Origin: Flavicella marina
GTDB taxonomy: Bacteria > Bacteroidota > Bacteroidia > Flavobacteriales > Flavobacteriaceae
Reading direction: 5' to 3'
Length of the DNA stretch: 64,000 nt
NCBI RefSeq assembly: GCF_009193215.1
Contig: NZ_VYVA01000001.1
Location: 620,001 to 684,000 of the forward strand
Shown here piece after piece: positions 1 through 64,000 of this stretch. A model generated the notes under the pieces. It ran no database searches and was not told the origin of the DNA. It saw only the letters and a list, made by a program, of their open reading frames with translations. A program made the translations under genes and the position numbers. Positions within the stretch are counted from its first letter, which is position 1. Every line of letters starts with the position of its first letter.

Positions 1-2
1 CT

Positions 3-563
3 GCTATTGTAACAGAAGCATTGGAAGCAGATTATTGGAAACCTGTACAAGCTGGAGAACTAGATTATTCTGATACAGACAAAGTTGCGGAAATGATTTC
101 TAATACGATAACCACATTTCATCAAAACAGCTATGCATTAGAAACCCCTATGAGTCCCCATGCAGCTGCTGAAATTGACCAAATACAAATCAATATTGAT
201 TCAATTATTTGTCCGAATACAAATAACAATTTAGTCATCGAAGGTGCTGGTGGTTTGCTGGTTCCGTTAAATGATCATGATACTATATTGGATATTATCA
301 AGCCAGACTATAAAATAATTGTAGTTTCTAGACACTATTTAGGAAGCATCAATCACACCTTGTTAACCACACAATTACTACAAGAAAAAGGGTTTGATGT
401 TAGCATAATTTTTAGTGGAGATGCACATCCAACAACAGAATCAATCATTGCAAAGAAAACTGATGCAAAAATCATTGGTCGTATAGACGAAGAAAAATCT
501 ATCAACAAAGAAACCATCAAAAAATACGCTCAGCGTTTTCGCGAAAACTTACAAAACCTATAG
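3..563 (+). CDS. bioD: Dethiobiotin synthetase, 5' end cut by window edge
   Basis: BioD closes the ureido ring of dethiobiotin from 7,8-diaminopelargonic acid, CO2 and ATP, the step before biotin synthase. The reading frame is open from the first bases of the window, so the N-terminal P-loop (usually TGxGTxVGKT) lies outside it. What remains begins AIVTEALEADYWKPVQAG, which matches the substrate-binding KPVQ(T/A)G region of the family. A second family signature, IEGAGGLLVPL, follows near the middle. The TTG at 21 is an internal codon, not a start. bioA follows in the same direction after 127 bases, as in many flavobacterial biotin clusters. Identification is firm; only the start is missing. 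Confidence 0.9.
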   Translation, partial: AIVTEALEADYWKPVQAGELDYSDTDKVAEMISNTITTFHQNSYALETPMSPHAAAEIDQIQINIDSIICPNTNNNLVIEGAGGLLVPLNDHDTILDIIKPDYKIIVVSRHYLGSINHTLLTTQLLQEKGFDVSIIFSGDAHPTTESIIAKKTDAKIIGRIDEEKSINKETIKKYAQRFRENLQNL

Positions 564-631
564 TTCGATTGAGCTCTCCATAATTTCAAGAACTATTTTT
601 CCCCATCTAAGGAATGTTTCTAGCCTATTTA

Positions 632-664
632 CTTGTGGTAATTTGTATTAGTATTGTACATTTG
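632..664 (+). promoter_or_regulatory. Bacteroidota-type promoter of bioA
   Basis: A -7 box TACATTTG (657-664) matches TAnnTTTG exactly. A TTG (633-635) lies 21 bases upstream in the -33 position. The predicted start of transcription is about 20 bases before the bioA ATG, so bioA can be transcribed separately from bioD. Confidence 0.5.
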
Positions 665-690
665 ACTTTTCTTTTTGAAACAACTAAAAA

Positions 691-1956
691 ATGAGTTTAC
701 AAGAACGCGATCAAAAACATCTTTGGCATCCTTTAACACAGCACAAACTGCATCCAGATCATCTGGCAATTACACATGCTAAAGGAGCTTTATTGTTCGA
801 CGAAAATGGCAATACTTATATAGATGGAATTGCTTCTTGGTACACGTGCATGTACGGTCACTGCAATGATTATATCATAAAAAAGACTACAGAGCAATTG
901 TCAAAACTCGACCAAGTAGTTTTTAGTGGTTTTACTCACAAACCAGCAGTAGAAATGTCAGAGAAACTGATGGAGATCTTACCTAAGAATCAACAGAAAA
1001 TCTTTTTCTCAGACAACGGATCTACAACAGTAGATGTTGCGGTAAAAATGGCGCTCCAGTTTCATTTCAATCAAGGTAAAAAAATGAATAGAATCATCGC
1101 TCTTGAAGATGCTTTTCACGGAGACACCTTTGGTGCCATGTCTGTTTCAGGATTATCGGTTTACAATGGTCCTTTCGAAGATTTCTTGTTAACGATTGAT
1201 CGAGTGGATGTTCCTACTCATGATAATTTTGAAAAAGTAAAAGAACATTTTTCTCAAATTATTGCAACTGGTGAAGTAGCAGCTTTTATTTTTGAACCAC
1301 TTGTGCAAGGAGCTGCTGCCATGAAAATGTACCCAGCAGAGTTATTAAACGCATTGATTCAAATAGCACAACAAAACAATGTATTGTGTATTGCGGATGA
1401 AGTGATGACTGGTTTTGGAAAAACCGGAAAATATTTTGCTTCTGATTATCTACAAAATAAACCCGATATTTTGTGTTTGTCTAAATCCTTAACGGGAGGT
1501 GTTGTGCCAATGGGTTTGACTACTTGTACACAACAAGTATATGATGCATTTTATGATACTGAAATTTCAAAAGGATTTTTTCACGGACACACATACTCAG
1601 CAAATCCATTAGGTTGTGCTGCAATTTCGGCTGGTATAGATTTATTAACCTCTGATGAAATGCAGCAAAACAGCATTCGCATACAGCAAAGACACAACGA
1701 TTTCAATAAAAAAATACAAACACATCCTAAAGTCAAAAGCACACGACAAACAGGTGTAATTTTTGCATTGGATTTGAATATTGAAATGGATCGATATGGA
1801 AACCTAAGAGATCAATTGTTTGAATTTTTTATGAATCGAGGAGTCTGTTTACGTCCGTTGGGAAACACTGTTTATATATTACCTCCTTTTGTAATTACCA
1901 ATGATGAATTAGACAAAATATACGAGACAATTGAACTAGCATTAGAAAATTTCTAA
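691..1956 (+). CDS. bioA: Adenosylmethionine-8-amino-7-oxononanoate aminotransferase
   Basis: PLP enzyme that transfers an amino group from S-adenosylmethionine to 8-amino-7-oxononanoate, giving the substrate of BioD. The 421 residues are full length for a class III aminotransferase. Family marks are HLWHPLTQHK near residue 10, SWYTCMYGHCN near 49-59, the SDNGSTTVDVA cofactor loop (108-117), IADEVMTGFGKTG with the PLP-contacting Asp236, and LSKSLTGG with the Schiff-base Lys265. It lies downstream of bioD and probably belongs to the same cluster, but has its own promoter-like sequence. Its stop is one base from the stop of the convergent transporter gene. Confidence 0.96.
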   Translation: MSLQERDQKHLWHPLTQHKLHPDHLAITHAKGALLFDENGNTYIDGIASWYTCMYGHCNDYIIKKTTEQLSKLDQVVFSGFTHKPAVEMSEKLMEILPKNQQKIFFSDNGSTTVDVAVKMALQFHFNQGKKMNRIIALEDAFHGDTFGAMSVSGLSVYNGPFEDFLLTIDRVDVPTHDNFEKVKEHFSQIIATGEVAAFIFEPLVQGAAAMKMYPAELLNALIQIAQQNNVLCIADEVMTGFGKTGKYFASDYLQNKPDILCLSKSLTGGVVPMGLTTCTQQVYDAFYDTEISKGFFHGHTYSANPLGCAAISAGIDLLTSDEMQQNSIRIQQRHNDFNKKIQTHPKVKSTRQTGVIFALDLNIEMDRYGNLRDQLFEFFMNRGVCLRPLGNTVYILPPFVITNDELDKIYETIELALENF

Positions 1957-1957
1957 T

Positions 1958-2872
1958 TCAAGATTGACGTTTAAATATTTTTGCAACAATAATACCCGCC
2001 AAATTGTGCCAAATACTAAAAACAACTGCTGGCAAAGCCGTAATTTTAGAAAAATGCACCAATGCCAAACTCACCCCTAAACCCGAGTTTTGCATGCCGA
2101 CTTCTATCGCAATCGTTTTGGACACTTTTTTAGGAAATTGCAACACGGTCGGAACCAAATACCCGATTAAAAAACCGAAAACATTGTGTAACAAAACCGC
2201 GATAAAAATCAATATTGGAAATGTTGCCAATACATCTTTATTCAAAGCGATCACACAGGCTACAATCGACGCTATGGACAAAATTGAAATCGAAGGAAAG
2301 AAATCGATAACAGGTTGGATTTTCTTTTGAAATAATTTTCGAATTACTAATCCGTCTAATAAAGGAAAAAGAACAATCCAAAAAGTAGTTTCAGCCAAAG
2401 AAAGAAACGAAATATCTATTGATTCATTTGCTAAAAAAAATATCCAAAAAGGTGTCAATATAGGCGCTAAAATCGTAGAAATCAAAGTTAAACTTATAGA
2501 CAAAGGAAGATGTGCTTTGGACAAATACACCATCACATTAGAAGCTGTTCCACCAGGACAAGCTCCAACGATAATTAATCCGACTAACAAGTTTTGAGGT
2601 AATTGCAAAAACTTACCGATAACAAAAGCCAGAAGTGGCATCACAAAAAATTGCAATAGTACTCCTACAAAAAGCCATTTTGGATTTTTACCGACATCCT
2701 TTAAATCTTTAAAATCAATCGTCAACCCCATTCCCAGCATAATCAAACCTAGTATAAAAGGTATATAGGATTTCAACAAAGAAAAAGCATCTGGAAAAAT
2801 CAAGCCTAAAGCAGCAAAAAATAGTATGGTAATTAAAAAATGCTTTTCAATAAATTTTGAAATGAAGTTCAT
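1958..2872 (-). CDS. BASS-family (bile acid:sodium symporter type) organic anion carrier
   Basis: Inner-membrane carrier of 304 residues that is almost wholly hydrophobic and has room for about ten membrane segments. The signature GACPGGTASNVMVYLSKA (about residues 103-120) is the sodium-site crossover motif of the BASS/SBF family. Bacterial members carry small organic anions such as keto acids or pantoate precursors; true bile acid transport is unlikely here. No neighbour fixes the substrate: bioA is convergent and the upstream T9SS gene is divergent. A well-formed promoter lies just upstream and predicts a very short leader. Confidence 0.85.
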   Translation of the reverse strand: MNFISKFIEKHFLITILFFAALGLIFPDAFSLLKSYIPFILGLIMLGMGLTIDFKDLKDVGKNPKWLFVGVLLQFFVMPLLAFVIGKFLQLPQNLLVGLIIVGACPGGTASNVMVYLSKAHLPLSISLTLISTILAPILTPFWIFFLANESIDISFLSLAETTFWIVLFPLLDGLVIRKLFQKKIQPVIDFFPSISILSIASIVACVIALNKDVLATFPILIFIAVLLHNVFGFLIGYLVPTVLQFPKKVSKTIAIEVGMQNSGLGVSLALVHFSKITALPAVVFSIWHNLAGIIVAKIFKRQS

Positions 2873-2885
2873 CTTGTTTTTTTAG

Positions 2886-2915
2886 CAAAAATAAAAAACC
2901 ATTGCTCAAAACCAA
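2886..2915 (-). promoter_or_regulatory. Promoter of the BASS carrier gene
   Basis: On the minus strand TATTTTTG (2886-2893) is a perfect -7 box and TTG (2913-2915) lies 19 bases further upstream as -33. Transcription should begin within about ten bases of the ATG. Confidence 0.55.
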
Positions 2916-2978
2916 CTGGTAACTTTATAATCGTCAATCTATCAAGTTATTAAATAGTAGAAATTTCGTATCTTATAA

Positions 2979-3083
2979 GGGCTATCGAAAAAGACCTTAT
3001 CTATTTTACTTTAAGGCAAGCCTTGTTGTGCTTGTTTCTAAAGTAGAATTACTTTGTATATATCTAACTTTTTTCGACAGCTC
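2979..3083. repeat. MITE-like nested palindrome
   Basis: The ends are a 14-bp inverted repeat (GGGCTATCGAAAAA at 2979-2992; the complement of GAGCTGTCGAAAAA at 3070-3083), matching at 12 of 14 positions. Inside, TACTTTAAGGCAAG (3007-3020) faces CTTGTTTCTAAAGTA (3031-3045), so most of the 105 bases could fold into one long imperfect hairpin. Flanking pentamers TATAA and TATTA agree at four of five positions, a weak hint of target duplication. No protein is encoded. It could be a miniature transposable element, or a regulatory hairpin of the downstream gene. Confidence 0.45.
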
Positions 3084-3108
3084 TATTATTAATCTAAATT
3101 ATTAAGCT

Positions 3109-4026
3109 ATGAAAAAAATTACATTGTCGTTAACCCTCTTATCGATTTCCCTCACTCAAGCACAAATCAAAAACGCCTCTATTTCTGATGAAGGTGATAT
3201 AGCCATTGTGGCTTATCATGACAATCCAGATGGATTCTCATTTGTGTTATTAGATGACTGTCCTAACAACACGACTATTTATTTTGTTGATGAAGAATGG
3301 ACTGGTGTCGCTTTTGCTTCTGCTACAACTGAAGGAGAAGTAACTTGGACGAATAATACAGGAGCCATCATTTCTCAAGGTACCGTAATCCATATTGAAA
3401 ATGCGAATGATAACAGTCCTGGAATCTTAGCTTCTGAAGGACTTGCGATAGAGTCAGACGGCGGATTTTCATTAGGTCTCACCGAGGATGAAATTATAGC
3501 AATAACAGGTACACGTTCATCTCCAGGTACATTTTTAACTTTTTTTGGAGATTCAGATTCAATGGGAAGCACGCTTACTGGAACAAGCTTAACAAACGGC
3601 TCCAATGCCATCTATACAAGTACCATCACTGAAGGATATTATTCTGGCACAAACAACTGTGATGACTTAACCATTAGCGAATGTGCACAACAAATCAATA
3701 ATGTTTCTAATTGGACATTCGGGAGTTATACTTATCCAGATGTTGTTCCCAATACCATAGATGTAAGTGGTGTTTTATCAATCAAAGAACCTAAAGTAAA
3801 ATCATTTGTTTTTTCTCCCAACCCAGTACATGACAAACTCAACATTCAATACTCAGAAAATATTAACCTGATAGAAATCTACAATTCGTTTGGTAAAAAA
3901 ATAATTAGCAAGAGCTATGATAATACCAAAATCGAACTCGAACTGCATCATTTATCCTCAGGAATCTATCATGCAATTTGTAAATCCAACACAAAAAACC
4001 AGCACTTTCAATTTGTAAAAAAATAG
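3109..4026 (+). CDS. Secreted protein with T9SS type A sorting domain
   Basis: Predicted extracellular or surface protein of 305 residues. A signal peptide covers about residues 1-19 (MKKITLSLTLLS... ending at TQAQ). The middle holds a beta-rich module with FVLLDDCPNNTTIYFVDEEW, a pattern I associate with secreted Bacteroidota proteins, but its function is unknown to me. The last 75 residues, starting near FVFSPNPVHDKLNI and ending in QFVKK, look like a type A C-terminal sorting domain, which directs export by the type IX system and is then removed. It stands alone between the MITE-like palindrome and recA. Confidence 0.8.
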   Translation: MKKITLSLTLLSISLTQAQIKNASISDEGDIAIVAYHDNPDGFSFVLLDDCPNNTTIYFVDEEWTGVAFASATTEGEVTWTNNTGAIISQGTVIHIENANDNSPGILASEGLAIESDGGFSLGLTEDEIIAITGTRSSPGTFLTFFGDSDSMGSTLTGTSLTNGSNAIYTSTITEGYYSGTNNCDDLTISECAQQINNVSNWTFGSYTYPDVVPNTIDVSGVLSIKEPKVKSFVFSPNPVHDKLNIQYSENINLIEIYNSFGKKIISKSYDNTKIELELHHLSSGIYHAICKSNTKNQHFQFVKK

Positions 4027-4137
4027 ACTTATGAAAATTGTTAAAAACTCATTTTTAGAATGTCTATATCGGCTCTAAAAAGATAATATTTTTACTATTT
4101 TTACTTTCTAATTATTAATTTCAGAAGCGAAGCAAAT

Positions 4138-5148
4138 ATGGCAAACGATACGAAAGAAAAAGATGCGAAATTAAAAGCATTACAGATGACCCTTGATAAG
4201 TTAGACAAAGCTTATGGAAAAGGGGCAGTTATGAAAATGGGTGATGTTGCTCATGTAGATGTTGAATCTATCTCTTCTGGATCTCTAGGATTGGATTTAG
4301 CATTAGGTGTAGGTGGATATCCTAAAGGAAGAATTATTGAAATTTACGGTCCAGAATCTTCTGGTAAAACCACGCTTACAATTCATGCCATCGCTGAAGC
4401 GCAAAAAGCAGGAGGAATTGCTGCTTTTATTGATGCAGAACATGCTTTCGATAGATATTATGCAGAAAACTTAGGTGTAGATATTGACAATCTTATCATC
4501 TCTCAGCCAGATCACGGAGAACAAGCATTAGAGATTGCAGAGAACTTAATCCGTTCTGGTGCTATTGACATTGTAGTAATTGACTCGGTGGCTGCATTGA
4601 CTCCAAAAAGTGAAATTGAAGGAGAAATGGGTGATTCAAAAATGGGATTACATGCGCGTTTGATGTCTCAAGCCTTACGTAAATTAACAGGAACTATTTC
4701 GAAAACAAATTGTACTGTTATTTTCATCAACCAATTGCGTGAAAAAATTGGTGTGATGTTTGGGAACCCTGAAACAACGACTGGAGGAAACGCCTTAAAA
4801 TTTTATGCATCAGTACGTTTAGATATTCGTAGAAGAACGCAAATTAAAGATGGTGACCAAGTAATTGGAAATAGTACCAAAGTAAAAGTGGTAAAAAACA
4901 AAGTTGCTCCACCTTTCCAACAAGCAGAATTTGATATTATGTATGGAGAGGGTGTTTCTAAGGTTGGAGAAATTTTAGACATCGGAGTAAACTATGGAAT
5001 TATCAAGAAAAGTGGTTCTTGGTTCAGTTATGGAGATACCAAATTAGGACAAGGTAGAGATGCTGTAAAAAACCTTATCAAAGACAATCCAGAATTGGCA
5101 GAAGAATTAGAAACAAAAATCAAAGAAGCTATCGAAAATCAAGAATAG
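4138..5148 (+). CDS. recA: Recombinase RecA
   Basis: ATP-dependent strand-exchange protein of homologous recombination and the DNA damage response. At 336 residues it has the usual length. Visible are the Walker [10 protein letters not shown] (71-79), the Walker [15 protein letters not shown], and the DNA-binding L2 region with [20 protein letters not shown]. The C-terminus is acidic ([14 protein letters not shown]), as in other RecA proteins. It is a single-gene unit: the gap upstream has no clear SOS box that I can recognise, and a strong hairpin terminator follows. Confidence 0.99.
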
Positions 5149-5170
5149 ATTTTTCGACTCTATATTATAG

Positions 5171-5196
5171 AAGGAAGTAGCTTTTGTTACTTCCTT
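5171..5196 (+). terminator. Intrinsic terminator of recA
   Basis: AAGGAAGTA (5171-5179) pairs with TACTTCCTT (5188-5196) around an 8-base loop, followed by a run of T. It lies 22 bases after the recA stop. Confidence 0.8.
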
Positions 5197-5249
5197 TTTT
5201 TATGTCAAAAAACATAGTTTTAATTTAACAAATGAAACTATTAAAACAA

Positions 5250-5257
5250 TATCTTTG
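5250..5257 (+). promoter_or_regulatory. -7 box of the retropepsin-RimK gene
   Basis: TATCTTTG matches TAnnTTTG exactly. It lies inside the longer open frame that begins at 5232, so translation more likely begins at the ATG at 5280, about 16 bases after the expected transcription start. No good -33 TTG is seen. Confidence 0.45.
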
Positions 5258-5279
5258 TTATTGCCAACATTATATACTC

Positions 5280-6647
5280 ATGGAAAAAACTATTATAGGA
5301 AGTGAAGAATGGTGTGCATTACCAGACTTACAAGTACCCGCAATAAAAGCAAGAATAGATTCAGGAGCAAAAACTTCATCAATTCATGCAATCAATATTA
5401 TACCCTTTAAAAAAAGAGGTGAAAAATGGGTGCGTTACGATATTTTCCCGCTACAATCTAACCCCAGTGTAAGCATTCATTGCGAATCAAAAATTCTAGC
5501 TACACGCTACGTAAAAAGTTCTACCGGTGTAAGTGAAAAAAGATATGTGATACTTACCGACCTCGTTTTAGGAGAAAACAAATGGGAGATTGAAATGACA
5601 TTAGCAAATAGAGATTCTATGGGCTTTAGAATGCTACTCGGAAGGGAAGCAATGGTAGATCGTTTGGTCATAGACCCTTCTAAAGAAGACTGTATCAAAT
5701 CAATCACCCCAGAAGAATTAGATGCATATTACAAGACAGGAAAGCCTTTAGAAAATGGATTAAAGATTGGTGTTTTGGCTAGTAACCCTGAATTGTATAG
5801 CAACAAAAGAATCATGGAAGCAGGTGAACAAGCCGGACATCAAATGTTCTTTTTGAATGCACAACAATGCTATATGAAAATGGATGCTGACAATCCAGAA
5901 ATTCATTATCGTGGCGGAAATGTTCTAGAAAATTTTGATGCCATCATCCCTAGAATCAAACCGAGCATGACATTCTATGGATGTGCTTTGATTCGACAAT
6001 TTGATTCGATAGGAACCTTTATTCAAAATGGGGCAGCAGCCATTTCTCAATCGAGAGACAAACTGTTTTCATCTCAATTATTTTCAAAACATGGAATTCA
6101 AATTCCGACTACAGGATTTGCCAATTCACCATTAGAAACCAAAGAATTAATTGAAATGGTGAATGGTGCTCCGTTGATTATAAAATTATTAGAAAGCACG
6201 CAAGGTAAAGGAGTTGTATTAGCCGAGACCAATAAAGCTGCAGAAAGTGTTATCAATGCTTTTAAAAGCTTAAAAACAAACATCCTCGTGCAAGAATTCA
6301 TCAAAGAAGCCGATGGTAGAGATTTACGTTGTTTTGTGATTGATGGTAAAGTAGTTGCTTCTATTGAAAGAGTTGCTGTAAAAGGAGAATTTAGAGCAAA
6401 TATTCACCAAGGAGGTACAGCAAGAGTTGTAAAAATTACTCCAGATGAAAAAAAATTAGCCATTAAGGCTGCCAAAGTTTTGGGGCTAGATGTTGCTGGA
6501 GTAGATTTAATTCGATCAAATAAAGGACCTTTGCTATTAGAAGTAAATTCATCACCTGGTTTAGAAGGAATTGAAAAAGCAACAGGAAAAGACATCGCTA
6601 AAATGATGATCAAAGCAATTGAGAAAAAATTAAAATTTCAGAAATAG
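5280..6647 (+). CDS. Fusion of a retropepsin-like (RimB-type) domain and a RimK ATP-grasp ligase
   Basis: Predicted two-domain protein of 455 residues. The first 140 residues match the family once called ATP-dependent zinc protease (PF05618) and now regarded as retropepsin-like; [14 protein letters not shown] carries the aspartic protease DSGA at residues 27-30. From about residue 160 ([18 protein letters not shown]) the protein is a RimK-type ATP-grasp ligase with [13 protein letters not shown] and the metal-binding [15 protein letters not shown] near its end. RimK adds glutamates to ribosomal protein S6 in gammaproteobacteria, but relatives ligate other amino acids, so the target is uncertain. 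The ABC ATPase gene follows after seven bases. Confidence 0.88.
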
Positions 6648-6654
6648 GATTTCC

Positions 6655-7623
6655 GTGCTAGCAATAAAAAATATTTCTTTTGCTTATGATAAAAAAGAAG
6701 TTGTAAAAGAAGTTTCTTTTATCGCTAACAAGGGTGAATACATTGCGGTTATTGGAGAAAGTGGTTGTGGCAAAAGCACTTTGTTAGAGATAATATATGG
6801 GTTGCTGCATATTGAAAAGGGAGAAATAACTTGGGATGACATTAAACTTCTAGGCCCGAATTATTATTTAGTCCCTGGAGAACCTTTTATGAAATACCTT
6901 TCACAAGATTTTGACTTGATGCCTTTTACATCTGCTGCTGAAAACGTCGGTAAATTTTTACCCAATCGATTTCCGAAAGAAAAGAAAGCGCGTACCAAAG
7001 AATTACTTGAAGTGGTTGACATGACTGATTTTGCAGATGTAAAGGTCAAGAATTTAAGTGGTGGTCAAAAACAACGTGTTGCATTGGCACGGGTTTTAGC
7101 AAAAGAACCTGAATTGTTATTATTAGACGAACCATTTAGTCATATTGACAATTTCAGAAAAAACAACTTACGTCGCAAATTATTCAATTATTTAAGAGAA
7201 AAAAACATTGGTTGTATCGTCGCCACACACGACAGCACGGATGCGCTCTCTTTTGCTGATCGAATCGTTGTAATGAAAGAAGGAAGTATCGTAGCTGAAA
7301 ACAGTCCGCAAAACCTATATAAAAAACCACCATCTAAATATGTAGCTTCGTTTTTCGGAGATGTGAATGAAATTGCACTAAACAAAATAAATACTACTGA
7401 AAACTCTAAAAAAACAATCCTTTTATATCCTCATGAGATAAAAATTAATTCGAAAGCTACGATAGAAGCAACCGTTCTACAAAGCTATTTTATGGAAGGC
7501 GTGTATTTGATTGAGGTACTTTTCAAAGAACAAATACTGTTTGTCCATCATACAGAACATCTAAACAAAAACACCAAAATTCATCTTGAATTTGATTCTG
7601 AAACAGTTGCCTTACGCAGTTAA
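6655..7623 (+). CDS. ABC transporter ATP-binding protein (PotA/ModC-like, orphan)
   Basis: Cytoplasmic ATPase subunit of 322 residues starting at GTG, seven bases after the RimK-fusion stop, so the two are probably co-translated. Walker A is GESGCGKST (about 36-44), the signature is LSGGQKQRVALARVL, Walker B is LLLLDEPFSHID and the H-loop is ATHD. The last 80 residues form a small beta domain resembling the TOBE-like regulatory domain of importer ATPases of the polyamine, molybdate or iron type. No permease or binding protein lies nearby, so the substrate is unknown. The stop shares the four bases TTAA with the stop of the convergent permease gene. Confidence 0.88.
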   Translation: MLAIKNISFAYDKKEVVKEVSFIANKGEYIAVIGESGCGKSTLLEIIYGLLHIEKGEITWDDIKLLGPNYYLVPGEPFMKYLSQDFDLMPFTSAAENVGKFLPNRFPKEKKARTKELLEVVDMTDFADVKVKNLSGGQKQRVALARVLAKEPELLLLDEPFSHIDNFRKNNLRRKLFNYLREKNIGCIVATHDSTDALSFADRIVVMKEGSIVAENSPQNLYKKPPSKYVASFFGDVNEIALNKINTTENSKKTILLYPHEIKINSKATIEATVLQSYFMEGVYLIEVLFKEQILFVHHTEHLNKNTKIHLEFDSETVALRS

Positions 7624-8918
7624 CCTTTGGTTTTCAAATACTCTTTGTCGAATATTTTTTTATAAATCGTTTCACCTAAAAAGCACAGCAAAATAATTGA
7701 GAAGGCAATAACAACACCAATGATATTTGTAGTCGTTTGCTGATAGACTAAAACGATCAATGCTAACATAGACAAAATAAATCCTACTAAAGATATCAAT
7801 CGATTTCCGTTTATTTCTTTCGCTAATTTGAAAGCTATAAAGTTTACGATACCAAAAATCAATAAAAAACCGACACTTCCCGCTGTAGAAATACTCTCTA
7901 ACTCTAAGGTATTTGTAATAATAATTGTCGTTATCGCAGTTATCAAAAGTCCGATGGGCTGATTCCATATTTTACCTGTCAATTCATGAGGAAGTTCATC
8001 ATCTTCTGCAATTTCATAACTCACTCTACTACCGCCATACAATGATGCATTGATCGCTGAAAATGTAGATATCAACGCTGCGATAGTAATTATAGTAAAA
8101 CCTGCTTGACCTAACATCGGTTTAGCGGCTTCTGCCAACACATAATCCTCTGCAGTTGCTATTTCATCAAACGGTAACGAACCAACCGTAACAACAGCAA
8201 TAATAATATACAAAAGGATGACAAACACCACAGAATACGAATAGGCTTTCGGAATATTTTTTAATGGATTCTCAATATCCGGTGCTGCATTGGCAATCAA
8301 CTCAAATCCTTCATAAGCAACAAAAATAACCATCCCTCCTGCAAAAATTTTTATAGAGCTCGACCAGTTTTCTATTCCCAACTGACTCATATTTGTATTG
8401 CCAAACAAACCATAACCACCAATGGCGATAAAAGAAATCAAAATAACCAATTTGATAATAACAGCATAAGATTCAATTTTTCCAACTACTGAAATGCTAT
8501 AGTAATTTATTGTTGTTGCTATAACAATAATAAAGGTAGCATAAAGATGACTATCTAATGAAACCTGCTCGGTAATCTGATATAAATTCGGCGCATACGA
8601 ACCAAAGGCAGAGGCATATAAAGCAAGCATGATGACATAACTTACCCAAAGGAGGTTATTGATGGCACCACTGAATATTGACTTACCAAAAGCCTGATTC
8701 ATGAATTTTACCGTACCTCCCTTATCAGGAAATTTAATGGAGAGTTTTGCATAGGCATATGAAGTTAACAATGCAATGCAACCCGCAATTAAAAATGAAA
8801 GATAGGTTGCACCTTTGGCAATAGAGACTGCTAACCCTAGAACAGCAAATATACCACCTCCTACCATACCTCCTATACCGATAGAAATGGCCTCTTTTAA
8901 ACTGATTTTATCTTTCAT
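7620..8918 (-). CDS. APC-family amino acid permease
   Basis: Inner-membrane secondary transporter of 432 residues with about twelve membrane segments. The N-terminal GIGGMVGGGIFAVLG (about 14-28) is the unwound first helix of amino acid-polyamine-organocation carriers, where the substrate amino group binds. AYEGFELIANAAPDIENP in the middle is another common APC stretch. It is the last gene of a minus-strand run after DUF6341 and trmB (57-base gap). The exact amino acid cannot be read from sequence. Confidence 0.88.
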   Translation of the reverse strand: MKDKISLKEAISIGIGGMVGGGIFAVLGLAVSIAKGATYLSFLIAGCIALLTSYAYAKLSIKFPDKGGTVKFMNQAFGKSIFSGAINNLLWVSYVIMLALYASAFGSYAPNLYQITEQVSLDSHLYATFIIVIATTINYYSISVVGKIESYAVIIKLVILISFIAIGGYGLFGNTNMSQLGIENWSSSIKIFAGGMVIFVAYEGFELIANAAPDIENPLKNIPKAYSYSVVFVILLYIIIAVVTVGSLPFDEIATAEDYVLAEAAKPMLGQAGFTIITIAALISTFSAINASLYGGSRVSYEIAEDDELPHELTGKIWNQPIGLLITAITTIIITNTLELESISTAGSVGFLLIFGIVNFIAFKLAKEINGNRLISLVGFILSMLALIVLVYQQTTTNIIGVVIAFSIILLCFLGETIYKKIFDKEYLKTKG

Positions 8919-8975
8919 AAATGCTTATTCTTTTAAACATTCACCAAGATAAAATAAACTGATTAGAAACTGAAA

Positions 8976-9647
8976 TTAATATTTCAATTTGAATTTAATG
9001 TATGTAATGGGTTTGTTTACCTCTAAATACTGTTTTTCGTAAAACGTTTGCGTATTCAGAACCACCTCTGGAGCATGTGGATTTGTATAGATATCATGAT
9101 GTGCGTAAAGAACTTCTTGTCCTTGACCATGTAACAATCCTAACGTATAACCATGCATAAATTCACTGTCGGTTTTTAAATGCATGATACCATCTTCATT
9201 TAGAATGTGGTGGTATTTTTTCAAGAACTCTTCATTCGTTAAACGATGTTTTGTTCTTTTGTATTTTATTTGAGGATCTGGGAATGTGATCCAAATTTCA
9301 CTCACTTCATTCTCAGCAAAACACAAATCAACCAATTCGATCTGAGTTCGCACGAAAGCTACATTTGGTAAATTTTCTTCTAATGCGGTTTTAGCACCTC
9401 GCCAAAAACGAGCTCCTTTGATATCAATACCTATATAATTGATATCAGGATTTTTTTCTGCTAAGGCAATAGTATATTCACCTTTACCACAGCCTAACTC
9501 TAATACAATTGGATTGTCGTTTTTAAAGAATTCATTCCATTTTCCTTTGTAGGGAAAATCGGTAGTAACTTCTTCACGAGTAGGTTGAATTACATTAGAA
9601 AACGTTTCATTTTCATTGAAACGTTTCAATTTGTTTTTACTTCCCAA
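8976..9647 (-). CDS. trmB: tRNA (guanine-46-N7)-methyltransferase
   Basis: SAM-dependent enzyme that methylates N7 of G46 in the variable loop of tRNA. LELGCGKGEYT (about 50-60) is the SAM-binding motif I, and WITFPDPQIKYKRTKHR is the TrmB signature with the catalytic-region Asp. At 223 residues it is full length. The start is a TTG, with no in-frame ATG between it and the preceding gene. DUF6341 ends eight bases upstream, so coupled translation is likely. A 10-bp inverted repeat lies in codons 8-16. Confidence 0.96.
   Translation of the reverse strand: MGSKNKLKRFNENETFSNVIQPTREEVTTDFPYKGKWNEFFKNDNPIVLELGCGKGEYTIALAEKNPDINYIGIDIKGARFWRGAKTALEENLPNVAFVRTQIELVDLCFAENEVSEIWITFPDPQIKYKRTKHRLTNEEFLKKYHHILNEDGIMHLKTDSEFMHGYTLGLLHGQGQEVLYAHHDIYTNPHAPEVVLNTQTFYEKQYLEVNKPITYIKFKLKY
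9600..9626 (-). promoter_or_regulatory. Inverted repeat in the first codons of trmB
   Basis: AAACGTTTCA (9600-9609) and TGAAACGTTT (9617-9626) are perfect 10-bp arms around a 7-base loop. In the mRNA they would form a hairpin over codons 8-16 of trmB. Each arm also contains the self-complementary AAACGTTT. It could limit translation or mark a protein-binding site, or it may be chance. Confidence 0.35.
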
Positions 9648-9655
9648 AAGAAAAT

Positions 9656-9865
9656 TTATTTAGGTAAATCTTCTGTTCCTTCTTTTTTAAATCTTACAGA
9701 CTCTTTCATCCAGTAAGCAAGCAACACAAAAAATACTGCTATAAAAAGAAAGTTGATAATATTAGATGTCCACCAGTTTTTATCGCTTCTGATTAAATCA
9801 AAAGGAACAAAAAGTCCTTCTGTGAATAAATCTCCGATGATTCTAAATATATTGTTTGCTATCAT
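9656..9865 (-). CDS. Small membrane protein, DUF6341-like
   Basis: Protein of 69 residues with one clear membrane segment (about 35-52, NFLFIAVFFVLLAYWM) flanked by charged ends. The pattern NNIFRIIGDLFTEGLFVPFDLIR resembles the flavobacterial DUF6341 family, which commonly sits beside DUF6427 genes as here. Function is unknown. It opens a minus-strand unit with trmB and the permease. Its promoter overlaps the promoter of the divergent DUF6427 gene. Confidence 0.8.
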   Translation of the reverse strand: MIANNIFRIIGDLFTEGLFVPFDLIRSDKNWWTSNIINFLFIAVFFVLLAYWMKESVRFKKEGTEDLPK

Positions 9866-9882
9866 AACTTAAATTATCTTTA
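9852..9882 (+). promoter_or_regulatory. Promoter of the DUF6427 gene
   Basis: TTG (9852-9854), 20 bases, then TATCTTTA (9875-9882), one base off the TAnnTTTG consensus. The transcription start should be near 9889, about 19 bases before the ATG. Confidence 0.5.
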
Positions 9883-9887
9883 CGCTG

Positions 9888-9918
9888 CAAAAATATAAAA
9901 ACTAAACATGCTAGCCAA
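9888..9918 (-). promoter_or_regulatory. Promoter of the DUF6341-trmB unit
   Basis: On the minus strand TTG (9916-9918), 20 bases, then a perfect TATTTTTG (9888-9895). The -7 box faces that of the divergent promoter at a distance of five bases, so one polymerase should block the other. Confidence 0.55.
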
Positions 9919-10828
9919 TTTTTTTGAAAAAACTAAACCCTTAAACATCATCGTACTCGGTTTATTTTTTTTTAGCTTTAGTTTCACCTACTTTTTAACG
10001 AACAAAACTACTGATTATCCTATAATTACGTGTTTTTTTCGAACAGGAATCCACGCTATATTTTTGTTGTTTAGCACGATTATCTTTATTAAAAATGGCG
10101 TTTCAAATAACAACCTACACAACAGCTTTTTCATTATTTGTTTTTATGGGATGTTTGCAAATGCTCTTGAAGAGACACATCTATTGTATGTTTCAGCACT
10201 TTTTTTATGGATAACTCAGAAAATCGCTACTTTAAACAATACAGAAAGTGCTAAATTAACCTTATTCGACATTGGTATTCTAAGTGGTGTTTCGTTTTTA
10301 ATTTATGATTGGGCGATTTTAATCATGTTATTCGTATACCTATCATTGATCATCACTCAAAAAGTAAATTTAGAAAACATCCTAAGTCCGTTACTTGGTT
10401 TGTTAGTTCCTTTATTCTTAACATTTACCTACTTTTTCTTTATCGAAAACGTCGATGCGTTTTATAGTTTCTTCGACTTTGCGTATAACTTTGATTTCTC
10501 ACATTACAACAGTGCACATTTACAATTGTCTTTTTATGTATTGTTGTTTTTAACAATAGTTGGCATTGTAGTAACGACTCCCAAAGTAATATCTATTAGT
10601 GACTCGTACCGTTTGCAATATCTTTTGACAATATTACTCCTCGGTATTAGTAGCGTTATTATAAGTTTGAAAACAGAAAAAAACGGAAATGAGTTACTAC
10701 TTACATTTGCTCCGTTGTCTATCATCATGGGACGCTTTGTACAGTCGATACCTAAAAAAAGATTCAAAGAATTATTCGTTATCGCTGTTTTTGCTTTTTC
10801 TCTTTTTCAACTTCTAAGAACTGCATAA
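9908..10828 (+). CDS. Multi-pass membrane protein, DUF6427-like
   Basis: Integral membrane protein of 306 residues with about eight or more hydrophobic segments and very little soluble sequence. The start MLANFFEKTKPLNIIVLGLF resembles the DUF6427 family of flavobacteria. No catalytic motif is visible and the role is unknown. It is divergent from DUF6341, and this pairing seems to be a lineage habit that suggests a shared envelope function. The gene ends just before a bidirectional hairpin. Confidence 0.8.
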   Translation: MLANFFEKTKPLNIIVLGLFFFSFSFTYFLTNKTTDYPIITCFFRTGIHAIFLLFSTIIFIKNGVSNNNLHNSFFIICFYGMFANALEETHLLYVSALFLWITQKIATLNNTESAKLTLFDIGILSGVSFLIYDWAILIMLFVYLSLIITQKVNLENILSPLLGLLVPLFLTFTYFFFIENVDAFYSFFDFAYNFDFSHYNSAHLQLSFYVLLFLTIVGIVVTTPKVISISDSYRLQYLLTILLLGISSVIISLKTEKNGNELLLTFAPLSIIMGRFVQSIPKKRFKELFVIAVFAFSLFQLLRTA

Positions 10829-10832
10829 AAAA

Positions 10833-10857
10833 GGCTTAAGAAAAAAATCCTTAAGCC
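10833..10857. terminator. Terminator between convergent DUF6427 and DUF6263 genes
   Basis: GGCTTAAG (10833-10840) pairs with CTTAAGCC (10850-10857) around a 9-base loop. The U-run is good for the minus strand (TTTTTTATG) and poor for the plus strand, so it mainly serves the DUF6263 gene. Confidence 0.7.
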
Positions 10858-10882
10858 CTCTGATTTATTAAGAAACGACTAA

Positions 10883-11710
10883 CTAAATATGTGAAGCAGT
10901 CAAGCTAATTTCTGCCTTCATATTCATATCCATTACATTTCCTTGTGCTTCCATTTGCATATTCATATCCATTACCATATTTGAAGACAACGTCTCACCA
11001 GTTTTTTTATCTAAGGTAAGATCACCTGAAATAGTTGCTTCTAACATTTTCATGGCAGCAGTTTCACCATTTAACATTTTACCCGTAACGGTTAACAACA
11101 ATTGACTTTTCTCAATACCTACCAAAGTATAGGTATATTCAATTTTCCCTATTTGATTCATGGATGCATTCATCGTCCAGCTATCTCCTACTTTCACCTT
11201 ATGCTCAGGGAATGCGATAAACTGATTCGACATTTGTTCTTTTAATTCTTCAGCTTTGGCAACTGGAATCTCTGGAAACGCCTTAGCAATATCAATCGGT
11301 TCAGTAAACTCACCTTTAGTACTAATACTCATAGGAACAGAGGTGTCTACAACACCTTTAAAACCATCAGCGATTTGTTTTGAAAAGGGATCGTCGTCAT
11401 TATTTTTTTCTGAATCATAGGAACCCGACATTACTGGATTTTTCATATCCATTGTAATTTTCCCAAAAGTCATTTCAATTTTATTCACATCATTCTCACG
11501 AGCATTCGTCTTAAATAACATTTCGAACCCCATGTCCATTTTGGTACTGATATTTTGTTCGCCTGCTTTGATAGAGATATCCATCAATGCCGTCATATCA
11601 TTTTTCAACGTTGAACCTACTTTTGGTTGATAACGAATTAAAACAGATTTTTGAGCAAAAGCAAAAGTTGAAATAAATAATACCGCGAAAAGAATTTTAT
11701 AATTTTTCAT
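10883..11710 (-). CDS. Exported DUF6263-like protein
   Basis: Predicted periplasmic or outer-membrane-associated protein of 275 residues. The start at 11710 gives a clean signal peptide (MKNYKILFAVLFISTFAFAQ, cut near residue 20). A longer frame from 11755 would precede the promoter. The remainder is beta-rich, with methionine-rich stretches such as MDMNMQMEAQGNVMDMNMKAE, and resembles DUF6263. No enzyme motif is seen. It is a single-gene unit between two similar hairpins. Confidence 0.78.
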   Translation of the reverse strand: MKNYKILFAVLFISTFAFAQKSVLIRYQPKVGSTLKNDMTALMDISIKAGEQNISTKMDMGFEMLFKTNARENDVNKIEMTFGKITMDMKNPVMSGSYDSEKNNDDDPFSKQIADGFKGVVDTSVPMSISTKGEFTEPIDIAKAFPEIPVAKAEELKEQMSNQFIAFPEHKVKVGDSWTMNASMNQIGKIEYTYTLVGIEKSQLLLTVTGKMLNGETAAMKMLEATISGDLTLDKKTGETLSSNMVMDMNMQMEAQGNVMDMNMKAEISLTASHI

Positions 11711-11724
11711 ATGTTGATTTTTAC

Positions 11725-11732
11725 CAAATGTA
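11725..11732 (-). promoter_or_regulatory. -7 box of the DUF6263 gene
   Basis: TACATTTG on the minus strand is a perfect -7 match. It predicts a leader of about nine bases before the ATG at 11710 and rules out the longer frame. No clear -33 is seen. Confidence 0.45.
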
Positions 11733-11770
11733 CAGATTTTAAAAAATATTTCCACATAGCCTACAAAAAA

Positions 11771-11794
11771 AGCCTTAAGAAATATCTTAAGGCT
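11771..11794 (-). terminator. Terminator of glyS
   Basis: AGCCTTAAGA (11771-11780) pairs perfectly with TCTTAAGGCT (11785-11794) around the loop AATA, with an A-run on one side and T on the other. It lies 38 bases after the glyS stop. Confidence 0.85.
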
Positions 11795-11831
11795 TTTTAC
11801 TTCTTATATAAAGAAATCTATATTTTGCTGA

Positions 11832-13376
11832 TTACTGGATTTTCTGCAACCACTCAGACATATTAACCTCTTTGTTTATGATTGCTTTTAAGTCAGAAAT
11901 CAACACTCTTTTTTGTTCCATCGTATCTCTATGTCGAATGGTAACCGATTTGTCTTCTAACGAATCGTGATCCACTGTGATACAAAAAGGAGTACCTGCT
12001 GCATCTTGTCTTCTATAACGTTTTCCAACGGCATCTTTTTCGTCGTACAATACATTGAAATCAAATTTCAAGTCATTTACAATCTCTTTGGCAATTTCTG
12101 GTAACCCATCTTTTTTAACCAATGGAAAGATTGCCGCTTTTGTAGGAGCCAATACAGCTGGTAATTTCAATACCGTTCTTGAAGTACCATTTTCTAACGC
12201 TTCTTCTTGCAATGCATTTGAGAAAACAGCTAAGAACAAACGATCTAAACCAACAGATGTTTCTACAACATATGGCACATAGCTTTCACCTAATTCAGGG
12301 TCAAAATATTGTAATTTTTTTCCAGAAAATTCTTCATGTGCTTTTAAATCAAAATCAGTTCTAGAGTGAATCCCTTCTAATTCTTTAAAACCAAACGGAA
12401 ATCTAAATTCTATATCAGCTGCAGCATCTGCGTAATGTGCTAACTTATCATGGTCGTGGAAACGATAATTATCTTCACCTAAACCTAAAGAAAGGTGCCA
12501 GTTTAAACGTGTTTTTTTCCAAGTGTCGTACCATTCTTTTTGTGTACCAGGGCGGACGAAGAATTGCATTTCCATTTGTTCGAACTCACGCATTCTAAAA
12601 ATAAACTGACGCGCTACAATCTCGTTTCTAAAAGCTTTACCTGTTTGCGCAATACCAAAAGGAATTTTCATCCTACCTGTTTTTTGCACGTTCAAAAAGT
12701 TTACAAAAATACCTTGTGCTGTTTCTGGTCGTAAGTATAAATCCATTGCAGAATCTGCAGACGCTCCTAATTTTGTACCGAACATCAAATTGAATTGCTT
12801 CACCTCTGTCCAATTTTTAGACCCTGAAAGTGGACACCCGATTCCTAATTCTTCGATCAAGGCTTTTACATCAGCCAAATCTTCTTTTTCTAAAGACTGC
12901 CCCATTCTTTTCAGAATAGCATCTCCTTTTTCTTTATATCCTAAAACTCTACCATTGGTAGCTAAAAATTCTTCTTTATTAAAAGCATCCCCAAAACGCT
13001 TTGCAGCTTTGGCAACCTCTTTTTCAATTTTAGCATCTAGTTTCCCTACATAATCTTCTATAAGAACATCTGCACGGTATCGTTTTTTAGAGTCTTTGTT
13101 ATCTATTAATGGATCGTTAAAAGCATCGACATGCCCAGATGCTTTCCAGGTGGTTGGATGCATAAAAATTGCAGCGTCTAACCCTACAATATTATCGTGC
13201 ATCTGCACCATTGATTTCCACCAATATTCTCTTATATTTTTCTTTAATTCAACACCGTTTTGTGCGTAATCATATACTGCACTCAACCCGTCGTAAATTT
13301 CACTTGATTGAAATACATAACCGTATTCTTTCGCATGTGAAACTACTTTTTTAAATTGATCTTCTTGCTTTGCCAT
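11832..13376 (-). CDS. glyS: Glycyl-tRNA synthetase, homodimeric class II type
   Basis: Charges tRNA-Gly with glycine. The 514 residues form the single-chain alpha2-type enzyme found in eukaryotes, archaea and some bacteria, not the alpha2beta2 GlyQ/GlyS enzyme. Class II motif 2 is near FRNEIVARQFIFRMREFEQME, and LRPETAQGIFVNF precedes it. Motif 3 lies around VGLDRLFLAVF. The anticodon-binding domain occupies about the last 110 residues (VLAPTKAAIFPL onward). GCPLSGSKNWTEVKQFNLMF is also conserved. The start is only four bases after a -7 box, which suggests a leaderless message. Confidence 0.97.
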   Translation of the reverse strand: MAKQEDQFKKVVSHAKEYGYVFQSSEIYDGLSAVYDYAQNGVELKKNIREYWWKSMVQMHDNIVGLDAAIFMHPTTWKASGHVDAFNDPLIDNKDSKKRYRADVLIEDYVGKLDAKIEKEVAKAAKRFGDAFNKEEFLATNGRVLGYKEKGDAILKRMGQSLEKEDLADVKALIEELGIGCPLSGSKNWTEVKQFNLMFGTKLGASADSAMDLYLRPETAQGIFVNFLNVQKTGRMKIPFGIAQTGKAFRNEIVARQFIFRMREFEQMEMQFFVRPGTQKEWYDTWKKTRLNWHLSLGLGEDNYRFHDHDKLAHYADAAADIEFRFPFGFKELEGIHSRTDFDLKAHEEFSGKKLQYFDPELGESYVPYVVETSVGLDRLFLAVFSNALQEEALENGTSRTVLKLPAVLAPTKAAIFPLVKKDGLPEIAKEIVNDLKFDFNVLYDEKDAVGKRYRRQDAAGTPFCITVDHDSLEDKSVTIRHRDTMEQKRVLISDLKAIINKEVNMSEWLQKIQ

Positions 13377-13380
13377 GCTG

Positions 13381-13388
13381 CAAAAATA
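13381..13388 (-). promoter_or_regulatory. -7 box directly before the glyS ATG
   Basis: TATTTTTG on the minus strand, followed by CAGC and then ATG. With a usual start point about five bases after the box, transcription would begin at or next to the start codon. Confidence 0.5.
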
Positions 13389-13452
13389 AGTATTTTCTTT
13401 ATTTCTAACTATTCTATAATCTTGTTTTTAAAGACCTAGATTTTAAACAAAA

Positions 13453-13478
13453 AAAGAGCGAGAATAACCTCGCTCTTT
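13453..13478 (-). terminator. Terminator of the coiled-coil protein gene
   Basis: AAAGAGCGAG (13453-13462) pairs with CTCGCTCTTT (13469-13478) around AATAAC, with a T-rich tail on the minus strand. It is 21 bases after the stop. Confidence 0.85.
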
Positions 13479-13498
13479 CTCACTTACTGAAAGTAAAT

Positions 13499-14374
13499 TT
13501 ATTTCAAAGTAACTGTAGTCTCTCCAACTGTTTTACCGTTTAAAACAGCAGAAATAGTGTACAATCCTTTTTTGTTTTCTTTTCTGTTTACATCTGTAAT
13601 AATGATTACATCTGTAGCGATATTTTGATAGTCGATTGTAGTTGTATCAGAATAGTAAACTTCTTCTTCGTTAATTGTAACTTTACCTTTTGGAGCAATT
13701 ACAACACCTTCAAAATCTTTGATGATGATATAAGCCTCTTTATCTCCTCCTTCAGTTACTGCATTCTGTCCAATTTTAAACGACACTCTAAATGCATCTG
13801 TATATTTCGCTCTTGTAGTTGACTTTAAAGCTCCAGAAGATTTTTTCTTCATAGAAACTGCTTCAAATTCTTGAATTGCCAATTCTGATGCGATCGCAAC
13901 CTTAGCAGCTAATGCTTCGTTCTCAGCTTTCAATTCTGCTTCTTCTTCCTCTTTCGTTTGGATGATTTCTTTAGCAGCAACAATTTCTTTATTTAACTCC
14001 TCGTTTTTGGCAGTTAACTCCTCGATTTGTGTAAATAATTCTTTGTTTTTCTTTTGCATTGTATACACTCTGCTCTTGTATCTCTTAATTGCAGAATAAC
14101 TAGCTGCTTTTTCAGATTTTAAAGAATCTCTGTAAGAAACAATGTCTTGACGTGCTGCAACTAACTTAGCATTCATTGTTGTATTCTCTGCAATTTTTGC
14201 ATCGTACTTAACAACTAATTCATCTAATTCTGCTTTGATTTCAGCTTTTTCAGATTCTAATTCTGCCTGTAACGCACTGTGCTTAGAATTCGAATAAAAA
14301 GAATACCCTAATGCAAACAATAATAATGCCCCTAAAACTAAAGTAATGATTTTACTTGATTGTTTGTTTTCCAT
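13499..14374 (-). CDS. Membrane-anchored coiled-coil protein of unknown function
   Basis: Protein of 291 residues. One membrane segment (about 9-28, IITLVLGALLLFALGYSFYS) is followed by a long coiled coil (about 30-170) rich in Glu, Lys and Ala. A beta-rich C-terminal domain of about 110 residues (AFRVSFKIGQNAVTEGGDKEAYIII and on) follows. The arrangement fits an inner-membrane anchor with a periplasmic rod and head. I do not recognise a functional family, although similar proteins occur near glyS and comF in flavobacteria. It is a single-gene unit with its own -7 box and terminator. Confidence 0.75.
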   Translation of the reverse strand: MENKQSSKIITLVLGALLLFALGYSFYSNSKHSALQAELESEKAEIKAELDELVVKYDAKIAENTTMNAKLVAARQDIVSYRDSLKSEKAASYSAIKRYKSRVYTMQKKNKELFTQIEELTAKNEELNKEIVAAKEIIQTKEEEEAELKAENEALAAKVAIASELAIQEFEAVSMKKKSSGALKSTTRAKYTDAFRVSFKIGQNAVTEGGDKEAYIIIKDFEGVVIAPKGKVTINEEEVYYSDTTTIDYQNIATDVIIITDVNRKENKKGLYTISAVLNGKTVGETTVTLK

Positions 14375-14405
14375 TTTAAATTTTTTCCGGTTTATTTTAA
14401 GCTGC

Positions 14406-14413
14406 CAAATTTA
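14406..14413 (-). promoter_or_regulatory. -7 box of the coiled-coil protein gene
   Basis: TAAATTTG on the minus strand, about 32 bases before the ATG. No -33 TTG at the right distance. Confidence 0.4.
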
Positions 14414-14459
14414 CTACTTATAATTATAAAACGCTATATTTTATAGGGTTAATTACAGA

Positions 14460-14467
14460 TAATTTTG
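14460..14467 (+). promoter_or_regulatory. -7 box of comF
   Basis: TAATTTTG, a perfect -7 match, 42 bases before the GTG start of comF. The -33 region is not convincing. Confidence 0.4.
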
Positions 14468-14509
14468 TCTGTTTTAATTAAAAAAAGTATTTTTTAGAAA
14501 AAAATAGCT

Positions 14510-15205
14510 GTGTATACAAGTATCTTTTCTGATATTCTAAATCTATTTTATCCCAACGCTTGCGTTCAATGTTCAAAATCGTTGCATACGAACGAAACTC
14601 TTTTATGCATTCAATGCCGTCATGATTTGCCATATGCATATTACCATGAAAAGAACAACCCATTAAAAAAACTATTCTTTGGAAAACTTCCGATTGTATC
14701 TGCCACTTCTTTGTTCTTGTTTCATAAAAATGGAACAGCCCAAACTTTAATTCATTTGTTAAAATACAAACAGCAAGAATACATTGGTTCTTTTCTTGGA
14801 TACCTGTTAGCTGAAGAACTTAAAAAAAATCAATTATTTGACACGATTGATATGATCATTCCCGTACCAATACACCAAAAAAGAATCACCAAACGTGGTT
14901 ACAATCAATTAACGTTACTCGGAAAAACACTTTCAAAAGAACTGCAAATTCCCTTCAACGAATCGATTTTGATCAAAACCGAACCTTCACGTACGCAAAC
15001 CTTAAAAAACAAACTCGATCGAAGAAAAAACACTGAAAATTCTTTCAAATTAACCGATACATCAGTACTCGAAAATAAAAAAATTCTTCTGTTGGATGAT
15101 GTAATTACAACGGGTGCTACGATTGAAGCTTGTGCTCGAGAACTATTAAAAACCAAAAACGTAGCCATCAGCATTGCCAGTGTTGCACATACACCTAACT
15201 TTTAA
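14510..15205 (+). CDS. comF: ComF-family phosphoribosyltransferase-like protein
   Basis: Protein of 231 residues starting at GTG. An N-terminal zinc ribbon carries Cys18, Cys21, Cys33 and Cys36. The C-terminal half is a phosphoribosyltransferase fold with the PRPP loop KILLLDDVITTGAT (191-204) and the family motif KRITKRGYNQ (about 124-133). In competent bacteria ComF helps bring incoming single-stranded DNA into recombination; its biochemical activity is unsettled. No other competence genes are visible here. Nothing between this gene and the Ig-like lipoprotein gene looks like a terminator. Confidence 0.9.
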   Translation: MYTSIFSDILNLFYPNACVQCSKSLHTNETLLCIQCRHDLPYAYYHEKNNPLKKLFFGKLPIVSATSLFLFHKNGTAQTLIHLLKYKQQEYIGSFLGYLLAEELKKNQLFDTIDMIIPVPIHQKRITKRGYNQLTLLGKTLSKELQIPFNESILIKTEPSRTQTLKNKLDRRKNTENSFKLTDTSVLENKKILLLDDVITTGATIEACARELLKTKNVAISIASVAHTPNF

Positions 15206-15270
15206 ATTTTTAGCCTAAAACTTCACTAAATAAATTGTTACTTTGTAGCTTCAAATAAAAAATTATTTCT

Positions 15271-16893
15271 GTGAAAAATTTATTCACTTTTTGCATTATT
15301 TTATTGGTTCTCATTGCAGCAACTACCAACTGCGCAAGAAAAGGAAGTCCAACGGGTGGACCAAAAGACACGATCTCACCAGTAATGGTAACTGCTACAC
15401 CAGAATACGAAGCGATTAATTTTAAATCAAAAAAAATAAAATTGGTATTCGACGAATATGTAAAATTCAAAGACTTAAACAAACAGTTAATTGTATCGCC
15501 TCCTTTAAAACACGCATCAGATATTACTCCAGCAGGTACTGCTAGTAAAAAGATTGTTATTGAAATAAACGATACCCTTAAAGAAAACACTACCTACTCA
15601 TTTAATTTTGGAAACAGTATTATTGACAATAATGAAGGAAACCCTTTAGGAAGTTTCAAATACGTTTTCTCTACAGGTAGTTACGTGGATTCTCTTGAAA
15701 TTTATGGTGCCACTTCGGATGCCTACGAACGCGTTTTCGATACAGAAATCTCTGTATTGTTATTTGAGGTAAACGACACATACACGGATTCTATTATATA
15801 CAAAGAGAAACCGAGTTATATGACCAATACCTTGGATACTATTCTGTATAACATTACAAATATAAAAGAAGGAAAGTATCAACTAATCGCTTTGAAAGAT
15901 TACAATAGCAACTTTCAATTTGACCCTAAAGATGATAAAATCGCCTTTATTACAGAGCCTATTGAATTGCCTAGAGATTCTTTTTTTCATTTAAAATTAT
16001 TCAAAGAAATACAAGAATTTAAACTTTTAAGACCTTTAGAAAAAAGAGTTGGAAAAATAATTTTTGGGTATGAGGGAGAACTCGATAATCTAAAAATAGA
16101 TCTTTTAACCGAGACTCCTGATAACTTTAAAAGTTTCATCAACAAAGAACAAGACAAAGACACTCTTAATTTTTGGTTTACTCCTTTCGAAACCGACTCA
16201 TTACAATTTCTTGTAAAGCGAAATGATTTCGAAAAAAAATACACCGTAAAACTGAGAACAAAAAAACAAGATTCACTAGATATTGAATCTCCTATCAATG
16301 GGGCTTTTCATCCGCGAGATACTTTTTACTTAAAAAGTAATTTCCCTATTGATAAAATGAATCCTGAAAATATTTTTATTACAGATATAGACACATTAGC
16401 TGTTCCGTTTACGACTAGAACGAATGTAGACAAAACCAAAATGTATGTCGATTTCGACAGAAAACGAAACGGGAAATACCAAATCGATGTATTGCCAGAA
16501 GCACTTGTTAGTTTTTATGGAAAAACCAATGACACATTGCAATACTTTTTACAAACAGGTGATGTTGAAGATTACGCAATCGTTGAGATTAATTTAGTGA
16601 ACCCAGAGAATAAACCCATCATATTAGAACTGATTAAAAGCAGCGACGATACTGTATTTGAAAAAATAACGACTTCGAAAAGCGAAAACTACGAATTTAC
16701 AGATATTGAACCTTCGACCTACCTCATTAGAATAATTTTTGACGATAACAAAAACAACAAATGGGACACAGGAAGTTTCTTGAGAAAGATTCAACCTGAA
16801 GAGGTTTATTATTATCCTGTCGAATTAAAACTAAAAGCCAACTGGACTGTTAGCGAAACCATTGACATCAGCGCAATTCAACAAATGAATTAA
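15271..16893 (+). CDS. Lipoprotein with bacterial Ig-like (SbsA-type) domain
   Basis: Predicted lipoprotein of 540 residues beginning at GTG. The lipobox ends at Cys21 (TTNC), followed by ARKGSPTGGPKD, a stretch typical of a widespread Bacteroidota family. Residues about 35-135 form an SbsA-type Ig-like domain (LVFDEYVKFKDL, NTTYSFNFGNSIIDNNEGN). Later there is a segment that may be a carboxypeptidase-regulatory-like fold (KEGKYQLIALKDYNSNFQFDP). It is probably on the periplasmic or outer face of the envelope; the role is unknown. Its stop shares TTAA with the stop of the convergent DinB gene. Confidence 0.82.
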   Translation: MKNLFTFCIILLVLIAATTNCARKGSPTGGPKDTISPVMVTATPEYEAINFKSKKIKLVFDEYVKFKDLNKQLIVSPPLKHASDITPAGTASKKIVIEINDTLKENTTYSFNFGNSIIDNNEGNPLGSFKYVFSTGSYVDSLEIYGATSDAYERVFDTEISVLLFEVNDTYTDSIIYKEKPSYMTNTLDTILYNITNIKEGKYQLIALKDYNSNFQFDPKDDKIAFITEPIELPRDSFFHLKLFKEIQEFKLLRPLEKRVGKIIFGYEGELDNLKIDLLTETPDNFKSFINKEQDKDTLNFWFTPFETDSLQFLVKRNDFEKKYTVKLRTKKQDSLDIESPINGAFHPRDTFYLKSNFPIDKMNPENIFITDIDTLAVPFTTRTNVDKTKMYVDFDRKRNGKYQIDVLPEALVSFYGKTNDTLQYFLQTGDVEDYAIVEINLVNPENKPIILELIKSSDDTVFEKITTSKSENYEFTDIEPSTYLIRIIFDDNKNNKWDTGSFLRKIQPEEVYYYPVELKLKANWTVSETIDISAIQQMN

Positions 16894-17345
16894 ACTAATT
16901 TTTTCAACCCTAAAATAGCACCTAAATGGATTCCTTCATGAAATAAATTGAAGGTTGCTGCTGATTTAATGTCAGTCAAAGTTACATTTACACTTGTTGT
17001 ATATTCAGTATAATTCTCAAAAATTCGCTTTTTATAATCCTCTTCAAATTTCAATGGCAAAGAGATAAACAACGATTTAATTTCGTCAAACTCTTCTTGA
17101 GTCATATCTCTCTGAGGAGCGGTACCTTTTCTATACAAATCTATCATTTCATCTGAAATCAAACATTTCAAACCAGAAAATTTATAACACAACAATTGTT
17201 GCGTAACCACCAAATGGGCAATATTCCAAGCGATGTTATTTTTTGAATTTCCAGGTATCTTATTCAATTGTTCCATTGATAAACCATCAATTGCTTTTAA
17301 CATCAACACTCTTCCTTTACTTAAGCTGTCAAAAATATACTCCAT
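16890..17345 (-). CDS. DinB-like four-helix protein
   Basis: Protein of 151 residues with the DinB/YfiT fold, a four-helix bundle that usually holds a divalent metal through three histidines. Candidate ligands are the His in NIAWNIAHLV (about 43) and the two in LFHEGIHLGAI near the C-terminus (about 135 and 139). Members include thiol-dependent transferases and many proteins of unknown role; despite the name it is unrelated to DNA polymerase IV. It is a single-gene unit, convergent with the Ig-like lipoprotein gene. Confidence 0.85.
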   Translation of the reverse strand: MEYIFDSLSKGRVLMLKAIDGLSMEQLNKIPGNSKNNIAWNIAHLVVTQQLLCYKFSGLKCLISDEMIDLYRKGTAPQRDMTQEEFDEIKSLFISLPLKFEEDYKKRIFENYTEYTTSVNVTLTDIKSAATFNLFHEGIHLGAILGLKKLV

Positions 17346-17405
17346 GTTTTAAAATATTTAATCAAATTTTCGATAAAAATAGCTAATTAAAGTTTGAAAA
17401 CGTAG

Positions 17406-17413
17406 TATTTTTG
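17406..17413 (+). promoter_or_regulatory. -7 box of the ArsC/Spx-like gene
   Basis: TATTTTTG, a perfect -7 match, 20 bases before the ATG at 17434. A GGAGG (17413-17417) follows but is too far upstream to act as a normal ribosome-binding site. Confidence 0.4.
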
Positions 17414-17433
17414 GAGGAATCAAATTGAGAACC

Positions 17434-17781
17434 ATGAAAAAAATATACCATCTAAAAACTTGCGATACTTGCCGAAGAATTTTGAAAAGCATCAATCTTG
17501 AAGGAGTAGAACTGCAAGAAATAAAAACCCAAGAAATTACCGTAGCTCAACTCGAAGAAATGCATTCCTTGAGTGGTAGTTATGAAGCTCTCTTTAGTAA
17601 AAGAGCACAACTTTACAAATCAAGAGGACTCAAAGACATGGACCTTTCTGAGGAAGATTATAAAGGTCTTATATTAGAAACGTATACCTTTTTGAAGAGA
17701 CCCGTTGCCATTATCAATGGAAAAATATTTATTGGTAATAGCAAAAACAATATAGAAGCACTCAGAAATGAGTTGGCATAA
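17434..17781 (+). CDS. ArsC/Spx-family thioredoxin-fold protein
   Basis: Small cytoplasmic protein of 115 residues with the arsenate reductase-like thioredoxin fold. The N-terminal TCDTCRRIL gives a CxxC pair at residues 10 and 13, and LKRPVAIINGKIFIGN near residue 90 holds the conserved RP and the following strand. The CxxC resembles Spx/YffB-type members more than classical ArsC. No arsenic resistance genes are nearby, so arsenate reduction should not be assumed. The ATG at 17434 is preferred over a TTG three codons upstream. Confidence 0.82.
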   Translation: MKKIYHLKTCDTCRRILKSINLEGVELQEIKTQEITVAQLEEMHSLSGSYEALFSKRAQLYKSRGLKDMDLSEEDYKGLILETYTFLKRPVAIINGKIFIGNSKNNIEALRNELA

Positions 17782-17800
17782 TTTCTAAATATCACAAAAA

Positions 17801-17826
17801 AAAGAGAGAGGAAAACCTCTCTCTTT
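17801..17826. terminator. Bidirectional terminator, ArsC-like gene and DUF4254 gene
   Basis: AAAGAGAGAGG (17801-17811) pairs perfectly with CCTCTCTCTTT (17816-17826) around AAAA, with A and T runs on the two sides. Both convergent genes stop close by. Confidence 0.88.
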
Positions 17827-17829
17827 TTT

Positions 17830-18432
17830 TTATTTTTTTGCTCTCAACATCGGATTCAATTCATCGTCGTTGTACATTTTCATTTGTTTATAAACTTTCA
17901 TGTATTTGTCACCACTTTCAATATCAGTAATCAAATCATCGATGGCTGTAGACAAATCAATACGTTGTTCTAACAAAACATTCAATTTAGCTTGACATGC
18001 TTTTTTATGAGTTTCTGATGCCGATTCTCTTGTAGCTTCTTCTCTCATATGATAAATCTTTAAAGCCAAAATTGACAATCTATCTATAGCCCAAGCTGGA
18101 CTCTCAGAGTTAACCTTAGCGCTTGGTTTCTCAACTACATTTTCATATTTTTTCAAGAAAAAACTATCAATATATTCTACCATATCCGTTCTATCTTGAT
18201 TAGAAGCATCAATTTTTCTTTTCAGCTCTAAAGCTTCAACTGGGTTGATATCTGGCAATCGAATAATATCTTCATAATGCCATTGTACCGTATCAATCCA
18301 ACATTTTCTATATAACAAATGCTCTAAAGTAGCTGCGTCATAAATGTTTTCAAAAGATTGATCTACTGAATCAATCACATGATATTTTTCAATGACACTG
18401 TCAAAAATTTTATTGTAACCTGATGCCTTCAT
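17830..18432 (-). CDS. DUF4254 protein
   Basis: Protein of 200 residues, mostly helical and charged, without signal peptide or membrane segment. It resembles DUF4254, a Bacteroidota family often found next to glycosyltransferase or envelope genes; its function is not known. WAIDRLSILALKIYHMREEATR (about 115-136) is the most distinctive part. It lies 24 bases after the stop of the acidic/lysine-rich protein gene and is probably co-transcribed with it. Confidence 0.82.
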   Translation of the reverse strand: MKASGYNKIFDSVIEKYHVIDSVDQSFENIYDAATLEHLLYRKCWIDTVQWHYEDIIRLPDINPVEALELKRKIDASNQDRTDMVEYIDSFFLKKYENVVEKPSAKVNSESPAWAIDRLSILALKIYHMREEATRESASETHKKACQAKLNVLLEQRIDLSTAIDDLITDIESGDKYMKVYKQMKMYNDDELNPMLRAKK

Positions 18433-18456
18433 TCTGTAATTCTATTTTTTATAATA

Positions 18457-19347
18457 TTATGCAAACTTACGAGTTATTAATGTAATAAATCGCTCTTCGA
18501 ACTCTTCTTTTCCACTCCAGTCATAATCAGACTTTACCATTTGCGTAACAAACTGAATGGCTTCTTTTTCCGATTTAAATGAATTTAATTGTGAGACTAC
18601 TCTGTTAAAATCTTCTTGACTGCCTTCAAATAAATGCTTTACAAAAGCAATCCTATCATTCAATCCTATTTGTAAATTTTTCTGCACCAAAACATCGTTC
18701 AAAGATTTTTTGGCAGTTTCAACCCGAACAGCATTCTCAAATAAATCTGTAGTCAAATCCAAAGAAATTGTATCTTTTAATTCTTCTTCTAACGTGTTTT
18801 TTGAAGCAGAAGTTTGAGGTTCCTTTTCAACATCAGATGTAGAAAATAAATCTTCTTGTAAAACAGCTGTTTCTTCTTTTACGACTTCTTCAATTGTAGT
18901 TTCTTCAACAACTTCTTTTTCTACGACAACCTCAGCAGCAACTTCCTTTTTTTTCTTTTTCTTTTTCGATTTTTTCTTTGGCTTCTCTTCTTCTTCTGAT
19001 GCAACAATTTCTTGTGCAACAGGCGTTACTTCTTTGACAGCTGCAACAACCTCTTCTTCTGTTGCATCTTCTAGCACATTCATTTTATCCAAGATATCGT
19101 TTTTTGAAGCAGATGGTTCTGATTCAACAAACCTATCTACAAAAGCCAACACCGAAAGTTTTTCATAAAGTACACCCGCTTTCTCTTTCAAAGCTAAAAT
19201 ATCGTCTCTATTTTTCATTTGTAAAATACTGTGAGCAATACTCACCAATTCAGATTCTATTTTTTTGTGCATAACTTGATGGCTTTTCAATCCTTTACTT
19301 ATATAATTTTGATAAATTTGTGAAACTATGACTGAAACCTCAGTCAT
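18457..19347 (-). CDS. Helical protein with acidic linker and poly-lysine tract, unknown function
   Basis: Protein of 296 residues from the ATG at 19347; a longer frame from 19410 would overlap tdk. Residues about 1-85 are helical. A low-complexity linker (about 95-170) combines Glu/Val repeats with the tract KPKKKSKKKKKKKE. The last 95 residues form a compact helical domain (LNDRIAFVKHLFEGSQEDFNRVVSQL). Similar C-terminal segments occur in Bacteroidota proteins of unknown role. The start codon sits in an 8-bp hairpin that also lies in the leader of the divergent tdk gene. DUF4254 follows. Confidence 0.75.
   Translation of the reverse strand: MTEVSVIVSQIYQNYISKGLKSHQVMHKKIESELVSIAHSILQMKNRDDILALKEKAGVLYEKLSVLAFVDRFVESEPSASKNDILDKMNVLEDATEEEVVAAVKEVTPVAQEIVASEEEEKPKKKSKKKKKKKEVAAEVVVEKEVVEETTIEEVVKEETAVLQEDLFSTSDVEKEPQTSASKNTLEEELKDTISLDLTTDLFENAVRVETAKKSLNDVLVQKNLQIGLNDRIAFVKHLFEGSQEDFNRVVSQLNSFKSEKEAIQFVTQMVKSDYDWSGKEEFEERFITLITRKFA
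19304..19320 (+). promoter_or_regulatory. Tandem -7 boxes of tdk
   Basis: TAATTTTG (19304-19311) and TAAATTTG (19313-19320) are both perfect -7 matches. They lie inside the coding region of the divergent gene and predict a tdk leader of about 50 bases that begins with the 19328-19347 hairpin. Confidence 0.4.
19328..19347. promoter_or_regulatory. Hairpin over a start codon and in the tdk leader
   Basis: ATGACTGA (19328-19335) and TCAGTCAT (19340-19347) are perfect arms around four bases. On the minus strand the first arm begins with the start codon of the acidic/lysine-rich protein gene. On the plus strand it lies at the 5' end of the predicted tdk message. Confidence 0.4.
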
Positions 19348-19374
19348 AATTGATTCAAGTTTTAAAATTACAAA

Positions 19375-19959
19375 ATGTTTCTCGAAAATACCGTAAATCA
19401 TACAGAACAATTTGGGTGGATAGAAGTGATTAGTGGATCTATGTTTTCTGGTAAAACTGAAGAACTAATTCGTCGCCTTAGACGTGCAAAAATCGCCAAG
19501 CAAAAAGTAGAAATTTTTAAACCTACTACAGACTCTAGGTACGACCCTGAAATGGTAGTTTCTCATGATGCGAACGAAATTCGATCTACACCTGTCCCAG
19601 CTGCATCCAACATTCGGCTGTTGGTAAATGATGTAGATGTCGTTGGTATTGATGAAGCTCAATTTTTTGATGATGAAATTGTAACCGTGTGCAACGATTT
19701 GGCGAACCGTGGAATTCGTGTTATTGTTGCAGGGCTTGATATGGATTTTGAAGGAAAACCTTTTGGGCCAATGCCAAACTTAATGGCAACTGCTGAGTAC
19801 GTAACCAAAGTACATGCAGTATGTACACAAACAGGAAACTTGGCGCATTTTAGTCACCGAAAAACAGACGATAAAAAATTGGTAGTTTTAGGTGAAACTG
19901 AAAATTATGAACCCCTGAGCAGAAAAGCATTTTTTAACGCAACAAAAAAAGACAAGTAA
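19375..19959 (+). CDS. tdk: Thymidine kinase (TK1 type) with altered zinc site
   Basis: Phosphorylates thymidine to dTMP for salvage. The 194 residues carry the P-loop GSMFSGKT (21-28), the catalytic-region DEAQFF with Glu94, and the lasso-region ENYEPLSR (176-183). In most TK1 enzymes two CxxC/H pairs hold a structural zinc; here the first is CTQT (Cys150, Thr153) and the second is LSRKAF (Ser182, Ala185), so only one Cys of the site remains. The core is otherwise intact, so activity is still likely. alr starts three bases after the stop. Confidence 0.95.
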
Positions 19960-19962
19960 TCG

Positions 19963-21087
19963 TTGAAAACAAATCATACATATGCCTCACATGTAAGTGT
20001 TTTAGAAATTGATAACAGTGCACTCGAACACAATATTTCTTATTTCAAAAAAAAGCTACAAACTGGCACTAAACTACTAGGAGTTGTAAAAGCCTATTCA
20101 TATGGGCATGATGCGATTGAAATTAGTAAAACACTAGAAAAAAACGACGTCGATTATTTGGCTGTCGCATATACAGATGAAGGTATAGCATTGAGAAATG
20201 CTGGAATTACGCTACCTATTTTAGTATTACACGCGCAAGTTCAAAATTATGAGCTCCTATTAAGCTACAATCTAGAACCAAATATTTATTCGAGCTTTAC
20301 GCTTGAAAATTTTATTGCAGTAGCGAAAGTGAAAAATGTTAAAAATTATCCAATACACTTAAAATTCAACACGGGTTTGAACCGTTTAGGCTTCACTAAA
20401 AACGATGTGAATCCTATAATTGCAACTCTCCAAGACAATTCTCACATTAAAATTCAGTCCGTTTTTTCTCATCTTGCTGCTAGCGAAGATGCAAACGAAT
20501 ATGATTTCACTAAAAATCAAATAAAAAAATTCGAAAATATCCGTAAAGAATTTCTGAACGCTTTTGTGCACCCAATCGACTTTCACCTTACCAACACTTC
20601 CGGAATTATCAATTACCCAGAAGCGCATTTCAACATGGTAAGATTGGGAATCGGTATGTATGGATTTGGTAATGACAAAAACGAAACCGCACAACTTAAA
20701 AATGTGGGTACTTTAAAGACCATTATTTCTCAAATTCATGAAATCAAACCAGGTGAATCCTTAGGATACAACAGAGCTTTTATAGCTGACAAACTAACTA
20801 AAACTGCTACTTTACCCATTGGTCATGCTGATGGAATCTCAAGAGAATTGGGTAATAAAAAAGGTTGTGTTTACATTCAAAATATCAAGTGTCCTATTCT
20901 AGGAAATGTTTGTATGGACATGATCATGGTAGATGTTAGTCAGGTTGCTTGCAAACCTGGTGATGAAGTAATCATCTTCGATAGTCAAGAGAAAGTAAAC
21001 GTATTGGCAACAAACTCAAACACTATTTCTTACGAAGTAATCACAGGAATTTCGCAACGAATTGCAAGAAAAAAAATTTCAAGCTAA
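19963..21087 (+). CDS. alr: Alanine racemase
   Basis: PLP enzyme that makes D-alanine for peptidoglycan. The 374 residues show the Schiff-base lysine in VVKAYSYGHD (Lys43) and the catalytic tyrosine in GESLGYNRAF (Tyr269), with the C-terminal beta domain GNVCMDMIMVDVS. The start is TTG, three bases after the tdk stop. No ATG lies between the start and residue 225, and the N-terminus aligns with the family, so TTG is well supported. It probably depends on tdk for translation. In some Bacteroidota alr is fused to murF; here it stands alone. Confidence 0.95.
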   Translation: MKTNHTYASHVSVLEIDNSALEHNISYFKKKLQTGTKLLGVVKAYSYGHDAIEISKTLEKNDVDYLAVAYTDEGIALRNAGITLPILVLHAQVQNYELLLSYNLEPNIYSSFTLENFIAVAKVKNVKNYPIHLKFNTGLNRLGFTKNDVNPIIATLQDNSHIKIQSVFSHLAASEDANEYDFTKNQIKKFENIRKEFLNAFVHPIDFHLTNTSGIINYPEAHFNMVRLGIGMYGFGNDKNETAQLKNVGTLKTIISQIHEIKPGESLGYNRAFIADKLTKTATLPIGHADGISRELGNKKGCVYIQNIKCPILGNVCMDMIMVDVSQVACKPGDEVIIFDSQEKVNVLATNSNTISYEVITGISQRIARKKISS

Positions 21088-21093
21088 AATTTA

Positions 21094-22392
21094 TCAAAAA
21101 ATAAAACCTAAGCCAAATTCAATAGTATGATTGATGATACCCTCATGGCCAATAGGCGTATTCAAACGATGTTGGTAATCAGCTTTTAATACGATATTCT
21201 CTGCAGTATTATAATTAACTCCAAAAGTCCAAACTTTTAAATTATTCTGAGAAAAAGGCAAATTTTGCAAATTTTCGTCTATTCGATAATGGGTATCTAA
21301 TCTTTCAAACCTTGAAAACAAACTCAATTTCATTTCTTCAGAATTAAAGATAGCGTTCTTTTTGTTTGACTTTGGCTTTTTGTAACGTATATAAGGCAAA
21401 ATATCACAACCCAATTCAAACAGATAGCCATATACACTTTTACCTAAAACTTGACCAACTCCTGCTTCGTTTTTCGTTTGCTCATAAATTTTATCTGTTT
21501 CGGCCAAGTGTCCGTATGTTCCCAAACCAATAAACCGAAAGTTCTTCCAATCATATTTGGCATAAGCAGTTGTTAAATTAATTTTTGCTTTCACTTCTTG
21601 CTCTTGATTTCCAATTTTCACATCCGCCCCTTGACCAGAATTCCCATAATAACCCGATAAAGAAACTACCAAATTTGACACCCCCGTGTAGTTGATTTGT
21701 GGATTGATCGAAATTGATTTTGGTGTATCAAAACGTATCTCTCTACCTTGACGTATCCATGTCGGACTCAAAAAATACTGACTGTTTAGACCCTGTGAAA
21801 AACCAAGCGCATAGCTCCAATTTTGAGAAATATTTCCATAGAACATAGCTCCAAACTCTATCCATGTTGAAGGTACTATCAATCGCTCAACATCAGATCT
21901 ATTGACTGAATAAAACATTACTGGCTCATCATTATTATTTACATATCCTATCGTAAGTGGATAAAAGCCTACTCTTGCTTTCAAATAATCTTTATACAAA
22001 TAATCAACAAATGCTTCAAATACAAATTCTAAATGAGATTCTTTATTTTGATAATGAATGTATTCAAATTGAATTTCAGAATTCCATATAAATTTATCAG
22101 ATATTCGATAACCAAAAAAAGTTGCAAACCGATACAAACCCGAATAATACAATTCTAAATCACCAACAGTCGTGTCTATCTCTCCCTGAGTAGGCACAAA
22201 ATTAAATTCACCAAAACCACTTATAGAATATCTTTTATCAGAAAAAAATATTTTTGAAGCAGCAAGAGCCAATCCTGGTTGTTGTTTATTTGTTGTATTT
22301 AATTCTTTGATAGAATCGTTCGCATTTGTTTTTTGCCCCCAACAAACATTCACAAAAAACGCGATAGCAGCTAGTAAAATTATTTTTCTCAT
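21094..22392 (-). CDS. Outer-membrane beta-barrel protein, porin-like
   Basis: Predicted outer-membrane protein of 432 residues with a signal peptide (about 1-19, ending CWGQ). Alternating aromatic strands run to the C-terminal TIEFGLGFIF, whose final Phe is typical of barrel insertion signals. Repeated phrases such as YAKYDWKNFRFIGLGTYG fit barrel strands. The family is not certain; it resembles porins of the phosphate-selective group or small-molecule channels. It is divergent from a second, clearer porin gene across 113 bases and convergent with alr. Confidence 0.72.
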   Translation of the reverse strand: MRKIILLAAIAFFVNVCWGQKTNANDSIKELNTTNKQQPGLALAASKIFFSDKRYSISGFGEFNFVPTQGEIDTTVGDLELYYSGLYRFATFFGYRISDKFIWNSEIQFEYIHYQNKESHLEFVFEAFVDYLYKDYLKARVGFYPLTIGYVNNNDEPVMFYSVNRSDVERLIVPSTWIEFGAMFYGNISQNWSYALGFSQGLNSQYFLSPTWIRQGREIRFDTPKSISINPQINYTGVSNLVVSLSGYYGNSGQGADVKIGNQEQEVKAKINLTTAYAKYDWKNFRFIGLGTYGHLAETDKIYEQTKNEAGVGQVLGKSVYGYLFELGCDILPYIRYKKPKSNKKNAIFNSEEMKLSLFSRFERLDTHYRIDENLQNLPFSQNNLKVWTFGVNYNTAENIVLKADYQHRLNTPIGHEGIINHTIEFGLGFIF

Positions 22393-22466
22393 TTGATTCG
22401 GCTCAATATCATATGTAATTTAAAAAATAATATCAGAAAAGCACCCTATGTCTTTTTAAGATAGTT

Positions 22467-22479
22467 AATCATTATGATT
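22467..22479. promoter_or_regulatory. Palindrome between divergent porin genes (possible operator)
   Basis: AATCATTATGATT is a perfect 6-1-6 palindrome, 27 bases before the ATG of the downstream porin. It partly resembles half of a Fur box (TAATCATTAT). It is placed to control either porin gene. Confidence 0.35.
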
Positions 22480-22505
22480 ATATTTAAAGTATCAAAAACC
22501 AAAAC

Positions 22506-23753
22506 ATGAAAAAAGCGACTCTGAGTTTGACTATTCTAATTTGTAGCAACCTATATTTATTTGGCCAAAGTAGCGCTTTAGACACGATTTCTCAGGAAAA
22601 AAATTGGTACGATCAAATAAAAATTGGCGGATACTTACAAGCCAGATACAATGACCTCTACAAAACCAATCCAGAAATGGAAAGTCCACAAGGAGATAGA
22701 ACTTACGGCGGATATCACGGTTTTTCACTTCGTCGAATGCGATTAAAAATTTCAGGTCAATTACACCCTAGAGTCTATTTTTATTTTCAAGCAGATTTTG
22801 CCTCAGATGGTAAAAATCTAGGTCAGTTAAGAGATGCTTATTTTGATTATAGTATAGACAAGGCAGGTACCTTTAAATTCCGAGGAGGTCAAAGTAAAAT
22901 TCCATTTGGATTTGAAAATTTACAATCTTCTCAGAATAGAATTGGTTTAGATCGAAACGATCCTTTAAATAGTGCAGTAAAAGATGAACGAGACCTAAGT
23001 TTTGGAGTACATTGGGCAACGCTAGAAAAAAGAGCTATTTTAAAAGAACTTGTTAGCAAAGGACTTAAAGGAAGCGGTGATTACGGAATGGCATATTTAA
23101 TGTTATATAACGGACAAAAAGCAAACACCCTTGTTCCAGATGTCAACAAACTCAAACATATAGCTTTGCGTTTTACTTATCCTATGAAATTAAAATCAGG
23201 ACAATATTTAGAGGCTGGAATAAGCGGCTATACGGGAGAATATGTAACCACTGAAGTAAACAATGGAGTAAAGTTAAGAACTATCGATGGTGTTATCACT
23301 GAAGAAGACGCTGTCGATAAACAATTTAAAGACCAAAGAATCGCAGCGCATTTTATTTATTACCCACAACCTTTTGGAGTTCGTGTAGAGTACAACCTGG
23401 GTAAAGGTCCTGAATACGCCTATACCCCACAAAACAGCATCTCTCAACATTCTATCGGAATCGAAACTCTACATGGTGGATACGCTCAATTCATGTACAT
23501 GATTCGTAAAAAAGAACATATAATTACGCCTTTTACGAGATTAATGTATTATCAAGGTGGTAAAAAGTTTGAGCTTGATGCCCGAAGCTATGACATGAAA
23601 GAACTAGAAATAGGAGTAGAATGGCAATTAAACAAAGCTTTTGAATTCACAATAAACTATACAATTGCAGATCGTAGATATGAAGATTCTTTAAACCCAG
23701 TAAACCGACAAACGGGTGATCTTATTCGTATGCAATTTCAAGTAAACTATTAA
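22506..23753 (+). CDS. OprO/OprP-type porin
   Basis: Outer-membrane channel of 415 residues. A signal peptide (about 1-20, ending LFGQ) is followed by IKIGGYLQARYNDLY and LRRMRLKISGQLHPRVYFYFQADFA, the conserved start of the phosphate-selective porin O/P family (PF07396). FRGGQSKIPFGFENLQSS follows, and the C-terminus ends in barrel strands (LIRMQFQVNY). Members pass phosphate, polyphosphate or other anions; Bacteroidota members are often poorly characterised. No Pho genes are nearby. A small palindrome lies just upstream. Confidence 0.85.
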   Translation: MKKATLSLTILICSNLYLFGQSSALDTISQEKNWYDQIKIGGYLQARYNDLYKTNPEMESPQGDRTYGGYHGFSLRRMRLKISGQLHPRVYFYFQADFASDGKNLGQLRDAYFDYSIDKAGTFKFRGGQSKIPFGFENLQSSQNRIGLDRNDPLNSAVKDERDLSFGVHWATLEKRAILKELVSKGLKGSGDYGMAYLMLYNGQKANTLVPDVNKLKHIALRFTYPMKLKSGQYLEAGISGYTGEYVTTEVNNGVKLRTIDGVITEEDAVDKQFKDQRIAAHFIYYPQPFGVRVEYNLGKGPEYAYTPQNSISQHSIGIETLHGGYAQFMYMIRKKEHIITPFTRLMYYQGGKKFELDARSYDMKELEIGVEWQLNKAFEFTINYTIADRRYEDSLNPVNRQTGDLIRMQFQVNY

Positions 23754-23840
23754 TCTAAATAATATCATCAGAAAAAATTCATGAGATTTTGAATAAAATC
23801 GTCTAATTTAGAGAAAAACAAGAGTAAATTGTAAAAATTT

Positions 23841-23860
23841 AAAATTGGTTAACCAATTTT
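23841..23860. promoter_or_regulatory. Perfect 20-bp palindrome, probable operator of the sugar kinase gene
   Basis: AAAATTGGTTAACCAATTTT reads the same on both strands. The core TTGGTTAACCAA resembles GntR/FadR-type operators and lacks the central CG usual for LacI-type sites. It is 72 bases before the start of the PfkB sugar kinase gene and 87 bases after the porin stop. No regulator gene lies nearby. Confidence 0.55.
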
Positions 23861-23931
23861 TCGAGATTTATAGTGATCATATCTCAACTCCTTAGTATAT
23901 TGCACTTATAAATTATTATTGCACGATAATC

Positions 23932-24936
23932 ATGGGACAAATCATCACATTTGGAGAAGTACTAATGCGTATCTCTCCACGAGGAAACAAAAAATTCATT
24001 CAATCAAACCTTGTTGAATTCTATTTTGGAGGAACTGAATTAAACGTTGGGGTTTCCATATCAAACTTTGGAGGAAATGTACGTCATATCAGTGCTGTAT
24101 CTAATGATTTCATTGGTGACACTGCAATATCATACCTGAATAAATTTGGTGTTGACACCTCAAAAATCGTCAGATCTCAAAGGCCCCTGGGTGTGTATTT
24201 TTTAGAAGTAGGTGCTGTGATGCGTGCGAGTACAATTTCATACAACCGATCGCATTCTTCATTCTCAGAAATAAAACCTACAATGGTTGATTGGAGTCAG
24301 GCCTTGTCTGATGGAGACTGGATGCATTGGACAGGAATTACACCTGCATTGACGCAAGGAGCGTATGAAACTCTTAAAGAAGGGTTGCTACTTGCAAGGG
24401 AAAAAGGAATGCAAGTTTCTGCCGATCCAACCTATAGAAGTGGATTGTGGAAATACGGAAACGACCCAAAAGAGACATTGACAGAATTATTACATTTATC
24501 AACCATATTTATTGGAGGAATTAATGAAATCAACGAAGTTCTCGGTACTGAATTTTCATACTCAAACGAAGATTTCATCGAAGCTTCAAAATTGTTAATG
24601 GAGACCTTCCCATCTATAGAAAAAGTATTCGATAAAATACGAACATCTCTCAACTCTTCATGGCATAAAATTCGTGCTAGAATGTGGAACGGTAAAGCAT
24701 TTAAAGAAACTGAAGATCTAGATATTACACATGTTATAGACCGAATAGGAACCGGAGATGCTTTTGCTGCTGGCTTGATTTATGGCCTACAACATTTTGA
24801 TGATTGTAAAGCAATGGAATTTGCAAGCGCTGCTTGTGCATTAAAACACACCTATCAAGGTGATGTAAATTATGCCAATGTAAACGAAGTAGAAGCTATT
24901 CTAGAGGGGGGTGTGACAGGTAGGTTAAAACGCTAA
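23932..24936 (+). CDS. kdgK: PfkB-family sugar kinase, probably 2-keto-3-deoxygluconate kinase
   Basis: Carbohydrate kinase of 334 residues. ITFGEVLMRISP at the N-terminus and FGGTELNVGVSISNFGG (about 32-48) are substrate-side motifs of KdgK-like members. DRIGTGDAFAAGL has the catalytic Asp276 in the GTGD variant of the anion hole. KdgK phosphorylates 2-keto-3-deoxygluconate from alginate, pectin or uronate breakdown before the KDPG aldolase step. No aldolase or lyase gene is adjacent, so the substrate is an inference. The palindrome upstream suggests substrate-controlled repression. The stop touches the stop of convergent rsmI. Confidence 0.82.
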   Translation: MGQIITFGEVLMRISPRGNKKFIQSNLVEFYFGGTELNVGVSISNFGGNVRHISAVSNDFIGDTAISYLNKFGVDTSKIVRSQRPLGVYFLEVGAVMRASTISYNRSHSSFSEIKPTMVDWSQALSDGDWMHWTGITPALTQGAYETLKEGLLLAREKGMQVSADPTYRSGLWKYGNDPKETLTELLHLSTIFIGGINEINEVLGTEFSYSNEDFIEASKLLMETFPSIEKVFDKIRTSLNSSWHKIRARMWNGKAFKETEDLDITHVIDRIGTGDAFAAGLIYGLQHFDDCKAMEFASAACALKHTYQGDVNYANVNEVEAILEGGVTGRLKR

Positions 24937-25611
24937 TCATTTTTTACCTTCTACCACGACTACAATTTCTCCTTTTAGGGTATTTTGTGTAAAGTGGGCA
25001 ATCACTTCTGTCAAAGTTCCTCTTTTGGTTTCTTCAAACATCTTGGTCAATTCCCTCGATACCGAAACTTGTCTATCTGCTCCAAAATATTCAACAAAAT
25101 GGGTTAGAGTTTTTAAGAGCTTGTGCGGTGATTCGTAAAAAATCATCGTTCTGGTCTCTTCTGCCAATAACAATAAACGTGTTTGCCTACCTTTTTTCAC
25201 TGGTAAAAAACCTTCAAAAACAAACTTATCATTTGGCAAACCACTATTTACCAAAGCTGGTATAAAAGCTGTTGCTCCTGGCAAACACTCAATAGAAACT
25301 CCTGCTTTCACACATGCACGAGACAACAAAAAACCGGGATCCGAAATAGCCGGTGTTCCAGCATCTGAGATCAAAGCTATGGATTCTCCATTTTGAATAC
25401 GCTCTACCAACCTATCTACCATTTTATGCTCATTGTGCATATGATGACTCATCATTTGAGTGTCAATTTCAAAATGTTTCAACAGCTTTCCAGAAGTACG
25501 AGTATCTTCGGCCAAAATCACATCAACTTCTTTTAAAATTCGTACAGCTCTAAAGGTCATATCTTCCAAATTTCCAATAGGCGTAGGCACCAAATATAAT
25601 TTTGCTTCCAA
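24937..25611 (-). CDS. rsmI: 16S rRNA (cytidine-1402-2'-O)-methyltransferase
   Basis: SAM-dependent enzyme that methylates the ribose of C1402 in the decoding centre of 16S rRNA. The 224 residues carry the family start LYLVPTPIGNLEDMTFRA, then ILAEDTRTSGKLL, LISDAGTPAISDPG and LPGATAFIPALVNSGLP. The tetrapyrrole methylase fold is complete, although the C-terminus is shorter than in the E. coli protein. The start is TTG: the frame has no upstream ATG before a stop at 25645-25647. A -7 box lies 17 bases upstream. Confidence 0.96.
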   Translation of the reverse strand: MEAKLYLVPTPIGNLEDMTFRAVRILKEVDVILAEDTRTSGKLLKHFEIDTQMMSHHMHNEHKMVDRLVERIQNGESIALISDAGTPAISDPGFLLSRACVKAGVSIECLPGATAFIPALVNSGLPNDKFVFEGFLPVKKGRQTRLLLLAEETRTMIFYESPHKLLKTLTHFVEYFGADRQVSVSRELTKMFEETKRGTLTEVIAHFTQNTLKGEIVVVVEGKK

Positions 25612-25628
25612 GTGTTTTTGTTTTGCGA

Positions 25629-25636
25629 CAAAGTTA
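25629..25636 (-). promoter_or_regulatory. -7 box of rsmI
   Basis: TAACTTTG on the minus strand, a perfect -7 match, placed so that the message starts about 12 bases before the TTG codon. This supports the TTG start. Confidence 0.45.
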
Positions 25637-25715
25637 CGGAAGATTTAGGTTTCATCACTTTATTTTTCAGCTGAATAAAAATGATCTACCATTTAAGAAA
25701 TTCACAATTAAATAG

Positions 25716-25723
25716 TAAATTTG
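25716..25723 (+). promoter_or_regulatory. -7 box of aspS
   Basis: TAAATTTG, a perfect -7 match. It predicts a leader of about 67 bases, long for this window, that contains the hairpin at 25760-25779. Confidence 0.45.
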
Positions 25724-25759
25724 CACGACCCAAATGGGGATAATTATTGAAACACATAC

Positions 25760-25779
25760 AGACATGCTAAAGCCTGTCT
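25760..25779 (+). promoter_or_regulatory. Hairpin in the aspS leader
   Basis: AGACATGC (25760-25767) pairs with GCCTGTCT (25772-25779) around TAAA with one mismatch. It ends 17 bases before the aspS start codon, so it could touch ribosome access. No T-box features are seen. Confidence 0.3.
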
Positions 25780-25796
25780 ATAAATAGAAAATACAG

Positions 25797-27572
25797 ATGT
25801 ATAGAAGTCATACGAACGGAGAATTAAATATTTCAAATGTTGGGCAAGAAGTAACCTTGTCTGGTTGGGTACAAAAAATACGTGACAAAGGTTTTATGAT
25901 CTGGGTAGACCTGCGTGATCGTTATGGAATTACTCAATTGATTTTTGATGCAGATCGTACTGAAGAAGCTATCATCGAAAAAGCAAAAACATTAGGACGA
26001 GAATTTGTAGTTCAAGTAAAAGGAACTGTTATTGAGCGTCAATCTAAAAACGATAAAATTCCTACAGGAGAAATAGAAATATTAGTTTCTGAATTAGAAC
26101 TACTAAACGAAGCGAAACTTCCACCATTTACCATAGAAGACGAAACGGATGGCGGAGAAGAACTACGTATGAAGTATCGTTATTTAGACATCCGTCGAAA
26201 CCCGGTAAAAGACAGTTTAATTTTCAGGTCTAAAGTAACACAAGAGGTTCGAAACTTTTTGTCTAACGAAGATTTTATTGAGGTAGAAACACCTTATTTG
26301 ATTAAATCTACTCCTGAAGGAGCGAGAGATTTTGTTGTCCCTTCTCGTATGAACGAAGGGCAGTTTTATGCTTTACCACAATCACCACAAACATTTAAAC
26401 AATTGTTGATGGTGGGAGGAATGGACAAGTATTTTCAAATCGTAAAATGTTTTAGAGATGAGGATTTACGTGCAGATAGACAACCAGAATTCACACAAAT
26501 TGACTGTGAAATGGCCTTTGTTGAGCAAGAAGATATCTTATCTATTTTTGAAGGATTGACTCGTCATTTACTCAAAAAAGTGAACAATGTAGAAATTGGC
26601 GACTTCCCAAGAATGTCGTTTGATCATGCCATGAAAACTTATGGAAATGACAAACCAGATATTCGTTTCGGAATGGAATTTGGAGAATTAAATGAGGTTG
26701 CCAAACACAGAGAATTTAAGATTTTTGACGAAGCAGAATTGGTAGTCGGAATTGCAGTGCCTGGTGGAGCGTCTTATACTAGAAAAGAAATCGACAAATT
26801 AATTGCATGGGTTAAGCGTCCTCAAATCGGTGCTTTTGGAATGGTGTATGCCAAATACAACGAAGACGGTACTTTTAAATCTTCTGTAGATAAATTTTTC
26901 AACCAAGAAGATTTGGCTGCTTGGGCAGAAAAAACAGGCGCAAAACCAGGAGATTTGATCTGTGTATTGTCTGGTCCAACAAATAAAGTAAGAGCTCAAC
27001 TGAGTGCATTACGTATGGAATTAGCAGAACGTTTAGGCTTGAGAAAGCCAAACGAATTTGCACCGCTATGGGTCGTAGATTTCCCTCTTTTAGAATGGGA
27101 CGAAGAAACTGAACGTTACCATGCAATGCACCATCCGTTTACAGCACCAAAACCTGAAGATTTTGCTTTGCTAGATACAGATCCAGCTAAAGTAAGAGCC
27201 AATGCATATGACTTAGTATTGAACGGTAATGAAATCGGTGGTGGCTCTATTAGAATTCACGATAAAGAAACGCAAGCACTAATGTTCAATCATTTAGGCT
27301 TTACTCCAGAAGAAGCAAAAGAACAATTTGGATTCTTATTAAACGCCTTTGAATATGGAGCTCCTCCACATGGTGGATTGGCATTCGGACTTGATAGATT
27401 AGTTGCAATTTTAGCAGGTAAAGAAACAATTAGAGACTTTATCGCTTTCCCTAAAAATAATTCAGGAAGAGATGTAATGATAGATGCTCCTTCTCAACTT
27501 GACGAAGCGCAATTAACTGAATTGAGTTTAGCACTCAACATCAAAGAAAAAGTAGAAAGCACAGAAGAATAA
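25797..27572 (+). CDS. aspS: Aspartyl-tRNA synthetase, bacterial type
   Basis: Class II synthetase that charges tRNA-Asp. The 591 residues fit the long bacterial form with a GAD insertion. The N-terminal OB-fold anticodon domain covers about 1-105 ([24 protein letters not shown]). Motif 2 is [18 protein letters not shown], motif 3 is [15 protein letters not shown], and the insertion domain lies at about 290-420. Whether it also charges tRNA-Asn cannot be read from this window. The leader has a small hairpin, and a terminator follows. Confidence 0.98.
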
Positions 27573-27580
27573 AACTAATT

Positions 27581-27601
27581 TCCCACTTTATCCAAGTGGG
27601 A
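27581..27601 (+). terminator. Terminator of aspS
   Basis: TCCCACTT (27581-27588) pairs with AAGTGGGA (27594-27601) around five bases, followed by TTTTT. It begins eight bases after the aspS stop. Confidence 0.8.
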
Positions 27602-27618
27602 TTTTTGATTAAAAGTAT

Positions 27619-29409
27619 ATGTCGCCACATAAAAAAAACTTGATCACCAAATTTCTAATTTGGAAGTACAAACACCTAACAAGCCAACAGTTTATTTACA
27701 TTGTAAGTATCATCATTGGTTTGCTATCTGGACTTGCTGCGGTGACTTTAAAAAACTTAACGCACCTGATTCAAGAAACTTTTGAGGCAGGTGTTGTTCA
27801 CACGTATCACGAAGCTTTTTATTTTATTTTCCCATTAATTGGTCTATTGCTAACGCTTTTGATGATAAAATATGTTATCAAACATAGAGTTTCACATGGT
27901 ATACCTTCTACGTTACATGCCATCTCAAAAAAGAAAGGAATTATGGAACGTTATAAAATTTATAGTTCTATTCTTACCGCTCCGATTACAGTTGGTTTTG
28001 GAGGATCTGTGGGACTTGAGGGCCCAACTGTAGCCACCAGTGCCGCCATTGGATCTAATGTTTCTAGAGTATTTCACTTGAACAGAAGTACCCGTACTCT
28101 GTTAATCGGTGCAGCCGCAGCAGCAGCCATGTCATCTATATTCAAAGCACCTATTGCAGCGATCGTTTTCGCCATCGAAATATTTAGTTTGGACTTAACG
28201 TTGGTTTCTTTAATTCCATTGTTACTTTCTTCTATCTCTGCAATTCTAACTTCGTATTTTTTCTTAGGAGGCAATACCGTTCTTCGATTCGAACTGTCGG
28301 ATGCATTTACTTTAATGGATACTGCCTATTATGTAATATTAGGTATCAGCTGCGGTTTGATATCTGTGTACTTTAGCAAGGTCTATTTTGTTATTGGTGA
28401 TTTTTTTGCCAAATATACAAACCCTTACAAACGTCTTTTAATTGGGGGAATCGGATTGGGAATCATCGTTTATTTTATTCCTCCACTATTTGGTGAAGGT
28501 TTTAAAACGATTAACAATCTACTTAACGACAATGTAGCTGCTGTTTTTGGTCAAAATTACTTTAACATGGTCACAGAAAACACCTGGTGGATTATACTAT
28601 TTTTACTAGGTCTTGTGGCATTCAAAGTTGTTGCAACCTCAATTACTTTTGGTGCAGGTGGTGTGGGAGGTGTATTCGCTCCAACACTTTTTACCGGGAG
28701 TGTAACCGGTTATGTATTCGCATTGATTTTTAATACACTCAACATCTCTGGACACCAATTATCTTCTAGTAATTTTGCATTGGTTGGAATGGCTGGTTTG
28801 ATGGCCGGAGTACTGCATGCACCGCTTACAGCAATTTTCTTAATTGCTGAAATTACTAGTGGTCACGAATTGTTTATTCCTTTAATGATTACTGCTGCCA
28901 TTTCATATTTGATTACAAAAAAATACATTCCTTTTAACATTTACGCTGCGGAACTTGCAAAAAAGGGAGAATTGATGACGCACGACAAAGATAAAAATGT
29001 ATTGATGTTGATGGATATTGATAAGGTTATCGAAACAAATTTTATCTCGTTGTTACCTGAAATGAAATTGGGATATGTCGCCAAAGAAGCAGTTGCAAAA
29101 TCTTCAAGAAACAATTTCCCTGTTGTGAACGAAAAGAACGAATACCTGGGAGTCTTGCTACTAGATGATATACGAGGAATTATGTTTGACCAAAGTCTGT
29201 ATGACTCAGTTACGGTTCAAGAGTTGATGCAAAATTCAAAAGGAATCATTGATTACGAAAAAGATTCTATGAAGAAAATCATGAAGAAATTCCAAGATAG
29301 TGGTGCATGGAATCTACCTGTAGTGAAAAATGGTGTTTATATGGGATTCATCTCCAAGTCAAGATTATTAACAGCATATAGAAGAAAACTTATCGAAGTT
29401 ACCAACTAA
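27619..29409 (+). CDS. ClC-family chloride channel/transporter with C-terminal CBS pair
   Basis: Membrane protein of 596 residues. The ClC core (about 30-440) carries VSHGIPSTL, GSVGLEGP with the gating glutamate at 134, and GGVGGVFAPTLF, which line the anion path. In KAPIAAIVFAIEIF the position that holds the internal proton glutamate of the E. coli exchanger (Glu203) appears to be Ile188. Two CBS motifs follow (about 455-590), which usually sense nucleotides. The stop overlaps the next start in TAATG. Confidence 0.92.
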   Translation: MSPHKKNLITKFLIWKYKHLTSQQFIYIVSIIIGLLSGLAAVTLKNLTHLIQETFEAGVVHTYHEAFYFIFPLIGLLLTLLMIKYVIKHRVSHGIPSTLHAISKKKGIMERYKIYSSILTAPITVGFGGSVGLEGPTVATSAAIGSNVSRVFHLNRSTRTLLIGAAAAAAMSSIFKAPIAAIVFAIEIFSLDLTLVSLIPLLLSSISAILTSYFFLGGNTVLRFELSDAFTLMDTAYYVILGISCGLISVYFSKVYFVIGDFFAKYTNPYKRLLIGGIGLGIIVYFIPPLFGEGFKTINNLLNDNVAAVFGQNYFNMVTENTWWIILFLLGLVAFKVVATSITFGAGGVGGVFAPTLFTGSVTGYVFALIFNTLNISGHQLSSSNFALVGMAGLMAGVLHAPLTAIFLIAEITSGHELFIPLMITAAISYLITKKYIPFNIYAAELAKKGELMTHDKDKNVLMLMDIDKVIETNFISLLPEMKLGYVAKEAVAKSSRNNFPVVNEKNEYLGVLLLDDIRGIMFDQSLYDSVTVQELMQNSKGIIDYEKDSMKKIMKKFQDSGAWNLPVVKNGVYMGFISKSRLLTAYRRKLIEVTN

Positions 29410-29642
29410 TGAAAGTACTGATAAAAATAATACTCGTAATCGTAATTGGACTTATCGGAAGTGGATTGTACATGCAAACTAATCAGATTCCAGGAGCTGA
29501 ATTTTACATTGGTATCGGCGTAGTAACTTTAAGTTTCGTTTTAATTCCGCTTTTTATTTATGACGGTTATAAAGGAAAAGATCTAACCCGCTACTCCTTT
29601 AAAAACATGCAAGGTCCAGAAGAAAAAAACAAAGAAAAGTAA
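29409..29642 (+). CDS. Small membrane protein, translationally coupled to the ClC gene
   Basis: Protein of 77 residues with two membrane segments (about 4-22 and 33-51) and a charged C-terminal tail. I do not recognise a family. Its ATG overlaps the ClC stop by one base, so it is almost certainly translated from the same message and may act with the transporter. It ends four bases before the stop of the convergent small monooxygenase-like gene. Confidence 0.75.
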   Translation: MKVLIKIILVIVIGLIGSGLYMQTNQIPGAEFYIGIGVVTLSFVLIPLFIYDGYKGKDLTRYSFKNMQGPEEKNKEK

Positions 29643-29645
29643 ACA

Positions 29646-29981
29646 CTATTTAGCCAATACATTCTTTTGTTCTAAAACTCTTTTCTTTGCTTCTTTCCAG
29701 GAAAGAAACGTATCTGATTCAATTGTTAAGACCTTGATTTCTTTAGCTAACTTATAGCTGTTTTTCATAGCATCAAGATGGGCTCCACTTCTCACAAAAT
29801 CCTTCATTGACTTTTCATCTTCCCATAAAGTCATGGTAAAATGTTTTTTCCAAAAGCCAACATTTTTATTCTTTTTACAAGAAGTATTTTTCAACTGCTT
29901 CACAATTTTCATTGCTTGATATGACAAGGAAAAAAAATGGATAGGTCGCTTTAATTCAATATACGTAATGCTAAGTATCAT
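29646..29981 (-). CDS. Small dimeric alpha/beta-barrel (monooxygenase-like) protein
   Basis: Protein of 111 residues from the ATG at 29981, two bases after the tadA stop; the frame from 30035 would overlap tadA. The pattern LSITYIELKRPIHFFSLSYQA and WKKHFTMTLWEDEKSMKDFVRSGAHLDAM resembles DUF3291 or antibiotic biosynthesis monooxygenase-like (ferredoxin-like) proteins. Members may act on small aromatic compounds or have no known activity. It is probably co-transcribed with tadA. Confidence 0.65.
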   Translation of the reverse strand: MILSITYIELKRPIHFFSLSYQAMKIVKQLKNTSCKKNKNVGFWKKHFTMTLWEDEKSMKDFVRSGAHLDAMKNSYKLAKEIKVLTIESDTFLSWKEAKKRVLEQKNVLAK

Positions 29982-29983
29982 AT

Positions 29984-30436
29984 CTAATTCAGATTTCTTT
30001 TTTCTATAAAAAAACGCTTCAATAGCAAAGCGCATTCTTCTTCCAATACACCTTTTGTAACTTGAGTTTTTGGGTGTAGTGTGGTATTATTTTTTTCAAA
30101 TCCACGAACCGCATCAGAGGCTCCATATACGATTCTACCGATTTGTGTCCAATAACTAGCACCAGCACACATCTGACATGGCTCAAGCGTTACATACAAC
30201 GTACACTGTTTCAAATACTTGCCACCTAAAAAATCCGAAGCTGCAGTAAAAGCCTGCATTTCAGCATGGGCTGTAACATCATTCAGTGCTTCGGTAAGAT
30301 TATGACCTCTCGCTATAATTTTATCATTACTTACGATAACAGCACCCACTGGAACTTCATCCTTTTCAAAAGCTATTTCCGCCTCTTGCAAAGCTCGTTT
30401 CATAAAGTAAGTATCATCAAAAGGATTGATTAGCAT
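29984..30436 (-). CDS. tadA: tRNA-adenosine (wobble position 34) deaminase
   Basis: Zinc enzyme that converts A34 of tRNA-Arg to inosine. At 150 residues, from the ATG at 30436, it has the zinc motif HAE (57-59) and PCQMC (Cys87, Cys90), with Glu59 as the proton shuttle. Longer frames start upstream at 30499, but the added residues do not resemble the family. It is divergent from dxs. A free-base deaminase of the guanine type is less likely given the length and KRALQEAEIAF start. Confidence 0.93.
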   Translation of the reverse strand: MLINPFDDTYFMKRALQEAEIAFEKDEVPVGAVIVSNDKIIARGHNLTEALNDVTAHAEMQAFTAASDFLGGKYLKQCTLYVTLEPCQMCAGASYWTQIGRIVYGASDAVRGFEKNNTTLHPKTQVTKGVLEEECALLLKRFFIEKRNLN

Positions 30437-30520
30437 ATGCTGAGTTTTATATTTTGGTAAAAATAACAATTCAAAGTAATTATTAGAATATTCCAACAAG
30501 AAAACTGTGTTAATTTATAG

Positions 30521-30528
30521 TATCTTTA
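30521..30528 (+). promoter_or_regulatory. -7 box of dxs
   Basis: TATCTTTA, one base off TAnnTTTG, 12 bases before the ATG at 30540. It lies downstream of the longer frame start at 30507, which supports the shorter start. Confidence 0.4.
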
Positions 30529-30539
30529 CCCAATATTTT

Positions 30540-32324
30540 ATGGAAAATTCGTTGCTAAATACCATTCAAAATCCACAAGATTTAAAAAAACTTTCTGTTG
30601 ATCAGTTACTGCAATTATCTGAAGAACTAAGGTCTTTTATAATTGATATAGTAGCGACAAAAGAAGGACATCTAGGGGCTAGTCTCGGAGTTATAGAACT
30701 TACAATAGCACTGCATTATATCTTTGACACTCCGAATGATTCGCTTATCTGGGACGTTGGTCACCAGGCCTATGCACACAAAATCCTTACAGGACGGAAA
30801 GACATTTTTCATACAAATAGACAATATTTAGGGATAAGTGGTTTTCCTAAAAGAGAAGAAAGTAACTACGATGCTTTTGGTACAGGACATTCTTCTACTT
30901 CCATTTCTGCCGCTTTGGGTATGGCAATGGCATCAACAATAAAAGGAGAAATTGACAAGGAACATATTGCCATAATTGGAGATGCTTCGATTGCCTCAGG
31001 AATGGCTTTTGAAGGACTAAATCATGCAGGTGTAACAAGTGCTAACTTATTGGTTATTTTAAATGACAATGCAATGGGGATAGACCCTAGTGTTGGTGCC
31101 TTAAAAGAATACCTTATGAAAGCCCAAATTGGTAAAAAAGCACCAAAAGGAAATATGATTGAAGCCTTAAATTTCAATTATTCTGGACCTATAGATGGGC
31201 ATGATTTACCTCTACTTCTCAAAGAGCTCAAAAAGCTCAAAAAGAAAAAAGGACCGAAATTTTTACATATCGTCACGAAAAAAGGAAAAGGATTACAGAA
31301 AGCAGAGCAAGAACAAATCACCTACCACGCACCGGGTAAATTTGACAAAATTACGGGTGAATTAAAACCGAGTTATAACTCAAATAAAGCGCCAAAATAC
31401 CAAGATGTTTTTGGATACACCTTACTTGAACTCGCAAGAAAAAACGAAAAAATAGTCGGAATTACTCCGGCCATGCCAACTGGTAGCTCTCTAAAATACA
31501 TGATAGAAGAAATACCAGATCGTGCTTTTGATGTAGGGATAGCTGAGCAGCATGCCGTTACACTAGCAGCTGGAATGGCTACACAAGGATTGATTCCGTA
31601 TTGCACTATTTATTCTACCTTTATTCAAAGAGCATACGATCAAATTATTCACGATGTTGCTTTACAAAACCTACCTGTAATTTTTTGTATTGATCGTGCA
31701 GGAATTGTTGGAAGAGATGGTGCAACACATCATGGAGTTTTTGACATTAGTTTTTTACGTTGCATTCCGAATATCATTTTATTTGCACCTCAAAACGAAA
31801 TCGACCTCAGAAATATTTTATATACCGTTCAATTGGGTGAATTGACTTCACCAATAGCAATTCGCTACCCACGAGGGCAAGGACGAATCGAAAACTGGAA
31901 AACACCTTTTGAAAAAATTAACATTGGAAAAGGAAGGATCGTACAAAAAGGAAGTGACCTTGCTGTTTTATCTATAGGAACTATTGGAAACAATGTGGAA
32001 GATGTGATTCAAGAATTAAACGATACCGAGCAAAAAAAAGTAGCGCATTTCAACATGTTATTTATAAAACCACTTGACAAAGAAATGTTAACGGAAATTT
32101 TCAACTCATTCTCAAAAATTATTACCCTTGAAGATCATGCCATCAAGGGTGGATTTGGAAATGCCATTCAAGAATTTGCACAAGAACAGAATTACCTAAA
32201 CACATCAATCACCTGCTTAGGAGTACCAGACAAATTTATTGAACACGGTGATACAAATATCCTTTTTGAAACTTTTGATCTAGACAATACATCACTTAAA
32301 ACCACAATACAAAACAAAATATAA
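30540..32324 (+). CDS. dxs: 1-deoxy-D-xylulose-5-phosphate synthase
   Basis: Thiamine diphosphate enzyme that joins pyruvate and glyceraldehyde 3-phosphate in the first step of the MEP isoprenoid pathway. The 594 residues are slightly short for the family. DVGHQAYAHK (72-81), GTGHSSTSISAALGMA and DVGIAEQHAVTLAAGMA, with the cofactor-activating glutamate, are present. The metal-binding GDG is GDA here (147-149), followed by SIASGMAFEGLNHAG; the Asn of LNDN (about 174-177) is present. DUF3078 follows after 42 bases. Confidence 0.95.
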   Translation: MENSLLNTIQNPQDLKKLSVDQLLQLSEELRSFIIDIVATKEGHLGASLGVIELTIALHYIFDTPNDSLIWDVGHQAYAHKILTGRKDIFHTNRQYLGISGFPKREESNYDAFGTGHSSTSISAALGMAMASTIKGEIDKEHIAIIGDASIASGMAFEGLNHAGVTSANLLVILNDNAMGIDPSVGALKEYLMKAQIGKKAPKGNMIEALNFNYSGPIDGHDLPLLLKELKKLKKKKGPKFLHIVTKKGKGLQKAEQEQITYHAPGKFDKITGELKPSYNSNKAPKYQDVFGYTLLELARKNEKIVGITPAMPTGSSLKYMIEEIPDRAFDVGIAEQHAVTLAAGMATQGLIPYCTIYSTFIQRAYDQIIHDVALQNLPVIFCIDRAGIVGRDGATHHGVFDISFLRCIPNIILFAPQNEIDLRNILYTVQLGELTSPIAIRYPRGQGRIENWKTPFEKINIGKGRIVQKGSDLAVLSIGTIGNNVEDVIQELNDTEQKKVAHFNMLFIKPLDKEMLTEIFNSFSKIITLEDHAIKGGFGNAIQEFAQEQNYLNTSITCLGVPDKFIEHGDTNILFETFDLDNTSLKTTIQNKI

Positions 32325-32366
32325 TCCTTTGGCACTTTTTTTGATGTGCTAGTTTTTTAAACCACT

Positions 32367-33266
32367 ATGAAACGAGTCATTTTAACCCTATCTATATTAC
32401 TGCTTTGCTTCAAAGTGCATGCACGTATTGAAATAGACTCGATTTCGAAACCCAAAGGAACCATCAAAACAACGCAATGGGCATTTAAAAAAACCTTAGG
32501 TTTATTGATGACACAAACTGCCTTCGTAAACTGGAGTGCAGGGGGTGAAAACTCTGTCGCAGGAATTACCACAGTAGATTTAGAGTTTAATTATAAAAAA
32601 GAACGTCTATTCTGGAATAATCATTTTAAGAGCCGATATGGTTTGAACAAAGAAAATGGTGAAGCTGTTCGAAAAACGGATGACGTACTTGAGGTAACTT
32701 CAAACTTTGGATATAGAAAATCTGCGACGTCAAACTGGTACAATTCTGCTAGATTTAATTTTAGAACTCAATACGCTCCAGGGTACAAATACCCCAATAG
32801 AGAAGATCCTATTTCTAAATTCTTAGCTCCCGGATATTTATTCGTCGGTATTGGTTCACAATACACCTCTACTGACAAAAAATTCAAATTATACTTGTCT
32901 CCGATTACAAATAAAACTACATTGGTTTATGACGAAGAACTCTCAAGTCAAGGAGCTTTTGGTGTCGTACCTGGTGAAAGAGCAAAAGTCGAATTTGGCG
33001 TTTTAACTACCGGCGAATGGAATCGAATTTTGATGAAAAACGTTGTGATGAACAACAAATTAATTCTGTATTCAGATTACTTAAACAACTTCACAAATAT
33101 CGATGTTGATTGGGAATTAAAAATCAACCTAATTGTAAACAAATTTGTAAAAGCTAACATTGGCACACATTTAGTTTATGATGATGATGTAAAAAACAAA
33201 GAAACCGGTAGTCCTGAAATTCAGTTAAAACAGTTGTTAGGAGTTGGTATTGTGTACACTTTTTAA
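32367..33266 (+). CDS. DUF3078 outer-membrane-type protein
   Basis: Protein of 299 residues with a signal peptide (about 1-19, ending VHA). The rest is rich in aromatic beta strands (FWNNHFKSRYGLNKENGEAVRK, NWYNSARFNFRTQYAPGYKYP), and the end GVGIVYTF fits a barrel terminus. It resembles DUF3078, a Bacteroidota family of unknown function. In several flavobacteria a DUF3078 gene seems to follow dxs, but I cannot check this here. Its stop touches the stop of the convergent PorP/SprF gene. Confidence 0.8.
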   Translation: MKRVILTLSILLLCFKVHARIEIDSISKPKGTIKTTQWAFKKTLGLLMTQTAFVNWSAGGENSVAGITTVDLEFNYKKERLFWNNHFKSRYGLNKENGEAVRKTDDVLEVTSNFGYRKSATSNWYNSARFNFRTQYAPGYKYPNREDPISKFLAPGYLFVGIGSQYTSTDKKFKLYLSPITNKTTLVYDEELSSQGAFGVVPGERAKVEFGVLTTGEWNRILMKNVVMNNKLILYSDYLNNFTNIDVDWELKINLIVNKFVKANIGTHLVYDDDVKNKETGSPEIQLKQLLGVGIVYTF

Positions 33267-34151
33267 TTACCAGTGAAATCTCACTACGAACTCATGTGTT
33301 CCAGAAGACACAGCACTAAAATCCGAAGTCAACGATTCATACGCATAACCAAAAGATGTGTTGCGTATTACTTTTAGCATTACCGATCCAATGATCGAGG
33401 TATCCAATCGATAGGTCAATCCAGCTTCTATCTTATTAGAAAAATTCGCTACAGCCGACACATCCATTAACATAGTTTCATCAGTTACAATTCTGGCAAA
33501 AACAGAAGGAGTTAAATCTATATTTTCAGAGATTGTAAATCGATAACCTCCTCCAAAATACATATGAAATTTTTCGGTAACTTCATCTGATACCACGTTG
33601 CCATTTTGATCTACTTTTGGTTTCTGAACTTCACTCAATATCAAATTAGGTGATGTTATGTTCAAAAAATATCGATCTCCTTTTAAATAAGCTCCTATAC
33701 CAAAAGATGGACTAAATGCACTTTCACTGCCACTCAACAATGGATCATTGACTCCCAACGAATTAAAATCTATCGAACTAAATGCACCACCAAGTTTTGC
33801 TCCAAAATATAAATTTGTTGTACGATCTAGTTGTAATTTGTAAGAAACATCCAACATCACATCTGTTTTCTTTGAAATAAAAACTTTGTCGTTTACAAGA
33901 GAAAGACCCAACCCAAGGTTTTTCCCGAAACCTTTAGAGACAGATACATACTGAGTAGATGAATCATCATTAAAATCCATTTGTTGCTTTCGAAATCCTA
34001 TTCCAACTTCAGTATTGTCAGACACACCTGCATAGGCTGGGTTCAATATATTCATATTGTATCTATACATCAAATAATTCGGGGCTGTTTCTTGCGCATT
34101 AGTTTTCCACCCAAAAAACGCTATTGTAATTACTATGACAAACTTTTTCAT
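33267..34151 (-). CDS. PorP/SprF-family T9SS outer-membrane partner
   Basis: Outer-membrane barrel of 294 residues. A signal peptide (MKKFVIVITIAFFGWKTNAQ) is followed by PNYLMYRYNMNILNPAYAGV, the family's hallmark N-terminal motif, and by repeating strands up to HEFVVRFHW. PorP/SprF proteins help secrete or attach T9SS cargo that has type B sorting domains. The gene starts 11 bases after a 1146-residue type B cargo gene, which fits a matched pair. The ATG at 34151 gives the signal peptide; the frame from 34184 overlaps the cargo gene. Confidence 0.93.
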   Translation of the reverse strand: MKKFVIVITIAFFGWKTNAQETAPNYLMYRYNMNILNPAYAGVSDNTEVGIGFRKQQMDFNDDSSTQYVSVSKGFGKNLGLGLSLVNDKVFISKKTDVMLDVSYKLQLDRTTNLYFGAKLGGAFSSIDFNSLGVNDPLLSGSESAFSPSFGIGAYLKGDRYFLNITSPNLILSEVQKPKVDQNGNVVSDEVTEKFHMYFGGGYRFTISENIDLTPSVFARIVTDETMLMDVSAVANFSNKIEAGLTYRLDTSIIGSVMLKVIRNTSFGYAYESLTSDFSAVSSGTHEFVVRFHW

Positions 34152-34162
34152 TATGCTTTCTT

Positions 34163-37100
34163 TTAATATTTTAAATACAACCATCCTTTTTTGATATATT
34201 CGCTTGGATAAAAATCTTCTACCGGATCTCCACTTCTAAGAATATAAACATAAGATCCTACTGGTAATTTTCCAGAACCATTTATGTTTCTATTCCCTGA
34301 CCAATCATTTTTATACGGACTCACTTTGTATACCAATTGTCCCGAAGCACTATATATCTCTAATCGGTTGTCAGGGTACATTTCATCGAATTTTTGAATT
34401 ACCCATACATCATTAATACCATCTCCATTTGGTGTAAATCCTTTAGGTATTTCTTTCGAAATATCAATTTCCTCGTCACATACATCTCCCACACCATCAT
34501 CATCAAGATCTAACTGATTTGAATTTTTTACCAAGACACAATTGTCATCTATATCTAATACTCCATCGTTGTCATCATCTTCATCACTTGCATCACCTTC
34601 TCCATCTCTATCTGTATCAAGTTGATCAGGATTTGGAACTAAGGGAGAATTGTCGGTAAAATCGAACACCCCGTCATTGTCATCATCATCATCACAAACA
34701 TTCCCTATTCCATCACTGTCGGTATCTAATTGATCTGGATTTGCTATATCAATACAATTATCATCTTTTGCATCGATACCGTCATTATCACTATCTAAAT
34801 CAACTTCTAAGAAAAACTGTAATGTCTTTGTTTCTGAAACTGATGAAGCTTCAAGCTCCAAAGTATACATTTTGGTTTCATACTCTTCATTCGGAGTAAC
34901 CGTAAAAGTAAACGAACTGTCAGCATTCATTGAAATAGGACTCTCTGGAGAAAAAGATATTGTTGCACCAGCAGGTTGTCCTGTTATTTGTAAAGATACA
35001 GATTCATTAAAACCTGCGAAAACTCGATAATCAACTGTGTATTGAACTGATTTTGTTTCAATTATTTTTTGCTCGTTCTGTGCAGATGAGATTGTAAAAG
35101 TAGGATTATTGGCTTCGAAAACCCCTGAAAACAAACCTCTCCCATGCGTAGCAGCCATTACTACATTTCCTTCTTTTCGATATTGAAGCGCTGTAACTTT
35201 TACATCTTGCATACCATTATCCGTTCGAACCCAATTCGGATTGGTATCATTCCAATTTGTCGTTTTCCATACTCCTAACTCCGTACCAATAATTACCTCT
35301 TCATCTTCTATGGGATTCTGTAAAATAGCTTTTACAGGAATATCAGGTAAATCACCCTCTTTTATCAACCAATTTGTACCACCATCAGAAGAATACCAAA
35401 TGTTTGCTACACCATAATTATGAAATGTTACATAGATTTCATTTTCATTCGAACCAAATTCAACATCAGAAATACTTCCTAAAAAAGTTGCATCAGAGAT
35501 ATCGGTCCAAACTGGTGTGTTATTGGCTTGTACCACCTTCAATATTTTCCCTGTTTCTGTACCTACCAACAATGTAGAGCTATTTGTTGTATGAGGCGAA
35601 ACGGTCAAAGCAGTTGGGTTTGAATCAAGCAATGGATCAGACAACGTTGTTTTTGTAGCTGAACCCGAAGGTGAAATGGATTTTAAGTTAGAATACCTGT
35701 ATAATTTACTATCAAAAGAGGAAGAGCCATTTGTGTATAAAATATCTAAATTTGAATCGAGCGTTGCTTGGTTGATAAAATCCCCATCATTGTTTTCATC
35801 ACTGTTTATGGTACGCCATTCATTAATGTCTAAATTGTACAGAGCATATGCGTTGTTGTAAACATAAGAAACGATTAAATAAGATTCTCCAACTTGATCA
35901 ACGAAACACGCAGCACCATCTCCACCACTAATATCAATTGAATTCTGACTTAATGGATTTTGAAAAAAAGGAGTTCCATTATCCTGTGTTCCTCCTAAAA
36001 AATACTCTTCCGCCGCTGTAGGTGCAATCGCTGTAGAATAAAATTGTGTTACATTATAATCATTTACCATCTTTACGATTGCCGTATTACTGGAAGTAGC
36101 TGTTGACAAATTATTAGCATAGTACACTCCACCATCGTTTCCTATAACAGCTTGATTTGTATTTCCTGGCCTAAAGGTTAAAGCGTGTTGATCGGCATGA
36201 ACCACAGGGAAACCACCTGAAATACCTGATCTCCATTTTGATATTTGACTCCAAGAAGCACCACTGTTTGCAGATCTAAAGAAGTTAATACCACCTACAT
36301 AGAGAATTGCATCATCTAAAGGATCAACTTCGATAACCAAATCATAAAAATCTTGTCCTCTTGTAAAATCATTTGCTGGAATACCACTGTCTGCATCTTG
36401 AGGTTTTTGAATCTCTGTTACATTTTCAAAACCATCAGTTGTTACATAAATGTGAGGTCCTTCTGAAGTTGTTCCTTGAGTTAAAGCGTATGCTTTATTC
36501 GGATTTGTACTAGAAAAAGCCAACTCAGTTCTGTTCGAATCCGCTAGTCTAGTTACCAAAGTCCATGTTATTCCATCGGTAGATTTAAACACCTTACCTG
36601 CACCAGACAAACCAAAACCAGGAGTTGCAATTCCTCCCATCCAAAGTGTATTGTCTGAAGCTATTTCTAAATCATTTGGAGTATCATAAAACGTAAAACT
36701 ACCAACAGTAATTTCCATATTCTCTGCCTCTATTCTCGACCATGTACTCCCCTCATCAGCTGATTTGTACAAACCTGCCGTCTGAGGTCCTAAATAATTA
36801 TTTGGAGAATTCGCATCTCCATATACATGACTACCAACTCCTACAAAAAGCTCTGTGTTCGTCCCGTTATCCCAAGTAATAATATCATTTATATAATAAA
36901 TACCGCTTAGAAATCTACTACTTGAATTTTCTAAATCTCCCTCTCCACTTGCTGTCAATGATAATTTTGTCCAATTGCTCCCGCCATCAGTAGTTTTATA
37001 CACACCATTTCCAACAGCAGCACCAAAGGTATATTGCTCTCCAGTACCTATATACCATATGTTACTATTTCTTGGATCTATCGAATAGCAAGAAACATTC

Positions 37101-37603
37101 ATATTACTTGGTACTCCAGATACTTGAGTCCAAGAAGAATTGACATCGGTAATATCAGTATTCACCCATAAACCACCAGATACTCCACCAGCAAAAACTC
37201 TTTTATTTCCGGCATCATTTGGATCAAAAAAGACAACCCTTGTTCTACCTCCAACATTATTGGGCCCTCTTTCAACCCATGGATTATTTACAGCATCCCC
37301 TGGAGTTTTTCTTTGCAAACTCTTAGAATTTAATTTTTCTTGCAATGCCAAAGTCTTTTCGGGTTCTGGTACACCGATTGCAGGATTCATGGTTAACTCC
37401 CACTCACGTTCATAATACTTGTTTGGCGGTAAACCTTTTTCTTTTCTTTGTACTTTTGAAAGTTTTAATGTTTCTTTAAAAGGAGAGTTTTCTAGAAACT
37501 CTTGATGTTTCAATTTAGCGTCAAATAATTGCTTTTTTTCAGTTTCATGTAAGAAATAAATGCTTGTTATTACCAACAGGAGTACTGCTATATATTTTTT
37601 CAT
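34163..37603 (-). CDS. Large surface protein with beta-propeller, calcium-binding repeats and T9SS type B sorting domain
   Basis: Protein of 1146 residues. After a short signal anchor (about 1-16) comes a long beta-propeller region of the BNR/VPS10 kind, with repeats such as YKTTDGGSNWTKLS and YKSADEGSTWSRIE (about 100-830). A possible Ig-like part (about 840-930) follows. Residues 934-1044 hold thrombospondin type 3 repeats (DSDNDGIDAKDDN, DTDSDGIGNVCD, DDDNDGV), expected to bind calcium. From about 1053, KGFTPNGDGINDVWVI starts the gliding-motility-associated type B sorting domain. Target or ligand is unknown. It lies between dgt and its PorP/SprF partner, 11 bases from each. Confidence 0.92.
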   Translation of the reverse strand: MKKYIAVLLLVITSIYFLHETEKKQLFDAKLKHQEFLENSPFKETLKLSKVQRKEKGLPPNKYYEREWELTMNPAIGVPEPEKTLALQEKLNSKSLQRKTPGDAVNNPWVERGPNNVGGRTRVVFFDPNDAGNKRVFAGGVSGGLWVNTDITDVNSSWTQVSGVPSNMNVSCYSIDPRNSNIWYIGTGEQYTFGAAVGNGVYKTTDGGSNWTKLSLTASGEGDLENSSSRFLSGIYYINDIITWDNGTNTELFVGVGSHVYGDANSPNNYLGPQTAGLYKSADEGSTWSRIEAENMEITVGSFTFYDTPNDLEIASDNTLWMGGIATPGFGLSGAGKVFKSTDGITWTLVTRLADSNRTELAFSSTNPNKAYALTQGTTSEGPHIYVTTDGFENVTEIQKPQDADSGIPANDFTRGQDFYDLVIEVDPLDDAILYVGGINFFRSANSGASWSQISKWRSGISGGFPVVHADQHALTFRPGNTNQAVIGNDGGVYYANNLSTATSSNTAIVKMVNDYNVTQFYSTAIAPTAAEEYFLGGTQDNGTPFFQNPLSQNSIDISGGDGAACFVDQVGESYLIVSYVYNNAYALYNLDINEWRTINSDENNDGDFINQATLDSNLDILYTNGSSSFDSKLYRYSNLKSISPSGSATKTTLSDPLLDSNPTALTVSPHTTNSSTLLVGTETGKILKVVQANNTPVWTDISDATFLGSISDVEFGSNENEIYVTFHNYGVANIWYSSDGGTNWLIKEGDLPDIPVKAILQNPIEDEEVIIGTELGVWKTTNWNDTNPNWVRTDNGMQDVKVTALQYRKEGNVVMAATHGRGLFSGVFEANNPTFTISSAQNEQKIIETKSVQYTVDYRVFAGFNESVSLQITGQPAGATISFSPESPISMNADSSFTFTVTPNEEYETKMYTLELEASSVSETKTLQFFLEVDLDSDNDGIDAKDDNCIDIANPDQLDTDSDGIGNVCDDDDDNDGVFDFTDNSPLVPNPDQLDTDRDGEGDASDEDDDNDGVLDIDDNCVLVKNSNQLDLDDDGVGDVCDEEIDISKEIPKGFTPNGDGINDVWVIQKFDEMYPDNRLEIYSASGQLVYKVSPYKNDWSGNRNINGSGKLPVGSYVYILRSGDPVEDFYPSEYIKKGWLYLKY

Positions 37604-37614
37604 AGCAAATTTGT

Positions 37615-38949
37615 TTATATGGTAGTACCGGTTATTTTTTTATGAATTAAAATCGCATATCCATCAGACATACCTGCAATGAAACTACATACCATCATAA
37701 TTCGATTGTAAAGAGAATCTGACAGCTCTCTACAACTTTCAGGTAATAATTTAAAAATCAGTTTGTCGTAATTCGATGCTTGCCCAATATACGTATTATT
37801 CACAGATGTAATAAATACATTTAATAAATCGGCTATTATCTTATAACCTGCTACTTCTTTCTCAATTACCTCATGGCTATTGTAAATTTTTTCAATGCTT
37901 ATTTGTAGTATGTCGTTAATCTGTGCCTCATACTTACATTTATCTAACAGAGCTACTCCATATGAACCATTTAAAATTGCTTCTTCATTCTCTAAAAAGA
38001 CGTGTGCTGCTTCTTGAATTAAAGTACCGATAGCCAAAGCCCTTAAGTAACTTACCCTATCTTTTTTATGTTGTAAGGCATGGTATTTCTTGATATCAAT
38101 CGTATCTTTTACCAACTTTATCAAATACTCCAATGCAAACTCTTCCTCGATCAATCCAAGGTTGATACCATCTTCAAAATCGATAATCGTATAACAAATG
38201 TCATCTGCAGCTTCTACAAGAAAAGACAGTGGGTGTCGATTGAAAGCTAAATCTTTACCTGTTCTTAAGGGCAAAAGACCTAAATCGTTCACCACATCCG
38301 TAAAAAACTCTTTTTGAGATTGAAAAAAACCATATTTTTTATCCACGATATGTTTCGTAGGTTTTTTGGGAAGAGATTCTTTCGGGTATTTCATAAACGC
38401 ACCAAGTGTGGCATACGATAATCGTAAACCAGAATCGGCAGTTCCTTCAGATAAAATTTTAAAACCATTGGCATTTCCTTCAAAATCAATAAAATCTTGC
38501 CATTCTTTATCGGTTAATTCTTGTTTGTATGTATTTCCTTTTCCTGATTTAAAATATTCTCCGATTGCTTTTTCTCCACTGTGGCCAAATGGTGGGTTTC
38601 CTATATCATGACTCAAAGCAGCAGCTGCTACTATTGCACCAAAATCATTAAATGTATAGCCTAAATCTCGTAAATGCGGATATTTTTCAATCACCTTTTG
38701 TCCGACAATTCTTCCTAGTGAACGCCCTACGACAGAAACTTCCATACTATGGGTTAAACGAGTGTGTACGAAATCGGTTTTAGAGACCGGAATTACTTGC
38801 GTTTTATCTTGCAGACTTCGAAATGAAGACGAAAAAACGATTCTATCAAAATCTACTTCGAATCCTAAACGGGTTTCATCTTGTTTGTTTCTTTCTCTTT
38901 TTTTTGTATCTCCTGCTCTTTTCAAAGACAGCAATTGCTCCCAATTCAT
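37615..38949 (-). CDS. dgt: Deoxyguanosinetriphosphate triphosphohydrolase-like (dNTPase)
   Basis: HD-domain hydrolase that releases triphosphate from deoxynucleoside triphosphates. The 444 residues carry the Dgt signature RLTHSMEVSVVGRSLGR and the HD pair in AALSHDIGNPPFGHSGE, with FLVEAADDICYTIIDFEDG further on. Preference for dGTP cannot be read from the sequence. nrdA lies upstream on the same strand past a terminator, so dNTP making and breaking are neighbours. The large T9SS cargo gene starts 11 bases after the stop. Confidence 0.93.
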   Translation of the reverse strand: MNWEQLLSLKRAGDTKKRERNKQDETRLGFEVDFDRIVFSSSFRSLQDKTQVIPVSKTDFVHTRLTHSMEVSVVGRSLGRIVGQKVIEKYPHLRDLGYTFNDFGAIVAAAALSHDIGNPPFGHSGEKAIGEYFKSGKGNTYKQELTDKEWQDFIDFEGNANGFKILSEGTADSGLRLSYATLGAFMKYPKESLPKKPTKHIVDKKYGFFQSQKEFFTDVVNDLGLLPLRTGKDLAFNRHPLSFLVEAADDICYTIIDFEDGINLGLIEEEFALEYLIKLVKDTIDIKKYHALQHKKDRVSYLRALAIGTLIQEAAHVFLENEEAILNGSYGVALLDKCKYEAQINDILQISIEKIYNSHEVIEKEVAGYKIIADLLNVFITSVNNTYIGQASNYDKLIFKLLPESCRELSDSLYNRIMMVCSFIAGMSDGYAILIHKKITGTTI

Positions 38950-39020
38950 ATATTTAATTCTCTAAAGTTCTACTTGCAATATACAATATGAAATTGTATT
39001 TCTTATTCGATAAAAAACAA

Positions 39021-39047
39021 AAAGGAACTCATAAATTGAGTTCCTTT
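39021..39047 (-). terminator. Terminator of nrdA
   Basis: AAAGGAACTCA (39021-39031) pairs perfectly with TGAGTTCCTTT (39037-39047) around five bases, with T-rich sequence on the minus strand. It separates the nrd genes from dgt. Confidence 0.82.
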
Positions 39048-39073
39048 TTCACAAATAATTATATCATATAATC

Positions 39074-41488
39074 TTAAGATCCGCACATCTCACAATCATC
39101 AGGGTTTTGCTGAGACTGTAAAATCATTTGTTTCAATTCTTCTGCAGTCAATGGTGCATCTTGAACAGGAGCCGTTTCTGTTTGACCAGGAGCTGCTGCT
39201 TTTTTATCATTTGATAACGAGAATTTAATTGCATTTACAGCAGACTTAGTTCTCAAATAATACATTCCTGTTTTTAATCCTGATTTCCAAGCATAGAAAT
39301 GCATAGATGTCAATTTAGAATAATCTGGATCTTCCATGAACAAGTTCAACGATTGAGATTGATCGATAAAATATCCTCTTTGACGAGACATATCAATAAT
39401 ATCTTTCATACTCAACTCCCATACTGTTTTATACAAGTCTTTGATGTCTTGAGGAATCACATCAATATGTTGAATTGAACCATTCGCTCTCATGATATCT
39501 TCTTTCATAGCATTGTCCCAAAGGCCTAATCCTACTAAATCTTCAAGTAAGTGTTTGTTTACAACAATAAACTCACCAGACAATACTCTACGTGTATAAA
39601 TATTAGATGTATATGGTTCAAAAGCCTCGTTGTTTCCTAAAATTTGGGAAGTTGATGCAGTTGGCATTGGAGCCATCAACAATGAATTACGAACTCCATG
39701 CTTCATTACATCTTTACGTAATTTCGCCCAATCCCAATTACCACTCAATTCTTCTTCTTGTACACCCCACATATTGAATTGGAATTCACCTTCAGAAATA
39801 GGTGATCCTTTAAACGTTGAATAAGGCTCTTTTGCTTTCGAAATTTCCATAGAAGAAGTTACCGATGCAAAGTATAATGTTTCAAAGATATCTTGATTTA
39901 ATTTTTTCGCTTCATCAGAAGTAAAAGGCAAACGCAACATGATAAAGGCATCTGCCAATCCTTGAATACCTAATCCAACCGGTCTATGACGCATATTAGA
40001 ATTTTCGGCTTCAGGAACTGGATAGTAGTTTCTATCAATTACTGTATCTAGATTACGAATAACCTTTTTAGTTACATCGTATAATTTTTTGTGATTGAAG
40101 TATTTATTCCCATCAGCATCTTCAGAAATAAACATTGGAATAGAAATCGAAGCCAAGTTACACACAGCTACTTCATCTTTCGCTGTATATTCCATAATCT
40201 CAGTACACAAGTTCGAAGAACGAATGGTACCTAAATTTTTCTGATTCGATTTTCTATTAGCTGCATCTTTGTACAACATGTATGGGTTTCCTGTCTCGAT
40301 TTGAGATTCAAGGATTTTCTCCCATAATTCACGAGCTTTTACAGTTTTACGTCCTTTGTTCGCTTTTTCGTATCCTTCATACAATCTTTCAAACTCTTCT
40401 CCATAAGAATCGTATAAGTGAGGACATTCATTCGGACACATCAACGTCCAGTCTCCATCTTCTTCTACACGCTTCATAAACAAATCCGGAATCCATAATG
40501 CTAAGAACAAGTCACGTGCACGTTTTTCTTCAGCTCCTGTATTTTTTCTTAAGTCTAAGAAATCAACTACATCAGCATGCCAAGGCTCTAAGTAAATAGC
40601 GAAAGACCCTTTACGTTTTCCACCTCCTTGATCTACATAACGCGCAGTATCGTTATAAACTTTTAACATAGGAATGATACCATTTGATGTACCATTTGTT
40701 CCTCTAATATATGAACCTGTAGCTCTAATATTATGAGCGGACAAACCAATTCCACCAGCAGACTGAGAAATTTTAGCTGTTTGCTTCAATGTATCGTAAA
40801 TACCATCAATACTATCATCCTGCATTTGTAGCAAGAAACAAGAAGACATTTGAGGTTTTGGAGTACCTGAGTTGAACAACGTCGGTGTAGCATGGGTAAA
40901 ATATTTTTTACTCATCAACTCATACGTCTCGATTGCTTCTTTGATATCTTCTTTGTGAATACCAATTGCTACACGCATTAACATGTGTTGTGGACGTTCA
41001 GCAATCTCTCCGTTCAATTTCAATAAATACGAACGTTCAAGTGTTTTAAACCCGAAATAGTCGTAGTTAAAATCTCTACTATAAATCAATGTAGAATCTA
41101 ATAGATCTGCATTGTCTTTGATAATTTTATATACGTCATCTGACAATAACGGAGCTTTATTTCCTGTTCTTGGATTCACATACGTATATAAATCTTCCAT
41201 TACTTCTGAAAAGATTTTCTTTGTATTCTTATGCAAGTTAGATACTGAGATACGAGCTGCAAGACGTGCATAATCAGGATGCGCAGTTGTCATAGTCGCA
41301 GCAATTTCAGAAGCTAAATTATCTAACTCAGACGTAGTAACACCATCATACAACCCTTCAATTACTCTCATGGCAACCTTTACAGGATCAACCAAAGGAT
41401 TCAATCCGTAACAGATTTTACGAACTCTTGCGGTAATTTTGTCAAACATCACTGGCTCTTTCTTGCCATCTCTTTTTACTACGAACAT
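39074..41488 (-). CDS. nrdA: Class Ia ribonucleotide reductase, large subunit
   Basis: Reduces ribonucleoside diphosphates to deoxy forms. The 804 residues begin with an ATP-cone (about 1-95, [20 protein letters not shown]), the allosteric activity switch. The specificity site and catalytic barrel follow, with [30 protein letters not shown] and [11 protein letters not shown]. The C-terminus has DDCEMCGS, whose CxxC pair passes reducing power from thioredoxin. Overall it resembles the eukaryotic-type R1. nrdB is upstream with 129 bases between. Confidence 0.97.
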
Positions 41489-41588
41489 AAGCTATCTAAT
41501 TTTTTGTGGTTATTGTTTTTAGAGGTCAGAATCCCCGCTTCAATCTTTATCTCTAAAGAAAGAAGTATCTAAACTCTTAATTTATTTT

Positions 41589-41603
41589 AAGGCAAACTGC
41601 CTT
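41589..41603. promoter_or_regulatory. Small hairpin between nrdB and nrdA
   Basis: AAGGCA (41589-41594) pairs with TGCCTT (41598-41603) around three bases, 15 bases after the nrdB stop. It lacks a T-run on the minus strand, so it is more likely a processing or RNA-end signal than a full terminator. Confidence 0.3.
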
Positions 41604-41617
41604 TCGTTAATTACTTT

Positions 41618-42589
41618 CTAGAAATCAGCATCAAAACTGATAGATCCAGTACCTCCAGATTTAACACCTGCTTTTTGGTACTCAGAAACCCTTTTCTCGA
41701 AGAAGTTAGTTTTACCTTCTAGAGAAATCATATCCATAAAGTCGAATGGATTTGTTGATCCATACACTTTATCGCATCCAAATTCTGACAAAAGTCTGTC
41801 AGTTACAAATTCTAAATATTGTGTCATCAATTTTGCATTCATCCCGATCAAACTCACAGGTAAAGACTCAGTAATGAACACTCTTTCAATATTCAACGCA
41901 TCAACGATAATCTCAGTGATACGCTCTTTTGGCACTTTATTTACGATATGATTGTTGTGTAAATGCACAGCAAAATCACAATGCAAACCTTCGTCTCTTG
42001 AAATCAACTCATTTGAGAAAGCCAAGCCAGGCAATAACCCTCTTTTCTTTAGCCAGAAAATAGAGCAGAAACTACCTGAAAAGAAAATCCCCTCAACTGC
42101 AGCAAATGCAATCAATCTTTCAGCAAAAGATTCTGATTCAATCCATTTCAGTGCCCAGTCTGCTTTCAATTTAATTGCAGGAAAAACCTCTATCGCTCTA
42201 AACAACTGATCTTTTTCAGATTCATTCTTAACATATGTATCGATTAACAAAGAATAAACTTCTGAATGAATATTCTCCATCATGATTTGAAATCCATAGA
42301 AAAATTTCGCCTCAGAATACTGAACCTCAGTTACAAAATTTTCAGCTAAGTTTTCATTTACAATTCCATCAGAAGCTGCAAAAAAGGCCAAAATATGCTT
42401 GATAAAATAACGCTCATCGTCATTAAGCTTATTTTCCCAATCTGTTACATCTTGATGCAAATCAATTTCTTCGGCTGTCCAAATACTAGCCTCTTGTTTT
42501 TTATACCACTCCCAAATATCTTGGTGTTGGATAGGAAAAATTACAAATCTGTTATCATTTGGCTGAAGAATTGGTTCTATTTGAGACAT
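41618..42589 (-). CDS. nrdB: Class Ia ribonucleotide reductase, radical (small) subunit, eukaryote-like
   Basis: Makes the tyrosyl radical used by NrdA. The 323 residues closely follow the eukaryotic R2 pattern: [20 protein letters not shown] and [17 protein letters not shown]. Probable metal ligands are Asp43, Glu105, His108 and the later Glu/His of [15 protein letters not shown]; the radical tyrosine is probably Tyr112. The C-terminal tail (GSISFDADF) ends in Phe, as expected for docking to NrdA. A 450-base gap upstream contains two DnaA-box-like sequences. Confidence 0.97.
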
Positions 42590-42676
42590 TTTTAACGAAT
42601 ATTTTTAGAGGGTACTATTTTTCTTTTTTTGTGCTTCACAAAGATTGTAAAAAATGCTTCCAAATAAAAGTTATAC

Positions 42677-42685
42677 TTATCCACA
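42677..42685 (+). promoter_or_regulatory. DnaA-box-like site upstream of nrdB
   Basis: TTATCCACA is the exact strong DnaA box of E. coli, 88 bases from the nrdB start codon. One such match is expected by chance in a window of this size and composition, so position gives it weight, not the match alone. Confidence 0.4.
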
Positions 42686-42849
42686 AAAAGATGAAGTTCT
42701 TAACAATCCTCCTTAATAAGTTCATTTTTACAAAAAAACACAAATACATAAAACACTGTAATACGGACACTTAACCCTATTAAAAAAGCTAAAACACTGA
42801 CATTATTATAGTTCAAAAAACTGCAAATTACTCCAAAATCGAGTATCGT

Positions 42850-42858
42850 TTTTACACA
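42850..42858 (+). promoter_or_regulatory. Second DnaA-box-like site upstream of nrdB
   Basis: TTTTACACA fits the relaxed DnaA consensus TTWTNCACA, in the same orientation as the box at 42677. Weak alone. Confidence 0.25.
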
Positions 42859-42976
42859 AACCGGAACAATATCGACTGCGGAAAATATAAGAATCTAAAG
42901 CTAAAAACAATCCCCACAAAACACATAAAAACACCTATTTTTTCGCAACAAAGTTGAAAAAAAACAGTAAAAAGAA

Positions 42977-43013
42977 AAGCTCCAAGATATTTTGATAAAA
43001 CACCTCGGAGCTT
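42977..43013 (-). terminator. Probable terminator of the DUF3109 gene
   Basis: AAGCTCCAAG (42977-42986) pairs with CTCGGAGCTT (43004-43013) at nine of ten positions around a 17-base loop, followed on the minus strand by TTTCTTTTT. It is 27 bases after the stop. Confidence 0.6.
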
Positions 43014-43039
43014 ATAAGTTTTATAACTAATAAATCTTA

Positions 43040-43609
43040 TTATTTTTTATGCTGCTCAGCTACTTTTTCTAATTCTGAATACCAATCTTCTCCAAATTTT
43101 CGTACCAAAGCTTGTTTTACAAATTTATACACCGGTACTTGTAATTCTTTACCTAATTCACAAGCATCATCACAAATTTCCCATTTATCGTAATTCACTC
43201 CTGAAAACTCAGAATATTCACGAACCCTAATTGGATACAAATGACAAGAAACTGGTTTCTTCCATGAAATCAAACCACTATTATAGGCTTCTTCGATTGC
43301 ACATAGCGCGGTGTTTTTTTCGTCAAAAATAACATATGCACAATCGGCGTTGTCAATCAGTGTTGTTTCATGCTCTCCAAACTCATTGGTTGTATAAACA
43401 CCTTGCTCTTCAATAGCTTTCAAACCCTCTTCTCTCAAGAATGGTTTGACTTCTGGATAGATATCCTTCATGATTTGCAATTCTTCTTCCTCAAGCGGTG
43501 CACCCGCATCACCTGCGATACAGCACGCTCCTTTACAAGCCGAGAGATTACAAACAAAATCTTTTTCAATAATCTCTTCTGAAACGATGGTTTTTCCTAA
43601 CTGAAACAT
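43040..43609 (-). CDS. Cysteine-rich DUF3109 protein
   Basis: Cytoplasmic protein of 189 residues. FVCNLSACKGACCIAGDAG near residue 20 gives a cluster of four Cys, and further Cys lie in CAIEEAY, SCHLYP and CDDACELG. This fits the DUF3109 family, related to YkgJ-like CxxxCxxCC proteins that may bind zinc or an iron-sulfur cluster. No activity is known. The ATG at 43609 is only four bases after a -7 box, so the message may be leaderless; the frame from 43645 would overlap the promoter. Confidence 0.85.
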   Translation of the reverse strand: MFQLGKTIVSEEIIEKDFVCNLSACKGACCIAGDAGAPLEEEELQIMKDIYPEVKPFLREEGLKAIEEQGVYTTNEFGEHETTLIDNADCAYVIFDEKNTALCAIEEAYNSGLISWKKPVSCHLYPIRVREYSEFSGVNYDKWEICDDACELGKELQVPVYKFVKQALVRKFGEDWYSELEKVAEQHKK

Positions 43610-43613
43610 ATTG

Positions 43614-43641
43614 CAAAAATACTCATTCGCTTTGAAAACAA
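43614..43641 (-). promoter_or_regulatory. Promoter of the DUF3109 gene
   Basis: TATTTTTG (43614-43621) on the minus strand, with TTG (43639-43641) 17 bases upstream. CAAT then ATG follows the -7 box, so transcription should begin at or next to the start codon. Confidence 0.5.
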
Positions 43642-43673
43642 TCACGAAAAACAGTACAAAATATCACTCTAAA

Positions 43674-43681
43674 TAATTTTG
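43674..43681 (+). promoter_or_regulatory. -7 box of the MarC-family gene
   Basis: TAATTTTG, a perfect -7 match, 32 bases before the ATG. No -33 TTG is apparent. Confidence 0.4.
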
Positions 43682-43713
43682 TAATTTCACACTACAATTT
43701 AAAATTCAATCAC

Positions 43714-44292
43714 ATGAACCTAAATACAAAAGAAATCTTCACCGCTTTCATGGTGTTGTTCGCTGTTATTGATGTAATAGGCAACATACCTGTAATTATA
43801 GATCTTCGTAAAAGAGCTGGCAAAATTGAATCTGGTAAGGCTGCCTTGATTTCAGGATTTATTATGATATCATTTCTTTTTGTCGGAAAAAAAATGCTTC
43901 ATTTTATAGGCATTGATGTAAATTCTTTTGCTGTAGCTGGGGCTTTAATATTATTCTTTATCGCACTAGAAATGATTTTAGGAATCACTTTATACAAACA
44001 CGAAGACAATAGCGCAGATACCACCTCTATATTTCCTATCGCATTTCCTTTGATTGCTGGGCCAGGTAGTTTGACTACGTTATTATCGTTAAGAGCAGAA
44101 TTCAGTATTGAAAACATTATCGCTGCTGTGATACTCAATGTATTATTGATTTATACAGTTCTCAAATCATCAAAAAAAATTGGGGACTTCATTGGGAATA
44201 CAGGTATCTTAATCATTAGAAAAATATTCGGTGTGCTTTTATTAGCCATAGCAATTAAGCTATTCGCGGCAAACGTAAAAGAACTCTTTTAA
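43714..44292 (+). CDS. MarC-family integral membrane protein
   Basis: Inner-membrane protein of 192 residues with six likely membrane segments. FMVLFAVIDVIGNIPVI at the N-terminus and FPIAFPLIAGPGSLTTLL in the middle are MarC/UPF0056 signatures. Family members were once thought to affect antibiotic resistance and some have been linked to amino acid export; the transported substrate is unproven. It is divergent from DUF3109 and ends before a bidirectional terminator shared with glmS. Confidence 0.9.
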   Translation: MNLNTKEIFTAFMVLFAVIDVIGNIPVIIDLRKRAGKIESGKAALISGFIMISFLFVGKKMLHFIGIDVNSFAVAGALILFFIALEMILGITLYKHEDNSADTTSIFPIAFPLIAGPGSLTTLLSLRAEFSIENIIAAVILNVLLIYTVLKSSKKIGDFIGNTGILIIRKIFGVLLLAIAIKLFAANVKELF

Positions 44293-44297
44293 ACAAA

Positions 44298-44330
44298 AAA
44301 ACACTCAATATCATGAAGATTGAGTGTTTT
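44298..44330. terminator. Bidirectional terminator, marC-like gene and glmS
   Basis: AAAACACTCAAT (44298-44309) pairs perfectly with ATTGAGTGTTTT (44319-44330) around nine bases, with A and T runs outside. Confidence 0.85.
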
Positions 44331-44352
44331 ATATTTTTTATGATGTTAAGGA

Positions 44353-46203
44353 CTACTCTACAGTAACCGATTTTGCTAAATTCCTTGGCTGATCAACATT
44401 ACAACCCCTCAGTACAGCAACGTGATAAGACAATAACTGTAACGGAATCGTAGTTAGTAACGGACTCAATGCTTCATCAACTTCAGGAATTTCAATCGCA
44501 TAATCCGCCATTTCTTTTACTGTAACATCACCTTCAGTAACTACAGCTATAATCTTTCCTTTACGTGATTTTATTTCTTGAATATTACTCACCACTTTCT
44601 CGTAGTGCCCTTTATTAATTGCCACAACAATAACAGGATAATCATCCTCTATCAAAGCGATAGGACCATGTTTCATTTCTGCAGCAGGATACCCTTCAGC
44701 ATGGATGTATGAAATCTCTTTCAACTTCAACGCCCCTTCTAAAGCCACCGGGAAATTATATCCTCTTCCTAAGAACAAACAACTTGGCGTATCTGAGAAA
44801 CCACTTGCAATTTCCTTAATCAAGTCATTTTGAGCTAATATTTTTTCTAGCTTCGCAGGAATCAATTCCATATTTTGCAAATAGGCATGAAAATCTGAAT
44901 TTGATAAATTTCCTTTTTCCTTTCCTAATTTCAACGCAATCAACGTAAGCAATGTAATTTGCGTGGTAAATGCTTTTGTTGATGCTACACCAATTTCTGG
45001 ACCTGCATGTGTATAAGCACCCGAATGCGACTCTCTAGCAATAGAAGAACCCACCACATTACAAACTCCAAACACATAGGCACCCGCCTCTTTTGCCATT
45101 TTAATCGCAGCTAAGGAATCAGCTGTTTCTCCAGACTGAGATATAGCAATTACCACATCTTTTTCTGTAATGATAGGGTTTCTATATCTGAACTCAGAAG
45201 CATACTCTACCTCCACAGGAATTCTTGCCAAATCTTCAAACAAATATTCGGCTACCAAACCTGCATGCCATGAAGTACCGCAAGCGATGATAATAATTCG
45301 ATTTGCACTTTTAAAACGATCGATATATTCTTCAACACCCGCCATTCTAATAATACCTTCGTTCGGAAGTAATCTTCCGCGATAGGTATCAATAATAGCT
45401 TTTGGCTGTTCGTAGATTTCTTTCAACATAAAATGATCGAAACCTTCTTTTTCTATCTGTGCTAAATTTAATTTTAGCGCATGGATTTCTGGCTCAACAG
45501 ACGAATCGTCGTGAATCTTACGAACCTCAACAGCGGTATTCTTTTCAATAACTGCTAATTCTTCGTCTTGCAAGTATATCGCGTTTTTAGTATACTCAAT
45601 AAATGGAGAAGCATCTGATGCTATAAAAAACTCTTCATTATTTTCTCCGATTCCAATTGCCAAAGGCGAACCTAGTTTGGCTGCAACCAATTTATTTGGT
45701 TCTTTTTTATCAAAAACAGCAATTGCATAAGCACCAATTACGTCATTTAGCGCCAGCTGAACCGCTTTGGCTATAGGACATTTTTCTTGAATCTGCACCT
45801 CTTCAATTAAGTTGACCAACACCTCAGTGTCGGTATCACTTTTAAATTGATAACCACGTTGCACTAATTCATTTTTAATGGTGTCATAATTCTCAATGAT
45901 CCCATTATGTATAATTGTCAAATCTCCTGAATTAGACACATGTGGATGAGAATTCACATCATTCGGAACGCCATGTGTAGCCCATCTCGTGTGACCAATA
46001 CAAATGTTTCCATGTCTATTTTCTTCACTAACAATAGCCTCTAGATCAACAACCTTTCCCTTGGTTTTGAAAACCGATGTTTCATCTTGATTATAAAGCA
46101 TTAAACCTGCACTATCATATCCTCGATACTCAAGTCTTTGCAAACCTTTTATTACAATTGGGTACGCTTCTCTTTTTCCTATATAGCCTGTAATTCCACA
46201 CAT
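44353..46203 (-). CDS. glmS: Glucosamine-fructose-6-phosphate aminotransferase (isomerising)
   Basis: Makes glucosamine 6-phosphate from fructose 6-phosphate and glutamine, the entry to peptidoglycan and lipopolysaccharide amino sugars. The 616 residues begin MCGITGYIG, with Cys2 as the glutaminase nucleophile. Two SIS domains follow (IIIIACGTSWHAGLVAEY; LFLGRGYNFPVALEGALKLKEISY), and the end DQPRNLAKSVTVE is the usual C-terminal loop. It starts six bases after DUF4270 and is the last gene of a three-gene unit. No glmS ribozyme-like leader is possible with so short a gap. Confidence 0.98.
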   Translation of the reverse strand: MCGITGYIGKREAYPIVIKGLQRLEYRGYDSAGLMLYNQDETSVFKTKGKVVDLEAIVSEENRHGNICIGHTRWATHGVPNDVNSHPHVSNSGDLTIIHNGIIENYDTIKNELVQRGYQFKSDTDTEVLVNLIEEVQIQEKCPIAKAVQLALNDVIGAYAIAVFDKKEPNKLVAAKLGSPLAIGIGENNEEFFIASDASPFIEYTKNAIYLQDEELAVIEKNTAVEVRKIHDDSSVEPEIHALKLNLAQIEKEGFDHFMLKEIYEQPKAIIDTYRGRLLPNEGIIRMAGVEEYIDRFKSANRIIIIACGTSWHAGLVAEYLFEDLARIPVEVEYASEFRYRNPIITEKDVVIAISQSGETADSLAAIKMAKEAGAYVFGVCNVVGSSIARESHSGAYTHAGPEIGVASTKAFTTQITLLTLIALKLGKEKGNLSNSDFHAYLQNMELIPAKLEKILAQNDLIKEIASGFSDTPSCLFLGRGYNFPVALEGALKLKEISYIHAEGYPAAEMKHGPIALIEDDYPVIVVAINKGHYEKVVSNIQEIKSRKGKIIAVVTEGDVTVKEMADYAIEIPEVDEALSPLLTTIPLQLLSYHVAVLRGCNVDQPRNLAKSVTVE

Positions 46204-46209
46204 AGCAAT

Positions 46210-47823
46210 TTACCTATTTTGGTACGAATAATTTATTTTTAATTTCACTCTATTTTCTGAAGTTTCATCTCCTGTATTACCACCAAACAAAACAACTCCT
46301 CTTGGATTCCAGTTAATACTAGAAACGACTGTATCGTTAAATGAAACAGGATAATCTCCTGGATTATACAATCGCAATCCAAAATTATCGACATTCCCAG
46401 TATTGGAACCATCTAATAACTGTTCGATATAGTCAGTTATTCTAAATTTATAATAGTAAGAACCATTCTCTTCTACCAAGTTTCCTTCTTGCAAAGTCAA
46501 CGTTGTATTGATATTATTGATATAATCTAGAATTACAGAATTATAGTTTGGAGTTTTTTTGTATAGAAAAAGTTTGTATACAATATCTGAAGGGGTTGAA
46601 TTGACAAAATCTTCATCCACATAAAACTGAAGATTTGCTTCATTAATAATCCAAATTGGTTTATCGTCTGCACTATTCGAAGCCGCTCTTAAATCATCTA
46701 ACTCAGCACTCACAACGTCAGGATTATTCTCATCATACCCGAAGAGTTTTACATTTGCCTGAGAACCGACAGTACCTTGAAGGTAGATTTTATCTGTATC
46801 TCGAGGGTAGTTTATTTCATCTACCGACTCATATTTACTTGCTCGAACATTCCCTAAATTAAAACGCATTAAATTTTGAATTGTGTCGATTTTCTCACCA
46901 GTCACACTGTTAGAAACTACATTTGAATAATACATATTTACAAAAGCATTTACCAATGGCAATGTTGCTATAGAAGCCCCATCACTTGAGGTCACTTCTA
47001 AATACAATCCTTTCATATAACGTATAAAACTATCTTGACTTTGTAATTCAGAAGGGGCATCTCCACCTTTACCAGGAAGAATAGATAAAATTTTCTGACT
47101 AAAGAATGTCGTATCCAAATGAATTGCAATCATTGGAGCATTGTTCGTCAAAGTTGCATCTTCTGTCGCATATACCACGTTGTTAATGGTTCTTTCAACG
47201 ACATCCAAAGTATCTGTTGCAGAAGGACTTAATGTAAATTCTTCTTTCAACAAAGCATCTACATCGTATACTTTGTCAGAATAGAATGTATTTGGCCTCG
47301 AAGGATCTGTTGGATCAAGTGGGTTTAAAAAGGTTGCTAGTTCATGAACTTTTACTGTAAACCCTTCATATGAAAGGTCATCTATTTTGTTTCCAAAAAC
47401 AGAATCTAGTTCGTAATGATACAATCCGTTTTCTATACTTGTAACAGTAGATATATAAGGTATATACAATACAACATCATCAATGGATGGAGTAATAATA
47501 CTATCTCCTACAGGTTCAATACTTGTATAATCTAATGTTGTCGGCAACACTAACTGACTAACAAAGGAAGCACGTATTTTACCAATATTTTCTTCTTCAA
47601 ATACACCTAACAAAAATTCGCCATTGTTCGCAGACTCAACTCTAGAAATTCGTTCATTGGAAAATTCAACTTCGGATATAATTTCTTCAGTAAGAAAATT
47701 CAAATTATCAATTATACCTGCATCAACACTATTCAAATCATCATCAGAACAAGAAATAAACAGCATTACAAACAACAAAAGCACAACCAAAGGCTTTATT
47801 GCACTCCTAACTTTTTCAGTCAT
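46210..47823 (-). CDS. DUF4270 lipoprotein
   Basis: Predicted lipoprotein of 537 residues with a lipobox ending at Cys25 (MLFISCSDDD). The rest is soluble and beta-rich and matches the DUF4270 pattern of Bacteroidota envelope proteins of unknown role (for example SFIRYMKGLYLEV and VFGNKIDDLSYEGFTVKV). It lies between the half-size GT5 gene and glmS in a tight operon with gaps of 26 and 6 bases, which suggests an envelope or surface polysaccharide task. Confidence 0.87.
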   Translation of the reverse strand: MTEKVRSAIKPLVVLLLFVMLFISCSDDDLNSVDAGIIDNLNFLTEEIISEVEFSNERISRVESANNGEFLLGVFEEENIGKIRASFVSQLVLPTTLDYTSIEPVGDSIITPSIDDVVLYIPYISTVTSIENGLYHYELDSVFGNKIDDLSYEGFTVKVHELATFLNPLDPTDPSRPNTFYSDKVYDVDALLKEEFTLSPSATDTLDVVERTINNVVYATEDATLTNNAPMIAIHLDTTFFSQKILSILPGKGGDAPSELQSQDSFIRYMKGLYLEVTSSDGASIATLPLVNAFVNMYYSNVVSNSVTGEKIDTIQNLMRFNLGNVRASKYESVDEINYPRDTDKIYLQGTVGSQANVKLFGYDENNPDVVSAELDDLRAASNSADDKPIWIINEANLQFYVDEDFVNSTPSDIVYKLFLYKKTPNYNSVILDYINNINTTLTLQEGNLVEENGSYYYKFRITDYIEQLLDGSNTGNVDNFGLRLYNPGDYPVSFNDTVVSSINWNPRGVVLFGGNTGDETSENRVKLKINYSYQNR

Positions 47824-47849
47824 ATTTTTCTTAAAAAATAATGTGATTT

Positions 47850-48659
47850 TTAACTTAAAACTTCGTTCGAGTAAAAGTCTAAATAAGCATCTGCGAAAGT
47901 TTCTTCTGGATGAAAATCTAAAGAAGGCATGTTCTGTTGCGAAATAAAATCTGTCAATTCTGAAGATAAATTTTCACTTGCTTGAATTACACCATCAGAA
48001 TTTTCAATTGCACTTTTCATGATGTTAACATGACTTGGCTCTTTCAAAATCTCAGCCTTTTCTTCAGAAATATTGTCAAACTTTACTTTATCAATCAATT
48101 CAGAATTTAAAGCTCCTTCGAAATCAGATTTATATAATGATGTTACAATCTTACTGTCAGCAAATAAAGGATCATCTTTATAATATTCTTTGATATACAA
48201 AGGTAACAAAGAAGCCATCCAACCATGAACATGAATAATATCTGGTGCCCAGTTTAATTTTTTTACTGTTTCTACAACTCCTTTCGCAAAGAAAATTGCT
48301 CTTTCATCATTGTCAGAAAACAATTCACTATTTTCATCTTTTACAGTACCTTTTCTTTTAAAATACTCTTCGTTATCTATAAAATACACCTGCATTCTTT
48401 CTTTTGGAATAGATGCTACTTTTATAATCAATGGCATATCCATATCATTTACAATCAAATTCATTCCTGACAAACGAATTACCTCGTGCAATTGATATCT
48501 TCTTTCATTAATTACACCGTAACGAGGCATAAATATTCTTGTTTGAACACCTTTATGATGCGCTTTTCTTGCAGCTTCAAACGACATTGAAGACATTTCT
48601 GTCTCTGGTAAATAGGGTAAAACTTCAGATGAAACGTACAATACTCTCTTATCTTTCAT
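47850..48659 (-). CDS. Half-size glycogen/starch synthase-like protein (GT5 N-terminal domain only)
   Basis: Protein of 269 residues that corresponds only to the N-terminal Rossmann domain of GT5 glycogen synthase: KRVLYVSSEVLPY at the start, MPRYG, and APDIIHVHGWMASLLPLYIK in the middle. Usual enzymes have about 480 residues. The C-terminal GT-B half is absent, and the ADP-glucose motif KTGGL is replaced by a PETEMSSM stretch. Catalysis of glycogen synthesis is therefore doubtful; a binding or regulatory role is possible. The ATG at 48659 follows a -7 box that would exclude the frame from 48692. It leads the operon with DUF4270 and glmS. Confidence 0.85.
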   Translation of the reverse strand: MKDKRVLYVSSEVLPYLPETEMSSMSFEAARKAHHKGVQTRIFMPRYGVINERRYQLHEVIRLSGMNLIVNDMDMPLIIKVASIPKERMQVYFIDNEEYFKRKGTVKDENSELFSDNDERAIFFAKGVVETVKKLNWAPDIIHVHGWMASLLPLYIKEYYKDDPLFADSKIVTSLYKSDFEGALNSELIDKVKFDNISEEKAEILKEPSHVNIMKSAIENSDGVIQASENLSSELTDFISQQNMPSLDFHPEETFADAYLDFYSNEVLS

Positions 48660-48689
48660 GGTCAAAACACTTAAATTTATAGATTCTTG

Positions 48690-48697
48690 CAAAAGTA
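48690..48697 (-). promoter_or_regulatory. -7 box of the half-GT5 operon
   Basis: TACTTTTG on the minus strand, 30 bases before the ATG at 48659. A partial promoter only; no good -33. Confidence 0.4.
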
Positions 48698-48729
48698 CGA
48701 ATTTTTATGCAAAATTCATGTTAAAATAC

Positions 48730-48737
48730 TAAGTTTG
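48730..48737 (+). promoter_or_regulatory. -7 box of panC
   Basis: TAAGTTTG, a perfect -7 match, 23 bases before the panC ATG. It stands back to back with the -7 box of the divergent operon in a 101-base gap. Confidence 0.4.
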
Positions 48738-48760
48738 CACACAAGTTAACCGAATCGTAA

Positions 48761-49603
48761 ATGGTAGTAGTTTCAAAAATAGAGGATTTAAAAGCAATTA
48801 TAACTTCCTTAAAATCAAATCAAAAAAATATTGGACTCGTACCAACCATGGGCGCCTTGCACAAAGGACACCTTAGCTTAATTGAGAAATCTGTACAAGA
48901 AAACGATTTTTCAATCACGACCATATTTGTCAACCCTACTCAATTTGACAAGAAAGAAGATTTAGAAAACTACCCTTCTACTCTTGAAAATGATTTAAAA
49001 CTTGTAGAGAAAACAAACTGTGATTTAGTGTTTACACCTTCAGCAGAAGAAATGTACCAAGAAAACCTGCATGCCGAAGCCTTTTATTTTGATGGATTGG
49101 AAAACGAAATGGAAGGAAAACATCGAAAAAACCACTTCGACGGAGTAGGAACTATTGTCAAGAAATTTTTCGAGCTAACCCAACCTACCAAAGCATATTT
49201 TGGAGAAAAAGATTTTCAACAATTGCAAATCATTAAAAAGATGGTTTCAAAAAATCAAATGCCAATTGAAATTATCGGATGCCCAATTTTCAGAGAAGAA
49301 GATGGACTTGCAATGAGCTCTCGCAACGCAAGACTCAATAAAAACCAAAGAAATAGCGCTCCATTTATCTACGAATCGCTGCAAAAAGCTTCTGAATTGC
49401 TAAAAACTTCAACGATCGAAAACGTAAACCAATGGATGCAACAAACCTACAAGGAACAAACAGAGTTACGTCTTGAATATTTCGAAATCGCAGATGAAGC
49501 AACGCTACAAACAGCAACAAAAAAAGAAAGCTCAAAAAAATACAGAGCATTTATTGCTGTCTTCGCTGGAACAATTCGACTTATTGATAATATTTCGTTG
49601 TGA
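48761..49603 (+). CDS. panC: Pantothenate synthetase
   Basis: Joins pantoate and beta-alanine with ATP to make pantothenate, precursor of coenzyme A. The 280 residues show VPTMGALHKGHLSLI with the nucleotide-binding HxGH (His34, His37), AYFGEKDFQQLQIIKKM, and DGLAMSSRNARL, the KMSKS-like loop. panD lies 78 bases downstream and supplies beta-alanine. The ketopantoate genes panB and panE are not in the window. Confidence 0.97.
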   Translation: MVVVSKIEDLKAIITSLKSNQKNIGLVPTMGALHKGHLSLIEKSVQENDFSITTIFVNPTQFDKKEDLENYPSTLENDLKLVEKTNCDLVFTPSAEEMYQENLHAEAFYFDGLENEMEGKHRKNHFDGVGTIVKKFFELTQPTKAYFGEKDFQQLQIIKKMVSKNQMPIEIIGCPIFREEDGLAMSSRNARLNKNQRNSAPFIYESLQKASELLKTSTIENVNQWMQQTYKEQTELRLEYFEIADEATLQTATKKESSKKYRAFIAVFAGTIRLIDNISL

Positions 49604-49669
49604 TTCTTTAAACTTGTTGAATATATAACAAATCGAATCCCCTATATAGTTACTTATATACAAATTCAT

Positions 49670-49677
49670 TAATTTTG
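49670..49677 (+). promoter_or_regulatory. -7 box directly before panD
   Basis: TAATTTTG, then CAGC and ATG. The spacing predicts a transcript that starts at the panD start codon. The string TTTTGCAGCATG also precedes glyS. Confidence 0.45.
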
Positions 49678-49681
49678 CAGC

Positions 49682-50032
49682 ATGCAAATAGAAGTAGTAA
49701 AATCTAAAATACACAGAGTTACCGTTACTGGTGCTGATTTACAATACATTGGAAGCATTACCATTGATAAAGACTTAATGGAAGCCTCTAATATTATTGA
49801 AGGAGAAAAAGTACAAATTGTAAACATCAACAACGGAGAACGCCTTGAAACTTATGTGATTCCTGGAGCTAGAAAAAGTGGAGAAATCACGTTAAACGGT
49901 CCTGCAGCAAGAAAGGTTGCCAAAGGAGATATTATCATCATTATTTCGTACGCGACCCTAGACTTTGAAGAAGCAAAAACATTCAAACCGAGTTTAGTTT
50001 TCCCTAACGAGACTAACAATTCACTGACATAA
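49682..50032 (+). CDS. panD: Aspartate 1-decarboxylase
   Basis: Pyruvoyl enzyme that makes beta-alanine from aspartate for PanC. The 116-residue precursor has the self-cleavage site Gly24-Ser25 in QYIGSITID; Ser25 becomes the pyruvoyl group. [21 protein letters not shown] near residue 70 is conserved. It may be expressed from its own leaderless promoter as well as from panC. The next gene starts one base after its stop. Confidence 0.97.
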
Positions 50033-50033
50033 T

Positions 50034-51011
50034 TTGGCATTCCAACTAAAAAGCTTTCTAAAAAAAACCATCCCATTAGTTTTGGGTGTTTTTTTGATAT
50101 GGATATCCTTATCAAAACTAACCGACGAAGATATTGAAAGTGTAAAAAACTCTTTCAAAACTGCTAATTATTGGTGGGTATTACTCTCATTACTCATTGG
50201 AGTATTGAGTCATTTCTCAAGAGCTTATCGTTGGAAATTTATGCTTGAGCCTCTTGGCTATAAACCAAAATTCCTAAACAGTGCCATGGCGGTAATCATC
50301 GCATATTTGGTGAATTTAGGAATCCCGAGAGCTGGTGAGCTTTCAAGAGCTGCTGCTTTAGCAGAATACGAAGACGTTCCATTCGAAAAAGGGTTCGGAA
50401 CTATTGTTGCTGAACGTGTAGCTGACTTAGTAATGTACGCATTATTTATACTGCTTGCATTTCTTGCTCAGTATGATTTAATCAAAAACGAATTAGCAAA
50501 AAAACTACCTGAAAACCCTCTGCACACTGTACTAATCTTAGCAGTAATTTTAACAGCGGCTTTTCTGTTCTTCAGAGCACTGAAAAAATCAAAAAAACCT
50601 TCTTTTGTAAAACTAAGAAGTTTTATTTCAGGTATTATAGTAGGTGTTAAAAGTATATTTACCATGAAGAAAAAATGGGCGTTTATTCTCCATACATTCT
50701 TTATTTGGATAATGTATATCTTAATGCTTTATGCTGCAAAATTTGCAATACCAGAAACCGCAGAACTATCGATCAACGCAGTATTGATTTGTTTTGTTAT
50801 TGGTACGTTTAGCTATGCAGCCACGAACGGTGGTATTGGCGCATACCCAATTGCCATCCAAAGTGCAGCTATGCTCTATGGCGTTTCTGCTGTGGCGGGA
50901 TTGAGTTTTGGTTGGATTATGTGGGCGTCACAAACTATTATGGTGTTGTTTTTTGGAGGACTTTCATTTTTGTTCTTACCTCTCTACAACAAATCGAAAA
51001 AATCATCCTAA
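50034..51011 (+). CDS. Flippase-like / lysylphosphatidylglycerol synthase transmembrane family protein
   Basis: Inner-membrane protein of 325 residues with about eight membrane segments. It resembles the YbhN/UPF0104 family (PF03706): FSRAYRWKFMLEPLGYKP near residue 60 and ATNGGIGAYPIAIQSA near 262 are typical. Relatives include the flippase half of MprF and proteins with unclear lipid-related roles; the aminoacyl transferase half of MprF is absent. The start is TTG, one base after the panD stop, and the next in-frame ATG comes only near residue 70, so TTG is well supported. Confidence 0.85.
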   Translation: MAFQLKSFLKKTIPLVLGVFLIWISLSKLTDEDIESVKNSFKTANYWWVLLSLLIGVLSHFSRAYRWKFMLEPLGYKPKFLNSAMAVIIAYLVNLGIPRAGELSRAAALAEYEDVPFEKGFGTIVAERVADLVMYALFILLAFLAQYDLIKNELAKKLPENPLHTVLILAVILTAAFLFFRALKKSKKPSFVKLRSFISGIIVGVKSIFTMKKKWAFILHTFFIWIMYILMLYAAKFAIPETAELSINAVLICFVIGTFSYAATNGGIGAYPIAIQSAAMLYGVSAVAGLSFGWIMWASQTIMVLFFGGLSFLFLPLYNKSKKSS

Positions 51012-51057
51012 TTTTTTAACTATTATTCCTTTTCTTTGTGTTTGAAGAACAAAGAAT

Positions 51058-52413
51058 ATGGCCAAAGTTAAAACTACTTTTTTTTGCCAAAATTGTGGCA
51101 CTCAATTTCCTAAATGGGCTGGTAAATGCACCTCTTGTAATGAATGGAACACGCTCGTTGAAGAAATTGTCCAGAAAGAAGAGAAAAGAAACTGGAAACA
51201 ATCTACTCCTAAAAAAAACACGAACACTCCTTTAGCTGTTTCAGAAATTGAAATAGACAAAGAAATAAGGCTACACACCCAAAACAACGAGCTCAACAAT
51301 GTTCTAGGAGGAGGTCTCGTCCCAGGCTCGGTAATTTTACTTGGTGGAGAACCTGGTATAGGAAAATCAACCCTACTACTTCAAATTGCATTAGAAATGC
51401 AACATCGTGTATTATATGTTTCAGGAGAAGAAAGCCAATCTCAAATAAAAATGAGAGCAGAACGTTTGCAAAACAACAACTCAAACTGCCTAATTCTCAC
51501 AGAAACTAAAACACAAAACATCTTCAAAAATATCGAAGCCACCAATCCAGATGTTTTGGTTATTGACTCCATTCAAACCTTGTATACGGACTATATCGAT
51601 GCATCTCCTGGTACTGTATCTCAGATCAAAGAAACTACTGCCGAATTGATAAAATTCGCCAAAGAAACAGCAACACCAGTACTGGTAATAGGACACATTA
51701 ACAAAGAAGGAAGCATTGCTGGTCCGAAAATACTAGAACATATGGTTGATGTAGTTTTACAATTTGAAGGAGACAGAAATCACACCTACCGAATTTTACG
51801 TTCTCAAAAAAACAGATTTGGATCGACAGCTGAACTAGGGATTTACGAAATGCTAGGTACAGGATTAAGAGAAGTTAGCAACCCGTCTGAAATTCTTATC
51901 AGCGAAAAAGACGCTGATTTAAGTGGTACCGCAGTTGCTGCCACCTTAGAAGGAATGCGACCATTAATGATAGAGGTTCAAGCACTTGTTAGTTCAGCCG
52001 TATACGGAACACCTCAACGTTCTGCTACAGGTTACAACTTAAAACGATTGAACATGATACTGGCCGTTTTAGAAAAACGTGCAGGCTTTAGATTGGGAGC
52101 GAAAGATGTGTTTTTAAATATAACCGGAGGAATTCATGTTGCTGACCCAGCTATAGATTTAGCAGTAATATCTGCCATACTATCATCAAATGAAGATGAT
52201 GCCATTCCACAAAACTACACGTTTGCAGCAGAAATAGGACTCGCAGGAGAAATTAGACCTGTAAACAAAATTGACCAAAGAATATCAGAAGCGGAAAAAC
52301 TAGGTTTTGAGAAAATATTTATTTCGAAATTTAACAAATTTAAAAAAGACAACAGAGCAATTGAAATTGTTTGCGTTTCAAAAATAGAAGAAATTTACGC
52401 ACTGCTCTTCTAG
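51058..52413 (+). CDS. radA: DNA repair protein RadA
   Basis: RecA-like helicase-type protein that promotes branch migration of recombination intermediates. The 451 residues begin with a C4 zinc finger (Cys10, Cys13, Cys24, Cys27), followed by Walker A GGEPGIGKST (96-105), the RadA-specific KNRFG motif in SQKNRFGSTAE, and a Lon-like C-terminal domain (FAAEIGLAGEIRPVNKID). It is the last gene of the panC-panD-YbhN-radA run, or starts its own unit; the 46-base gap has no clear promoter. Confidence 0.97.
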   Translation: MAKVKTTFFCQNCGTQFPKWAGKCTSCNEWNTLVEEIVQKEEKRNWKQSTPKKNTNTPLAVSEIEIDKEIRLHTQNNELNNVLGGGLVPGSVILLGGEPGIGKSTLLLQIALEMQHRVLYVSGEESQSQIKMRAERLQNNNSNCLILTETKTQNIFKNIEATNPDVLVIDSIQTLYTDYIDASPGTVSQIKETTAELIKFAKETATPVLVIGHINKEGSIAGPKILEHMVDVVLQFEGDRNHTYRILRSQKNRFGSTAELGIYEMLGTGLREVSNPSEILISEKDADLSGTAVAATLEGMRPLMIEVQALVSSAVYGTPQRSATGYNLKRLNMILAVLEKRAGFRLGAKDVFLNITGGIHVADPAIDLAVISAILSSNEDDAIPQNYTFAAEIGLAGEIRPVNKIDQRISEAEKLGFEKIFISKFNKFKKDNRAIEIVCVSKIEEIYALLF

Positions 52414-52424
52414 AATAAAAACAA

Positions 52425-52452
52425 AAAACCGCTTGAGAAATCAAGCGGTTTT
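52425..52452. terminator. Bidirectional terminator, radA and hemD
   Basis: AAAACCGCTTGA (52425-52436) pairs perfectly with TCAAGCGGTTTT (52441-52452) around the GAAA tetraloop. Confidence 0.9.
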
Positions 52453-52470
52453 ATATATGATTGTCTAAAA

Positions 52471-53217
52471 TTATTTAGACTTATTTGCTTCTTTAATATA
52501 CTTTTCCAAAGCCATCGTCATAGATGGAGTTTCTGGAGTTGGAGCCAAAATATTAATTTTTAGACCAGCATCTGTAGCAGCTTTTACCGTTGTATTTCCA
52601 AAAACAGCGATACGTGTATCGTTTTGTTTGAAATTTGGAAAATTCTTGAACAAAGAATCGATACCTGATGGACTAAAGAACACCAACACATCGTAAAACA
52701 CATTTTCAAGATTCGATAAATCACTCATTACAGTTCTATACAAATCTAAACGTGTCCACTTTACACCTAACTCATCTAAAGTTTTAGGCACTAAATCCTT
52801 TAACTTATCAGATGATGGTAACAAAAAGTTTTCCGTTTTATGTTTTTTGATCAGTTTTCCTAATTCTGGGAAAGTTCTTTGTCCCACATAAATTTTACGT
52901 TTTCTGTACACAACATACTTCTGTAAATAATAAGCTACCGCTTCAGACTGACAGAAATACTTCATTTCTGCAGGAACGGTAAATCTCATTTCTTCTGCAA
53001 TTCTAAAGAAGTGATCCACTGCGTTTCTACTTGTCAAGATTACAGCCGTAAACTCTTTTAAGTCGATTTTTTCAGCTCTTACTTCTTTAACTGGGATTCC
53101 TTCAACATGGATAAATGATCTAAAATCTATTTTCACCTTTTGCTTTTCAGACAATTCAAAATAAGGAGAATTCTCTTTCGGCTCAGGCTGGGATACTAAA
53201 ATAGTTTTTACTTTCAT
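52471..53217 (-). CDS. hemD: Uroporphyrinogen-III synthase
   Basis: Cyclises hydroxymethylbilane to uroporphyrinogen III, the branch point of haem and other tetrapyrroles. The 248 residues have the two-domain HemD pattern: TAVILTSRNAVDHFFRIAEEM (about 73-93) and DVLVFFSPSGIDSLFKNFPNF with RIAVFGNTTVKAATDAGLKI (about 167-209). HemD is poorly conserved, but these stretches are characteristic. It starts five bases after the DUF4271 gene, so the two are probably co-transcribed. Confidence 0.93.
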   Translation of the reverse strand: MKVKTILVSQPEPKENSPYFELSEKQKVKIDFRSFIHVEGIPVKEVRAEKIDLKEFTAVILTSRNAVDHFFRIAEEMRFTVPAEMKYFCQSEAVAYYLQKYVVYRKRKIYVGQRTFPELGKLIKKHKTENFLLPSSDKLKDLVPKTLDELGVKWTRLDLYRTVMSDLSNLENVFYDVLVFFSPSGIDSLFKNFPNFKQNDTRIAVFGNTTVKAATDAGLKINILAPTPETPSMTMALEKYIKEANKSK

Positions 53218-53222
53218 AAAAA

Positions 53223-53885
53223 TTACAATTTATTTACCGCCACTCTGTACAACACAAAAAGCGGTGCGATTTCAAGTGTGCAAAGATACACAATAAAATA
53301 ATACAATCTTTCTTTCACCAACTGATTATTCTTAACAATCACTAAAACAGCTCTTAACAAAAACAGCAAGCCTAGTAGTAGCAGAAGATACGGCATGTAT
53401 TTATTTTTCGTCTCGGAAGACAAATAGGTAGTAAAAAGTAAGACTGGAAGCAAGAATCCCGCAATAATTTTTAAGTAAACGAACTTTAAAACATGGATTT
53501 TTTTAAAAAAATCTCGAAAATTAAAAAAATATGAGATAAAAAATGAAAGGATATATTGTAATATAAAATACAGTGAAACACCTCCAAATGTTTTCAAAAT
53601 TAAAATCGAATCTACATCAACTCCATATACTTTTAAAAAAAGAACGATCCCAATGCTAAATATTAAGTTTTGAATTGCAAACAGCAATAATTTGAACCAA
53701 CTAAAAGCAATTTCTAAATCATTGGCATAATCAATATAAAAACTTTTTGAAAAGAAACCTGAAAAGAGCGCATTAAACAATTGCGGTTCGTATTGCTTGA
53801 CCAAGACTATCAATGAGAAGATCAAACAGAACATAAAGGTCAGCAAATCGTTACTTTCAAAAGTTCTTTCAAGACCTATATTCAT
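53223..53885 (-). CDS. DUF4271 membrane protein
   Basis: Inner-membrane protein of 220 residues with about six hydrophobic segments. The N-terminal ERTFESNDLLTFMFCLIF and the link to hemD match the DUF4271 family of Bacteroidota. Function is unknown; a role in haem or envelope biology is suggested only by the neighbour. The start is taken at 53885; an ATG three codons upstream (53894) is also possible. Confidence 0.8.
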   Translation of the reverse strand: MNIGLERTFESNDLLTFMFCLIFSLIVLVKQYEPQLFNALFSGFFSKSFYIDYANDLEIAFSWFKLLLFAIQNLIFSIGIVLFLKVYGVDVDSILILKTFGGVSLYFILQYILSFFISYFFNFRDFFKKIHVLKFVYLKIIAGFLLPVLLFTTYLSSETKNKYMPYLLLLLGLLFLLRAVLVIVKNNQLVKERLYYFIVYLCTLEIAPLFVLYRVAVNKL

Positions 53886-53955
53886 AGTAAACAATGCTTC
53901 TTAACAAAAAAATAATTATCAAAACCTTTAACGCAAAATTAGTAATAAAAAATCA

Positions 53956-53963
53956 TACATTTG
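53956..53963 (+). promoter_or_regulatory. -7 box of the glycosyltransferase operon
   Basis: TACATTTG, a perfect -7 match, 18 bases before the ATG at 53982. It overlaps the longer frame start at 53961 and so favours the shorter protein. Confidence 0.45.
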
Positions 53964-53981
53964 TATTCAATTTTTATTCTT

Positions 53982-54701
53982 ATGTCTGATACTCTTGTTA
54001 TAATTCCTACGCTCAACGAAATTGAAAACATCAAAGAAATAATCCTTGCTGTTTTTAAAAATCAGAAAAAATTTCACATTCTTGTAGTAGATGACATGTC
54101 TAAAGACGGTACTCCTGAAGCAGTAGAAGCGTTAATGCAAGAATACCCAGAAAGACTGTTTTTAGAAAAAAGACAAGGAAAAAAAGGATTAGGAAGTGCC
54201 TATATTCACGGATTTAAATGGGCATTAAAAAGAGATTACGAATACATTGTTGAAATGGATGCTGATTTTTCTCACAACCCAAAAGATGTGATTAAACTTT
54301 ACAATGCATGTAAAAAAGAAGGCGCGAAACTAGCCGTTGGTTCTCGCTATGTAGACAATAATGTAAACGTTGTAAATTGGAATATCAAACGTTTATTATT
54401 ATCATATTTCGCTTCTAAATACGTACAATTTATAACTGGAATTCCTCTTTATGACACTACCGCAGGGTTTGTATGTTACCACAGAGATGTTTTACAAACT
54501 ATCAACTTAGATAAAATTCAGTTTGTAGGTTATGCTTTTCAAATAGAAATGAAATTTAAAACTTGGAAACATAAATTTCCGATCAAAGAAGTATCAATCG
54601 TATTTACAGACAGAACAAAAGGAACTTCAAAAATGAGTGGATCCATAGTCACTGAAGCAATTTTTGGAGTAATTAAATTAAGATTTAAAGGAATTTCCTA
54701 A
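53982..54701 (+). CDS. Polyprenol monophosphomannose synthase-like glycosyltransferase (GT2)
   Basis: Enzyme of 239 residues in the DPM1 branch of GT2. LVIIPTLNEIENI, VVDDMSKDGTPEAV and VEMDADFSHNP hold the nucleotide-sugar and DxD metal motifs; DTTAGFVCYHRDVL is typical of DPM1 proteins. Single-domain members place a sugar (mannose or glucose) on polyprenyl phosphate for later use in protein or envelope glycosylation. pyrC and DUF4296 follow closely; this order recurs in flavobacteria as far as I recall. No membrane anchor is present. Confidence 0.9.
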   Translation: MSDTLVIIPTLNEIENIKEIILAVFKNQKKFHILVVDDMSKDGTPEAVEALMQEYPERLFLEKRQGKKGLGSAYIHGFKWALKRDYEYIVEMDADFSHNPKDVIKLYNACKKEGAKLAVGSRYVDNNVNVVNWNIKRLLLSYFASKYVQFITGIPLYDTTAGFVCYHRDVLQTINLDKIQFVGYAFQIEMKFKTWKHKFPIKEVSIVFTDRTKGTSKMSGSIVTEAIFGVIKLRFKGIS

Positions 54702-54710
54702 AATTATACC

Positions 54711-56048
54711 ATGAGCACAACATTAATACAAAACGCAAACATTGTAAACGAAGGCACAACAATTAAAGCCGACGTCTTGATAGAAGGAAATTATATTTCA
54801 AAAATAGGTACAAACCTATCGGCACCCAATAACGCAAAAATCATTGATGCCAAAGGACAATATTTGTTGCCAGGTGCTATTGACGACCAAGTTCATTTTA
54901 GAGAACCAGGTTTGACGCACAAAGCAAACATCGCAACAGAAAGTAGAGCTGCTGCTGCAGGTGGAATTACTACTTTTATCGAAATGCCAAATACGGTTCC
55001 TCAAGCAACTAATCAGATTGAATTAGAGAAGAAATTTGAAACCGCTAGCAAAGACTCTTACGTAAATTACTCGTTTATGTTTGGTGGTACGAATGACAAC
55101 CTGGATGAACTTTTAAAAACCGACCCTCAGAAAGTAGCTGGTATCAAATTATTTTTAGGTTCTTCTACCGGAAACATGTTAGTCGACAACGAAGAGGTTT
55201 TAAGAAAAATATTTTCATCGACAAACATGGTGATCTCTGTTCATTGTGAAGATGAAGGTACAATTCGAAGAAACTTTCAAGAATACAAAGACAAATTCGG
55301 AGATGATATTCCAATCAAATACCACCCGATCATTCGAAGTGAAGAAGCCTGTTACTTGTCTTCCTCAAAAGCAATTCAATTAGCAAAAGAAACGGGAGCG
55401 AGACTTCATATTTTTCATTTATCAACAGCAAAAGAAACCGGTTTATTCAGAAATGACATTCCGCTTAAAGACAAAAAAATTACTGCTGAAGTTTGTATTC
55501 ACCATTTGACTTTTGAAGATGCTGATTACGATAAAAAAGGAACATTTATCAAATGGAACCCAGCCGTAAAAACAGCCGCTGACAGAGATGGTTTGTGGAA
55601 AGCTTTATTGGATGATAGAATTGATGTAATCGCAACAGATCACGCACCTCATACCTTAGAAGAAAAACAAAACCTTTACACTTCAGCACCTAGTGGAGGA
55701 CCTTTGGTACAGCATGCCTACCCAGCGATGATCAACTTCGTAAAAGAAGGGAAAATCAGTCTAGAAAAAGTTGTAGAAAAAATGTGTCATAACCCTGCCA
55801 TATTATTTGAAATTAAAAAAAGAGGTTACATCAAAGAAGGTTTTTATGCTGATTTAGTATTGGTAGACTTTGAAAAATCTTGGACAGCAACAAAAGAAAA
55901 TACTTTGTACAAATGTGGGTGGACTCCGTTTGAGGGAACAGAGTTTTCATCAACTATTACAAAGACTTTCGTCAATGGAAACCTAATTTTCGATGAAGGA
56001 ACTTTCAATGACAACATTAAAGGACAAAGAATAGAATTCGATAGATAA
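54711..56048 (+). CDS. pyrC: Dihydroorotase with an altered metal motif
   Basis: Zinc amidohydrolase that closes the ring of carbamoyl aspartate in pyrimidine synthesis. The 445 residues fit the type I form. The barrel's first HxH is here QVH: Gln60 replaces the first His and His62 remains, in IDDQVHFREPGLTH. Other ligands appear present: Lys146 in GIKLFLG (carboxylated), His178 in SVHCED, His236 in HIFHLSTA and Asp310 in IATDHAPHT. This variant seems common in Bacteroidota, so activity is likely kept. Confidence 0.94.
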   Translation: MSTTLIQNANIVNEGTTIKADVLIEGNYISKIGTNLSAPNNAKIIDAKGQYLLPGAIDDQVHFREPGLTHKANIATESRAAAAGGITTFIEMPNTVPQATNQIELEKKFETASKDSYVNYSFMFGGTNDNLDELLKTDPQKVAGIKLFLGSSTGNMLVDNEEVLRKIFSSTNMVISVHCEDEGTIRRNFQEYKDKFGDDIPIKYHPIIRSEEACYLSSSKAIQLAKETGARLHIFHLSTAKETGLFRNDIPLKDKKITAEVCIHHLTFEDADYDKKGTFIKWNPAVKTAADRDGLWKALLDDRIDVIATDHAPHTLEEKQNLYTSAPSGGPLVQHAYPAMINFVKEGKISLEKVVEKMCHNPAILFEIKKRGYIKEGFYADLVLVDFEKSWTATKENTLYKCGWTPFEGTEFSSTITKTFVNGNLIFDEGTFNDNIKGQRIEFDR

Positions 56049-56050
56049 GC

Positions 56051-56611
56051 ATGAAAAAAGGCCTTGTACTTCTTTTAATGATCGGTATTATTTCGTGTAC
56101 AAGTAACACGATATATAAAAAACCAGACGATCTTATTTCTAAAGATTCTATGGTGCTTTTATTAACGGATTTATACCTTGCGTCTTCATCAAAAATCTAC
56201 AGAAATAAATTTGACGAAAGAAATATAGACTACACATATCTAATTTACGAAAAGTATAAAATTGATAGTGCACGTTTCCGACGAAGCAATTTTTATTACA
56301 CGACAAAAATTGATGATTACGAAAAAATATACAAAGGAATAGAACAAAACTTAGAAGTGCTGAGTAAAAAATACAAGGGCATCAAAAAGGTAAAAGATTC
56401 TATTAGAAAAGACAGTATTACAAAAGTTCGAAAAATACGTGATTCGATAAAAAAACTCGAAAAACAAAAAAAACTAGACACACTCTCTGTCAAAAAAACA
56501 GATTCTATAAACAGTGACAATATTGTATTGAGTGATACTATTGCTAATAAAGAGATTCTTTTTGAAAAAAACAAAACATCAAAAGACACAATTGCAATTC
56601 CGAAAAAATAA
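56051..56611 (+). CDS. DUF4296 lipoprotein
   Basis: Predicted lipoprotein of 186 residues with lipobox IISC at Cys16. Residues about 20-115 match the DUF4296 pattern (DSMVLLLTDLYLASSS). The rest is a charged, helical Lys/Asp/Ser-rich tail (KDSIRKDSITKVRKIRDSIK) with repeating DSI triplets. It starts two bases after the pyrC stop, so coupling is likely. Function is unknown. Confidence 0.85.
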   Translation: MKKGLVLLLMIGIISCTSNTIYKKPDDLISKDSMVLLLTDLYLASSSKIYRNKFDERNIDYTYLIYEKYKIDSARFRRSNFYYTTKIDDYEKIYKGIEQNLEVLSKKYKGIKKVKDSIRKDSITKVRKIRDSIKKLEKQKKLDTLSVKKTDSINSDNIVLSDTIANKEILFEKNKTSKDTIAIPKK

Positions 56612-56639
56612 AAAATCCCTGATTGAATCAGGGATTTTT
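56611..56639. terminator. Bidirectional terminator, DUF4296 gene and epimerase gene
   Basis: AAAAATCCCTGAT (56611-56623) pairs perfectly with ATCAGGGATTTTT (56627-56639). It overlaps both stop codons. Confidence 0.88.
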
Positions 56640-57652
56640 TATTTCGAGTGATCTTTCAAAAAAAGTGTTCCTATGTTTTTTATCACAGAATTTACTTCTT
56701 GATATCTAAAATCTAAAACTTGTTCAACTTTGGCAATATTATAATATGATTTGTTGTTCGAAGATTTTGCAGATTGTTTCGAAAAAGAATTTTTCTTTCC
56801 TGTTAACACTGATACAAACCAAGACAGTCTCCAGCCAACTTCAGACAGAAAAGGAGAAATTCTAATGCTAGGTTTTTTCTTGTTAAGCACCGCTGCAATA
56901 CGGTACAAAATTTCTTTGAAACTTCTATTTTCGGCAACTAGTATAAAACGCTCATTCTTTATTTCAGAGTCCATTCCTTTTCGCAATACCGAAACCACAT
57001 CTTCAACTCCTACAAACCCCGTAACTCCTTCTGTATAAAAAGGAGATTCTTTGTATACCATCGAAAACAATTTACCAGAATTTTCTTTCCAATATCCTGC
57101 ACCTAAAATTACGCCAGGATTTACAATAAAAACATCCAAACCTTCTTGCGCTCCTCTCCAAACCTCCATTTCAGCACCATATTTGGTTATAGCATAAGAA
57201 TAATTACTCAACTCCAAATTAAATTCATCTTCTTCGTCGATTGTATCTTTTTGCACAGATTTAGAGATAGTCGCTATAGAACTCACATAGCACAATTTCT
57301 CAACATCATTCGCGATACATAGGTTTACAATATTCGCTGTACCGTGGATATTTACCTTACGCATTTTTTTAGCATCTCTTTCATCAAAAGAGACCAATGC
57401 TGCCACATGATACACTTTTTCTATACCAACAAATGCAATTTCCAAAGCCGGCACATCTGTTACATCTGCGAAAACCCAATCGATCTTGTCAACAAAATTT
57501 TCTGGTTCATTTGTGAAATAGCCAAATACTTTTTTTATTTTCTCTAAAGACTTTTCTGATCGGTAAATAGCTCTCACTGCTGCACCTGTTTGAATCAATT
57601 CAAACAACAAATGCGCACCCACCATACCTGTACCTCCTGTAACTAAAATCAT
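56639..57652 (-). CDS. NAD-dependent epimerase/dehydratase (extended SDR)
   Basis: Rossmann enzyme of 337 residues. The N-terminal VTGGTGMVGAHLLFEL binds NAD(P); CYVSSIATIS and YSYAITKYGAEM give the Ser-Tyr-Lys catalytic set of extended short-chain dehydrogenases. The reductase-like tone (VYHVAALVSFDERDA) suits members acting on sugars, sterol-like or dihydroflavonol-like substrates; the substrate cannot be given. It is a single-gene unit between a shared terminator and the tyrS promoter. Confidence 0.85.
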   Translation of the reverse strand: MILVTGGTGMVGAHLLFELIQTGAAVRAIYRSEKSLEKIKKVFGYFTNEPENFVDKIDWVFADVTDVPALEIAFVGIEKVYHVAALVSFDERDAKKMRKVNIHGTANIVNLCIANDVEKLCYVSSIATISKSVQKDTIDEEDEFNLELSNYSYAITKYGAEMEVWRGAQEGLDVFIVNPGVILGAGYWKENSGKLFSMVYKESPFYTEGVTGFVGVEDVVSVLRKGMDSEIKNERFILVAENRSFKEILYRIAAVLNKKKPSIRISPFLSEVGWRLSWFVSVLTGKKNSFSKQSAKSSNNKSYYNIAKVEQVLDFRYQEVNSVIKNIGTLFLKDHSK

Positions 57653-57709
57653 GCTACGAAATTAATGTAAAATAATCAAAATCACTTGTTAAATCTGCAC
57701 AGATCAAGC

Positions 57710-57740
57710 TTTGTCTCTTGAACCCGAATCACTATATTTG
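57710..57740 (+). promoter_or_regulatory. Promoter of tyrS, the best consensus match in the window
   Basis: TTTG (57710-57713), 19 bases, then TATATTTG (57733-57740): both boxes and spacing fit the Bacteroidota consensus. It lies across the longer frame start at 57718, which supports the ATG at 57757. Confidence 0.7.
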
Positions 57741-57756
57741 CGAAAAATTTTTACTG

Positions 57757-59046
57757 ATGACTACAAATTTTGTTGAAGAACTTAGATGGAGAGGTATGTT
57801 GCATGATATCATGCCCGGAACCGAAGAACTTTTGAATAAAGAAACGACAGCAGGTTATATTGGATTTGACCCAACTGCAGATTCTTTACACATTGGTAGT
57901 TTGATTCCGATTATCATACTAATGCACTTTCAAAAAGCAGGTCACAAACCTATCGCATTAGTCGGAGGAGCTACCGGAATGATCGGTGATCCATCAGGAA
58001 AATCTGCAGAACGTAATTTGCTCAACGAGGAAGCTTTGAATAAAAATGTAGCTGGAGTAAAAAGTCAATTAGAGCGTTTTTTAGATTTCAACAGTGATTC
58101 TGAAAATGCAGCTGAATTGGTAAACAACTACGACTGGATGAAAGAATTTTCGTTGATCGATTTTGTACGTGACATCGGAAAGCATCTTACCGTAAACTAT
58201 ATGATGGCCAAAGACTCTGTAAAAAAACGAGTAAGTGGTGAGGGTGATGGTATGTCATTTACAGAATTTACTTACCAACTATTTCAGGGTTATGATTTTC
58301 TGCACTTGTATGAAAACAAAAATTGCAAGTTACAAATGGGTGGTTCAGATCAATGGGGAAACATCACAACCGGAACCGAATTGGTGAGACGTAAAGCACA
58401 AGGTAAAGCTTATGCGATGACTTGCCCTTTGATTACTAAAGCGGATGGTACAAAATTCGGAAAATCTGAAGGTGGTAATATTTGGTTGGATAAAAGTAGA
58501 ACTTCAGTTTACAAATTTTACCAATATTGGTTGAATTCATCTGATGAAGACTCAGTAGATTTTATAAAAAAGTTTACTTTTCTTGACAAAGAAGAAATTG
58601 AAAAATTAATAGCAGAACACAACGAAGCTCCTCATACAAGATTGTTACAAAAAACAATTGCTAAAGAAGTTACGATACTAGTACATTCTGAAGAAGATTA
58701 CGAAAATGCAGTAAAAGCTTCTTCAATATTATTTGGTAAATCAACTGCGGATGATTTAAAATCTTTGGACGAGCAAACATTTTTAGATGTATTCTCTGGA
58801 GTACCTCAAGCTGAAGTAACAAAATCTCAAATAGAAGAAGGATTTGATATTGTTGCCGCTTTTGCTGAAACTGGTTTTTTAAAATCTAATGGTGAGGTAA
58901 GAAGAGCCTTAAAAGAAAACTCAATTTCTGTAAATAAAGAAAAAGTCCAAGAAGGATTTACCATTACGAATACTGATTTGATTGCAGATTCGTATGTGCT
59001 ATTGCAACGAGGTAAGAAAAAATATTTTTTATTAAAAGTTGCCTAA
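57757..59046 (+). CDS. tyrS: Tyrosyl-tRNA synthetase
   Basis: Class I synthetase that charges tRNA-Tyr. The 429 residues have [16 protein letters not shown] with the HIGH-type HIGS (45-48), [12 protein letters not shown] for tyrosine binding, and KFGKS (233-237), the KMSKS variant. The C-terminal 65 residues are an S4 RNA-binding domain ([24 protein letters not shown]). The start at 57757 is chosen because the promoter covers the frame start at 57718. A strong palindrome follows the stop. Confidence 0.98.
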
Positions 59047-59051
59047 TTTTT

Positions 59052-59109
59052 AAAATAAAGCATAAAAAAACCGTTAGAAAATTCTAACGGTTTTTTTATG
59101 CTTTATTTT
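59052..59109. terminator. Very long bidirectional terminator, tyrS and YHS gene
   Basis: Two perfect 28-base arms (59052-59079 and 59082-59109) face each other with only two bases between. The GC core CCGTTAG / CTAACGG is flanked by A7/T7 runs. The right arm includes the stop codon of the minus-strand YHS gene. Confidence 0.88.
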
Positions 59110-59552
59110 TCTGATACAATTTTTTTCCAGTTTTTATCCGCTTCAATTTTTAGCTTCTCGGCGCCTTCTTCTTTCCATAACTTTAAGGTATTTGTTCCCC
59201 AAGCATTGTAAAAAAGATACAGTTTATCGTTTCTAATTTCAAATGTTTTAGGATTCACATCAACTTTTTCACCTTTAACTCCTATCGCATAGGCACACCA
59301 GCCACCATATTGAGGCATGTATTTTTCTTTGTTACTTTTAAAAAGTTCTAAATTTTTCTGATTCGAAAATTTATATTTAACACCATCAATTTCAGTTTGA
59401 AACTTTTCATCTCCCTCCACTGCAGTATTTTCAAAATAAGCTACTACGTCATAACCATCAGCGACAAAACCTTTTCTATTCACATTCATAGATTCTTGTC
59501 CAAAAACAGATATTACGGACAACAAACAAACGATTACATATATTTTCTTCAT
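59103..59552 (-). CDS. Exported YHS-domain protein
   Basis: Protein of 149 residues with a signal peptide (about 1-19 from MKKIYVIVCLL to FGQ). VADGYDVVAYFENTAVEGDEKF and YKFSNQKNLELFKSNKEKYMPQYGGWCAYAIG match the YHS domain, which often binds metal such as copper or heme-related ligands in other proteins; here the ligand is unknown. An ATG six codons upstream (59570) is possible but adds a less typical signal sequence. The stop codon lies inside the large palindrome. Confidence 0.85.
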   Translation of the reverse strand: MKKIYVIVCLLSVISVFGQESMNVNRKGFVADGYDVVAYFENTAVEGDEKFQTEIDGVKYKFSNQKNLELFKSNKEKYMPQYGGWCAYAIGVKGEKVDVNPKTFEIRNDKLYLFYNAWGTNTLKLWKEEGAEKLKIEADKNWKKIVSEK

Positions 59553-59650
59553 AATTTTTTGAGTTTTCATATTTGAATAGACGAAAAAACCGTGAAGAAT
59601 TACAATGCATCAGAAATAAATAAAATTTGAGAATCAATTCTTTCCCATAA

Positions 59651-59680
59651 AAAAAGCCCGAATAGTGCTTCGGGCTTTTT
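59651..59680 (-). terminator. Terminator of the first T9SS cargo gene
   Basis: AAAAAGCCCGAA (59651-59662) pairs perfectly with TTCGGGCTTTTT (59669-59680) around TAGTGC. It is 21 bases after the stop. Confidence 0.88.
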
Positions 59681-59700
59681 TGAACTTTTATTTAAAAAAA

Positions 59701-60399
59701 TTATTTCTTAATAATTTTTCTAATCAAACCATTGTCAGCTTGCAACACATACACCCCTGGAACTAAATCTGAAATATCAATAGAATTTTGACCAGAAAAT
59801 GTTTTCAATACCTGTCCGTTAATGTTAGAAATTGTAACTGAATCGATTCCATCAACATCAGAAATATTTACGACACCTGAAGTTGGGTTTGGATAAACTT
59901 TTAAATCGTTCAATGCGTTATCATCTAATCCCGCAAGTCCAGCTATTGCACTTACAAAACCTTTCGCAACAGCAGGTGGATTGAATTCTGCTTTAGGAGT
60001 AGATACTCGAATTTCATAATAATAATTTGTTGGCGCTCCTTGCCCATTCGGATCTGCAACAAGCAACTCCGCTTTTGTCATAATATCACCATTTCCGTTT
60101 AACACATTTGATCCGGGCTCGATATTTATCGTAATATCTACAGTACCGGTACCTGCTGGCAAAGCGGCAGTATTATGTCCCCATGCTTTCCAACCTTGAG
60201 TCCATGGAGCAGAAACTGCCCAAAAATCTAATTTAATTCCCCCAATAGGCACTTCTGCATCGGCAGTATACGCAAATTGAAAAGTAACAGATGGGGCTTG
60301 AGGGAAATCAGCAGCAGCTGGTGACCAACTCAATGCATCTTGTCCATAAGAAAATGTTGTTGCTACAAAAGCAATTGCTAAAAGTAAATTTTTCATCAT
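59701..60399 (-). CDS. Secreted T9SS type A cargo protein, unknown function
   Basis: Protein of 232 residues. The signal peptide covers about 1-20 (MMKNLLLAIAFVATTFSYGQ). The mature part (about 21-150) is beta-rich and unrecognised, with WSPAAADFPQAPSVTFQFAY and QGWKAWGHNTAALPAGTG. A type A sorting domain starts at LKVYPNPTSGVVNIS (about 166) and ends RKIIKK. Leader, signal peptide start and sorting domain are strongly similar to those of the next T9SS gene, but the middle is not. It may bind glycans beside the GH3 enzyme, which is only an inference from position. Confidence 0.82.
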   Translation of the reverse strand: MMKNLLLAIAFVATTFSYGQDALSWSPAAADFPQAPSVTFQFAYTADAEVPIGGIKLDFWAVSAPWTQGWKAWGHNTAALPAGTGTVDITINIEPGSNVLNGNGDIMTKAELLVADPNGQGAPTNYYYEIRVSTPKAEFNPPAVAKGFVSAIAGLAGLDDNALNDLKVYPNPTSGVVNISDVDGIDSVTISNINGQVLKTFSGQNSIDISDLVPGVYVLQADNGLIRKIIKK

Positions 60400-60436
60400 A
60401 ATAATTAAGTTTATTGAATTGTGGTTATTATCATTT

Positions 60437-60465
60437 TAAAAGTAAATGTTCTTAATATAATCAAA
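60437..60465 (-). promoter_or_regulatory. Promoter of the first T9SS cargo gene
   Basis: On the minus strand TTTG (60462-60465), 17 bases, then TACTTTTA (60437-60444), one base off the -7 consensus. It predicts a leader of about 32 bases. Confidence 0.4.
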
Positions 60466-60540
60466 GGAAAGAAATGGTTTTAAACAAGAATCATATGTTC
60501 GATTTTGACTAAAACAATTGATATTCTCGTAGAATAGAAA

Positions 60541-60568
60541 AAAAGCTCAAATTTGTATTTGAGCTTTT
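60541..60568 (-). terminator. Terminator of the second T9SS cargo gene
   Basis: AAAAGCTCAAAT (60541-60552) pairs perfectly with ATTTGAGCTTTT (60557-60568) around TTGT, with T-runs outside. Confidence 0.85.
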
Positions 60569-60586
60569 TTTCTTTTATTTAAATAA

Positions 60587-61375
60587 TTATTCCTTAATAA
60601 TTTTTCTATTCAACCCATTATCAGCTTGTAAAAAATACACACCTGACACTAAATCTGAAATATCAATAGCGTTTTGAGCAGGGAATGTTTTTAATACCTG
60701 TCCGTTGACATTGGTTACAGTAATCGTATTGATACCTTCAACAATTGAAATATTTACTATACCATTCGTAGGATTAGGGTATACGTTTAGTTTTGGATTA
60801 TCAATATACTTAGTACTCACGGTAGCATTAGAACTTTGGGTAATATCATCAATATAAAAAACTTCTCCAGCTCCAACTGATCCATCTTTATTAAACCAAA
60901 CATCAATTCTATTTGCCCATCCATCAGCAATTCCTGAATAATCAAACTCGGCTATAAACCATTCATTCAAAGTAACACCAGTAAAAGATTGCGTGACTGA
61001 TGGATCAGCAGCCGTACCGCTTACCCATGGTCTTAATGTCAAAGTAAAATCTGTCAAATCTTCCGAAAGAACTTTAATCTGCATATATTTTCCATTTGTA
61101 AAATTCCATCCTCCTGGAACACTCCCTATCTCATTGATAATCGGGAACGACCAATTTGGTGCACTCGTTTCAAGTGTAATACTTACTGCATTCGCACTTG
61201 AATTAATTCCATTTGTAATCGGGTTCGCAGCAGCTATTCCATCCTGTTGAGGAGATGAGCCCTTGTTATTTCCAATATTAAATGTTTTTCCAGGTTCAAA
61301 ATCTAAAATAGTAGTTTGCCCATTAAATGTTGTTGTTACAATTAGTGTAACTAGTAAAAGTAATTTTTTCATCAT
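60587..61375 (-). CDS. Secreted T9SS type A cargo protein, possible carbohydrate-binding type
   Basis: Protein of 262 residues starting at the double ATG at 61375. Signal peptide about 1-20 (MMKKLLLLVTLIVTTTFNGQ). The middle (about 22-185) is a beta-sandwich-like module: ILDFEPGKTF at its start, ADGWANRIDVWFNKDGSVGAG and FYIDDITQ at its end, a plan seen in carbohydrate-binding modules. The sorting domain starts at LNVYPNPTNGIVNIS and agrees with the neighbouring cargo protein at 48 of the last 65 residues. The frame from 61423 adds a stretch without signal character. Confidence 0.82.
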   Translation of the reverse strand: MMKKLLLLVTLIVTTTFNGQTTILDFEPGKTFNIGNNKGSSPQQDGIAAANPITNGINSSANAVSITLETSAPNWSFPIINEIGSVPGGWNFTNGKYMQIKVLSEDLTDFTLTLRPWVSGTAADPSVTQSFTGVTLNEWFIAEFDYSGIADGWANRIDVWFNKDGSVGAGEVFYIDDITQSSNATVSTKYIDNPKLNVYPNPTNGIVNISIVEGINTITVTNVNGQVLKTFPAQNAIDISDLVSGVYFLQADNGLNRKIIKE

Positions 61376-61495
61376 AATTAAGTATTTGTTGTGGTTAGCA
61401 AATACAAAACTATCAGAACACACTAGGGAACAGCATATTATATGATTTCATCAGCAAAACAAATGATTTTTTTTGCGATATAAAAAAAGCATACA

Positions 61496-61516
61496 TAGCC
61501 AAAAAAACTGAGGCTA
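61496..61516 (-). terminator. Weak candidate terminator of the GH3 gene
   Basis: TAGCC (61496-61500) faces GGCTA (61512-61516) with 11 bases between and T-rich sequence in and around it on the minus strand. The stem is short, so this is uncertain. Confidence 0.35.
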
Positions 61517-61545
61517 CTCAATAAAAATTAAAGCTAAAAGGTAAT

Positions 61546-63831
61546 TTATTTACTTAATGAAAAGTTAGCTTCTAAAGATTTTGCTGAACTCTCGCCTATA
61601 AAAACCGTAAAATCTCCGAACTCTGCTTCCCATTTATTCTGTGCAGTATAAAACTGCAACATTTTAGCATCAATAGTAAACTGAACAACTTTTGATTCTC
61701 CTGGATTTAGAGAAATCATTTCAAATCCTTTCAATTCTTTTACAGGTCTAGTTCTGCTTCCTACCAAATCTCTGATATATAGTTGCACAACTTCTTTCCC
61801 AAAATATTTTCCCGTGTTGGTAACTGTCACAGAAGCTACGATAGAACTATCTTTAGTTAAGGTTTTAGCACTCAATTCTAAATCTTTATAAGAAAACGAG
61901 GTATACGACAATCCATAACCAAACGGATACAAAGGACTGTTTGACACATCTTGATAATGTGAATGAAAGACATCATTTGGATTTTCTTTTAAAGGCCTTC
62001 CAGTATTTTTATAATTATAATAAATAGGTACTTGCCCTACATTTTTCGGAAACGTCATAGGTAATTTTCCTGAGGGATTGTAATCGCCATACAAAACTTG
62101 AGCAATTGCATTTCCACTTTGACTTCCTAACTGCCAAGCTTCAATTATTGAAGGCACATTTTTATCAGCCCAATTAATTGCCAATGGACGTCCATTCATC
62201 AAAACTAAAACAATGTTTTTATTCACTTTATACACAGCTTCTAAAAGTTCTTGTTGTAAGCCTGGAAGTTTTAAATTACTTCTACTTCTAGCTTCACCTG
62301 ATTGAAAGCCATGCTCACCTAAAACCATAATCACTACATCTTTATTCTTAGCCGCACGAACCGCTTCTTTAAATCCAGATTTATCTGAGGTATTCACCTG
62401 AACTTCCTGAGTAAAAGTAGGATTACCCAGTGCCAGTTTTGGACCAGGGGCGAATGTTATATTGTTCTTTTCATATGATTTTAACCCTTCTAATACAGAA
62501 ATAGCTGTTTTGTCTTCAGCTGCAATTCTCCAACTACCCAATGGACTTGTCTTATCATTCGCCAAATCACCAATTACAGCTATATTCAATCCTTCTTTCT
62601 TTAGTGGTAATAACTGATTTTCATTTTTTAATAACACTATAGATTTCTTAGCTATATCTAAAGACGCTTTGTGTAATTCTTCACTACCTGTTACTTCTCG
62701 CTCTCTATTTACATCACAATATTTATAAGGATTATCAAACAACCCTAATTCGAATTTTACTTTAAGTATTCTTCTTGCAGCGTCATTTACATAAGATTCT
62801 TTTACTTTTCCTTCTTCTACCAATTCTTTCATATAGGTAACAAATGTATATGACTCCATATCCATATCAGAACCAGCGTTTACAGCCAACTCTGCAGCAT
62901 GCTTGTCATCTTTCGCATATCCATGTGCTACCATTTCTCCAGCAGAATCCCAATCAGAAACAATAAAACCATCAAACCCCCATGCCCCTTTCAAAACCTC
63001 TCGTTGTAAAAATGCATTCCCGGTTGCAGGGATGCCATTCAACTCATTGAAAGAATTCATATAAGTTCTTACTCCTGCTTTTGTTGCCGCGATAAAAGGC
63101 GGAAAAATAATATTATACAAAGTACTCATCCCTACATCCACAGTATTATAATCTCTTCCTGCTTCAGCAAAACCATACCCAGCAAAATGTTTCGCACAAG
63201 CCACAATCGTAATAGCATCCGACAAGTCCTCTCCTTGAAAACCTTGAACTCTTGCTTTAGCAATCAAACTTCCCAAATAAGGATCTTCACCTGCTCCTTC
63301 CATTACTCTACCCCATCTCGCATCTCTTGATATATCAACCATTGGTGCAAATGTCCAATTGATACCAGCTGCTGAAGCTTCCAAAGCCGCATTTTTTGCA
63401 GAGTTTTTAATAGCATCTAAATCCCAACTCGCTGCTTCTGCTAACGGAATTGGAGTCAAAGTCTTGTATCCATGAATCACATCAAAACCTATAATCAAAG
63501 GGATTCCTAATCGTGTTTTTTCAACGGCAATTTTCTGTACTGCCTTCACGTTTTCGACACCTCGTACATTTAACATTGAACCCACCAAACCAGCTTCTAG
63601 ATGTTTGTACTTTAGTTGAGCAGCTCCCTTTTTTGGACTAGGACCTGTTACATTCCAAAAACCATTGTACTGATTCATCTGACCAATTTTTTCTTCGAGG
63701 GTCATCAAACGCAACACAGAGTCAACTTTAAAGTTTAATGAATCTGAAATTGGGTCTGGTACTGGATCTGTTTGACAACCGACAATTAACAGCATAAAAA
63801 ACACAATCACTAAGCGACATAGATTCATCAT
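61546..63831 (-). CDS. bglX: Glycoside hydrolase family 3 beta-glucosidase, lipoprotein
   Basis: Exo-acting beta-glycosidase of 761 residues from the double ATG at 63831. Lipobox LLIVGC puts a lipid on Cys19, so it is membrane-anchored. The GH3 N-terminal domain covers about 35-360, with KHFAGYGFAEAGRDYN and the nucleophile Asp293 in FIVSDWDSAGEM. The C-terminal sandwich domain covers about 400-640 (VVIMVLGEHGFQSGEARSRSNLKLPG). A fibronectin III-like domain ends the protein (about 670-760). It resembles BglX, which cleaves glucose from beta-linked oligosaccharides; laminarin-type glucans are a reasonable guess in marine relatives. The frame from 63897 would put extra residues before the signal. 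Confidence 0.94.
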   Translation of the reverse strand: MMNLCRLVIVFFMLLIVGCQTDPVPDPISDSLNFKVDSVLRLMTLEEKIGQMNQYNGFWNVTGPSPKKGAAQLKYKHLEAGLVGSMLNVRGVENVKAVQKIAVEKTRLGIPLIIGFDVIHGYKTLTPIPLAEAASWDLDAIKNSAKNAALEASAAGINWTFAPMVDISRDARWGRVMEGAGEDPYLGSLIAKARVQGFQGEDLSDAITIVACAKHFAGYGFAEAGRDYNTVDVGMSTLYNIIFPPFIAATKAGVRTYMNSFNELNGIPATGNAFLQREVLKGAWGFDGFIVSDWDSAGEMVAHGYAKDDKHAAELAVNAGSDMDMESYTFVTYMKELVEEGKVKESYVNDAARRILKVKFELGLFDNPYKYCDVNREREVTGSEELHKASLDIAKKSIVLLKNENQLLPLKKEGLNIAVIGDLANDKTSPLGSWRIAAEDKTAISVLEGLKSYEKNNITFAPGPKLALGNPTFTQEVQVNTSDKSGFKEAVRAAKNKDVVIMVLGEHGFQSGEARSRSNLKLPGLQQELLEAVYKVNKNIVLVLMNGRPLAINWADKNVPSIIEAWQLGSQSGNAIAQVLYGDYNPSGKLPMTFPKNVGQVPIYYNYKNTGRPLKENPNDVFHSHYQDVSNSPLYPFGYGLSYTSFSYKDLELSAKTLTKDSSIVASVTVTNTGKYFGKEVVQLYIRDLVGSRTRPVKELKGFEMISLNPGESKVVQFTIDAKMLQFYTAQNKWEAEFGDFTVFIGESSAKSLEANFSLSK

Positions 63832-63913
63832 AACTCTATAGATTTTGAGATGTATTAAATTTAAGATAATTTTTACCTCAATCAAATTAATTATCAAAAA
63901 GGGGAAAAATTTA

Positions 63914-64000
63914 CTACGAAATCAACAAGTTACAACCTCTAATATCTGAGTTGTCAAATCGACCTAAAATTTCAAATGAATTGTTCGAATGAACTTTACC
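63914..64000 (-). CDS. Possible C-terminal end of a gene running off the window
   Basis: On the minus strand the frame is open from the window edge for 28 codons to a TAG at 63914-63916 (ends ILGRFDNSDIRGCNLLIS). The other two minus frames have stops in this stretch. It would lie 82 bases upstream of bglX in the same direction. Too short to identify; an open stretch this long also occurs by chance in AT-rich DNA. Confidence 0.35.
   Translation of the reverse strand, partial: GKVHSNNSFEILGRFDNSDIRGCNLLIS

Follow-up and report, generated by a model that had tools for sequence, protein, structure and literature searches.

Both domain shuffling and sorting domains that act as portable signals have been described, each in its own right. 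Among cargo of the type IX secretion system (T9SS), the type A sorting domain (TIGR04183/PF18962) is known as a portable signal: in one study, a type A tail exports a foreign protein, and GFP needs no more than the 22 C-terminal residues of one such tail (PMC10202324). Type A tails below 40% identity are described in a second study as all travelling via PorV, and that study also ties the sequence of type B tails, which have cognate PorP/SprF shuttles, to gene neighbourhood (PMC12618676). Variation of T9SS-exported surface proteins by module recombination is described for the gingipains and haemagglutinins of Porphyromonas gingivalis, large proteins whose adhesin modules differ in arrangement among strains, having been reshuffled both inside a protein and from one protein to another (PMC5266723). 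For binding modules, the closest described counterparts are CBM X584 (8qx6), which binds laminarin, and the PKD-CBM proteins encoded in laminarin loci.

Our study of a 64 000 nt stretch of the Flavicella marina genome (the window) revealed two neighbouring genes, here called A and B, which resemble each of these systems in part. Both end in a type A domain above cut-off, as known cargo does, but here the tails of neighbours are alike over unlike cores. Unlike the P. gingivalis proteins, A and B keep the sorting tail alike between neighbours; and whereas the type B tails just mentioned are paired with shuttle genes, those of A and B are type A and no shuttle gene was noticed beside them. The core of B resembles X584 by profile and fold, and its GH3 and GH16 neighbourhood recalls the laminarin loci, but the PKD-CBM protein of Algibacter miyuki has five modules in a row and no T9SS tail was seen on it, whereas B joins a single module to a T9SS tail. 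A literature search, which most subscription papers lay outside, returned no description of alike or exchanged tails in neighbours with unlike cores. We give a probability of roughly two in three to module reassortment combined with neighbour-limited tail homogenization in sugar-binding T9SS cargo. What was observed is that the ends are homologous, that identity breaks off at domain borders, that the cores are unlike, that relatives carry recombined module orders, that tails tend to group by genome and that tails were recently homogenized in two other species; conversion as the cause at the A/B locus, and a binding function of its proteins, are what we infer.

The coordinates given for the two genes in a preliminary description of the window, made from the letters alone, were correct, and both genes lie on the minus strand as neighbours, B upstream of A (Table 1). 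The start of B was set at the ATG, and the ORF list gives an upstream GTG instead. Scores for TIGR04183 and PF18962 lay well over the curated cut-offs of 23 and 27, at 42.1 and 44.2 bits for A and 43.1 and 46.8 bits for B. Signal peptides, putatively for Sec, were recognized by eye (MMKKLLLL... in A, MMKNLLLA... in B). An identity as SusE-like surface glycan-binding lipoproteins was considered and rejected, as the signal regions of both translations, read by eye, are without cysteine and a T9SS tail is present instead. The hairpin after A is listed on the plus strand by the pattern scan because it is near-symmetric.

Table 1. Features of the A/B locus and its upstream neighbour, with positions in the window
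Feature	Position	Strand	Evidence and remarks
Gene A, T9SS cargo of 232 aa: signal peptide, orphan core, type A sorting domain	59701..60399	-	ORF; PF18962 E 2.4e-11, TIGR04183 E 6.2e-11, above cut-off
Gene B, T9SS cargo of 262 aa: signal peptide, CBM-like core, type A sorting domain	60587..61375	-	ORF from ATG at 61375; PF18962 E 3.7e-12, TIGR04183 E 3.1e-11
Shared 3' end of A: sorting domain, stop, proximal 3' UTR	59649..59903	-	blastn match, 255 bp, 77%
Shared 3' end of B	60538..60789	-	blastn match, 255 columns, 77%
Shared 5' end of A: leader and signal peptide	60352..60427	-	blastn match, 79 columns, 77%
Shared 5' end of B: leader and signal peptide	61325..61397	-	blastn match, 79 columns, 77%
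Core of A, unlike B; single relative is the second half of A2 in genome G002	59926..60345	-	E 6e-5, 0/500 shuffles as high; otherwise no match in 247 genomes
Core of B, predicted beta-sandwich carbohydrate-binding module; nearest solved structure a laminarin-binding CBM	60791..61321	-	Profile match 8qx6 E 1.4e-6; model Z 14.8, rmsd 2.4, 142 residues
Terminator-like hairpin after A	59650..59681	-	Pattern scan lists + strand; by position a bidirectional or minus-strand terminator
Terminator-like hairpin after B, stem differing from that after A	60536..60573	-	Pattern scan lists + strand
GH3 beta-glucosidase (BglX-like), directly upstream of B	61546..63897	-	PF00933, PF01915; NF011678 above cut-off; 70% identical to GH3 of Algibacter miyuki locus L230

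Comparing the two loci by blastn revealed 196 identical positions of 255 at the 3' ends (77%), in a match that sets in where the sorting domain begins, extends about 20 nt beyond the stop and then continues more loosely into the hairpin, and 61 of 79 (77%) at the 5' ends, covering leader and signal peptide; no significant DNA match was found by this method between the two. A repeat search of the region gave the same picture, with direct repeats of 217 nt at 77% and 63 nt at 73%. Ungapped windows of 15 nt held 7-14 matches in the tail, with at least 10 in 12 of the 13 windows from -195, and upstream of it, from -330 to -225, 1-6 matches in six of seven windows and 8 in the seventh. The DNA-level alignment that the preliminary description proposed as a check for sharp drops in identity did locate such drops, which coincide with the borders of the signal peptide and of the sorting domain. 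Its count of 48 identical residues among the last 65 was reproduced; in the tail scoring it was 49 of 67, or about 73% identity.

The ends of A and B were then set against the genome's other T9SS genes, end similarity no greater than among all of these having been named beforehand as what would speak against a special relationship. The genome holds 72 sorting-domain matches, of which 65 genes were compared (63 above cut-off and two weaker ones, with seven weaker ones left out), giving 2080 pairs. Tail scores had a median of 50 and a 99th percentile of 125, and A/B, at 259, stood above this background at rank 4. The three pairs above it belong to one adjacent trio (G000:C7:820-824 kb; L099:5420-9042) whose tails are 86-92% identical over unlike cores, so that the suggested search for further genes with the same ends and different centres also had a positive outcome. 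A third gene, L056 (C7:97 kb), also has a tail of the A/B subtype, and its core is related to that of B (E 1.8e-6). The first 66 nt of the coding sequence and the 25 nt after the stop each ranked first among the 2080 pairs, and the 60 nt before the ATG ranked only 39th. The part upstream of the ATG was rejected as a special A/B element: AACCA stands before 18 of the 65 T9SS genes, although the exact 8-mer AACCACAA occurs upstream in only two of them. Homology of the hairpins was likewise rejected, as the stems are unrelated and only the generic terminator frame AAAAAAGC...GCTTTTTT is common to both. As a separate observation, AACCA lies at most 45 nt before the start in those 18 genes, against 4.4 expected by shuffling and 3 of the 33 other genes of the window, and it is possibly a common leader element of T9SS genes.

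Likeness of this kind could also have arisen through selection by the same secretion machinery, as convergence or constraint with neither exchange nor recent descent, and the substitution rates over the whole A/B tail (dN 0.15 against dS 0.97) are of the sort that such constraint would leave. We regard this as very improbable. The genome's other type A tails differ widely (median score 50 against 259), and the likeness of A and B extends beyond the protein, past the stop and into silent sites, where 24 of the 32 same-residue codons among the last 40 are identical. A tail identity of 73% that takes in silent positions and the beginning of the 3' UTR reflects descent or exchange rather than need, because type A tails less than 40% identical all use PorV and 22 residues of one such tail are enough to export GFP, according to PMC12618676 and PMC10202324, respectively.

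Tail likeness was found to go with adjacency. In this genome, with A/B set aside, adjacent T9SS pairs lacking core similarity had a median tail score of 236 (n=4 only, one of which, C7:48756/52086, was unlike at a score of 42), against 47 for 1955 distant pairs (p 0.008). Clusters in four other genomes (G001, G002, G004 and G138) gave a median of 105 for 17 adjacent pairs and 63 for 598 distant pairs (p 6.8e-6), with 8 of the 17 above the 99th percentile of the distant pairs. Since pairs are not independent, both p values are only indicative. The regions of the four-genome test were a subset of such clusters, picked by hand from the positions of neighbouring sorting domains and not by likeness; loci of other genomes were dropped, as were L158-L163 and L218, which had been fetched for tail or core likeness, whereas L164 was kept though fetched after a weak tail match. 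The test was run with and without short proteins, on 17 and 11 pairs.

Between these matching ends, the cores show no sign of kinship in sequence, in keeping with the preliminary description. Smith-Waterman alignment of core A with core B scored 36, at shuffle level (33.2 +/- 6.0; 144 of 500 shuffles equal or higher), and profile-profile comparison gave a probability of 0.2%. Searches of PDB sequences with single cores returned nothing convincing. Among the genomes of 247 relatives, the core of A was found in none but its own, save for the weaker match to the core of A2, which was seen with the whole protein. The structure of A, predicted without relatives, is poor (mean pLDDT 46) and mostly strands; a second binding module is the likeliest guess at its function. 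A reading of this core as a second copy of an Ig-like domain, by profile comparison with the domain here called dom1, received no support (probability 0.6%). Cores that are homologous but have diverged past sequence detection would make A and B an ordinary tandem duplicate with fast centres. Beta-sandwiches are indeed frequent among surface modules, and the poor model of A does consist mostly of strands, but alignment and profiles gave no signal and both core types are present separately in the relative G002, each with its own relatives, and we consider this explanation improbable.

The comparison with relatives, which included six genomes of the same genus, revealed the same modules in other combinations. 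In G002, SusC and SusD genes are followed by A2, by a beta-helix-like protein (recognized by eye, on the opposite strand) that ends in a B-type core and a tail, and by B2. A2 and B2 are both 383 aa long and consist of dom1, a core and a tail, the core being A-like in A2 and B-like in B2 (E 4e-10 to the core of B); they have dom1 (E 1e-5) and the tail in common and the last module not. In genome G138 a B-type core stands alone in a gene that lies two genes downstream of SusD, and in G065 similar tails are carried by two genes, one with a B-type core and one with dom1. Beside a sulfatase in G004 lie three genes of the A/B tail subtype, with tails 70-76% identical among themselves and cores without clear mutual likeness. 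B-type cores thus occur on their own or follow a beta-helix, dom1 or another domain, and dom1 precedes three different modules. As the cores are found in other combinations elsewhere, they have been exchanged. Separately, a cytochrome P450 gene is present in the G002 locus of A2 and B2 (L158:13211-17964), together with genes that were recognized by eye as those of a putative reductase, esterase and alcohol dehydrogenase. Such a set occurs in agar/porphyran loci that demethylate galactose.

Tails and cores were seen to follow different histories. The core of B is nearest to those of G138 (40%) and of the G002 helix protein (33%), whereas in the tail B shares 38-39% identity with these two and 73% with A; one tail of the G004 cluster (G004_2) is as close to B (73%) as the tail of A is. 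A tree of 16 tails joined A with B (support 92/89), A2 with B2 (80/83) and the two G065 genes with each other (93/89), with no branch starred. Approximately unbiased (AU) tests on this tree rejected B with B2 (p 0.030) and B with G138 and the helix protein (p 0.037), and did not reject A with A2 (p 0.15). The tree of B-type cores is weakly supported (B with G138 and the helix protein, 51/17). Overall, tails among relatives tend to group by genome and not by core. This disagreement between core and tail histories indicates that tails have been exchanged or homogenized, as far as sequence can tell, the 68 alignment columns being too few for detail.

Within the A/B pair itself, the likeness at silent sites is uneven. 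Codons 28-67 of the tail (the last 40) have a dS of 0.50 and codons 1-27 are saturated, with a silent-site difference of p 0.017 by Fisher's test for a split that was chosen after looking. This pattern fits, and does not prove, an old frame with partial later exchange. With a dS of about 1 over the tail as a whole, the event is old and its mechanism is one that we infer. The same dS also fits a one-off tandem duplication, after which one copy was given another core and tail likeness simply reflects descent, with no continuing gene conversion; A and B are adjacent, on the same strand, and match at both the 5' and the 3' end. This simpler history is nevertheless rather unlikely, because it needs independent repeats for A2/B2, the G065 genes, the adjacent trio and G004, leaves the closer silent sites of the last 40 codons unaccounted for, and stands against gene conversion seen in relatives.

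Those relatives are species of another genus of the order (g184). In T9SS arrays of two genomes, G233 and G219, tail dS was 0.14, 0.02 and 0.11 in pairs whose core dS was saturated, 3.06 and 1.52, respectively, and whose core dN was 0.5-0.7. In a third genome, G245, tail dS was 1.06-1.92, with no low value. When the tail groups of the three genomes, named from the core tree, were tested as clades, two of the three were rejected (AU p 0.0075 and 0.0034) and one was not (p 0.20). A survey of the genus used the best 15 of 30 loci (at least 65% identity), with one orthologous gene per species; T9SS gene arrays with one tail subtype were observed in all 15 species examined (L233-L247). A clade of the 15 orthologous tails was rejected (p 0.0029). 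Neighbour pairs were counted in 14 of the 15 species, G256 being left out as its upstream ORF is without a tail of this kind, and 2 of the 14 were recently homogenized (dS 0.11 and 0.14) and 12 were not (0.6-2.3), from which it follows that neighbour tail exchange happens, but not constantly. Together these sequence comparisons make tail gene conversion between neighbours in two other species of the order a well-supported reading. The duplication with core replacement, or gene conversion, that the preliminary description proposed is thereby partly borne out: shared ends over unlike cores stand above background and recur in the genome and in relatives, the cores have been exchanged, and conversion is well supported in the two other species. 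For A and B themselves, whose tail dS is 0.97, or 0.50 over the last 40 codons, conversion is plausible, and either it or duplication with core replacement may have come first.

The same description also saw something cassette-like in the pair, and repeated ends round variable centres do look that way. A programmed cassette or phase-variation system that swaps cores between fixed ends is, however, scarcely credible. Good matches to the tail DNA of A occur in the whole genome only on A, B and L056, each an intact gene, and accordingly no silent copy was found there; the reading frames of all 63 sorting domains above cut-off are free of stops; and ends that are 77% identical are too diverged for frequent exchange. 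Nothing in these comparisons points to an active cassette system.

Under module reassortment with neighbour-limited tail homogenization, A and B would be small proteins of sugar-binding type on the type IX route to the surface, in which a single inherited frame for export, made up of the start region, the signal peptide, the type A sorting domain and the proximal 3' UTR, bears two unrelated modules. The pair would have originated by reassortment, in which modules are joined in varied combinations to one kind of tail, and neighbouring copies would swap tail sequence by gene conversion, leaving tails alike within a locus and cores different. After Sec export, the tail would be recognized by the T9SS (PorV shuttle), and the putative beta-glucan-binding module of B and the module of A would be displayed at the surface. 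More tentatively, we suggest that neighbouring T9SS tails in Flavobacteriales may evolve in concert by neighbourhood-limited gene conversion, a standing tail serving as a landing frame for the exchange of binding modules and as a general route to new surface and polysaccharide-binding repertoires. If true, this would link domain shuffling with portable sorting domains and explain how new proteins join the T9SS route. It would also caution against inferring kinship of cargo from tail similarity, and would offer tail dS against core dS as a measurable signature for surveys of many genomes.

B itself is most likely a surface-displayed beta-glucan-binding protein, judging by profile and structural model. 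A profile of seven B-type cores found 8qx6, titled 'Novel laminarin-binding CBM X584', as its sole match below E 1 among PDB sequences. The predicted model of B is of middling confidence (mean pLDDT 61.9, about 70 in the core); 8qx6 was also its best structural match, followed from Z 12.7 downwards by other beta-sandwich domains, many of them binding modules. Foldseek alone ranked CBM4 and CBM16 domains first, and toxin-binding domains in its list were set aside as generic beta-sandwich matches with low TM-scores. In Algibacter miyuki, the PKD protein with five B-core-like domains (cut out by eye) lies between GH16 and GH3. The Algibacter relatives of B, together with the algal-polysaccharide loci of the genome, suggest a flavobacterium of marine type. 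The beta-glucan-binding reading of B is based on the 8qx6 match, the GH3 neighbour and a laminarin-type locus, and the display site would lie beside the GH3 beta-glucosidase of that locus. SusC, SusD, GH16 and GH30 genes, which make up the laminarin-type locus, start about 10 kb past the end of the window (L096:12204-19899). Elsewhere in the window, at 33267-37603, a protein of 1146 aa with an apparent type B sorting domain adjoins a gene that looks, by eye, PorP/SprF-like.
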